NCBI GenBank assembly: GCA_001443495.1
Contig: LDXR01000010.1
Span: 54,402-89,200 of the forward strand
DNA length: 34,799 nucleotides
From: a candidate division NC10 bacterium CSP1-5
GTDB taxonomy: Bacteria > Methylomirabilota > Methylomirabilia > Methylomirabilales > CSP1-5
Direction of reading: 5' to 3'
Below, in pieces: positions 1-34,799 of this stretch. Under the pieces are notes generated by a model. The model was not told the DNA's origin. It searched no databases and worked only from the letters and a program-made list of their open reading frames with translations. A program made the position numbers and the translations under genes. Numbering within the stretch: position 1 is the first letter of the stretch; each line of letters opens with the position of its first letter.

Positions 1-215
1 AGGAGGGCTTCCTTGAGGTCTCTCTCTCGGTGATGATAGTGCTGGAGTTGGGCCTCTAGCTTCTGGATGCGCTCCTCCTTAAAGGCATTCTCCTTGAGGA
101 GACGCTGCAATTCCTCGGCGACTCCATCCAAGAAGGTCCTTACCTCGACCGGGTCCAGTCCTCGAAAGCGCCGCCGAAATTCGCGCTGCGTGATATCGAT
201 CGGGGTCAGTTCCAT
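1..215 (-). CDS. divIVA: DivIVA-family cell-division/polarity protein, partial (C-terminus outside window)
   Basis: The first 71 codons of a protein whose remainder lies beyond the left edge. It starts MELTPIDITQREF, followed by an RGLDPVEVRTFLDGVAEEL stretch and a heptad-rich coiled coil. This is the conserved N-terminal membrane-binding signature of DivIVA, which marks curved membrane and recruits division or envelope proteins. The ATG at 215 follows a GAGGAG ribosome site. It is the third gene of a leftward proC-yggT-divIVA run, an order resembling the ylm-divIVA cluster of many bacteria, which supports the call. Only the N-terminus is seen, so total length and any C-terminal domain are unknown. 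Confidence 0.85.
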   Translation of the reverse strand, partial: MELTPIDITQREFRRRFRGLDPVEVRTFLDGVAEELQRLLKENAFKEERIQKLEAQLQHYHHRERDLKEAL

Positions 216-225
216 GCCAATCTCC

Positions 226-525
226 TCACCACCGGATGCTGCGGGCCAGGTCGTAGAGGGAGTGCACGACCACCATCCTCACCACCTGAATGCCGACGAG
301 GACGAGAATGGGAGAAAAGTCGATGCCCACGGTACTGGGGAGCAACCGGCGCGCGGGTTGGAGTACCGGTTCCGTGGTGCGATACAGAAACTGCACGAGG
401 GGATTCCGCGGGTCGGGGTTGACCCAAGAGATGACGGCGCGGGCAATGATGATCCAGAAGTAAATCCAGAGAAATGTGTCCAAGACGTACGCAAGCGCCT
501 GCACCATATTGGCGAGGACGAACAC
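226..525 (-). CDS. YggT family integral membrane protein
   Basis: A 99-residue protein with two hydrophobic segments (about residues 8-30 and 70-92) and the YggT signature between them: IIARAVISWVNPDPRNPLVQFLYRTTEPVLQP reads here in two adjacent pieces, ISWVNPDPRNP and LYRTTEPVLQPARR. The family (YlmG in Gram-positives) sits in the cytoplasmic membrane and is linked to division-site or osmotic functions; the biochemical role is not established. The start is GTG at 525 behind GGAGGTG. It lies 10 bases upstream of divIVA and downstream of proC, almost certainly in one operon. Confidence 0.9.
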   Translation of the reverse strand: MFVLANMVQALAYVLDTFLWIYFWIIIARAVISWVNPDPRNPLVQFLYRTTEPVLQPARRLLPSTVGIDFSPILVLVGIQVVRMVVVHSLYDLARSIRW

Positions 526-594
526 CCCACACCTCCAGATGTTTCACAACCCACCCAATACCGCTCATGGACCGCACCAGGCAGGGCAGGCCAA

Positions 595-1413
595 CTATTG
601 GCCCAATTCCTGGGCGCGCCGGGTCGCCGCCTCGACCGCGGCCATCAGCGTTCCTCGGACTCCGGCCTGTTCCAAAACGTGAAGCCCTGCAACGGTGGTT
701 CCCCCGGGCGAGGTAACCATGGCCTTGAGGCTGGCGGGATGCTTTCCGGTCTCGAGGACCATGCGGGCCGCCCCGAGCACCGTCTGCGCCGCGAGCAGTG
801 TGGCCGTCTCTCGGGGAAGTCCCATGCGAACACCAGCGTCCACGAGGGCCTCGATCACGACAAAGACATAGGCTGGTCCGCTCCCGCTCAGGCCGGTCAC
901 GGCATCCATCAACCTTTCCTCGACCTGAACGACCCGACCCACGGTCTCGAAGATCTGTCGGGCGGTCTTGAGGTCCTCCGGGGTGGCGTGCCGGCCGGGG
1001 GCGATGGCGCTGACAGCGGCGAGAATAAGGGCGGGCGTATTGGGCATAATTCGGATCACCCGGGTCGGGCGGGGAAATTTCGCTTCAATGGAGCCGGTTC
1101 GGATACCGGCGGCGATGGAGAGGAAAAGATGATCCTCTGCCACCGCCCCCCGCAGCCCGGTCAGGACCCCATCCATCACCTGAGGTTTCACTGCGAGGAT
1201 CAGGATCTGCGCCTTGGTGGCGGCCTCCGCATTGTTCGTGAGGGCTTCGACCTGATACGCCTTCCGGATCGTCTCGAGGCGATCCGTTCGGACATCGGTC
1301 GCTATGAGCTGTTCCGGGCGCACCGTTCCTGCGGCGAGCAGGCCTTTGATCAGGGCCTCGCCCATGTTCCCTGCGCCGATGAACGCAATGCGTTTGTCCT
1401 CGATGCCCGTCAC
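595..1413 (-). CDS. proC: Pyrroline-5-carboxylate reductase
   Basis: ProC reduces pyrroline-5-carboxylate to L-proline with NAD(P)H, the last step of proline synthesis, in the cytosol. The N-terminus carries the Rossmann motif IAFIGAGNMGEAL, then the family's VIRIMPNTPALI and a C-terminal VTGLSGSGPAYVF helix region that builds the dimer active site. With the GTG start at 1413 the protein is 272 residues, the usual family length, and GGGAGAAGC lies directly before the start. A reading frame open to 1524 would add 37 unconserved residues and run through the promoter at 1435-1464, so I reject that longer start. It is the first gene of proC-yggT-divIVA. Confidence 0.96.
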   Translation of the reverse strand: MTGIEDKRIAFIGAGNMGEALIKGLLAAGTVRPEQLIATDVRTDRLETIRKAYQVEALTNNAEAATKAQILILAVKPQVMDGVLTGLRGAVAEDHLFLSIAAGIRTGSIEAKFPRPTRVIRIMPNTPALILAAVSAIAPGRHATPEDLKTARQIFETVGRVVQVEERLMDAVTGLSGSGPAYVFVVIEALVDAGVRMGLPRETATLLAAQTVLGAARMVLETGKHPASLKAMVTSPGGTTVAGLHVLEQAGVRGTLMAAVEAATRRAQELGQ

Positions 1414-1434
1414 GCTTCTCCCTCGATGGTCTGA

Positions 1435-1464
1435 CTTATAACTTGAGAATAGAACTAGAGTCAA
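1435..1464 (-). promoter_or_regulatory. Sigma-70-type promoter for proC-yggT-divIVA
   Basis: Read on the minus strand, TTGACT (1464-1459) and TATAAG (1440-1435) are separated by 18 nt, both close to the sigma-70 consensus. The predicted transcript would start near 1428 and give a leader of about 15 nt containing the proC ribosome site. It lies in the short gap between divergent proC and uvrC. Sequence match only. Confidence 0.55.
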
Positions 1465-1471
1465 GGAATTC

Positions 1472-3346
1472 ATGGACGCCGGGGCCGCCTCCGGCGCTGA
1501 CGCTACCGGGCGGCTTGACACCACTGGCGCGTTGGCCCAAGATCACATCATGGAGCTTTCCGACAAGATCAAGTCTCTGCCGGACCGCCCCGGGGTCTAT
1601 CTCTTCACTGGGAAGAAGGGGGAGGTCCTCTACATCGGCAAGGCCCTCTCCATCAGGAAGCGGGTCCAGTCGTACTTTCAGGGGCGGGAGATGCCACCAG
1701 AGCGCTCGGATCGTATGGCGAGGCTTCTCTCGCAGGTTCTGGATGTAGAGGTGATCGTGACCGATAGCGAGCTCGAGGCATTGGTCTTAGAGTCGACTCT
1801 CGTCAAGGAGCGCCAGCCCAGATACAACATCGTGCTGAAGGATGACAAGCACTACCCCTTTCTCAAGCTGGACCTTCAGGATCCCTGGCCGCGTCTTCAG
1901 GTGGTCCGGCGGGTGAAGGACGACAAGGCGCTCTACTTCGGCCCGTATGTGCCTGCCACGACGATGTGGCGGCTGCTGCACGTCGTCAACCGGACGTTCC
2001 CCTTGCGAAAATGTCTCGATGTCCGGGGGCGTCGGCACTGTCTCGACTACCATCTCGGCCGTTGTCTCGGCCCGTGCGAGGGGTCGGTGAGCAAGGCGGA
2101 GTATGACCAGCTCGTGGAACGAGTCCGCCTGGTCTTGGAGGGGCGCGATCGGGAATTGGCCAAGCAGCTCGAAGGGAGTATGCGCCAGGCGTCGGAACGG
2201 CTCGAGTTCGAGCGGGCAGCCAGGCTGCGGGATCAACTCGTTACTTTGCGGGAAGCGGTAGCCGGGCAAAAGGTTCTCTCGCCCGGCGGTGAGGAGCAGG
2301 ACATCTTTGGGGTAAGCATGGAAGGAGGCGAGGCCAATATCCAGGTGCTCCAGGTGCGGCGGGGGCGGCTCGTGGGACGGGAGGCCTTCACCTGTGGTGA
2401 GGGACTGGCCCGCGGGCCGGGAGATCTCTTGGATGCCTTCATCAGGCAGTTCTATCTGCGACGCCACACCATCCCCCGTGAGGTCCTCACGTCCCACGCC
2501 GTGGAGGATGCGGAAGTGATCGGCCGCTGGCTGTTGGAGCGGGCCGGGCACCGCGTGGCCATCCGCCATCCCCAGCGGGGTCGCAAGGCTCGTTTGGCCG
2601 CGCTTGCCGTCAAGAACGCCCAGATCGCCCTCATGGCGAGTCTGAAATCGGCGGCTGGCCGCAGGACGGCACTGAAGGAGTTGCGAGAGGTGCTGGGCCT
2701 GGCCCACCCACCGCATCGGGTCGAGGCCTTTGATATCTCCAACATCCAAGGAATGTGGGCAGTCGGGTCCCAGGTGGTCTTTGAGGACGCCTTATCCAAC
2801 CGGTCGCAGTACAAACGGTATCGGATCAAGACGGTCGCCGGGGCCGATGACTATGCGATGCTGGAGGAGGTGCTTCGGCGGCGGTTTGCCAGGGTGGCCG
2901 AGTCCCCCTTGCCCGATCTCATCCTCGTCGACGGAGGACGGGGACAGCTCAATGTGGCACTGACAGTCGCGCGGGAGTCGGGGCACCGTGATCTGCCCAT
3001 CATCGCGTTGGCCAAGGAGGAGGAGGTCATTCACCATGCCCGTTCGCCCGTGCCGATTACGCTCCCCGAAGGGTCGCGGGCGAGGCACGTGCTGCAGCAG
3101 CTTCGCGACGAGGCCCATCGTTTCGCCATTACGTACCATAAGAGACTTCGGGCGAAGCACGGCCTCCTTTCGATCCTCGAGGAGATCCCTGGGGTGGGCG
3201 AGAAACGGCGTCAGGCCCTCCTGAGGCACTTTGGTTCCCTCAAGGCCATGCAGCAGGCGAGTATTGAAGAGATCCGAAGAGCGGGGGGGCTGCCATCCCA
3301 CGCGGCAGCCGCCGTGCACGATCTTGTGCAGGCCCTCACCGAGTAA
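1472..3346 (+). CDS. uvrC: Excinuclease ABC subunit C
   Basis: UvrC makes the two incisions flanking a DNA lesion in nucleotide excision repair, after UvrA and UvrB have located it. The order of domains is complete: GIY-YIG nuclease (about residues 38-115, with GVYLF and VLYIGKA), a UVR motif binding UvrB (around LEFERAARLRDQL), the RNase H-like 5' nuclease (EAFDISNIQG and LILVDGGRGQLN) and C-terminal helix-hairpin-helix repeats (IPGVGEKRRQALL). Two starts are possible. ATG 1472 has AAGGA five bases upstream but adds 26 poorly conserved residues; ATG 1550 (MELSDKIKSLPDRPG) fits the family N-terminus but has no clear ribosome site. The gene is divergent from proC. Confidence 0.96.
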   Translation: MDAGAASGADATGRLDTTGALAQDHIMELSDKIKSLPDRPGVYLFTGKKGEVLYIGKALSIRKRVQSYFQGREMPPERSDRMARLLSQVLDVEVIVTDSELEALVLESTLVKERQPRYNIVLKDDKHYPFLKLDLQDPWPRLQVVRRVKDDKALYFGPYVPATTMWRLLHVVNRTFPLRKCLDVRGRRHCLDYHLGRCLGPCEGSVSKAEYDQLVERVRLVLEGRDRELAKQLEGSMRQASERLEFERAARLRDQLVTLREAVAGQKVLSPGGEEQDIFGVSMEGGEANIQVLQVRRGRLVGREAFTCGEGLARGPGDLLDAFIRQFYLRRHTIPREVLTSHAVEDAEVIGRWLLERAGHRVAIRHPQRGRKARLAALAVKNAQIALMASLKSAAGRRTALKELREVLGLAHPPHRVEAFDISNIQGMWAVGSQVVFEDALSNRSQYKRYRIKTVAGADDYAMLEEVLRRRFARVAESPLPDLILVDGGRGQLNVALTVARESGHRDLPIIALAKEEEVIHHARSPVPITLPEGSRARHVLQQLRDEAHRFAITYHKRLRAKHGLLSILEEIPGVGEKRRQALLRHFGSLKAMQQASIEEIRRAGGLPSHAAAAVHDLVQALTE

Positions 3347-3520
3347 CACCTGAAGTCCCGGTGAATCCCAGCCGCGCCGCGCACACTCGACGGTCTCGTT
3401 GTCCGGTCTACAGACGTGTGGTAGAGTGACGCTCCGGAACCGAGAGAGCCGTCCGTTCACGTGAGCAGTGGGCGTGGCGGGAGTTGGCGCGGGTGAGTTT
3501 GCGTACGGCAGGAGGACTCA

Positions 3521-3907
3521 ATGGGGCGAGGGGTGGTGACGACAGAGAAGGCCCCCAAGGCGGTGGGGCCCTACGTGCAGGGGGTCAAGGCGCACGGGTT
3601 TCTCTTCACGGCGGGACAGATCGGCTTGGACCCGGCCACGGGGAAACTCGTGGAGGGAGGAATCGAGGCCCAGACGCGACGGGTGCTGGAAAATCTCAAG
3701 GCGGTCGTTGAGGCTGCAGGAAGCTCCTTCAAGCAGGCGGTCAAGACGACCGTCTACCTCACCGATCTGAGCCACTTCCAGGTCATGAATCAGATTTACG
3801 CCAGCTATTTCGAAGGGCAGAGCCCCGCCCGCTCTACCGTCGGGGTTGCCCAGCTTCCCCTGGGAGCCCTCGTCGAGATCGAGTTGGTGGCCCTGTTGGA
3901 GGGATGA
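3521..3907 (+). CDS. ridA: RidA/YjgF family reactive-intermediate deaminase
   Basis: RidA hydrolyses the enamine and imine intermediates made by PLP enzymes such as threonine dehydratase, protecting other PLP enzymes. The 128-residue length is typical. Visible motifs are AVGPYVQGVKA near the N-terminus, LFTAGQIGLDP, and the signature ARSTVGVAQLPLGALVEIE, whose Arg (about residue 105) binds the substrate carboxylate and whose Glu near the C-terminus helps catalysis. ATG 3521 follows AGGAGG. The 174-base gap after uvrC shows no clear terminator, so cotranscription with uvrC is possible but unproven. Confidence 0.93.
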   Translation: MGRGVVTTEKAPKAVGPYVQGVKAHGFLFTAGQIGLDPATGKLVEGGIEAQTRRVLENLKAVVEAAGSSFKQAVKTTVYLTDLSHFQVMNQIYASYFEGQSPARSTVGVAQLPLGALVEIELVALLEG

Positions 3908-3931
3908 TGATACGGGTGGGCGTCGCCGCGC

Positions 3932-4945
3932 TCACACGGGCGGAGCAAGGCGGAAGATCGCCGAGGTGCTGGCCAGAATGAGATGCTGCTGGTCGGAGGT
4001 GAATGCGAGGCCGACGAGATTCGCCCCCGTCACGGTCAATCGGGGAGACTCCGGACGCTCAAATCGGTAGATCCCCCGCTGTCCTTTAATCCCCGCCGCT
4101 ACCCAGAGGCGACCCTGCCGATCGAAGATCAACCCTTGCGGTCTTTCGAGGGGCCCCCAGTACGGTTCTGCATCGCCAAAGCGGTTGATGCGGTAAATGA
4201 CGTCCTCGTTGGAGAGGGTTGGGGCGGTGGCGAACAGGTGTCCGTCGGGGCCGAGCGCCAAATGGAAAGCAGCGACGCTGGGCGGAAGTGAAGCAAAGCC
4301 TTCCACCCGCCCTCCTGGCGGCAGGCGGTACACTGTTCCCGTGCGGTCCCCGATATAGAGGACGCCGGCCTCGTCGAGACAGAGGCCCGTCGCAATCCCC
4401 AAGTCCTGCGCGATGACGTCCATCTCCCCTGTGGAAAGAATGCGATAGACGCGTCCCTCGTATCGGCTCGAGATGAGGAGCGACCCATCGGGGTGCAGGG
4501 CTAACCCTGTGGGATTGATCGGCGCCGCAGGAAGGGGCTCGACGACCCCGGCGGGAGTGATGCGCACCAGAGGGGATGCCATCTTCTGCCCACGGCGGCC
4601 GCTGATGGTGGTGTAGATGACCCCCTCTGCGTCCACCACCGGATTGGCCACGGGGTGAAGGTCGGCAGCCACCTTTTCTCCGACGGTGAAGGGACTGCTA
4701 AGGCGCTGTGAATCGATCACGAGGATAACGGGGCCGGTCCTGGTATCGGAGGGGATGGGCAACACGAGGCGAGTGTCGGAGACGATGGACGCCCGGACTT
4801 CAGTTTCGCCGACAAAGATCAGGGGCCGTCTGTTACCGCTCAGAAACCCGGCCCCGACGATGACGATGGTTCCCCCTTCGACCCCTGCCGAGGGCTCGAG
4901 CGCTGAGATGACCGGCTGTGGCGGAGAGGGATCGGACACCATCAT
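3932..4945 (-). CDS. IPT/TIG-domain plus NHL/SMP-30-like beta-propeller protein
   Basis: A 337-residue protein that begins with an IPT/TIG immunoglobulin-like fold (about residues 12-95: ISALEPSAGVEGGTIVIVGAGF) and continues as repeated propeller blades with the pattern GLALHPDGSLLIS, GLCLDEAGVLYIGD, HLALGPDGHLFAT, GLIFDRQGRLWVA. This resembles NHL or gluconolactonase-like (SMP-30) propellers. No signal peptide is visible at the chosen ATG, which directly follows GTGGAGGG. The substrate or partner cannot be read from the sequence; known relatives range from lactonases to binding scaffolds. It converges with ridA and lies about 280 bases downstream of the ferredoxin gene. Confidence 0.8.
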   Translation of the reverse strand: MMVSDPSPPQPVISALEPSAGVEGGTIVIVGAGFLSGNRRPLIFVGETEVRASIVSDTRLVLPIPSDTRTGPVILVIDSQRLSSPFTVGEKVAADLHPVANPVVDAEGVIYTTISGRRGQKMASPLVRITPAGVVEPLPAAPINPTGLALHPDGSLLISSRYEGRVYRILSTGEMDVIAQDLGIATGLCLDEAGVLYIGDRTGTVYRLPPGGRVEGFASLPPSVAAFHLALGPDGHLFATAPTLSNEDVIYRINRFGDAEPYWGPLERPQGLIFDRQGRLWVAAGIKGQRGIYRFERPESPRLTVTGANLVGLAFTSDQQHLILASTSAIFRLAPPV

Positions 4946-5225
4946 CCCTCCACAATCACGGGATGTCAGTATCCCAACCTACGCTACCCCTCCGGTGGCT
5001 GGTCGTCAAGCCCTTTGGGGAAGGAAAGCGCCTGAAGACAATGGTTCAATGTATTCGGCACCGGGCGGCGAGCCGCCGGTGGGCCCGGTTCTAACCAGGA
5101 CCAACGGAGCAAGACGAATTCTGGCTGAACCGGGCAATCCGCTACAGTCTGAGGACCGAGGGGGAGTGATGAGGTGACGGCGAGGGCTTCCTTGCCGGTG
5201 TGCGGGGCAAGAAGTTGGGACGGCA
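4946..5225. other. Non-coding gap with a GC-rich hairpin
   Basis: I see no convincing gene here. A perfect inverted repeat, GGCGGC then GCCGCC (5064-5077), could form a very tight hairpin downstream of the ferredoxin gene on the minus strand. It has no following T-run, so a terminator role is only possible. No promoter match stands out upstream of the propeller gene. Confidence 0.35.
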
Positions 5226-5591
5226 CTAGTCAGAGATCGCGGCGCCCACTGCTTCCTGGGGAACCTCCCCGGCCGGATGTAGCTGGTCTCCGACCCGAAT
5301 CTCGAAATCTGCCTCGAACTGGTCGATGGAGATCATGTCGATGGCGTCCCAGGCCATTCCCTCGCAGACGCGGGCGCAGATCTGGCAGCCGATGCACTCG
5401 TGCCAACGGATCCGGACGGGGGGAATGACCGCGCCAGTGTAATCCGCGGGCGGTTCATGATCAATGCAATCCACCGGGCAGAAGGGGATGCAGGCCTCAC
5501 ATCCGGTGCAGGCGTCGTTGACGACCGCCATGAGGCGCGGCCGTTTCTTCTTTCTGGTCTTCTTGTTGTAATGGGGAATATCCTCGTACAC
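5226..5591 (-). CDS. 2[4Fe-4S] ferredoxin-type protein
   Basis: A small electron carrier with two cluster-binding motifs: CTGCEACIPFCP (CxxCxxCxxxCP, with an extra Cys shortly after) and CIGCQICARVCE (CxxCxxCxxxC, Glu instead of the usual Pro). A basic stretch (NKKTRKKKRPR) precedes the first motif and an acidic tail with VGDQLHPAGEVPQEA follows the second. I chose the GTG at 5591 because GGGGGAGAGGAAGGGCACC lies directly upstream; in-frame ATGs at 5627 and 5648 would lengthen the protein by 12 or 19 residues. The gene stands alone, so its redox partner is not indicated. Confidence 0.85.
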   Translation of the reverse strand: MYEDIPHYNKKTRKKKRPRLMAVVNDACTGCEACIPFCPVDCIDHEPPADYTGAVIPPVRIRWHECIGCQICARVCEGMAWDAIDMISIDQFEADFEIRVGDQLHPAGEVPQEAVGAAISD

Positions 5592-5778
5592 GGTGCCCTT
5601 CCTCTCCCCCGCATGAGCCCTGTTCATTTTAGGGCAATACGGTACCATGGTCCACCCGTGTCTGTCAAAGGGAGAGATCCGTGCCTTGCTCTGGGGGTAA
5701 TTTGGTGCTACGTTGAAATTGCCTGTTCGCGTGGATCAGCGTAAGGCGATGGCGTGAGATGCTTGCGGAGGGACCGGA

Positions 5779-6123
5779 GTGGTGTTCAACACGGATCCCG
5801 CGGAGTGTCGCCTGGAAGAGGCCCGGCGCCTTCTCGTCATCCGCTGGCGGGATGGCCATGAAAGCCACTATCCCTTCGACGACCTACGCAGGGTCTGCCC
5901 CTGTGCCGACTGTCGCACCGCCAAGAGTCCCCAGGGAGGGCTGCAGGTTCTCGCCGGTCCGGTGGTCCGCCGGGGAGAGATCCGGATCGTTCACGTCTCA
6001 CCCGTTGGCCGGTATGCTTTGAGCTTCAAATGGAGTGATGGGCACAGCACCGGGATTTACTCCTTCGATTTCCTTCGTCAACTCTGCCCGTGTGACGTAT
6101 GCCGGTCGGCGGCAGAACAATAA
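5779..6123 (+). CDS. DUF971 (GBBH-like N-terminal domain) protein
   Basis: A 114-residue protein made of a single DUF971 domain, the zinc-binding fold found at the N-terminus of gamma-butyrobetaine hydroxylase and as a free domain in many bacteria, sometimes next to iron-sulfur assembly genes. Visible features are LLVIRWRDGHESHYPFDDLR, CPCADC and a second CPCDVC near the C-terminus, plus YALSFKWSDGHSTGIYSFDFLR. The GTG at 5779 has GGAGGG six bases upstream; a second in-frame GTG follows at once. The biochemical role of the free form is not settled. The ferredoxin gene is its divergent neighbour, which would suit an iron-sulfur link but does not prove one. Confidence 0.88.
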   Translation: MVFNTDPAECRLEEARRLLVIRWRDGHESHYPFDDLRRVCPCADCRTAKSPQGGLQVLAGPVVRRGEIRIVHVSPVGRYALSFKWSDGHSTGIYSFDFLRQLCPCDVCRSAAEQ

Positions 6124-6565
6124 GTGAGGGGCACAGGTCGAGAAGGGGTGAGCAGCAGGAGGCAAGATGAGTGAGAAGTCGCCCGATTATCTTGATCTGG
6201 GTCCTGGGGGTGAGCCATGACGAGACCGGACGGCAGCACGCTTGTCACGGTGGATCGACACGCCAAGAGCCCCCGGAGTGTAACGTCTTCATCGCCGACT
6301 GGATCCCGGTGCTGACGAGGGCGGCGTTGACCGCTTGGCGTCCGGGTGGTAGGGTGAAAGGCCTACAACAATGGGTCTGGCCGCCTATGTAGAGCGGTGT
6401 CACGTGCTGTGGATCCTGACCTGGAGAGTAGAGGCCATGTCGCGGGAGGAGCGGGCGAGGCGCAAGCCGCCAAGTCTTCGGATGAGGGACCGGCAGAAGA
6501 TCTGGAAGATGGTGCCGAAGCTGCGGAAGATCAAACCGGCCAGGTTTCGCGGGTGAGGAACGAAC
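6124..6565. other. 442-base region with only micro-ORFs
   Basis: No recognisable gene. Three things can be seen. A 17-codon frame (6167-6220) starts behind a strong AGGAGGCAAG ribosome site. Its stop overlaps (ATGA) a 32-codon frame at 6217-6315. A very basic 39-codon frame (6437-6556) ends 10 bases before the Lrp-like gene and could be a small basic protein or a leader. None resembles a family I know, and their base composition does not settle coding. The region may be a decayed gene or the long leader of the next gene. Confidence 0.4.
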
Positions 6566-6796
6566 ATGGTGCGGGCATATATCTTTATCGAGGCAAACAA
6601 GGCCCGGGATCTCAAGGTGGCGGAGGCGATCATGATCTTGCCCGGCGTGACGCGAGCCGACGTCGTCACCGGACGCTTCGATGTGATCGTGATGGTCGAG
6701 GTGGACGAGCTGGGGGCCCTGTGGGATACGGTAGACAAGATCCAGGCCCTGCCCGCCGTCGTGAAGACCACCACCAACGTCGTGGTCCAGCGGTGA
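6566..6796 (+). CDS. Stand-alone Lrp/AsnC ligand-binding (RAM) domain protein
   Basis: A 76-residue protein consisting of only the regulation-of-amino-acid-metabolism fold found at the C-terminus of Lrp/AsnC regulators. It begins MVRAYIFIEANKARDLKVAEAI and has the typical GVTRADVVTGRFDVIVMVEVDE segment and a C-terminal VVKTTTNVVVQ strand. There is no DNA-binding helix-turn-helix, so it cannot act as a classical repressor. Known stand-alone RAM proteins form oligomers and bind amino acids or modulate partners. The ATG follows a weak GGTGAGGAACGAAC ribosome site. The ligand is unknown. Confidence 0.85.
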   Translation: MVRAYIFIEANKARDLKVAEAIMILPGVTRADVVTGRFDVIVMVEVDELGALWDTVDKIQALPAVVKTTTNVVVQR

Positions 6797-6852
6797 GTGA
6801 CTGAGGGTACGGTGAGTGATCGCCAGGAGAGGAGTGGGGAGAGCCGGTAGCC

Positions 6853-7368
6853 GTGAATGTCGATGGGCGTCTGCCCTCCCGCCGGTGGACCTTGCTCTTG
6901 GTGGTGCTCCTCACCCTCACGATCCTGGTTCTGCTGCCCCTCCTCGTCACGAAGTGGGATTGGCACCCGAGGTCGGTCTTTCTCGGTCCACTCCGATGGT
7001 TCGGCCTCGTCCCTATCTGTCTCGGCACGTGGCTCGGGATCTGGTCGGCCACACTCTTGGTCACTCGCGGTGAGGGCACGCCGGCCCCCTGGCATCCTCC
7101 ACAGCGGTTTGTCCTCGCCGGGCCCTACCAGGTTGTACGACACCCCATGCTCGTCGGCGCCTTTGCTGTTCTGTTGGGGGAGGCTCTGTTGGTCGAATCG
7201 GCGTCGATCCTGCTCTATCTCGGTGTCGTGGTCGGCGTGGCACGCTGGTACGTGGTTGCCGCTGAGGAGCCGGGATTGCAGGTACGCTTTGGCGATGCCT
7301 ACCGGGTGTATCAGCAGCACGTGCCCCGGTGGCTTCCACGGCGCCGCCGTGCCTCCCGCTCCGAGTGA
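6853..7368 (+). CDS. Isoprenylcysteine carboxyl methyltransferase-like membrane protein
   Basis: A 171-residue membrane protein with hydrophobic segments near residues 13-33, 46-68 and 97-128, ending in a basic tail. The ICMT/PEMT superfamily signature is clear: GPYQVVRHPMLVGAFAVLLG, then AAEEPGLQVRFGDAYRVYQQHVPRWLP. These motifs bind S-adenosylmethionine in small bacterial methyltransferases acting on lipids, isoprenoids or thiols. The natural substrate cannot be told. The GTG start at 6853 has only a distant GGGGAGAG upstream. It sits directly before a small unknown gene and after the RAM-domain gene; the three probably share a transcript. Confidence 0.85.
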   Translation: MNVDGRLPSRRWTLLLVVLLTLTILVLLPLLVTKWDWHPRSVFLGPLRWFGLVPICLGTWLGIWSATLLVTRGEGTPAPWHPPQRFVLAGPYQVVRHPMLVGAFAVLLGEALLVESASILLYLGVVVGVARWYVVAAEEPGLQVRFGDAYRVYQQHVPRWLPRRRRASRSE

Positions 7369-7375
7369 GGCGATC

Positions 7376-7675
7376 GTGGGGGGCGATTACGGGCGAGAGG
7401 CGTATCTGAAACTGATGGTGGCCCGGGACGCCGGCATCCGCTGCCTGATGGACCAGGGATTCGAGTTCGTCACAAATGCCTTCCGGCGCGGAGCCGCCCC
7501 GAAAGGGATGCGGGCCAAGGATGCGGACACCCTGATGGCGTGGCTTCGGCAGGACGGGTATCAGGTCGAGGTGGCCACCGCGTACAATGAGACGGGGGAT
7601 GCCCTTCCGTCAATGGCCTCGATCTGGCGGAAGCCGAAAGCAAGATCAGAACCATTGATCCCTCCTCGGCCTTGA
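7376..7675 (+). CDS. Hypothetical protein, 99 aa
   Basis: I do not recognise this family. The frame continues open from upstream in another gene's shadow, but the GTG at 7376 with TGAGG five bases before it gives a plausible start seven bases after the methyltransferase stop. The protein is soluble, without membrane segments, and contains REAYLKLMVARDAGIRCLMDQG and AKDADTLMAWLRQDGYQVEVATAYNETGD, followed by a proline/arginine-rich tail. A GTG at 7349 would overlap the preceding gene. The good codon bias and tight spacing favour a real gene. No function is inferred. Confidence 0.6.
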   Translation: MGGDYGREAYLKLMVARDAGIRCLMDQGFEFVTNAFRRGAAPKGMRAKDADTLMAWLRQDGYQVEVATAYNETGDALPSMASIWRKPKARSEPLIPPRP

Positions 7676-7818
7676 AGGCCTGCCAGGTTATCCAGCAGCG
7701 GCCCTAATCCTCCCCACGTCTCTTTGATCCCCACGTTCTGGAGCCCGTCCCATTCCTGTCATTCCGTTTGTGGCCGTGGCCAATGTGTGATATGCGTTGA
7801 GCAGTCGAGAGGGGGGGG

Positions 7819-9258
7819 ATGATGGCGTCCGAAAGAAGCGGAGAGGTGCGCCGGACCAAGATCGTTTGTACGATTGGACCCGCCAGCGAGTCGGAAGAGG
7901 TTCTCGAGCGTCTGATTCTCGCCGGCATGGACGTTGCCCGTCTGAACTTCGCCCATGGCACCCCCGAGGAGCACGCACGCGTGATCCAGCGGATACGAGG
8001 CCTCGAGGCGAAACTCGGAAAGCCGGTGGCGATCATCCAGGACCTTCCCGGGCCCAAGATCCGACTGGGGGATTTCGAGGGTGGAGCGGCGCTGCTCCGA
8101 ACGGGGGCCGAGTTTGCCATCACGAGCCAGCCCATCCTGGGAACCGCTGAGCGTGCCTACGCCCCATCCCCCGACTTCTTCGGGGAGGTTCGGCCTGGGG
8201 ATACGATTCTGGCCGATGATGGTCTGATTCAACTGAAGGTGGTGGCCAGCGACGGCGTCGAGGTGCGATGTCGCGTCGTGGCGGGGGGAGTCCTTCGGAA
8301 CCACAAGGGCATCGGTCTCCCCGGCGGGCGACTGCAGCGAGCCGCGCTGACCAAGAAAGATCTGGAGGATCTCGAGTTCGGGATTGCCCAGGGAGTGGAC
8401 TATGTGGCCACGTCCTTTGTCCGGAGCGCCTCCGACCTGGTCGAGGTGAAAAACTTTCTGGGGGCGTGGGGGGCCAAGATGCCGGTGATCGCCAAGCTGG
8501 AGAAGCCGGAGGCCATTCGAAACCTCGAGGATATCTTGCAGATCGCATCCGGGGTCATGGTCGCTCGAGGGGATCTCGCGCTGGAGATGTCCATCGAGGA
8601 GGTGCCCGTGCTGCAGAAGTTTATTCTTCGCCAGGCCCGCCGGTACAAGGTCCCGGCGATCATCGCGACCCAGATGCTGGAATCGATGGTGGAGCATCCG
8701 AGGCCGACTCGGGCCGAGGCCTCTGATGTTGCCAACGCCATCCTCGATGGCACCGACGCGGTGATGCTTTCGGCGGAGACGGCCACCGGGAGCTACCCGG
8801 TCGAGGCGGTCGAGATGATGACCCGGATCGCGCTGAAGGCAGAGCCCTACCTGCGTCTGCCTCCATTACCCCAGGCGGACGAGAAGAGCTTTCCGGTGGT
8901 GGCGAGCGACGCCGCCTGCCGGGCCGCCAGGAGTCTCCACGCCAAGGCCATCGTCGTCTTCACCGAGTCTGGCCTCACCGCGCGGCTGATCTCCCAGGAC
9001 CGCCCCGAGGTCCCGATCCTGGCCCTCACCCCTTGGGAGGAGTCGCGGCGCCGCATGGCCCTCTACTGGGGAATCGTTCCCCTCGTCATCCGACGGCGAG
9101 AAACCCTCGTCGAGATGTTCCACGAGATGGAGGGGCTGCTTCTGGCTGAGGGATGGGTGGTGCCCGGAGATACCCTGGTGATTCTCTCGGGAACTCCGAT
9201 GTGGAAGCCGGGGACCGTCAACGCCATCAAGCTCCACCGCGTTGGCGAGATCCGGTGA
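7819..9258 (+). CDS. pyk: Pyruvate kinase
   Basis: Pyruvate kinase converts phosphoenolpyruvate and ADP to pyruvate and ATP, the last step of glycolysis. At 479 residues it is complete. Landmarks in order: TKIVCTIGPAS at the N-terminus, MDVARLNFAHG, IQDLPGPKIRLG, the B-domain lid, IAKLEKPEAIRNL around the catalytic Lys, VMVARGDLALEMSIEEVP (metal and substrate site), ATQMLESM, then PTRAEASDVANAILDGTDAVMLSAETATGSYP and a C-terminal allosteric-type domain. ATG 7819 follows a run of G residues (GAGAGGGGGGGG); a second ATG follows at once. It is transcribed alone and converges with the HD-GYP gene. Confidence 0.97.
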   Translation: MMASERSGEVRRTKIVCTIGPASESEEVLERLILAGMDVARLNFAHGTPEEHARVIQRIRGLEAKLGKPVAIIQDLPGPKIRLGDFEGGAALLRTGAEFAITSQPILGTAERAYAPSPDFFGEVRPGDTILADDGLIQLKVVASDGVEVRCRVVAGGVLRNHKGIGLPGGRLQRAALTKKDLEDLEFGIAQGVDYVATSFVRSASDLVEVKNFLGAWGAKMPVIAKLEKPEAIRNLEDILQIASGVMVARGDLALEMSIEEVPVLQKFILRQARRYKVPAIIATQMLESMVEHPRPTRAEASDVANAILDGTDAVMLSAETATGSYPVEAVEMMTRIALKAEPYLRLPPLPQADEKSFPVVASDAACRAARSLHAKAIVVFTESGLTARLISQDRPEVPILALTPWEESRRRMALYWGIVPLVIRRRETLVEMFHEMEGLLLAEGWVVPGDTLVILSGTPMWKPGTVNAIKLHRVGEIR

Positions 9259-9263
9259 TGGGT

Positions 9264-9280
9264 GAGAGGCATAGCCTCTC
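9264..9280. terminator. Hairpin between convergent pyk and HD-GYP genes
   Basis: GAGAGGC-ATA-GCCTCTC is a perfect 7-bp stem with a 3-base loop, five bases after the pyk stop. No T-run follows on either strand, so it would be a weak or factor-assisted terminator or an mRNA 3'-end stabiliser. Confidence 0.45.
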
Positions 9281-9349
9281 GATCACGGAGCCATCCCGCC
9301 ACCGTATGCCTGCCTGCAAGGCATCGCCCTGAACTGCTCCGGAGCGGGA

Positions 9350-11518
9350 TCACCTTCTCTCACTGGGGGAGTGGAGCGCGCTGAGACTCTCGGGTGAGGT
9401 GCGTTCCGACCCGGTCTCCTCTGTGGCCATGACTGCCAGAAAAGCCTCCACCACCCGCGGATCGAACTGCCGGCCGGCTCCCTGCTCGATGCTTTCGATG
9501 GCGCGCTCGCGGCCCAGTCCGGCCCGGTAGGGTCGATCTGAGGTGAGGGCGTCATAGACGTCAGCCACGGCGAAGATGCGACCGCCCAGGCTGATGGCCT
9601 CGCCGGCGAGTCCATCGGGGTACCCGGTCCCATCGAACCACTCGTGGTGCTGCAGCACGATGGGAATGACCTCAGCATAGGCGGGGATCGGTTCCAGGAT
9701 CCGCGCCCCCTTGCGCGGGTGCTCGCGCATGGTGAGGGCCTCTTGCTCCGTCAGGCGTCCGGCCTTGTCCAGGATCACGGCCGGTATGCCGATCTTGCCA
9801 ATGTCATGGAGCAGCCCCCCGCGGTGCAGCGCCTCCAGCTCCTTGGACCCGAGTTCCAGTTTTCGGCCGATCTTGAGCGCCAGTTCCGTCACCCGCTCGG
9901 AGTGGCCCGCCGTCCATGGCGATTTCGCATCGATGGTGCGGGCCAGGGCGTTCAGCGTCCCCCAGTTGAGCCGGTCCAGCTCCTCGATCAAGCGGGCATT
10001 GGACAGGGCCACGGCCACCTGGTCAGCCAATTGCCGGGCTTGGGTCAGATCTTCCTGACTGAACCCAGGTTGATCGAGGTATCCCAGGGCGATGATGCCT
10101 GTCAATTGCTCCTGGAGGAAGATCGGCAGAACCAGCGATGACGTGATGCCTCGACGGGCCAGAGACCCGAGGTAGTGCGGGGGATCGGTGTCGAGGCGGA
10201 TGAGGAGGCTTTCTGGATTGTCGTGGAGCCCTTGAACCTCCCGTGGTGTGAGCGCGGTCGTCTCGACCACGGCTTCGTCTTTGGAACTGCCGCCCCGGAG
10301 GTACGTCTGCGCCATATGCGTGCCGTGGGAATCCAGGAGGCTCACGCTGATCCCGTCGCAGGGCAACACGTCGTGCATCCGCGTGAGGACCACCTCGACG
10401 ATCTTCTTGGTGTCCAGGGCCGAGAGGATGGCCCGGTCGATCTCGGCGATCGTGGCGAGCGTATTGAACTGTCTGCCCAAGCGGCTGGCCATCGTGTTGA
10501 ACGATCCGGCGAGTTCCTCGAATTCATCCCCGCTCGTCACCGCTACCCGCGTCCCGAAATCCCGACTGGCGATACGCCGGGTCCCTTCCTGCAACCTCTC
10601 GAGAGGAACCAGGCTCCTCCGAATCTGGCTGATGCTCAGGAGGAGCACGACCCACAGGGACAGGAGAATGACCAGGGGGAAGATCTTCTTGAAATTGGCC
10701 ATGGGGGCAAGGACATCGGCTTTCGATTCACCCAGCACCACGGCCCACTTCGGGACGAAGAATCTGAACTGGAGGGGGATGGTCCAGTAACTGGCCAGAA
10801 ACTCTCTCTCGTCGTGCCTCCATTCGAATTGTCCAGACGCGGAGTGCGTCATTGCGCGCATGACCTGCTCGGGGAGCGACACGCGGCCCGGAAGCGAGCA
10901 CACGAGGAAGATGATGGAGTGATCCACTACACAGAGTTCGGTATTGGGCGGGAGCGCATTCTCGTCTCCGATGCCCCACAGATACGTGGTGTTGATCTCT
11001 CCCAGCAGAGTTCCTCGTGTCGGGTGTTGGGGATCGAGCGCCATCGTCATGAACATGCGTGGTGGCACATCGGAGCCAAGCCGGCTGGCGACGACAGTCT
11101 TGCCAGCAGTCATATGTTGCTTCTCGGCTACGGTCAGTTCTGGTGGATCCTCCATCCGTCCAAAGAGATCGTTGCGCCTTCCCCCACCGCTGATGAACGT
11201 CAGGCTCATGAAACGCTCCGGCGAGCCTTCGCTGAATACATCGGACCCCTTGAGCGTGGATGTGCCGGTCCGTGTGGCCAGCGTAGATGCGACGATCCTC
11301 ATCTCACCTTCCAGAAACAGGAGCCGCTCATAAATGCCCAGAGCCACGGCCTTGCTCGCCTGGTGGAGCCGCTTCTGGCTCTGCCTATTGAGCTCTTGGG
11401 TGACGTGGCCAAAAGAGACGATTGCCAGGGCGGCGATGGGGAGCAAGGCGCAGAGGACGAACAGCAGGAAGATCCGGCGGGCCACCTTGCTGCGGAGGAA
11501 TGTCCACTCAAGCTTCAT
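9350..11518 (-). CDS. Membrane sensor with Cache-like, HAMP, GAF and HD-GYP domains (c-di-GMP phosphodiesterase)
   Basis: A 722-residue sensor enzyme. Order: membrane segment (about 14-36), extracytoplasmic sensor region (about 40-275, Cache-like by size and position), membrane segment (279-298), HAMP (299-351), GAF (about 360-510) and HD-GYP (520-700). Catalytic features are all present: HDIGKIGIP with His571-Asp572, then HHEWFDGTGYPDGL and DVYDALTSDRPYR. HD-GYP proteins hydrolyse c-di-GMP through a metal centre, so this should lower c-di-GMP in response to an outside signal, with GAF as a second sensor. It lies downstream of the duplicated pilin modules in the same direction. ATG 11518 has a weak ribosome site. 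Confidence 0.92.
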   Translation of the reverse strand: MKLEWTFLRSKVARRIFLLFVLCALLPIAALAIVSFGHVTQELNRQSQKRLHQASKAVALGIYERLLFLEGEMRIVASTLATRTGTSTLKGSDVFSEGSPERFMSLTFISGGGRRNDLFGRMEDPPELTVAEKQHMTAGKTVVASRLGSDVPPRMFMTMALDPQHPTRGTLLGEINTTYLWGIGDENALPPNTELCVVDHSIIFLVCSLPGRVSLPEQVMRAMTHSASGQFEWRHDEREFLASYWTIPLQFRFFVPKWAVVLGESKADVLAPMANFKKIFPLVILLSLWVVLLLSISQIRRSLVPLERLQEGTRRIASRDFGTRVAVTSGDEFEELAGSFNTMASRLGRQFNTLATIAEIDRAILSALDTKKIVEVVLTRMHDVLPCDGISVSLLDSHGTHMAQTYLRGGSSKDEAVVETTALTPREVQGLHDNPESLLIRLDTDPPHYLGSLARRGITSSLVLPIFLQEQLTGIIALGYLDQPGFSQEDLTQARQLADQVAVALSNARLIEELDRLNWGTLNALARTIDAKSPWTAGHSERVTELALKIGRKLELGSKELEALHRGGLLHDIGKIGIPAVILDKAGRLTEQEALTMREHPRKGARILEPIPAYAEVIPIVLQHHEWFDGTGYPDGLAGEAISLGGRIFAVADVYDALTSDRPYRAGLGRERAIESIEQGAGRQFDPRVVEAFLAVMATEETGSERTSPESLSALHSPSERR

Positions 11519-11534
11519 GATCTAGACCCGCCCA

Positions 11535-11639
11535 AGTGCCGTTCCAAAATTTCTCACCCAATACAGAGGTGTGCGATACCGAGACTAGGCTTGCTGGCTT
11601 CCTTGGTCCGTCTACGGGGCAATGAGCTGGAACGGCACT
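11535..11639. repeat. 12-bp perfect inverted repeat flanking the HD-GYP/pilin gap
   Basis: AGTGCCGTTCCA (11535-11546) and TGGAACGGCACT (11628-11639) are exact reverse complements, 81 bases apart. The right arm covers part of the pilin stop codon and the left arm lies about 17 bases upstream of the HD-GYP start. It could be a regulatory hairpin, a two-site operator or the ends of a small inserted element. A looser match (TTGGGACGGCACTAG) occurs at 5215-5229. Confidence 0.5.
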
Positions 11640-12174
11640 AGAAATCTGCAGCCAGGCCGACATAGCCGCCATTGACGCACCGGACGATGTCATCCGCGCC
11701 CTTCTTCGTGTCGAGTTTTGGTGTGGTTTGTCCGTCTCTGCCCATGCTGTACAAGTCGAAGTCCCAGTTGAGTGGCTTAAAGAACTTGTCCTGTCGGGCC
11801 CCCTTAGGCGGCTTGCACTTGGTCCAGTTCTCATCACAGGAGATTTCCAGGTATGCGTAGGGGTTGTCCCAGGGGTCCTGCAAATTCGCCCGTCCCACCT
11901 CGGCAAGATTTTTCGGAAGCCTGTTGTTTATCACCTGAAAGATGAAGATTTCTTTCTCCACGATCCGGATGTCTGCCATGGCCTTTGCTGCTCTCGCGTT
12001 GTCGAGGGCATTGGCATACAGGGGGATTCCAAGGGTTGCGAGGGTCCCCATAATCATCACAACGATCAGCAATTCGATGATCGTCAACCCGAGGGACCGC
12101 TCGTTCGGCCTCAAGAGACAGAGTGGCCCCCCTTGTCGAATCCCTACGCGTAAGGCTGAAGATCGTTTTATCAT
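11638..12174 (-). CDS. Type II secretion/type IV pilin-like protein, module copy B
   Basis: A 178-residue pseudopilin. After a long basic leader (about 29 residues) comes the prepilin peptidase site RSLG-LTIIELLIVVMIMGTLA: Gly at -1, Leu at +1 instead of the usual Phe/Met, and Glu at +5. The hydrophobic helix is followed by NARAAKAMADIRIVEKEI. The C-terminus (DFDLYSMGRDGQ, then DDIVRCVNGGYVGLAADF) recalls the calcium-binding loop of GspG major pseudopilins. Its paralogue at 13570-14100 matches over most of its length. It lies 83 bases after the HAMP gene of copy B. No pilus motor or secretin is in the window, so the machine it joins must be encoded elsewhere. Confidence 0.88.
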   Translation of the reverse strand: MIKRSSALRVGIRQGGPLCLLRPNERSLGLTIIELLIVVMIMGTLATLGIPLYANALDNARAAKAMADIRIVEKEIFIFQVINNRLPKNLAEVGRANLQDPWDNPYAYLEISCDENWTKCKPPKGARQDKFFKPLNWDFDLYSMGRDGQTTPKLDTKKGADDIVRCVNGGYVGLAADF

Positions 12175-12257
12175 AGCTGCCAGGGGCCTGTAAACTCGAC
12201 TCGTGAGCTTGCGTGAGCGTCAGACCTTTTCCCTCTGCTGTTGAGCATGCGCGCTCG

Positions 12258-12893
12258 CTAGGCCCGCGGGAGGCGGACGGAGTCTTCCTCCTCCCGTTCC
12301 TGATCAGGATGAAGTCGAAAATGCCCGATCGATTCCTCTAAGCGTTCCGTCTGCACCTGGATATCGGTGATGCGCTGATGCATTTCATTTACGGATCCGC
12401 GCTCGATGGATGGCTTGAGTGCCAGTATGGCTGCCCGTACTTCCTCGGAGTGCTTCTGAATGCCTGCCAGCTTGGTCCTCAAGCCTGCGATCATCTCGTT
12501 GAGGCTATCCGACTCTTTCCCCAGGTAGTCGGTCTTTCGAAGATTCGCCCGTACGGAGAGATCCCCTTCGGCGATCGCCTTGAAGATGCTCCGAAAACGG
12601 TAGAGGGGACCAGCGATGCGATGCGAGACCAAGACCGAGTGCAGGGCAAGCAAGACAAGCACGACGAGCATGGCTGGCCAGACCCGCGCATGGAGAGCGA
12701 GGAATTGACCGGCCACTTCCCCTTGTTCGAGGACTGAGAGGCTGCCGCTTTGGAGCTGGAGAATCAAGGGGAGAAAGAGGGCGCCAGCAAAGATCAGGAG
12801 AATCGTCACGAAATAGATGAGGTGGATAGCCAGGAGCCGGTATTGAAGACTCTCGATAAGGATACGCCTTCTCTTGAATGCCGGAGCGCCCAT
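12258..12893 (-). CDS. Two-helix membrane protein with HAMP domain and coiled coil, module copy B
   Basis: A 211-residue inner-membrane protein. Two membrane segments (about 20-46 and 71-90) enclose a short outer loop; a HAMP domain follows (91-144, with HRIAGPLYRFRSIFKAIAEGDLSVR and LGKESDSLNEMIAGLR), then a coiled coil (145-195) and a charged tail. There is no kinase, cyclase or methyl-accepting signalling tip, so the HAMP signal has no output domain in the same chain. Its ATG abuts the stop codon of the lipoprotein gene with no spacing, so translation is probably coupled. It may pass a signal to a partner through its coiled coil or act as an assembly platform; this is inference. Confidence 0.87.
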   Translation of the reverse strand: MGAPAFKRRRILIESLQYRLLAIHLIYFVTILLIFAGALFLPLILQLQSGSLSVLEQGEVAGQFLALHARVWPAMLVVLVLLALHSVLVSHRIAGPLYRFRSIFKAIAEGDLSVRANLRKTDYLGKESDSLNEMIAGLRTKLAGIQKHSEEVRAAILALKPSIERGSVNEMHQRITDIQVQTERLEESIGHFRLHPDQEREEEDSVRLPRA

Positions 12894-13265
12894 CTAACTT
12901 GTCTCCTTCGTCCAGACAATGTCTCTCTGATTCTTGAACCGGACCGCGCCGTTGTTGGCGGGATCGTAGTAGAAGGCAAAGGTGAATCGCTGCCCGTGGT
13001 GATTCAGGTGGGTGATCGTGTACAGGATGGATCCCCCTTCTCGAGTTTGATCAACGTCGGTGAGCGCATGCACTTCGAAATTCTCTCCCCCGTGTCCAAA
13101 GATTATGGCGTCATTTCTGATCTCGAAGTAGCGATCGGCGTACTTGGGGTGAGGAGTCGTCCACACGCCGAGCAGATACTCCGGGACCGTGCTATCCTTC
13201 TCGGATTGGCAGCCAGAAAAAATGGCCAGGAGGGCGAATGCAATGAGAATCCTTCTTGCGGTCAT
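12894..13265 (-). CDS. Small lipoprotein, module copy B
   Basis: I do not recognise the domain. A type II signal peptide is clear: MTARRILIAFALLAIFSGCQ, with lipobox Cys at about residue 19. The mature part has LLGVWTT, YFEIRNDAIIFG, VHALTDV, ILYTITHLN and RFKNQRDIVWTKE, a pattern of short beta strands that fits a small lipocalin-like or META-like barrel, but that is a guess. The frame is open upstream to 13334, yet the paralogue shares only the MT(A/P)RR start, so I place it at ATG 13265. AAGGAG lies immediately before that ATG, an unusually short spacing. First gene of copy B. Confidence 0.82.
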   Translation of the reverse strand: MTARRILIAFALLAIFSGCQSEKDSTVPEYLLGVWTTPHPKYADRYFEIRNDAIIFGHGGENFEVHALTDVDQTREGGSILYTITHLNHHGQRFTFAFYYDPANNGAVRFKNQRDIVWTKETS

Positions 13266-13428
13266 CTCCTTCGACCTCGCGTTTGTGATGGATAACCCAT
13301 TCCCCGTGCTTTGCGACCAGTGCGCAAAGAGCAAAGAGGAGAAGATTCCTGGGGTGGTTTCTCCCGCCCCGGGTCAAGGAGTATCCGGTGGAGTAGTGTC
13401 ACTCAGTAGAGTCTTTTTTTAAAAGCGG

Positions 13429-13451
13429 TGCAAATCCCGGGCCAAGGGCCT
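13429..13451 (-). promoter_or_regulatory. Leader element of copy B shared with copy A
   Basis: Just downstream of the promoter, the minus strand reads AGGCCC-TTGGC-CCGG-GATTTGCA, which lines up with the same part of the copy A leader at 15220-15245 (AGGCCC, TTGGCG, CCGG, TTTGCA) with small gaps. In copy B, GCAAA (13460-13456 on minus) and TTTGC can close a hairpin around it. Function unknown. Confidence 0.4.
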
Positions 13452-13462
13452 GCCTTTGCGGA

Positions 13463-13491
13463 ATCTCATCGGTCAGCGGGGAGGGTGTCAA
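13463..13491 (-). promoter_or_regulatory. Sigma-70-type promoter of module copy B
   Basis: On the minus strand TTGACA (13491-13486), 17 nt, then TGAGAT (13468-13463). The -35 box is consensus and the spacing ideal; the -10 is weaker. The flanks (TTTGACACC and CCGAT before the -10) match the copy A promoter, so the promoter was duplicated with the genes. The leader to the lipoprotein start is about 190 nt. Confidence 0.6.
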
Positions 13492-13569
13492 AACTGCAAC
13501 GGAAATTGGTCAGGCTCCCACGGATGGGTAGGCTAGGCTGTCTAGGGGGGGAGGAGGTGTATACCCACG

Positions 13570-14100
13570 CTAGAACTCCGACGCCAGACCGACGAATCCC
13601 CCGTTCGCAGCGCGGACGATGTCATCCCAGCTCTGCTTGGCGGTGAGGGGGGATACACTCTGGCCGTCCATTCCCATGCTGTACAGGTCAAAGTCTGCAT
13701 TGATAGGGACCAGATTCTTGTCCCTCCGAAAGTCGCCCTTCCCCTTGCCCGCGTCGGCGATGCTCAGGTATCGGTACGAATTGCCGTAGGGATCGAGAAG
13801 ACTCGCCCGTTGCACCTCGACGAGGTTATTCGGAAACCTCCCGTTGAACAGCTGAAAGACCAGGATCTCTTTCTCTAATGTTCGGATGTCTGCGATGGCC
13901 TTTGCGATTCTCGCTTTGTTGAGGGTATTGGCATAGAGAGGGGCTCCGAGGCTGGCGAGGGTCGCCATGATCATCACGACGATCATCAGCTCGATGATTG
14001 TCAAGCCAAGGGAGCGCTCGTTTTGCCCCCCGAAACGAGACCGGATCATCCGGTGAATCCCCGGCAGTGAGGGTGCGCATGCCTGTTTCATATCGGCCAT
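13570..14100 (-). CDS. Type II secretion/type IV pilin-like protein, module copy A
   Basis: A 176-residue pseudopilin, paralogue of the one at 11638-12174. The cleavage site is NERSLG-LTIIELMIVVMIMATLA (Glu at +5). The mature helix continues NKARIAKAIADIRTLEKEILVFQ, and the C-terminus has DFDLYSMGMDGQ and DDIVRAANGGFVGLASEF, like the metal-binding loop of GspG. The leader before the cleavage site is long and basic (about 33 residues from ATG 14100); an internal ATG (MIRSRFGGQ) would give a more normal length. It starts 8 bases after the HAMP gene of copy A. The most divergent stretch between the two copies is the middle loop after the first strand. Confidence 0.88.
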   Translation of the reverse strand: MADMKQACAPSLPGIHRMIRSRFGGQNERSLGLTIIELMIVVMIMATLASLGAPLYANTLNKARIAKAIADIRTLEKEILVFQLFNGRFPNNLVEVQRASLLDPYGNSYRYLSIADAGKGKGDFRRDKNLVPINADFDLYSMGMDGQSVSPLTAKQSWDDIVRAANGGFVGLASEF

Positions 14101-14108
14101 ACAGTCTG

Positions 14109-14756
14109 TTATGGGTTTGCCGCTTCTGGCCCCTGCGCGGTGAGGCCCACGTCCTCGTCCTTGGCTTCTGGATGGGTTCGGAATTGGCGAATCGACACCT
14201 CGAGTTCCTCCATCTGGACATGCAGTTCCTCGAGCCGTCGAAGCATGTCTTCGATGGATCCCTGGTCGATGGATTGCTTGAGCGCGGCCAACACCGTCTG
14301 CGTCTCGATATGGTGACTCTGGATGGATGCGATCTTCGCCCGAAGGCTTGCGATCATCTCGTTCAGGCTCTCCGACTCTTTTCCGAGATAGTCATCCTTT
14401 CGAAGGTTTGCCCGCACGGACAGATCCCCTCTGGCGACCGCCCCAAAGACCTTCCGGAAACGGTAGAGGGGACCTGCAATTCGATGCGAGACAAAGGTCG
14501 AGTGGAGGGCAAGCAGCACAAAGACGACCAACATGGCGGGCCAGACCCGCGCATGGAGAGCGAGGAATTGACCGGCCAGTTCTCCCTGTTCGATGACGGA
14601 GGCGCTGCCGCTCCTAAGCTTGAGAATCAGGGGGAGAAAGAGGGCAGCCGCAAATATCAGAAGGATAATGCAGAAATAGAGGAGATTGATGAACAAGAGC
14701 CGATACTGATAACTCTCGATCAGAATGCGCCGTCTCTTGTAAGGGCGTGTGGCCAT
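14109..14756 (-). CDS. Two-helix membrane protein with HAMP domain and coiled coil, module copy A
   Basis: A 215-residue paralogue of the 12258-12893 protein. Membrane segments are at about 20-46 and 71-90. The outer loop is nearly identical in both (VIEQGELAGQFLALHARVW here), as is the HAMP region (HRIAGPLYRFRKVFGAVARGDLSVR, LGKESESLNEMIASLR). The coiled coil and tail differ more, ending here DVGLTAQGPEAANP. No output domain is present. The ATG abuts the lipoprotein stop (TAG then ATG), exactly as in copy B. The high conservation of loop and HAMP suggests that these parts contact a common partner. Confidence 0.88.
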   Translation of the reverse strand: MATRPYKRRRILIESYQYRLLFINLLYFCIILLIFAAALFLPLILKLRSGSASVIEQGELAGQFLALHARVWPAMLVVFVLLALHSTFVSHRIAGPLYRFRKVFGAVARGDLSVRANLRKDDYLGKESESLNEMIASLRAKIASIQSHHIETQTVLAALKQSIDQGSIEDMLRRLEELHVQMEELEVSIRQFRTHPEAKDEDVGLTAQGPEAANP

Positions 14757-15128
14757 CTATAGCCTCTCCTTCGTCCAGGCGATCTCCCTTTGATTCTTGA
14801 ACCGTATGATACCATCGCTAGTCGGCTCATAATAGAAGGAGAGGGTGTACGGTTGCCCGAAATGATTCAGGTGGGTGATCGTGTACACGATGGCCTCCCC
14901 TTCACGCACCTCGTTGACGTCCGTGAGGGCGTGGAGTTCGAACGCGTCACCCCCGGTGCCAAAGATGATCATGTCATTCCTTATCTCGATGTAGCGGTTG
15001 GCGTACCGGGGTGCCGAGGTCGTCCACACCCCCAGCAGATGGTCAGGGACAGGATTCTCCTTCTGTGCTTGGCATCCGGCGAGGGTGGCAATGAGGGCCA
15101 TGGCGGCGACGATTCTCCTCGGTGTCAT
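14757..15128 (-). CDS. Small lipoprotein, module copy A
   Basis: Paralogue of the 12894-13265 lipoprotein and first gene of copy A. Signal peptide MTPRRIVAAMALIATLAGCQ ends in a good lipobox (LAGC). The mature protein keeps LLGVWTT, YIEIRNDMIIFG, LHALTDVN, IVYTITHLNHFGQ and RFKNQREIAWTKE, spaced as in copy B. An in-frame ATG at 15152 would add eight residues (MKNAGSKE), but the matching codon in copy B is ATC, so the shared start at 15128 is preferred. AAGGAG again lies directly before the ATG. The unknown fold is conserved, so it is probably functional. Confidence 0.82.
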   Translation of the reverse strand: MTPRRIVAAMALIATLAGCQAQKENPVPDHLLGVWTTSAPRYANRYIEIRNDMIIFGTGGDAFELHALTDVNEVREGEAIVYTITHLNHFGQPYTLSFYYEPTSDGIIRFKNQREIAWTKERL

Positions 15129-15219
15129 CTCCTTGGACCCCGCGTTCTTCATGGGCAGGCAGCTTCTATTGATTCGGCCTGGTGTCCGGAAAGCAAAGCT
15201 CGTCCACTGTTAGAGGATA

Positions 15220-15245
15220 TGCAAACCGGACGCCAAACGGGGCCT
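15220..15245 (-). promoter_or_regulatory. Leader element of copy A shared with copy B
   Basis: The minus strand here carries AGGCCCC, TTTGGCG, TCCGG and TTTGCA in the order seen in the copy B leader. In addition GTCCGG (15231-15226 on minus) can pair with CCGGAC (15189-15184) to close a hairpin. Role unknown; it may be a protein site, a structured RNA or ancestry alone. Confidence 0.4.
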
Positions 15246-15253
15246 ATCGACGC

Positions 15254-15282
15254 ATTTTATCGGCCTGCGGCAAAGGTGTCAA
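15254..15282 (-). promoter_or_regulatory. Sigma-70-type promoter of module copy A
   Basis: On the minus strand TTGACA (15282-15277), 17 nt, TAAAAT (15259-15254): a near-perfect housekeeping promoter, predicted to start near 15247 and give a leader of about 120 nt. Confidence 0.7.
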
Positions 15283-15376
15283 ACCACTACCTCCCTGCCC
15301 CTCATGCGGGGCCGCGGTGGTGACGTCTTGGCATTCCGTCCGGAGGAGGGTCCCTTTCTGCGGTGCGGATGCGGCC

Positions 15377-16270
15377 TCAGCGTGTCGGGATCTCGATAGG
15401 AAGGTCGGTCCGGTCTCCCCATTCCTTCCAAGAACCGAGGTAGTTTCGTGTGCGCGTATAGCCGAGAAGGCGGTAGACAAGATAGGCGTGGGCTGACCGG
15501 TAGCCTCCGTGGCAGAGGGGAACGATCTCTTTGTCCGGCGTGATGCCGCGTCTCGCGAGCATCTCTCGGAGCTCGGCGGCCGGCCGGAGTGCCCCATCGG
15601 GACCGATGAAGTGCACCCATTCGAGGTGAATAGAGCCCGGGATGGTTCCGCCGCGGGCGGCCCGTACGTGCTCGCCGTAGTGCTCGGCCTCGGTGCGTGC
15701 GTCGTGAATCTTCACATCCGGGTCTTTCAGGTGGTTGAGGATGTACTGCGCCGTAGCGAGACGGTCCTCTACGGGCTTCTTGAGATGCTTGGAAAATCCG
15801 GTGCGGACGATCCGACCTCCCGCCTTTGATCCAATGTCCGGCGCGCTTCCGAACATGGGCCAGGCCTCGCGCGTCAGGGGAAATCCCGCCCCCTTCCAAG
15901 CACGGATCCCCCCGTCCAGGATGTGGACGTCTTCGTGGCCCAGGTACTCGAGGAACCAGAAGCCGCGGGCCGCGCGGAACCCGGTATTGCACTCGTAGAA
16001 GACCACTGTCTTGTCGTAGTCAACGCCCCGGATCTCCATCAGGTAGGCCAGCGTCCAGATAAAGGCGGCAAGGGCCTCGGGCCGCGTGTCATTCAGCGAG
16101 ACGCCGTAGAGGTCGAAGTGGCCGGCACCCTCGATGTGGCCGGCACAGTAGTCCGGAGCGGGCCGCGTGTCGATGATGATCAGATCGTCTCCCTTGTGGT
16201 TTCCGATCCGCTCGCGGAGCTGTCGTGGCGTCCAGGCCAGGTCGGGGTTCACGAAATCCTTGTAGGCCAT
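15377..16270 (-). CDS. Tandem-rhodanese sulfurtransferase
   Basis: A 297-residue protein with two rhodanese domains, like thiosulfate or 3-mercaptopyruvate sulfurtransferases, which move a sulfane sulfur through a Cys persulfide. Domain 1 has DLIIIDTRPAPDYCAGHIEGA and a loop FYECNTGFRAAR with Cys94. Domain 2 has HDARTEAEHYG, GTIPGSIHLEW and the active loop PLCHGGYRSAHA with Cys253, followed by the typical end NYLGSWKEWGDRTDLPIE. Unusually both domains keep a Cys in the loop position, whereas in many two-domain enzymes only the second is active. The acceptor is unknown. The gap to the lipoprotein upstream is about 100 nt beyond the module A promoter. Confidence 0.92.
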   Translation of the reverse strand: MAYKDFVNPDLAWTPRQLRERIGNHKGDDLIIIDTRPAPDYCAGHIEGAGHFDLYGVSLNDTRPEALAAFIWTLAYLMEIRGVDYDKTVVFYECNTGFRAARGFWFLEYLGHEDVHILDGGIRAWKGAGFPLTREAWPMFGSAPDIGSKAGGRIVRTGFSKHLKKPVEDRLATAQYILNHLKDPDVKIHDARTEAEHYGEHVRAARGGTIPGSIHLEWVHFIGPDGALRPAAELREMLARRGITPDKEIVPLCHGGYRSAHAYLVYRLLGYTRTRNYLGSWKEWGDRTDLPIEIPTR

Positions 16271-16467
16271 GGCGGGACTCGCCTCACGGGTTCAGGGTTG
16301 AACGCGCGCGGGTGGTGCTCCAGCCGACGGCACCACAATACTTGAGTTGTGTGCGGCGATCAAGGGTCATACCGCATCGGTCCGCGCTCACGCATTCACG
16401 CATGGATTCCAGGGCCCCCTTGCATGCGGAACACTTGGCGGAGGAGGGTGGGCGGACATGCAATTCT

Positions 16468-18441
16468 TCATGCGTTCGAGTGTGACCTTGTCGAAAGAGC
16501 CTCCGGCAAGTCACGGACCTGGTCGGCTCCGACAGGGACGGTGATACTCGAGCTTTCGAGGTCATCATCGATGGGCTGATATTGGCCGCCGAGACAGTCG
16601 GAGAGGAATGCCTCGGCGACGGCGTTGAATGACAGGCGGTTCTCCGGTCGTGCGAAGCCATGTCCCTCATCAGGGTAGAGCACGTACGTGACCGGGATCC
16701 CCTTTTCCTGCATCACCTGCACGATCTGGTCGGACTCGGTCTGCTTCACCCGCGGGTCATTGGCTCCATGGCCGATCAGCAGTGGTCGCTGAATCCGGTG
16801 CGCGCAGGTGAGGGGGGACCGCTTCGTGAGGAACGCGCGACCCTCCTCTGTTCTGTGATCACCCACGCGGGTGGTCCAGAGGTCGACCTGAGGCTGCCAG
16901 TACGGCGGGATCGACTCGAGCAGTGTCACCAAATTCGAGGGACCCACGATGTCTATCCCGCACGCGAACGTCTCTGGAGTGAACGTCATGCCGACCAGGG
17001 TGGCGTATCCGCCGTAACTGCCTCCCATGATCGCCACGCGCTGGGGGTCGGCGATCCCGTGCTGGATGGCCCAATGAACGGCATCGACGAGATCGTCGTG
17101 CATCTTGGCGCCCCACTCGCTGGTGCTGGCGTTGATAAGGGCCTTTCCGAATCCGGTGGACCCACGGAAGTTCACGCTCAGGACTGCGTACCCGCGGTTG
17201 GCCAGCCACTGATGCCACGGATTGTAGCCCCATGTGTCGCGCGCCCATGGTCCGCCGTGTACTACCAGGACCGTCGGGAAAGGCTCGTGAGGCCTGGCGT
17301 CGCCATCGCTGTGGCTTCCCGGCGGCAGTGTGTAGTAGCTGACCAGGTTCAACTCATCACGCGATGTGATGACGATGGGGTACATCTTGGCCAGAGGCAG
17401 ACCCTCTAGCTGTTCCCGATTCGTGAAGAGAAATCGTGCCTTCTGTCCCGCACGGTCGTACCGATAGTAGCGGACCGGGCCATCGTCCATGATGTAGGCG
17501 ACGATCCAGTACCGGTCGTCGAGGGTCCGACTTACCACCTCGACATCGCCGGTGGCAATCGTGCGCAGGGTGGCCCAGTCTCCCGCAATGGACTGGTCGA
17601 GGATCTGCCAGACCTTGCGCTCGTACGTGAACGCGGCGGCCTGCACCCTCTTCTCCGTTGGATGGACCAACACGTCGCTGACGTCCGCCCGAGGATCCTC
17701 GGCCAAAAGGGTCTGCTTCCCGGTGTCAAGATCGAGTGCCATCAGCACCCCGGTGTTCCGGTTGCGGCTGTCGATCATGTACAGAATCGTGCCCGCCTTA
17801 TCGAACCCGACCGGGGATGTGGTCAGCGTGTCCTCCATGGGGATGCGTGCAAACGGTGTCCACCCTCCGTGTTCGGTCGCCCTGAGCATCTCACTGCCCC
17901 CGTCCGGCAGGACGCGCACCGCAAGGCGAACACGGTAGTCGCGGTCGGTGACGAAGCTAGCGAACCCCTCGTTCTCCTGCACGAGACGCCTCTCCCCCGT
18001 GCCGATGTTGATGCGGTAGAGATCGTGAAGCCGGGGATCGCGGTCGTTGAGCGCGACCAGAATTTCGTCCGGAAACTGCGGGCTGATCCCCTGGAATCGG
18101 GCCTGCACACCTTCCAGGGGAGTGAGATCTTTGGCATCGCCGGTGGCCAAGTCTACACTGTACAGCCGCCAGTTCTCATCGCCGCCCTTGTCTTGGATGA
18201 AGAGAATATGGTTGTTTGTATAGGCCCAATCGTAGAAGCGGATGCCACGTTCAATGTCCCTTGTGACCGGCCTCGCCGCTGCGGGATCATCGGCAAGCCC
18301 GACCCATACGTTCAGGACGCCTGCTACCGGGGCAAGGTAGCCAATCTTGGTCCCATCGGGGCTGAGCTGTACAGAGGCCTTGTCCGGGTTGCCGAACAGG
18401 ATCTGCCGTGGGATGAGGGGGATGGTGTTCCGGTCAATCAT
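16468..18441 (-). CDS. S9 prolyl-oligopeptidase family serine peptidase
   Basis: A 657-residue peptidase with an N-terminal beta-propeller (repeats around [49 protein letters not shown]) and a C-terminal alpha/beta hydrolase. The catalytic triad is visible: Ser475 in [10 protein letters not shown], Asp562 in GANDPRV and His594 in DEGHGFAR. The region [41 protein letters not shown], given here as landmarks VHGGPWARD and VNFRGSTG, fits acylaminoacyl-peptidase/DPP-type members. No signal peptide is seen, so it is probably cytosolic and trims short peptides. The tail after about residue 625 is poorly conserved. Confidence 0.93.
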
Positions 18442-18545
18442 CTGCTCTCCTCGGCCTGGTCTTCTCTCAACGCCCCGGGCTCGGTCAGCTCAACCACGGC
18501 GTTCGCAACGGGAAGTGCGGTCTGTCCGGTGTCGCAAACCTTTCC

Positions 18546-18917
18546 TCACATCTTGTGTTTCAGGGGGCGCCGCCATAGCCAGCCATAGATCCCCAGATTG
18601 ACAGCGATGACAAGGAGACCTAAGGCGATCTGCAACTGGCGCGTAAGCGCGGCCGGGTACAGTACGGGGAGGATGTAGTGCTCGATGAAGCCGGCCCGGT
18701 AACCGTTCGCCCCGCCTCGATTGCGGAGCCAGTTCTCGAGGGGCGTCAGGGGGCACACCCAACCGGACAATTCGATGAATGCAGCCCAGAGGAAGGCGGG
18801 GGCGTGTACCCACGCACAGCGTTTCCATCTGGCCACCAAGAACCCCCCCAGTACTGCGAACAGAACAAAGGCGAGATGCATCGCGACAACCAGGTCCGCT
18901 GATATGCGATAGAGCAC
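18546..18917 (-). CDS. DUF2784 integral membrane protein
   Basis: A 123-residue membrane protein with about four hydrophobic segments (near 6-30, 38-55, 78-92 and 96-116) and the DUF2784 signature ELSGWVCPLTPLENWLRNRGG followed by GFIEHYILPVLYP. Function unknown. The frame is open further upstream, but that part overlaps the M28 gene; the GTG at 18917 has GGGAAGCAGGAC before it and starts 11 bases after the M28 stop, so I place the start there. It is probably cotranscribed with the M28 peptidase. Confidence 0.85.
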   Translation of the reverse strand: MLYRISADLVVAMHLAFVLFAVLGGFLVARWKRCAWVHAPAFLWAAFIELSGWVCPLTPLENWLRNRGGANGYRAGFIEHYILPVLYPAALTRQLQIALGLLVIAVNLGIYGWLWRRPLKHKM

Positions 18918-18928
18918 GTCCTGCTTCC

Positions 18929-19969
18929 CTACATGTGACCCCGATCGGGGCCGGCCAGTTCCTCCACGATGCCAGTAATTCCGGTCACCACGCGCGCCAT
19001 ACGGGCATAGTCGATCTTGTCTGGTGTGTCGTCCGCCGTATGGTAGTACCGATATCGGAACAGGGCAGTGTCGGTGACCATGAGCGCGGGGTACCCTTCC
19101 TCCCAGAAGGACCAATGATCCGACCATCCGATCCCCGTGATCCAGCTCGGAGCCGCGATGCCCTCCGAGGGGAAGTCCGTCTGTTCACGGAATGTCGTCA
19201 TGGCTCGGCGCAGTAAATCGCGTGACGCAATATTGCCGACAAAACCTATGAAGTTGGCGGTATCGGGATACATAAGACCGAAAGGGAAAGGGTATCGCTG
19301 AGTGCCTCGCTCCTCGGAGTAATACCCGATGGTCTCAATGGAGAGCATGGCGACAATCTGCTCTTCTCTCTGACGCGATCGGGACGCGTAGACACGGCTT
19401 CCCATGTGGTCAGTCTGGAAAAAAGGCGGCTCCTCGTTGACGAAGGCCACGAACCGTACCGTTCGGGAGAGGGGCCGACCGGCAAGGAGGCGGGCCATCT
19501 CCAAGAGTCCGGCAACACCGGAAGCGTTATCGTTTGCACCGGGGCTGCCGATGACCGAATCATAGTGGGCCCCAACCACAACAATCTCTCTCGGAAAGGA
19601 GGCCCCGACCAGTGCGGCTTCAAGGTTCCTGACCACGGCCCCTGTGACCGTGAACTCTTGTCTCCGCACTTCAAATCCCAGATCGCGAAGGACCTGTGCG
19701 ATGTAGTCGGCGGAAGCTTCGAGGCCCTTGGGATGCCAGAGATTCCTCTCGCCGATCTCGCCCGCGAGCACCGCGACGTGCTTCTTGAGGCGGTTCTCCA
19801 ATACCCGCTCGGTTTCCGATAGTGGGTGGAAGGGACCCGAGTACGATCTTTTGGGCACCCTGGTAATGTACAGCAAGCCAGCCACCACAATCAATACTAC
19901 GGGCAGCCATCGTAGGAGGAGGGAACGCCACTGGCGTCTTCCTCGTGGCATGAACCCGTGCCCCATCAT
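18929..19969 (-). CDS. M28 family zinc aminopeptidase, membrane-anchored
   Basis: A 346-residue metallopeptidase with an N-terminal membrane anchor (about 18-37, after a basic stretch GRRQWR) and an extracytoplasmic M28 domain. Zinc and catalytic residues are visible: His135 and Asp137 in GAHYDS, Asp147 in GANDNASG, Glu179-Glu180 in NEEPPFF and His310 in YYHTADDT. M28 enzymes remove N-terminal residues from peptides. It probably works outside the inner membrane on imported or wall peptides. DUF2784 lies just downstream; the S9 peptidase, a cytosolic peptidase, comes after that. Confidence 0.92.
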   Translation of the reverse strand: MMGHGFMPRGRRQWRSLLLRWLPVVLIVVAGLLYITRVPKRSYSGPFHPLSETERVLENRLKKHVAVLAGEIGERNLWHPKGLEASADYIAQVLRDLGFEVRRQEFTVTGAVVRNLEAALVGASFPREIVVVGAHYDSVIGSPGANDNASGVAGLLEMARLLAGRPLSRTVRFVAFVNEEPPFFQTDHMGSRVYASRSRQREEQIVAMLSIETIGYYSEERGTQRYPFPFGLMYPDTANFIGFVGNIASRDLLRRAMTTFREQTDFPSEGIAAPSWITGIGWSDHWSFWEEGYPALMVTDTALFRYRYYHTADDTPDKIDYARMARVVTGITGIVEELAGPDRGHM

Positions 19970-20127
19970 GGTGTCATTGTCGAGCGTCTCATTTATTCAC
20001 GGGCTACCGATTTCGCCATCTCGAAGCCTGTACAGAGTCAACGCCCCCACTCTGGACCGGGTGGCTCATCAGGCGTCCATGCGGTGAGATGACCGAGACC
20101 GCATCCTCTCCTCGATAGGAGTCTTGA

Positions 20128-20143
20128 TGGCACACATTCTGCA
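20128..20143 (+). promoter_or_regulatory. Sigma-54 (RpoN) promoter upstream of the GAF gene
   Basis: TGGCACACATTCTGCA matches TGGCAC-N5-TTGCW at all but one position (C for T) with the exact -24/-12 spacing. The predicted transcript starts near 20154, leaving about 80 nt before the GAF start. Confidence 0.65.
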
Positions 20144-20234
20144 GGGAAACGCTTCTCGGGTGACCGCGCATCCGCTGACTCTCCGGTGGCGTTTTGTGGA
20201 GGGACCGGAAGGCGCAGGGTGAAAGAGGGATGAC

Positions 20235-20861
20235 ATGAGTCTTGCGCCGGAAGAAAAGGCTCCTTCTGACGGGAAAGCAGCTGAGCGGCGCGCGCTGATC
20301 AGGCGGGTGATCGAACAGATCTCCGTCGATGTCAGGCGTGAACTCGATGTCTTGCGAAAAGGGGGCCCGCCGTCCGCGGATTTATTTAAGCGGCTCATGG
20401 CTAGCCTCGGCCCAGCGATCGCCCAGGCATTCTCGGTGAGGGAGGATGAGGTCGCCATTCTCCTGGTAAGGGATCAAGGTCTCATGCTCGGGTTTGCTTA
20501 CCCCTTCACCTTTTACGGGGATCAGAAGAATCGCTTCCCCCTCAGCGCCTCGAGCATTGCCGGGGAGGTCCTTCGGGCCAGGAAAGGGAGGATCGACAAC
20601 CACGTCTCCCAGATCCAGCACCTGGACATCTACGAGCGGATCAACCTGAGGGCACACAGGCCTCTCAAGATCCAGAAGATGGTCTCTGCCCCGTTGCTCA
20701 CCCCCGGGGGTGAGCCCATCGGGGTGATCCAGGTGAGCAGGAAGGGGAAATCCCCGGAAGAGGCTGGGTCCAACTTCACCCCTCATGACCTCTGCAGCTT
20801 GACCGAGCTGAGCAACTGGCTCGCCCCGCATATCCTGGGAGTGATCCCACCCGATTGCTGA
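20235..20861 (+). CDS. GAF domain protein
   Basis: A 208-residue soluble protein: a charged N-terminal helix (residues 15-45), then one GAF domain (about 50-200) with DEVAILLVRDQGLMLGFAYP, PLSASSIAGEVLRARKGRIDNHVSQ and MVSAPLLTPGGEPIGVIQVSRKG. GAF domains bind small ligands such as cyclic nucleotides or haem, or mediate dimerisation. There is no attached enzyme or DNA-binding domain. The ATG follows GAAAGAGGG. It has a sigma-54-type promoter and sits beside three receiver-PilZ genes, so it likely serves the same signalling system. Confidence 0.85.
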   Translation: MSLAPEEKAPSDGKAAERRALIRRVIEQISVDVRRELDVLRKGGPPSADLFKRLMASLGPAIAQAFSVREDEVAILLVRDQGLMLGFAYPFTFYGDQKNRFPLSASSIAGEVLRARKGRIDNHVSQIQHLDIYERINLRAHRPLKIQKMVSAPLLTPGGEPIGVIQVSRKGKSPEEAGSNFTPHDLCSLTELSNWLAPHILGVIPPDC

Positions 20862-20961
20862 GGGATCTGCGGAAGTGCTGCTCACCTGCGATCCCGATCC
20901 CCTGCCCCCGGTGTCGCTCCAGCCGATTCAAACCCGGCGCATCTTGCTACGGGCGCTTCCC

Positions 20962-21702
20962 CTACTCGGTCGACTCCTCCGCGAGCTGACTGAGCTGCCG
21001 TCTGAACTGTGAGAGGCCACCCTCCTCCGTAAACCCGAGAAGCCGGACGCCGTGGTGGAATCGCCCGTCTCTCGCCTGTTTGGGATCCTGCCACATCACC
21101 CTGCCCTTAGCAGTAATCGGGCCTCCGGGGAGGTCCAGCTTGAGGTGGAGGATGGTCCCTTGGTCGAGCCTTTCGGGCAGCCACATCGACAGCCCGCTGA
21201 GGCTGACGTTGGCGGTGTGGCCCATGACTTCCCGGGTCGTGTGCGGATTGTCCGCGACGAAGCACGCAACGGGAATCGCTGCCGGGTGACGGGGATGCCG
21301 CCGCCGGCGCTGCATTGGGATCTCCTTCTGAGCCCGGTCTGCGGCCAACTCTACCAAACCGAGCAGGCTTGCCGCACGAAACGGTTTCGGCAGGAAAAAC
21401 TGGGCCCCAGCGCGAAAGGCCTTATCGGCGCACGTCAAGTCCGATGAGGCCGTGATGGCAACCACGGGAATATGCTTGAGACCGGGATCCCCTTTCAGGC
21501 CGTGCAATGTGTCCATGCCGTCGGTGGCGGACGTCAGGATATCCAAGATGATGACGGCGGGCTGCACCCTCCGGGCCAGTTCAATCCCCGTCGAGCCATC
21601 CGGGGCAGAGAGCACCTCGAAATCCGCTTCTGTGAGGGCGGCAGTGACCAGCTTGCGGGACTGAGGGTCGCCGTCAACAACGAGGATTGGACGATTCCGC
21701 AT
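20962..21702 (-). CDS. Response regulator receiver with C-terminal PilZ domain (1)
   Basis: A 246-residue protein: receiver (about 1-120) and PilZ (about 131-240). The receiver keeps the phospho-acceptor (IILD, Asp54) and Lys in FLPKPF, but one of the two acidic metal ligands is Gly (VVDGDP instead of VVDDDP), and the usual MMPG loop is TSAT. The PilZ part has an RRRRHPRHP arginine cluster and NVSLSGLS, the RxxxR plus (D/N)xSxxG motifs that bind c-di-GMP. I place the start at ATG 21702 by homology with the tandem paralogue; ATG 21708 is two codons upstream. A frame open to 21885 lacks support. The pair with 21882-22628 is a tandem duplication. Confidence 0.88.
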   Translation of the reverse strand: MRNRPILVVDGDPQSRKLVTAALTEADFEVLSAPDGSTGIELARRVQPAVIILDILTSATDGMDTLHGLKGDPGLKHIPVVAITASSDLTCADKAFRAGAQFFLPKPFRAASLLGLVELAADRAQKEIPMQRRRRHPRHPAAIPVACFVADNPHTTREVMGHTANVSLSGLSMWLPERLDQGTILHLKLDLPGGPITAKGRVMWQDPKQARDGRFHHGVRLLGFTEEGGLSQFRRQLSQLAEESTE

Positions 21703-21803
21703 AGTCATACTCGTGACTCGGCCTCGGGCGTTCACGGGTCTGCCGGATAGAAGCCCGAGTATCCACGACTGAATGAGGGCTGTCAAGGGACGGACCTTGG
21801 GTC

Positions 21804-21819
21804 TGCAATGCGTGTGCCG
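21804..21819 (-). promoter_or_regulatory. Sigma-54 promoter upstream of receiver-PilZ gene 1
   Basis: The minus strand reads CGGCACACGCATTGCA, matching TGGCAC-N5-TTGCW except the first base. Predicted start near 21793, about 90 nt before the gene. Confidence 0.65.
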
Positions 21820-21881
21820 AGATGCAGTGAACAGGATTGGTGAGGTGATGTCCAGGAAGGGGACCTGCGGGGCCGTCGGCG

Positions 21882-22628
21882 TCACCCTGACTGCGCAGAG
21901 GGTGCCGCTATCTGGCGAAGGTAGTGTCTGTACTGTGAGAGCCCCTCATCCTCCGCAAATCCAAGGAGCCGGAGGCCGTGGTGGAATCGCTCGCCCCCTA
22001 TCGTCTGGGGGTCATGCCATACGACAGTGCCCCTGGCGGTGATGGGGCCCTGGGGGAGTCCCAGCCCGAGGCGAAGGGGTGTTCCTGCCGCCAACATTTC
22101 TGGCAGCAAGACCGATAAACCGCCGAGGCTCACGTTGCCCGTGTGCCCCACCACTCCTCGGGTCGTTCCTGCATCGCCGCGGACGAAGCACCAAACCGGA
22201 ATCTCTGCCGGGTGACGGGGATGCCGCCGCCGGCGCTGCATCGGGGTGTCTTTCTCCGCACGCTCCGCGGCCAACTCTACGACGCGGAGAAGGCTCGCGG
22301 CACGAAAGGGCTTCGGCAGGAAAAAGAGCGCCCCCGCCCGAAAGGCCTTCTCGGCGTATGTCAGGTCCGATGAGGCCGTGATGGCGATCACCGGAATATC
22401 TTTGACTACAGGGTCTCGTTTCAGGGTTTGCAAGGTGTTGATGCCGTCGATACCGGGCATCATCATATCCAGGATGATGACAGCAGGACGTGCCGTGCGC
22501 GCCAGCTCGATCCCCGACGCACCATCGGCGGCCGAAAGGACCTCGAAGTCCGCTTCGCCTAGAATAGCACTGACCAGCTCAAGCGAGTGGGGATCGTCGT
22601 CAATGACCAAGATCGGCCGGTTCCGCAT
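21882..22628 (-). CDS. Response regulator receiver with C-terminal PilZ domain (2)
   Basis: A 248-residue tandem paralogue of the preceding gene. The receiver is intact: acidic residues in VIDDDP, phospho-acceptor Asp54 in IILDMMMPGIDG, Thr84 in AITASSD and Lys106 in FLPKPF. The PilZ domain again has RRRRHPRHP and NVSLGGLS. The ATG at 22628 follows GAGGGAGACT. It probably receives a phosphoryl group from an unlinked histidine kinase (none is in the window) and binds c-di-GMP, so it may combine two signals. I found no clear promoter of either type directly upstream. Confidence 0.92.
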   Translation of the reverse strand: MRNRPILVIDDDPHSLELVSAILGEADFEVLSAADGASGIELARTARPAVIILDMMMPGIDGINTLQTLKRDPVVKDIPVIAITASSDLTYAEKAFRAGALFFLPKPFRAASLLRVVELAAERAEKDTPMQRRRRHPRHPAEIPVWCFVRGDAGTTRGVVGHTGNVSLGGLSVLLPEMLAAGTPLRLGLGLPQGPITARGTVVWHDPQTIGGERFHHGLRLLGFAEDEGLSQYRHYLRQIAAPSAQSG

Positions 22629-22709
22629 AGTCTCCCTCGTGATGCACTCTTGGCCGCTTAGGCGCAATGCAAGAGCTATGTTGGCGGCAGGGCTGGAGGT
22701 CGTCGGTCA

Positions 22710-22770
22710 TTGACAAGGGAAACGCCTCCCCAGGCTACGCTTCGCCCGAGAAGGCGTCGGAATTTTTTTT
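22710..22770 (+). terminator. Possible intrinsic terminator or attenuator ahead of receiver-PilZ gene 3
   Basis: ACGCCT (22722-22727) and AGGCGT (22752-22757) form a stem whose loop can hold an inner GGC/GCC pair; eight T residues follow at 22763-22770. A TTGACA lies just upstream (22710-22715) with no good -10. No plus-strand gene lies upstream to terminate, which makes a leader-type role possible. Confidence 0.4.
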
Positions 22771-22882
22771 GAAGCGCCAACGAGGGTGACACAGGAGCTA
22801 TGCTTACCCCGGTACCATCACGCATCTCCTTGCGTAAGTATGCCCCGCTGGGAAAGGGATGTCAAGGGTCGAAAAAGCTGAT

Positions 22883-22898
22883 TGGCATCCGGGTTGCA
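22883..22898 (+). promoter_or_regulatory. Sigma-54 promoter upstream of receiver-PilZ gene 3
   Basis: TGGCATCCGGGTTGCA matches TGGCAC-N5-TTGCW except one base. Transcripts would begin near 22909, which leaves out the GGAGGT at 22900-22905 and favours the GTG start at 22932. Confidence 0.55.
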
Positions 22899-22913
22899 CG
22901 GAGGTCGCTCGAC

Positions 22914-23654
22914 ATGCTCAGCGAGGACGCAGTGCGGACAGGACCCATTCTCGTCATCGACGACGATCAAGTCGTACGGGAGCTGGTGAGATCGGTGCTC
23001 ACTGGCGCCGGCTACAAGGTCCTTGAGGCTTTCGGGGGCCAGGAAGGGATTGAAGTCGCCCGAAAGACTCAGCCCATCATCATCCTCTTAAGGATCATGA
23101 TGTCAGGCGTGCACGGGATCGGGACGTGCGAGCGCCTCAAGAGAGATGCCGTCCTGCACGATATCCCCGTGGTGGGGGTCACAGACTCGCATGACCTGGC
23201 GGATACCGAGCGAGCCTTTCGGGCTGGGGCGGAGTTCTTTCTGGCAAAGCCCATTGGGGCGGAGAGCCTGCTTCAGGTGGTCGGCATGGCCCTGGAGCGC
23301 GCCGAAAGGCGCAGCCCCAGTCAGCGATTGCATCCGCGGTTTCGGGCTCGGGTTCCCGTCCGGTGCGTCCTCGGCACAGATGCTGAGGTCGTAGGGACCA
23401 CGGGGAACCTGAGTCTCGGGGGCCTCCTGCTGATGCTGCCGAAAAAGCTGGCAACCGGGGCCGTGTTTCGCCTTGGGCTGGAGCTTCCCAAGGGGCTTGT
23501 CCCGGCTGAGGGGGCCGTGATGTGGGAGCGATCCCAGCCCTTGGATGACGGGAGCTTCCTCCACGGGATAAGATTCTTGCGCTTTGAAGAGGACACCGGG
23601 CCGATGCAATATCGATGTTTCCTCAGCGAAATCGCCGCGAGCAGTCCTGCCTAG
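22914..23654 (+). CDS. Receiver-like domain without phospho-acceptor, fused to PilZ (3)
   Basis: The third receiver-PilZ paralogue, transcribed away from the other two. Counting from the start shared with its paralogues (MRTGPILVIDDD, GTG 22932), position 54 is Arg (IILLRIMMSGVHG) where the others have the phospho-acceptor Asp. The acidic VIDDD and the Lys in FLAKPI remain. It should therefore be a pseudo-receiver that cannot be phosphorylated in the usual way. The PilZ part keeps RLHPRFRARVP and NLSLGGLLL, so c-di-GMP binding is still plausible. ATG 22914 has GGAGGT eight bases before it; GTG 22932 has GAGGAC and fits the sigma-54 start. The two differ by six residues. Confidence 0.87.
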   Translation: MLSEDAVRTGPILVIDDDQVVRELVRSVLTGAGYKVLEAFGGQEGIEVARKTQPIIILLRIMMSGVHGIGTCERLKRDAVLHDIPVVGVTDSHDLADTERAFRAGAEFFLAKPIGAESLLQVVGMALERAERRSPSQRLHPRFRARVPVRCVLGTDAEVVGTTGNLSLGGLLLMLPKKLATGAVFRLGLELPKGLVPAEGAVMWERSQPLDDGSFLHGIRFLRFEEDTGPMQYRCFLSEIAASSPA

Positions 23655-23880
23655 CGATGCCGCCTCTCTCCTGGTCTCCACCCCACGGCTCCTTCGGCGA
23701 GGCATGCGCGAAAGCCTGTTCCTCGCGACGAGCGAGCCATTCGGATCACTCATCGTCGCGGTTTACGTATTCAGGCCTGAACAGATTGGGACCGACCGCC
23801 CATCTGGAATAGCGCCGCTTGTCTCCCTTCGCCTGTTGCAGTGTCATGGTGTGTTCTCGTTCTTCTCGTTGGTTGGCAGA
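23655..23880. other. Gap between convergent genes
   Basis: No gene seen. A small hairpin CTCGC-GACGA-GCGAG (23722-23736) could end transcripts from either side but has no T-run. Confidence 0.3.
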
Positions 23881-24894
23881 TTATAATGTGCGGCCGAGGG
23901 CCCTGGCGATCGGGTCGAGCTGGCGCATCAGCTCCTGGAACCGGGCGGGGGTCAGCGACTGCACCCCGTCGGATAACGCCTCTTCAGGTTTGGGATGGAC
24001 CTCGACCATGAGGCCATCGGCCCCGGCGGCGATCGCGGCCCGTGCCATGGCCGTCACGTACTCCCAGTGTCCCGTTCCGTGGCTCGGGTCCGCGATGACC
24101 GGCAGATGGGTCAGCTTTTGCAGGACAGGAACAGCATTGAGATCCAACGTGAAGCGAGTCGCGGTCTCGAAGGTCCGAATCCCACGCTCGCAAAGGATGA
24201 CGTCGTAGTTTTCATGCGAGAGGATATACTCCGCCGACATCAGGAGGTCCTGAATGGTGGCCGACATGCCGCGCTTGAGGAGGACTGGCTTTCGCACCTC
24301 GCCGACCGCGTTCAAGAGGGCAAAGTTTTGCATGTTCCGCGCCCCGACCTGGAGAATGTCGGCATACCGGGCCACCAGCTCCACATCCTGGGGATTGAGG
24401 ACCTCGGTGACGATCTTGAGGCCGGTTGTCTCCCGAGCAAGCGCCAGCATTTTCAGTCCCTGCTCGCCGAGTCCTTGGAAGCTATAGGGTGACGTCCGTG
24501 GCTTGAAGGCACCCCCGCGCAGGATGGTGGCCCCGGCCGCCTTGACCGCGTGTGCGCACTCCAGTATTTGGCCCTCGCTCTCCACCGAGCAGGGCCCAGC
24601 CATGACCACGAGACGGTCAGAGCCGATTTCGACCTCGCCGATCTTGACCACCGTCTTCGGTCGAAACTCCCGACTGGCCAGCTTGAACGGCTGCAGGATC
24701 CGAACGACGCTTTCAACGCCCGGCAGCGCTTCCAGGCTCTGGAGCCTCGCTTTGCCTCGCTCATCGCCCACCGCCCCGACCACGTTGCGCTGGGTCCCCC
24801 GGATCAGGTGGGGATGGTATCCTAGTTGTTCGACGCGCCTGAGGACCTGCTGGAGTTCCTCTTCCGGCGCCCCTGCCTGCATCACGATAATCAT
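23881..24894 (-). CDS. aroF: 3-deoxy-7-phosphoheptulonate (DAHP) synthase, class I beta
   Basis: DAHP synthase condenses phosphoenolpyruvate with erythrose 4-phosphate, the first step of the shikimate pathway to Trp, Phe and Tyr. At 337 residues it has an N-terminal ferredoxin-like/ACT-like regulatory domain (about 1-70) as in the Thermotoga-type enzymes, then the barrel with MAGPCSVES (residues 98-106), [17 protein letters not shown] (127-143), [19 protein letters not shown] and [10 protein letters not shown]. The N-terminal domain implies feedback inhibition by an aromatic amino acid. The ATG at 24894 follows GGAGGAAGGCG. A leader peptide and attenuator lie just upstream, so expression also responds to aromatic supply. 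Confidence 0.96.
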
Positions 24895-24903
24895 CGCCTT
24901 CCT

Positions 24904-24977
24904 CCAAAAGAGAAAGCCACGGGATCACCGTGGCCCTGAAGATACAAAAGCCACGGAGGCTTGCCTGCCCCCGCGGC
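24904..24977 (-). promoter_or_regulatory. Transcription attenuator of the DAHP synthase gene
   Basis: On the minus strand four pairable segments occur in order: GCCGCGG (24977-24971), CCGTGGC (24956-24950), GCCACGG (24934-24928) and CCGTGGC (24922-24916), then TTTCTCTTTT. Segments 3 and 4 form a 7-bp hairpin with a 5-base loop before the U-rich run, an intrinsic terminator. Segments 2 and 3 can pair instead (antiterminator), and segments 1 and 2 can pair to release the terminator. Also CTGCCCTC inside the leader-peptide gene (25022-25015) can pair with GGGGGCAG (24972-24965), breaking the 1:2 pair. The structure ends just before the ribosome site of the synthase gene. Confidence 0.8.
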
Positions 24978-24997
24978 CATCCTCGACGATAAAAGGG

Positions 24998-25069
24998 TCA
25001 GGCGCCGCCGATCGGAGGGCAGACGCCGCTAAAGTAAAACCACCAACTCCAGAGATGCCTCAGATCCAT
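24998..25069 (-). CDS. Aromatic-rich leader peptide, 23 aa
   Basis: ATG at 25069 behind AAGGAAGACGGAG, stop TGA at 25000-24998. The peptide reads MDLRH and then LWSWWFYF: Trp at codons 7, 9 and 10, Phe at 11 and 13, Tyr at 12; it ends SGVCPPIGGA. Six of seven residues in a row are aromatic, matching the products of the pathway that the downstream DAHP synthase begins. It lies between a plausible promoter and a terminator with competing hairpins, as in the trp and phe leader peptides of enterobacteria. Its job would be to make ribosomes stall when charged Trp, Phe or Tyr tRNA is scarce. Too short for usual gene callers. Confidence 0.85.
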   Translation of the reverse strand: MDLRHLWSWWFYFSGVCPPIGGA

Positions 25070-25100
25070 CTCCGTCTTCCTTGAAGGAGTTCCCAACGAT

Positions 25101-25138
25101 GTGGTACTCTAGTTACCACCACCGCTCCGGCTTGTCAA
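25101..25138 (-). promoter_or_regulatory. Promoter and palindromic operator of the aroF leader
   Basis: On the minus strand TTGACA (25138-25133) is followed after 17 nt by TAACTA (25115-25110), a weak -10. Over the -10 lies GTGGTA-7 nt-TACCAC (25119-25101), a perfect 6-bp inverted repeat, a good place for a repressor. The start would be near 25103, 34 nt before the leader peptide. Confidence 0.5.
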
Positions 25139-25209
25139 GGGGATTTCTCCGGATTTCCCTTTACAGGCGGCCGGCTTTTCGGTAATTTTTCGGGCGAGGA
25201 GGCTTCGAG

Positions 25210-25959
25210 ATGTCCGGGCACTCCAAGTGGGCAGGGATCAAACACAAGAAGGCGAAGGTCGATGCCCAGCGGGGGCGGATCTTTACCAAGTTGATCCGGG
25301 AGATCACCGTCGCGGCCCGTACCGGCGGGGGGGATCCGGCCGGGAATCATCGCCTCCGGGATGCCATGGAGAAGGCCAAGGCCTCCAACATGCCCCAGGA
25401 CAACATCATCCGGGCCATCAAGAAGGGGACCGGGGAACTGGAAGGGGTCACCTACGAGGAGTGCGTCTACGAAGGGTACGGTCCCGGGGGGGTGGCGGTG
25501 CTACTCGATGCGGTGACCGACAACCGGAATCGGACCACCGCGGAGATCCGCAAGATCTTTTCTCGCTTTGGGGGGAACCTAGGGGAGTCAGGCTGTGTCG
25601 GCTGGATGTTCCAGAAGAAGGGCCTGATCCACCTTGCGAGAAAGGGGCTGGATGAGGAGCAACTTTTGGCGGTGGCCCTCGAGGCAGGTGCAGAGGATGT
25701 CCGGAGCGCAGAGCAAACATTCGAGGTCGTCACCGCGTTAAGGGACTACGAGGCAGTGAAGAGGGCCTTGGAGCGGGCATCCTTCCCCCTCGAGCACGCC
25801 GAGATTACCATGCTGCCGCAGTCCACGGTCCGCCTCGAGGGGAAGGAGGCAGAGCAGGTGCTCCGTCTGATGGATGGGCTCGAGGAGCACGACGACGTTC
25901 AGCACGCCTATGCCAACTTTGATATCCCTGAAGAGATCATGGCGGCTTTGACAACCTAA
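25210..25959 (+). CDS. yebC: YebC/TACO1 family protein
   Basis: A 249-residue protein with the full family pattern: [22 protein letters not shown] at the start, then [45 protein letters not shown] and [14 protein letters not shown]. The family was long annotated as transcriptional regulators (PmpR in Pseudomonas); mitochondrial TACO1 and recent bacterial work link it to translation of polyproline-like stretches. The ATG follows GAGGAGG. It is four bases from ruvC, an order (yebC-ruvC-ruvA-ruvB) very common in bacteria. Confidence 0.96.
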
Positions 25960-25963
25960 GCAC

Positions 25964-26482
25964 ATGGAGCAGGGGGTGACCACTGGGTTCCGGGTGCTAG
26001 GGATCGACCCCGGGACGGCCATCACCGGCTACGGCGTGGTGGAGGTGCGAAACCGATCTCTGATCTCCATCGCGCACGGCGTGATCGCGACCCCTCCCCG
26101 CCGGCCCTTTCCGCTGAGACTCCAGGCGATTCACCAGGCCCTCCAGGCGATCATTCAGCAGCATCGGCCCGAATGCGCGGTCGTGGAGGGACTTTTTTTT
26201 GCCAAGAATGTCCGCACGGCGCTGCAGCTCGGTCACGCCAGGGGGGTGGCCCTTCTGGCCGTGGTCGACGGCGGGCTTGACGTCTTTGAGTATAGTCCCC
26301 TGGAGGTGAAGAGCGCGCTGACCGGCGCCGGGAGAGCGTCGAAGGAGCAGGTCCAGCGGATGGTGGCCTCGCTGTTGGGAATCTCGTCGGGAATGCCCCC
26401 CACCGACGCCACAGATGCGTTGGCGTTAGCCATTTGTCATATCCATGGGGTGCGTCTTCAGAAGCGGCTGGCGACTCTCTAG
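25964..26482 (+). CDS. ruvC: Holliday junction resolvase RuvC
   Basis: RuvC cuts Holliday junctions symmetrically with RuvAB in recombination repair. The 172-residue protein has the acidic catalytic residues of the RNase H fold: Asp in LGIDPGTAITGYG, Glu in VVEGLFFAKN, and the pair in PTDATDALALAICH. ATG 25964 starts four bases after the yebC stop, and the N-terminal MEQGVTTGF may be a short extension before the conserved FRVLGIDPG; the family often starts at about that point. The 3' end overlaps the next gene by 38 bases. Confidence 0.96.
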   Translation: MEQGVTTGFRVLGIDPGTAITGYGVVEVRNRSLISIAHGVIATPPRRPFPLRLQAIHQALQAIIQQHRPECAVVEGLFFAKNVRTALQLGHARGVALLAVVDGGLDVFEYSPLEVKSALTGAGRASKEQVQRMVASLLGISSGMPPTDATDALALAICHIHGVRLQKRLATL

Positions 26483-26897
26483 CCTACTGTTGCTCCTCCC
26501 GGTACTCATGGGGGCGGCAGATCCGCAGGAGGTCGAGCGGGCGGCGGCGGCCACTGGTGCCCTGGTGGAAATTCTCAATCTGTGGCATGTAGAAGATTAT
26601 GGGGCCATCTACGACCGGGGGACGACGACGACGAGACGCCTCTTCACGCGGGAGGAATTCATCAGCCGGATGAAGGCTCTCGGTTGCCGGACCACCTGCT
26701 GTCACACCACCTTTGAACTCACCTCGGCGGATTATCGTTCGCCCGAGCTGGTCGTGGTGACGGGGAAGGTCGGTCTAGAATTTTCGGGGCGCGTCGTTCC
26801 CCGTTTTCAGTGCACCCCGGGTGTCCGGAGTTATCCGATGACCCGAGAGGCGGATGGCTGGCGCATCGATCTTACTCTCATCCTGCCTTTTTTTTAG
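26445..26897 (+). CDS. Hypothetical exported protein between ruvC and ruvA
   Basis: A 150-residue protein of unknown family. The N-terminus looks like a signal peptide (MGCVFRSGWRLSSLLLLLPVLMGAAD), with likely cleavage after MGA. The mature part has EILNLWHVEDYGAIYDRG, REEFISRMKALGC, a CRTTCC cluster and DGWRIDLTLILPFF. The layout, a small alpha+beta domain beginning with a helix and ending in strands, recalls NTF2-like or DUF4440-like folds, but I cannot confirm that. The start overlaps ruvC by 38 bases and no ribosome site is obvious at ATG 26445. It lies in the middle of the ruv operon without interrupting it. Confidence 0.72.
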   Translation: MGCVFRSGWRLSSLLLLLPVLMGAADPQEVERAAAATGALVEILNLWHVEDYGAIYDRGTTTTRRLFTREEFISRMKALGCRTTCCHTTFELTSADYRSPELVVVTGKVGLEFSGRVVPRFQCTPGVRSYPMTREADGWRIDLTLILPFF

Positions 26898-26912
26898 TTC
26901 GAGGGGGCACCG

Positions 26913-27530
26913 GTGATCGGGCTGCTGAGGGGACAGTTGGTGAAGCGGGACCCCGCCCACGTCATCGTGGAGGTGAATGGGGTGGGGTATCGCGTCTTTG
27001 TTCCCCTGTCCACCTACTACCGGCTCCCTGACGAGGGGACCGAGGTCCTCCTCCACACGGCGACTTACCTCCGGGAGGATGCCTTGCATCTCTACGGCTT
27101 CATCACGGAGCGGGAGCGGGCCCTCTTCGACCTCCTCCGGGGCGTCACGGGGATCGGGCCCCGCCTGGCCATCAACATCCTCTCCGGGATCACGGCGGAG
27201 GAGCTCGCTGCTGCCATCGGACGGGCGGATCTGGTGCGACTCAGCGCCATCCCGGGCGTGGGGCGCAAGACGTCGGAGCGGATGATTCTGGAACTCAAGG
27301 AAAAGGTCCAGTCCCTGATCGAGCCGGTCGAGGCGGCTGCGGCACCTCGGCGCGACCCGAGCGAGGAGGTCCTGCAGGATGTGGTTTCTGCGCTGCTCAA
27401 TCTGGGCTACAGCCGTCCCGTCGCCTCCAAGGCGGCAGCCAAAGCCCTCCGCACGGTGGACGGGGATCAGGATTTCGAGACGGTGATCAAGCGGGCGCTA
27501 CGTCTACTCGCCGAGCACGCCGAGGGATAG
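26913..27530 (+). CDS. ruvA: Holliday junction branch migration protein RuvA
   Basis: RuvA holds the four-way junction and loads RuvB for branch migration. The 205-residue protein has an OB fold (MIGLLRGQLVKRDPAHVIVEVNGVGYRV), two helix-hairpin-helix motifs (GVTGIGPRLAINILSG and IPGVGRKTSERMILELK) and a C-terminal three-helix domain (LQDVVSALLNLGYSRPVASKAA) that binds RuvB. The start is GTG at 26913, after GAGGGGGCACCG. Three bases separate it from ruvB. Confidence 0.97.
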   Translation: MIGLLRGQLVKRDPAHVIVEVNGVGYRVFVPLSTYYRLPDEGTEVLLHTATYLREDALHLYGFITERERALFDLLRGVTGIGPRLAINILSGITAEELAAAIGRADLVRLSAIPGVGRKTSERMILELKEKVQSLIEPVEAAAAPRRDPSEEVLQDVVSALLNLGYSRPVASKAAAKALRTVDGDQDFETVIKRALRLLAEHAEG

Positions 27531-27533
27531 GCC

Positions 27534-28565
27534 ATGACCGATCGCATTGTGAGCCGTCGCCCCCTGGAGGAGGATCAGCAGTGGGAGCCGACCCTCAGAC
27601 CAAAGATCTGGGACGAATACATCGGTCAGGAGAAGGTAAAGGAGAACCTGCGAGTCTTCATCGAGGCGGCCCGGGCCCGGCGAGAGCCTCTGGATCATGT
27701 GCTCCTTCACGGCCCCCCGGGTCTCGGCAAGACCACGTTAGCCTATCTCATCGCGACGGAGCTTCAGGTGGGGATCCGCGCCACCTCGGGGCCGGTCTTG
27801 GAGCGGCCCGGGGATGTGGCGGCCATCCTGACCAATCTCGAGGACCGGGACGTCCTCTTCGTCGACGAGATCCATCGGATGAACCGGGTGGTGGAGGAGA
27901 TCCTCTATCCCGCCATGGAGGAGTTCCAGTTGGACCTGGTCATCGGCCAGGGCCCCCACGCGCGGACCATCAAGCTGGACCTCCCGCGGTTCACGTTGGT
28001 TGGAGCCACCACGCGGGCGGGCCTCCTGACCGCCCCCCTCCGGAGTCGCTTCGGGGTGTTGCACCGGCTGGATTACTATAGCGATGAGGAGATCCACCGG
28101 ATCATCCTCCGGTCGGCAAAGATCCTGGGGGTCGAGATCAGTCCGGAGGGGGCGGCCGAGCTAGCCGGTCGGTCGCGCGGAACGCCACGCGTCGCCAACC
28201 GGCTGCTCAGGCGGATTCGAGACTTCGCCCAGGTGCTGGGCGATGGGGTGATCACCCAGGGACTCGCCCACATGGCCCTGGAGCGATTGGAGGTCGATGA
28301 GCGGGGATTGGATGACATGGACCGGCGGATCCTGCAGACCCTCATCGAGAAGTTCGATGGGGGCCCGGTGGGCCTGGAGACCTTGGCCGTGGCCGTCGCC
28401 GAAGAGAAGGATACCATCGAGGACATCTACGAGCCCTTTTTGATCCAGGCGGGATTTTTGGCCCGAACTCCCCGGGGCCGGACCGCGACCCGGTTGGCCT
28501 TCGATCACTTCGGCATCCCGCCCAGGGCGCGCCCGCAAGGGGAGTTTTGGGAGGGGGGGAACTGA
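27534..28565 (+). CDS. ruvB: Holliday junction DNA helicase RuvB
   Basis: AAA+ motor of branch migration. The 343-residue protein is complete: [19 protein letters not shown], Walker [10 protein letters not shown], Walker [11 protein letters not shown], sensor 1 region [20 protein letters not shown], and a winged-helix C-terminus with [27 protein letters not shown] and FLARTPRGR. It forms a tight block with ruvA, and its 3' end lies 68 bases before the DUF2905 start chosen here. Confidence 0.98.
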
Positions 28566-28633
28566 GGGCGGGCCGGCAGACTGACAGACTCCGGCTCAGG
28601 GTGATATACTGCGGTCGGTCCTGCGGGCGGTGC

Positions 28634-28876
28634 ATGGAGAACGCGACGAGCATGTTCGGGTTTGAGGGATTCGCCAAGCTCCTGGTTCTCTTCGGCATCG
28701 TGTTAGCCCTCCTCGGAGGTCTCCTCCTCGTGGTGGGGAAAATTCCGCTCATCGGCCGGCTGCCGGGCGATATCTACATCCGGAAAGGGGATTTTACCTT
28801 TTACTTCCCCCTGGCCACCTCCATCCTGATCAGTATCCTGCTCACCCTCATCTTTTCCCTCTTCGGCCGCCGGTGA
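28634..28876 (+). CDS. DUF2905 small membrane protein
   Basis: An 80-residue membrane protein with two hydrophobic segments and the DUF2905 signature between them: KIPLIGRLPGDIYIRKGDFTFYFPL. The family is found next to ruvB and spoIID in many genomes; its function is unknown. I chose ATG 28634 (MENATSMFGFEGFAKLL); ATG 28652 is six codons downstream and would suit the shortest family members. A frame open to 28547 overlaps ruvB and is not supported by homology. Confidence 0.85.
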   Translation: MENATSMFGFEGFAKLLVLFGIVLALLGGLLLVVGKIPLIGRLPGDIYIRKGDFTFYFPLATSILISILLTLIFSLFGRR

Positions 28877-28890
28877 AGGGGAGGCAGTCG

Positions 28891-29982
28891 ATGCGCAGCT
28901 GGTTCATCAGTGGCATCCTGCTCCTTTGCACCTCAGGGCTCTGCTGGGCAGAGCAGTGGCCGGTCCGCGTCCTCTTGAAGGAAGGGGTCGCTGCAATTCA
29001 TCTGCAGACCGAAGGATTGTCCCGCCTCGAAGAAATCGAGCGCCCCGTGGTGCAGGTCCTCCCCCCCGGTAAAGCGGTGCAATTGGCCTGGGAGGGAAGG
29101 CCGGGGACCGCCTTCAGGTTGCGGCCGGATGCAGGTCTCGTCTGGATCGATGGGAGACCCTACCGGGGGAGTGTGGAGGTCTGGAATACGTCGGAAGGTC
29201 TTCGGGTCGTCAACGAAGTCCCCCTCGAGGAGTACGTCCGGGGGGTAATGAAGATCGAGGCCAACCCCGAGTGGCCCCTTGAGGTGCTTCGGGCCCAGGC
29301 GGTGGTGGCCCGGACCTATGCCCTGTACGAGCGCCTGGTGGATCCCGGGGCGCCGTATCATCTCCATGCCACGACCGCCTCTCAGCTCTACCGGGGGGTG
29401 AGCGGTGAGGACCGCCGATCGGACCTGGCGGTTCAGGCAACCCGGGGAGAGGTGCTGACCTACCGGGGACAGGTGATCCCGGCCTTTTACCACGCCGACT
29501 CAGGGGGGCAGACCGAGGATGCGGTGGAGGTCTGGGAGAAAAAGTATCCGTTCATCATCGGCACACAAGATCCCTTTTCGACTGGCGCCCCCACTCATCA
29601 GTGGGAGGTGACGATCCCGCGTTCCGAGATCCGGCGGGCCCTCGTCGAACGGCTCGGCTGGCGGTTGGGCGAGATCCGTCGCATCGAAACGGCCCGACGG
29701 ACCCGGTCCGGCCGGGTCAGTCGGCTCCGGATCTGGGATGACGCGGGCGTGCTCGACATCGACGGGAAGCGGTTTCGCCAGATCCTGGGGCCGGACCGGA
29801 TCCGCAGTACGCGGTTCACCATTTACCCCAACGGGGGCGAAATGATTTTCATCGGTCAGGGGTGGGGGCACGGGGTGGGGTTGAGCCAGTGGGGGGCCAA
29901 GGGGATGGCGGATCTCGCCTACAGCTACCCAGAGATCCTGAAGCATTATTTCCCGCTGGCAGAGCTCCGACGCCTTCCCTGA
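28891..29982 (+). CDS. SpoIID/LytB-family peptidoglycan lytic protein
   Basis: A 363-residue exported protein. Signal peptide MRSWFISGILLLCTSGLCWA, then the SpoIID domain with LEEYVRGVMKIEANPEWPLEVLRAQAVVARTYAL given here in two parts: EEYVRGVMKIEANP and AQAVVARTYAL. Further motifs are FYHADSGGQTEDAVEVW and the C-terminal GQGWGHGVGLSQWGAKGMA. SpoIID cleaves glycan strands lacking stem peptides during spore engulfment; relatives in non-spore formers act in wall remodelling, often at division. ATG 28891 has GGGGAGGC seven bases upstream and is better than the overlapping GTG 28873. There is no sporulation gene nearby. Confidence 0.93.
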   Translation: MRSWFISGILLLCTSGLCWAEQWPVRVLLKEGVAAIHLQTEGLSRLEEIERPVVQVLPPGKAVQLAWEGRPGTAFRLRPDAGLVWIDGRPYRGSVEVWNTSEGLRVVNEVPLEEYVRGVMKIEANPEWPLEVLRAQAVVARTYALYERLVDPGAPYHLHATTASQLYRGVSGEDRRSDLAVQATRGEVLTYRGQVIPAFYHADSGGQTEDAVEVWEKKYPFIIGTQDPFSTGAPTHQWEVTIPRSEIRRALVERLGWRLGEIRRIETARRTRSGRVSRLRIWDDAGVLDIDGKRFRQILGPDRIRSTRFTIYPNGGEMIFIGQGWGHGVGLSQWGAKGMADLAYSYPEILKHYFPLAELRRLP

Positions 29983-29998
29983 TGGGTAGTTCACGGTT

Positions 29999-30105
29999 CA
30001 TGGTTCGTGGAAAATTCCATCCGTGGAGGACCATCAAGCCTGAGTGTTAATGGTGGGCTGTGACCGTGATCCGTCACCAGCTCTCACCATAAACCCTGAA
30101 CCATG
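29999..30105. repeat. Intergenic inverted repeat before queA
   Basis: CATGGTTC (29999-30006) and GAACCATG (30098-30105) are inverted, within a stretch rich in GTTCACGG/GGTTCATGG-like words. It resembles dispersed intergenic repeats built from TTCACGGTTCA-type units, and occupies the whole gap between spoIID and queA. No ribosome site for queA is clear in it. Confidence 0.4.
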
Positions 30106-30109
30106 CACG

Positions 30110-31159
30110 ATGAACATTCGTGAATTCGACTATCATCTGCCGGACGGGCTGATCGCCCAGTATCCCATTCCGGAGCGGGATGCCTCCCGCCTGCTGGTGG
30201 TCCGCCGCGACGATGGGGCGATTCTGCACCGGCGATTTCGCGAGCTCAGCCTGTGGCTGCGGCCAAGGGATCTGCTCGTCCTCAACGATGCCAAAGTGAT
30301 TCCGGCCCGACTCTATGGGCGGCGAACAGGGGGAGGAAAGGCCGAGGTCTTGCTCATTGAGGAGGAGTCTCCGAATCGGTGGTGGGCACTGGTGAGGCCG
30401 GGCAAGTCGCTCCCCGTGGGCCGACGGCTGAGCTTTGGGGCGGACGTGGGCGCCCTGGTGATCGATCGGCGCGAAGGGGGACACCGTCTCTTGCAGTTTG
30501 ACGGGACGCCGGACATCCGCGCACAGCTCCCCTGCATGGGAGTGATGCCGCTCCCCCCCTACGTGAAGCGCACCCGGAACATCGACGGGCGCACCCGCGA
30601 GGACACCCTCGATGCCGAGCGCTACCAGACGGTCTTTGCGATGGCGGAGGGTTCCATCGCGGCTCCAACCGCCGGGCTGCATTTTACCCGGGCCCTCCTC
30701 ACCCAACTGGAACAGCACGGGCTCGAGATCGCCTTCCTTACCCTCCATGTGGGGGTGGGCACCTTCACGCCGGTGACGGTTGAGCGGGTCGAGGAGCACC
30801 GGATGGCTGCAGAGCGATACACGATTCCTGAGCCGACCGCGGCCGCCATCAAGCGCGCGAAGAGCGAAGCCCGGCGGGTGCTGGCGGTCGGGAGCACGAC
30901 GACCAGGGCACTCGAGGATGCCGCGCTCGACGGGGGAGGGGTGCGGGCCGGGGAGGGAACGGCCTCCCTCTTCATCACCCCGGGCCACCACTTCCGGGTG
31001 GTGGACGCGCTCCTGACGAACTTTCACTTGCCCCGCTCGACCCTGCTGATCCTGGTCAGTGCCTTCGCCGGCCGGGATCTCATTGGGAAGGGCTACGAGG
31101 AAGCAATACAGCGGGGCTACCGATTCTACAGCTACGGTGACGCGATGTTGATCGTGTGA
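30110..31159 (+). CDS. queA: S-adenosylmethionine:tRNA ribosyltransferase-isomerase
   Basis: QueA moves the ribosyl part of S-adenosylmethionine to 7-aminomethyl-7-deazaguanine in tRNA, making epoxyqueuosine, the step after Tgt. Motifs: FDYHLPDGLIAQYPIPERDASRLLV at the N-terminus (given as FDYHLPDGLIAQ and PERDASRLL), LLVLNDAKVIPARLYG, EGSIAAPTAGLHFT, LTLHVGVGTF and VGSTTTRALE. From ATG 30110 the length is 349 residues, as expected; an open frame from 30044 runs through the repeat and is rejected. It is four bases from the zinc-ribbon gene and shares an operon with tgt and yajC. Confidence 0.97.
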   Translation: MNIREFDYHLPDGLIAQYPIPERDASRLLVVRRDDGAILHRRFRELSLWLRPRDLLVLNDAKVIPARLYGRRTGGGKAEVLLIEEESPNRWWALVRPGKSLPVGRRLSFGADVGALVIDRREGGHRLLQFDGTPDIRAQLPCMGVMPLPPYVKRTRNIDGRTREDTLDAERYQTVFAMAEGSIAAPTAGLHFTRALLTQLEQHGLEIAFLTLHVGVGTFTPVTVERVEEHRMAAERYTIPEPTAAAIKRAKSEARRVLAVGSTTTRALEDAALDGGGVRAGEGTASLFITPGHHFRVVDALLTNFHLPRSTLLILVSAFAGRDLIGKGYEEAIQRGYRFYSYGDAMLIV

Positions 31160-31163
31160 GGGG

Positions 31164-31802
31164 ATGATGCTCTGCAAGCTCTGCGGGACCCATCTTCCGG
31201 ATGGGCAACTGACCTGTCCCAACTGCGGCCATGTGACGACGCCCGGGCGCGAGGGGGAGCGTGGTTCCGCTCCACCCCGGGAGTTGGACACCCTCGAAGT
31301 AGAAGGGGCTGCGGGGCCGGAAGAGGGAGTGAGGGCAGAGGGGAAGGCAGATCGACTGAAGACGGTCCAGACCGGGCCTGAGGCACCCATCCCGGTCTTC
31401 GCGCTGGACCCGGCAGGGCTCCGAAGGCTGTTGGGCCTGCAGCCAGAGCTCCTGGAACCCGGACTTAGCGTCTTCACCGATGAAAAGGGAAGACCAGTCG
31501 GCGCGGGCTATTCCACTCGGGTCGGCGACATCGATTTATTGGCCCGGGATAAGAGCGGGGCCTTCGTCGTGGTCAGGGTGGCTGAGGAGCGGGAGGGAGG
31601 AGAGGACCTCGTGGCCGAAACCCTCCAGCGGATTGGCTGGGTCCGCAAGCACTTGGGAAAGGGAAAGCAAAAGACTCGGGGGATCGTCTTGGTCGAGCAA
31701 GTCCCCGAGAACCTGAGCTACACCGCAGCTGGCGTCGCGGGAACGATCACCTTCAAGACCTTCCGACTCGCGGTGACCTTCGAGGATGTGGAGATCTCAT
31801 GA
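31164..31802 (+). CDS. Zinc-ribbon protein with degenerate NucS/DUF91-like nuclease domain
   Basis: A 212-residue protein. The N-terminal zinc ribbon has Cys4-Cys7 and Cys18-Cys21 (LCKLCG, TCPNCG). A low-complexity linker rich in Glu and Gly (30-72) leads to a C-terminal domain with RVGDIDLLARDKSGAFVVVRVAEE and ETLQRIGWVRKHL. This layout resembles the NucS (EndoMS) nuclease core, where GRIDLLARD is followed by an ExK motif; here the ExK position reads RVA (Arg138 to Ala140), so the nuclease is probably inactive. Family identity is by eye only. It lies between queA and tgt, overlapping tgt by ATGA, so it may serve tRNA or nucleic-acid binding. Confidence 0.75.
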   Translation: MMLCKLCGTHLPDGQLTCPNCGHVTTPGREGERGSAPPRELDTLEVEGAAGPEEGVRAEGKADRLKTVQTGPEAPIPVFALDPAGLRRLLGLQPELLEPGLSVFTDEKGRPVGAGYSTRVGDIDLLARDKSGAFVVVRVAEEREGGEDLVAETLQRIGWVRKHLGKGKQKTRGIVLVEQVPENLSYTAAGVAGTITFKTFRLAVTFEDVEIS

Positions 31803-32914
31803 CCTTTGAGCTGCTCGCGGTCGATCCGTCCGGGGCCCGGCGTGGTCGACTCCACACCCTCCACGGGACGGTAGAAACCCCGGCCTTCATGCCGTGCGCC
31901 TCTTCGGGGGCGGTGAAGACTCTCTCCCCTCAGGAGGTCCGGCGGGCAGGGCTGGAGCTCATCCTGTGCAATACATACCACCTCTACCTCCGCCCCGGTC
32001 ACGACGTTATCCAAGAACTGGGGGGACTTCGTGCCTTTACGGGATGGGATGGCCCGATCCTCACCGACAGCGGGGGATTTCAGGTCTTCAGCATGGCTCC
32101 GCTCCGGAAGATCACGGAGGACGGAGTCCTCTTCCATTCGCACGTGGACGGATCGCGCCACTTCCTCTCCCCGGAACAGACGATCGCCATTCAGCAGGCG
32201 CTTCAGGCCGATATCATCATGCCACTCGATGAGTGCCCCCCCTACCCCATATCCCATGAGCAGGCTGCCGATGCCCTGGACCGGACCCTGAGATGGGCCG
32301 AGCGCTCCAGAGATGTTCATAAGGGAACCGATCAGATGCTCTTCGGGATTGTCCAGGGCGGCGTCTTTCCCGATCTCAGAGAACGAGGGGTCCGAGAGCT
32401 CACCCGACTTGGATTCGGCGGGTATGCCGTGGGCGGTCTCAGTGTGGGAGAGAGCAAGGCCGAGATGAAGACGGTGCTCAGGGCCGCACTCCCCCTGCTC
32501 CCCGCCGATCGGCCCCGGTACCTCATGGGGGTCGGTACCCCTGGGGATCTCCTCCTGGCCATTGCCCTCGGCGTCGACCTCTTTGATTGTGTGATGCCGA
32601 CGCGTCACGGGAGGACCGGGACCCTCTTTACCAGCACGGGGCGGCTCAACATCAAGGGGGCCAGGTATGCCAGGGACCCTTCACCGGTGGATCCGTCGTG
32701 TCGGTGTGAGACCTGTCGGCATCACTCCCGGGCCTATCTTCGCCACCTTTTTGTTTCGGGCGAGATCCTGGGTCTTCGTCTCAACACGCTGCACAACCTC
32801 CACTATTACGGACATCTCATGCAGGAGGCCCGCCGGGCCATTGAGCAGGGGTGTTACGGGCATTTCCAGGCGGAGGTCTTGGCCCGGCTCCCGGGCGCGG
32901 AATCGTCCGCATAA
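31799..32914 (+). CDS. tgt: tRNA-guanine transglycosylase
   Basis: Tgt exchanges guanine-34 of GUN-anticodon tRNAs for the queuine precursor preQ1. The 371-residue protein has GAVKTLSPQEV near the start, TDSGGFQVFSM (catalytic Asp), DECPPYPIS, FGIVQGGVF, GVGTPGDLLLAIALGVDLFDCVMPTRHGRTGTLFT (given here as VDLFDCVMPTRHGRTG, nucleophile Asp) and a C-terminal zinc site CRCETC followed by HHSRAYLRHL. It overlaps the preceding gene by 4 bases (ATGA), so the two are coupled. yajC follows 30 bases later. Confidence 0.98.
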   Translation: MTFELLAVDPSGARRGRLHTLHGTVETPAFMPCASSGAVKTLSPQEVRRAGLELILCNTYHLYLRPGHDVIQELGGLRAFTGWDGPILTDSGGFQVFSMAPLRKITEDGVLFHSHVDGSRHFLSPEQTIAIQQALQADIIMPLDECPPYPISHEQAADALDRTLRWAERSRDVHKGTDQMLFGIVQGGVFPDLRERGVRELTRLGFGGYAVGGLSVGESKAEMKTVLRAALPLLPADRPRYLMGVGTPGDLLLAIALGVDLFDCVMPTRHGRTGTLFTSTGRLNIKGARYARDPSPVDPSCRCETCRHHSRAYLRHLFVSGEILGLRLNTLHNLHYYGHLMQEARRAIEQGCYGHFQAEVLARLPGAESSA

Positions 32915-32944
32915 TCCAGATCCACCGAGGAGGAGAGGAGACTG

Positions 32945-33286
32945 ATGATCGACGTGGCCTACGCGATGGCAGAGGCGCCGGGGGGCGGGGGGGGCGCGGG
33001 ATTCTTCCAGGCGATGTTCCCACTCCTGCTCATCTTCATCATTTTCTACTTCATCCTGATCCGTCCGCAGCAGAAGAAGCAGCGGACACACCGGGAGATG
33101 TTGGATGCCCTCAAGACCGGCGACCAGATCGTGACCGCCGGCGGGGTTTATGGGACCATCGTCGACATCGGTGAGACCAAGGTGAAGATCAAGATCGCCG
33201 AGAATGTCAAGATCGACGTGGCCCGCAGCTCCATCGCCTCCCGGCTCGGCTGGGAGGGGGAAAAAGGCGGGAAAGAGGGATCATGA
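32945..33286 (+). CDS. yajC: Preprotein translocase subunit YajC
   Basis: YajC is a small inner-membrane partner of SecDF in protein export. The 113-residue protein has a short glycine-rich N-terminus, one membrane segment (FPLLLIFIIFYFILIRPQQ), the family's PQQKKQRTHREML motif and LKTGDQIVTAGGVYGTIVDI. ATG 32945 follows GAGGAGGAGAGGAGACTG. In most genomes secD and secF come next; here a methyltransferase gene converges from the other side instead, so secDF must lie elsewhere. Confidence 0.95.
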   Translation: MIDVAYAMAEAPGGGGGAGFFQAMFPLLLIFIIFYFILIRPQQKKQRTHREMLDALKTGDQIVTAGGVYGTIVDIGETKVKIKIAENVKIDVARSSIASRLGWEGEKGGKEGS

Positions 33287-33306
33287 GGGGAAGGGATGAC
33301 CGTTGT

Positions 33307-33348
33307 CCGATGACCGTCAACACAAAGAACGTCTCATTCGGTCATCGG
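33307..33348. terminator. 10-bp inverted repeat between convergent yajC and methyltransferase genes
   Basis: CCGATGACCG (33307-33316) and CGGTCATCGG (33339-33348) are perfect reverse complements with a 22-base loop. No T-run follows. It fits a bidirectional transcript end or a dispersed palindromic repeat. Confidence 0.45.
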
Positions 33349-33355
33349 TGATCGG

Positions 33356-34222
33356 CTACTGTTTGCGGGTGACCACGATGGCGGAGAAACCGAGCGTGTA
33401 GAAGGGGAAGAGTTGCTTCACGCGAAAGTCGCACTGCCCGATGGCCTGGAGGGTCCAGGCGAGAGCTGCGTTGAGGGGGAGCCGTTCCTTGGGGGGGTCC
33501 TGGACATGGTCGGGAATCAGAGAGGAGAGGATGTGCGCTCCGGCGCGCTCGGTGACGACGAGTCCGTGCCGGTTCAGCAGGGATTGCATCTCCGGAAACG
33601 TGAAGGTCTTGTACGTGAGATCGACCTTTGAATCTTGGGTCAGGTATTCGTAGGTCCACCGTCGGAGATCCCCGTGCCGCCCCGTCGTGAGGGCGTTCCA
33701 AAGTTCGCGGGGGTGAAAGAGGAGGCCCAGGTGCCACTTGTTATCGTATTCGATCGTTACTGTGCCCCCCGGGCGGCACACCCGGGCCATCTCGGCGATG
33801 GCCCGCTCGTACTCCCGGATGTGGCCGATCACATCCCCATACGCGGAGACGAAATCCACCGAGCAGTCCTGCAGGGGGAGCCCTGTGGCATCTCCCTGGA
33901 TGAGCGTGACATTGCTGAACCCGCGCAGCCTCAGCTTCTCTTGGGCCTTGCGGACCAGCGATCCCGAGATGTCGATCGCCACCACGTGCTTCGCCCGAGG
34001 CGCGAACTGGACCGTCTGCAGCCCTGATCCGCAGCCGACATCCAAAACGACTTGCCCGGCCCAGGATGAGATCAGCCTCTGGACGAAAAAGTCCAGGACC
34101 TTGTAGCCATTCACGTAGAAGGGGTTGATGCGATCATCCAGGATGTCGTACTCCTCGGCCATCAGGTCGTAGGCCTTCTGGACAACGCTTAACTGGTCCG
34201 CATCGAACTCGATCTCGCCCAT
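33356..34222 (-). CDS. SAM-dependent class I methyltransferase
   Basis: A 288-residue methyltransferase. Motif I is VVLDVGCGSGLQTVQFA, with VVAIDISGSLVRKAQ (motif post-I), IQGDATGLPLQD and FVSAYGDVIGHI (motif II region). This is the UbiE/Coq5-like small-molecule fold; the C-terminal part (about 150-288) is less typical and includes a YKTFTFPEMQSLLNRHGL segment common to methyltransferases acting on lipids or quinones. The substrate is unknown. I place the start at ATG 34222 (MGEIEFDADQLSVVQKAYD) after GGGGTTGC; the frame open to 34378 overlaps the next gene and looks non-coding there. Confidence 0.85.
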   Translation of the reverse strand: MGEIEFDADQLSVVQKAYDLMAEEYDILDDRINPFYVNGYKVLDFFVQRLISSWAGQVVLDVGCGSGLQTVQFAPRAKHVVAIDISGSLVRKAQEKLRLRGFSNVTLIQGDATGLPLQDCSVDFVSAYGDVIGHIREYERAIAEMARVCRPGGTVTIEYDNKWHLGLLFHPRELWNALTTGRHGDLRRWTYEYLTQDSKVDLTYKTFTFPEMQSLLNRHGLVVTERAGAHILSSLIPDHVQDPPKERLPLNAALAWTLQAIGQCDFRVKQLFPFYTLGFSAIVVTRKQ

Positions 34223-34250
34223 GCAACCCCCCGCGTCAGTGTTCCCCTCG

Positions 34251-34799
34251 TCAGAGCCGCTCCAGGAATATGCACTTGAGGTACTTGGTCTCCTTGACCC
34301 CCAGGAGGGCCGGGTGATCCCCCGACTGACTCCGCACCGCCAGGATTCGACACCGGGCTCCGGCGTCGGCGGCCGCATCCTCCAGCATCCCCAGGAAGAT
34401 CTCTTCGCTGAGATGATAGGAGCAGGAGGAAGTCACGAGGATCCCGCCGGGGGCCAAGAGCTTCATGGCCCGAAGGTTGATCTCCTTGTATCCGCGGAGC
34501 GCTCCCGCCACGGCCTCCTTGGACTTGGTGAAGGCGGGGGGGTCCAGGATGATGAGATCGAAATGGCGCCCCCCCTCTTCGAGCCTCCGGAGCTCGTCAA
34601 AGGTGTTTCCCCTCCGAAAGCTGCAACGATCCGAGAGGTCGTTCAGCTTGGCGTTCTCCGTCGCTCCCGCGACCGCCTCCGCCGAGATGTCGATCCCTTC
34701 CACCGACCGCGCGCCGGCCTTGGCCGCGTGCAGGCCAAACCCCCCCGTATAGCAGAAGCAATCCAGGACCTCTCGGCCGGGAGCGAGAGGGCGCACGGC
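34251..34799 (-). CDS. RlmI-like 23S rRNA cytosine-C5 methyltransferase, partial (N-terminus outside window)
   Basis: The last 182 residues of a Rossmann methyltransferase. The SAM loop REVLDCFCYTGGFGLHAAK, SVEGIDIS, and the catalytic-region motif LIILDPPAFTKSKEAV followed by LVTSSCSYHLSEE match RlmI-type enzymes (YccW in E. coli), which methylate C1962 of 23S rRNA using a PUA domain at the N-terminus; that part is cut off by the window edge. The C-terminal GDHPALLGVKETKYLKCIFLERL fits the family. It lies 28 bases upstream of the other methyltransferase gene in the same direction, so they may be cotranscribed. Confidence 0.88.
   Translation of the reverse strand, partial: AVRPLAPGREVLDCFCYTGGFGLHAAKAGARSVEGIDISAEAVAGATENAKLNDLSDRCSFRRGNTFDELRRLEEGGRHFDLIILDPPAFTKSKEAVAGALRGYKEINLRAMKLLAPGGILVTSSCSYHLSEEIFLGMLEDAAADAGARCRILAVRSQSGDHPALLGVKETKYLKCIFLERL

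Follow-up and report, generated by a model that had tools for sequence, protein, structure and literature searches.

Most of the known leader-peptide attenuators come from Proteobacteria and Actinobacteria. In the his attenuator, which comprises the segments A to F, stalling of the ribosome frees the pairings B:C and D:E, and completion of the peptide gives C:D and the terminator E:F. The leaders trpL and pheL of E. coli have cognate codons in the leader peptide, and an antiterminator 2:3 is set against a terminator 3:4. The DAHP synthase of C. glutamicum is of another type than the enzyme described below. Its gene is preceded by an F-Y-F leader responsive to Phe (PMC4046766, PMC11802643, PMC7356990), the aroR-aroF attenuator (Neshat et al., 2014, as cited in PMC11802643; earlier mention in PMC4046766), in which stalling under Phe limitation raises transcription. 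For Acholeplasma, uORFC-13-1 upstream of aroF is a predicted upstream open reading frame with Phe codons and a terminator, with 24 representatives (PMC8632094). An aromatic leader ahead of DAHP synthase is thus known in C. glutamicum and predicted in Acholeplasma; the kind of element described here is already known, while the lineage and architecture of our attenuator are new. The literature that we searched contained neither an aromatic DAHP synthase leader in this phylum nor a leader of pyruvate phosphate dikinase (PPDK); subscription journals lay mostly outside this search, and the absence is weak evidence.

The window is the whole stretch of 34,799 nucleotides that we analysed, taken from a genome of 2.77 Mb in 40 contigs. 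It contains a gene for a type I-beta DAHP synthase, with a DAHP_synth_1 barrel of the B. subtilis/Thermotoga type. The protein matches the Pfam families PF00793 (1.4e-82) and PF18152 (1.9e-22), exceeds the cut-off of the NCBIfam models PRK08673 and TIGR01361, and has 4grs and 1rzm/3pg9 as its nearest solved chains (8e-110 for 1rzm). Two similar frames adjoin the gene back to back (21882-22667, minus strand; 22800-23654, plus strand), and in each an apparent response-regulator receiver precedes a PilZ-like part. The DNA upstream of the gene very probably encodes a ribosome-controlled transcription attenuator, through which transcription of DAHP synthase would respond when charged aromatic tRNAs become scarce. 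Its features, in the order of transcription, are as follows.

25133..25138, minus strand: TTGACA, candidate -35 of the leader promoter (-10 uncertain), read in the sequence
25076..25082, minus strand: AAGGAAG, ribosome-binding site of the leader gene, 6 nt upstream of the ATG
24998..25069, minus strand: leader peptide gene, 23 codons, MDLRHLWSWWFYFSGVCPPIGGA and stop; an open frame with the conserved ending and an aromatic cluster
25051-25031, minus strand: regulatory codons W7, W9, W10, F11, Y12 and F13
25015..25024, minus strand: segment 0, GTCTGCCCTC, within codons V16-C17-P18-P19; its partner is segment 1
24963..24972, minus strand: core of segment 1, GGGGGCAGGC, partner of segment 0, overlapping the 5' arm of hairpin 1
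24949..24978, minus strand: hairpin 1 (1:2), GGCCGCGGGGGC / GCCTCCGTGGCT, followed by a weak U-run
24947..24956, minus strand: segment 2, CCGTGGCTTT, antiterminator pairing with segment 3
24928..24937, minus strand: segment 3, AGGGCCACGG, common to the antiterminator 2:3 and the terminator 3:4
24906..24937, minus strand: terminator hairpin 3:4, AGGGCCACGG / CCGTGGCTTT, with the U-rich tail TTTCTCTTTT
24901..24905, minus strand: GGAGG, ribosome-binding site of DAHP synthase, read in the sequence
23881..24894, minus strand: DAHP synthase, type I-beta, 337 aa, with an N-terminal ferredoxin-like domain

An earlier note on this DNA had reported a 23-codon frame behind a strong ribosome site, with Trp at codons 7, 9 and 10 and Phe-Tyr-Phe at codons 11-13, and five elements of the minus strand running from GCCGCGG to TTTCTCTTTT. 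The frame is present in this form, behind AAGGAAG, and the elements occur in the reported order and places (GCCGCGG 24977-24971, CCGTGGC 24956-24950, GCCACGG 24934-24928, CCGTGGC 24922-24916, TTTCTCTTTT 24915-24906). The arm that it had noticed inside the peptide gene, CTGCCCTC (25022-25015), indeed complements GGGGGCAG (24972-24965), and the helix is longer than claimed, growing to GTCTGCCCTC/GGGGGCAGGC (25024-25015 with 24972-24963). The leader RNA is a chain of the pairings 0:1, 1:2, 2:3 and 3:4 in which neighbouring helices are mutually exclusive. The note's reading as an attenuator is largely right, with refinements: the segments number five instead of four, the in-gene GTCTGCCC is the most informative of them, and the topology is his-like.

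From the window sequence alone, the case for an attenuator is moderate. A terminator scan found two main hairpins, of 12 and 10 pairs, and the region has 4 terminator-like matches against 0.5 expected. The fold energy of the window's leader is not decisive (z = -1.58), and about 5% of shuffled downstream regions contain a match equal to the real pairing of segment 0. The leader promoter is only partly convincing: TTGACA is kept in the same-genus orthologues and in most related leaders, and a sigma-70 scan of the window's leader found no full site at threshold. We accept the leader as real because it is conserved in 58 loci, all with a pairing partner in the first hairpin. Conservation among orthologues was also the check that the earlier note had proposed, and both peptide and pairings are kept in these loci, compensatory changes included.

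The orthologues come from a class of 95 species, probably Methylomirabilota (Methylomirabilales and Rokubacteriales), through which DAHP synthase was traced by genus, order and class and the upstream DNA compared. One order of this class consists of small genomes, among them a closed one of 2.8 Mb, and the genomes of a sister group are larger. The 58 leaders, two of which were added by hand, belong to 28 genera, and most of the related genomes examined have kept one; the attenuator is thus widespread in an uncultured, environmentally important class. Examples are MNGRRLWQGWWYFSGVCPPVGGA (L003), MDFRHLRRWRFYFSGVCPPVGAT (L005), MQRTRWAWRFFFSGVCPVGAGTGRR (L102), MRVNRMTSYYFWFSFTGVCPLGSRRRMS (L106), MGSQVRRSGFFFFYFAEVCPGALS (L136) and MGRLVRWSGFFFYFYFAEVRPGALS (L138). 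The leader is missing mainly where DAHP synthase directly follows an apparent atpC, as in most of family f6. In this family, L107, L109-L115 and L117 have DAHP synthase behind an apparent ATP synthase epsilon gene and no leader, and G028 alone retains the leader among the orthologues compared.

Second copies of tandem DAHP synthase genes also stand without a leader. In tandem pairs of the type I-beta gene (G078, G086, G087, G084, G072, G080, G093 and others), it precedes the first copy only. A check of paralogue B, which is 60% identical and follows a hisC-like gene, turned up no leader; two regex matches at this paralogue (L010, L012) were discarded, as they are reading frames inside the upstream gene. 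In G003 (L006 / L272), DAHP synthase is still preceded by the promoter and by terminator hairpin 2, but the leader gene and hairpin 1 have been deleted. In G013, a match to the covariance model of the element lies ~1.4 kb ahead of DAHP synthase. Family f2 has no hairpin 2 and its hairpin 1 is itself terminator-like, which looks like a shorter version of the same switch.

An aromatic cluster and an ending of the type F-x-x-V-[C/R/Y]-P characterise the 58 leader peptides. The 12 codons before V-C-P include Phe in 58/58 leaders, Tyr in 54/58 and Trp in 33/58. Counted from the V of V-C-P, position -3 is F in 57/58 leaders, position -4 is Y or F in 50/58, and aromatic residues occupy most of the positions -5 to -9. 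Both synonymous codons are used for Phe (TTC/TTT) and for Tyr (TAC/TAT), which indicates that the aromatic positions are kept as amino acids. With the RNA frame unchanged, the coded aromatics move between Phe/Tyr and Trp, and so form a natural series.

The earlier note had read the leader mainly as a Trp signal, with perhaps a contribution of Phe and Tyr. 'Trp sensor' is too narrow a name, because Phe is universal, Tyr is common, and Trp is constant only in the window's order (12/12 leaders, compared to 21/46 of the others). An alternative explanation might be that the attenuator senses Phe (and Tyr) and that the Trp codons of the window's genus are tolerated extras. The class-wide counts of the three amino acids favour this explanation, as does the F-Y-F leader of C. 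glutamicum aroR, which is responsive to Phe but insensitive to Tyr (PMC11802643). Yet, each of the 12 leaders in the window's order contains one Trp or more, at positions -5 to -9 counted from the pairing segment, and so rare a codon would hardly be kept unselected. We therefore consider it a possible but rather unlikely explanation. Our preferred reading is that Phe/Tyr would be the constant signal throughout the class, with Trp apparently fixed in the window's lineage. As far as can be judged from the codons, stalling in the window's species may occur at Trp, Tyr and Phe alike.

Downstream of the aromatic codons, bases rather than residues are kept. Segment 0 (GTCTGCCC, codons V-C-P) is paired at 8/8 positions with its hairpin 1 partner GGGC[AG]GAC in 52/58 loci. 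Residues encoded under this segment vary (C/R/Y, P/S/L/H, V/A) and the pairing is mostly kept, with a mismatch inside 0:1 in L004 and L104. Third bases are fixed inside segment 0 (C in 58/58 and 57/58) and variable just outside it. The helix 0:1 shows compensatory change from U-A to C-G, including cases in which Cys becomes Arg: a TGC codon (Cys) faces A or G, and a CGC codon (Arg) faces G in 12/12 and never A (Fisher p = 0.002, relatedness ignored). Likewise, in L158 a change from V to A is accompanied by a change in the partner. Half of the peptide gene is thus conserved as amino acids and half as RNA pairing, and this conservation lets the mechanism be read off the sequence.

The ending of the peptide appears conserved as F-x-x-V-[CR]-P, which might suggest ligand sensing by the nascent chain, with an arrest peptide around F-S-G-V-C-P, instead of slow decoding. 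However, substitutions of Cys, Val and Pro leave the pairing intact, and the aromatic positions vary in both number and spacing. RNA pairing accounts for the conserved V-C-P, and we reject an arrest peptide as very improbable.

Further support for the chain of pairings comes from an alignment of 26 loci. For 0:1 together with 2:3, 98.1% of the cells are paired, against 39-49%, and 48.5% at most, with the partner shifted by 1-3 columns; for 1:2 together with 3:4, the values are 96.6% and at most 51.9%. The covariation scores of 0.154 and 0.199, respectively, were each matched in 0/500 shuffles, where covariation counts are sequences and not independent events. Columns 73/99/126/144 occur as GCGC, AUGC, AUAU, GUAU, GUGC and AUGU across the four hairpin arms; this co-variation in all four arms means that the helices 1:2, 2:3 and 3:4 all survive. 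The 2:3 helix has 8-12 bp in 55/55 loci with two hairpins, and the terminator 3:4 shows two-sided changes in 4/10 pairs of alignment A1. Segment 3 can thus pair with segment 2 or segment 4, with covariation for both, and the antiterminator and the intrinsic terminator are mutually exclusive.

Two terminator-like hairpins with near-identical arms could also be just intrinsic terminators in tandem, shielding the gene from transcription that enters from upstream, with a small frame present by chance. This has hardly any probability left, since the frame, the aromatic codons and the 0:1 pairing are kept across 28 genera, and hairpin 1 of the Rokubacteriales-like group has no U-run. Equally negligible is a switch that binds a protein or tRNA (TRAP-like or T-box) instead of depending on ribosome position: other phyla use T-boxes or TRAP for the same job, but a search of Rfam (Trp, Phe and His leaders, T-box) returned no match in the window at gathering score, the leader alone gave just two unrelated sub-threshold sRNA matches (E 0.3 and 0.72), and the conserved reading frame would be left unexplained.

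For the ribosome-controlled attenuator, we propose the following course of events. When charged aromatic tRNA is short, the ribosome would stall at the W/F/Y codons 7-12 and leave segment 0 (codons 16-19) uncovered. Segment 0 could then capture the emerging segment 1 and break hairpin 1, and the freed segment 2 would pair with segment 3, so that the terminator 3:4 is blocked and the DAHP synthase gene is read. Conversely, once translation of the peptide is complete, the ribosome would rest at the stop codon and overlie the 3' part of segment 0, between segments 0 and 1; hairpin 1 would form, followed by 3:4, and transcription would end. In the Rokubacteriales-like loci the first hairpin starts ~10 nt past the stop codon, which is the usual reach of a ribosome. 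An extra hairpin at the end of the peptide gene (GGCGUCUGCC / GGCGGCGCC) that would sequester segment 0 was considered and dropped; by eye, it is strong only in L002 and L102.

This mechanism is well supported for the RNA and inferred for the ribosome and amino-acid steps. For 55 loci, we calculated equilibrium partition functions of the transcript truncated after segment 3. In the window, the probability of 2:3 is 0.86 with a stalled ribosome and 0.01 with one that has reached the stop codon. Stalling favours 2:3 in 55/55 loci, but with the ribosome at the stop codon 2:3 is still favoured in 27/55, and hence about half of the orthologues switch at equilibrium. In the other loci, the off state must rest on folding order or on details of the footprint. 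With a scrambled segment 0, 2:3 is still favoured in 45/55 loci at equilibrium (0.33 in the window). Because this control is weak, the equilibrium switch is not strong evidence, and the ribosome step counts as inferred. The stop codon lies 11 codons past V in L102, L105, L106, L108 and L172. Families f2 and f3 have their stop codon three codons further off, and in all these leaders a terminating ribosome would leave segment 0 uncovered.

In its topology, the element resembles the his attenuator more than the trp attenuator. Segments 0-4 of the window map onto B-F of the enterobacterial his attenuator, and as in the his type, 0:1 and 2:3 exclude 1:2 and 3:4. By this analogy it would correspond to the his attenuator minus its first segment; inspection by eye recognised no conserved upstream partner of segment 0 as a counterpart of segment A. 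The two differ in that the codons are for His there and for aromatic amino acids here, where DAHP synthase is controlled. Cognate codons and a 2:3 antiterminator opposed to a 3:4 terminator are shared with trpL and pheL of E. coli, but there the stalled ribosome covers the arm that blocks the antiterminator, whereas here it would leave a needed arm uncovered. Among the DAHP synthase leaders, C. glutamicum aroR-aroF belongs to another phylum, and the passages on it in PMC4046766 and PMC11802643 contain no five-segment chain with a pairing segment inside the gene; this comparison is by description. The same applies to Acholeplasma uORFC-13-1, which likewise has its Phe-codon frame before a terminator and a DAHP synthase gene, but in another phylum, and whose consensus was compared by description.

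Start signals vary among the leaders. In Rokubacteriales-type leaders (e.g., L139, L150, L144), a -10 box TAGAGT ends 9-13 nt before the ATG and there is no ribosome site, so that the mRNA of the leader peptide is probably leaderless, judging by the spacing. A subgroup of this type that mostly starts with GTG has ~30 nt plus a ribosome site instead. Translation of a leader peptide without a ribosome-binding site has been described for C. glutamicum ilvB (Morbach et al., 2000, as cited in PMC4046766), and is predicted for many Rokubacteriales-like leaders. It differs from our locus in serving the branched-chain pathway, and the window's leader has a ribosome-binding site.

A covariance model of the DAHP synthase element was used to look for sister elements; the window's own genome was searched with this model and one BLAST. 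Most genomes contain a second set of full-length matches, of about 45-70 bits. Of the Rokubacteriales-type loci examined in this set, 26/27 stand before PPDK. Their leaders are mostly Leu-rich and end in LPGLPGASAx, for example ...LILLALPGLPGASA and stop. The same pairing chain is present in the Rokubacteriales-type PPDK loci L197-L202, L205, L247-L264 and L266. Pairing between leader and hairpin 1 covaries as GCAUCCG:CGGAUGC, GCGUCC:GGACGC and GCAUCCC:GGGAUGC, and further as CCUGCCC:GGGCAGG and CCCGCCC:GGGCGGG.

In the window's order, the corresponding leaders are Val-rich (...VVVGV...), e.g., MTRMIQMAVVGVRGLCPPADGP, with the segment 0/hairpin pairing and a terminator. They precede genes for a sigma-54 regulator (f2), a malate-synthase-like enzyme (f3) and a small Cys-rich protein (the window's genus). 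These Val-rich loci are G000:C6:116480-116640 (L267), in the window's own genome, and L206-L213. Other matches in G000 (C2, C10:27301, C7) score 24-28 bits, and inspection of C2 and C7 found no convincing leader. These patterns suggest, with the balance of probability on its side, that one RNA scaffold has been reused in the phylum with exchanged sensor peptides: aromatic for DAHP synthase, Leu for PPDK and Val for other genes. The alternative to such a shared ancestry would be convergence on a favourable GC-rich chain. If the scaffold was reused, amino-acid supply would directly gate enzymes of central carbon (PEP) metabolism, and the PPDK elements would couple this supply to the formation of PEP.

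Several type I-beta DAHP synthase genes of Acidobacteriota also have aromatic leader frames, e.g., MVVSFTYSFTFRFWHFA and MACFYASSFSYRFWHFA, each followed by a stop codon (loci L050, L053, L056, L064, L077, L080, L088 and L101). Here, GAGTGG[CT]GTTGG right after the stop is able to pair with CCAACCCACTC, which doubles as the 5' arm of a terminator, CCCACTC..GAGTGGGTTTT. The resulting arrangement has three segments, GAGTGGCGTTGG / CCAACCCACTC / GAGTGGGTTTT, and amounts to a simpler attenuator of probably independent origin. Other phyla were screened for aromatic frames before DAHP synthase as well, and outside Acidobacteriota most of these look like chance. In one Chloroflexi locus (L078), a strongly aromatic frame, MRFFAYFSYFWFNYFTHRKASLLLAN, lies about 320-240 nt upstream of DAHP synthase.
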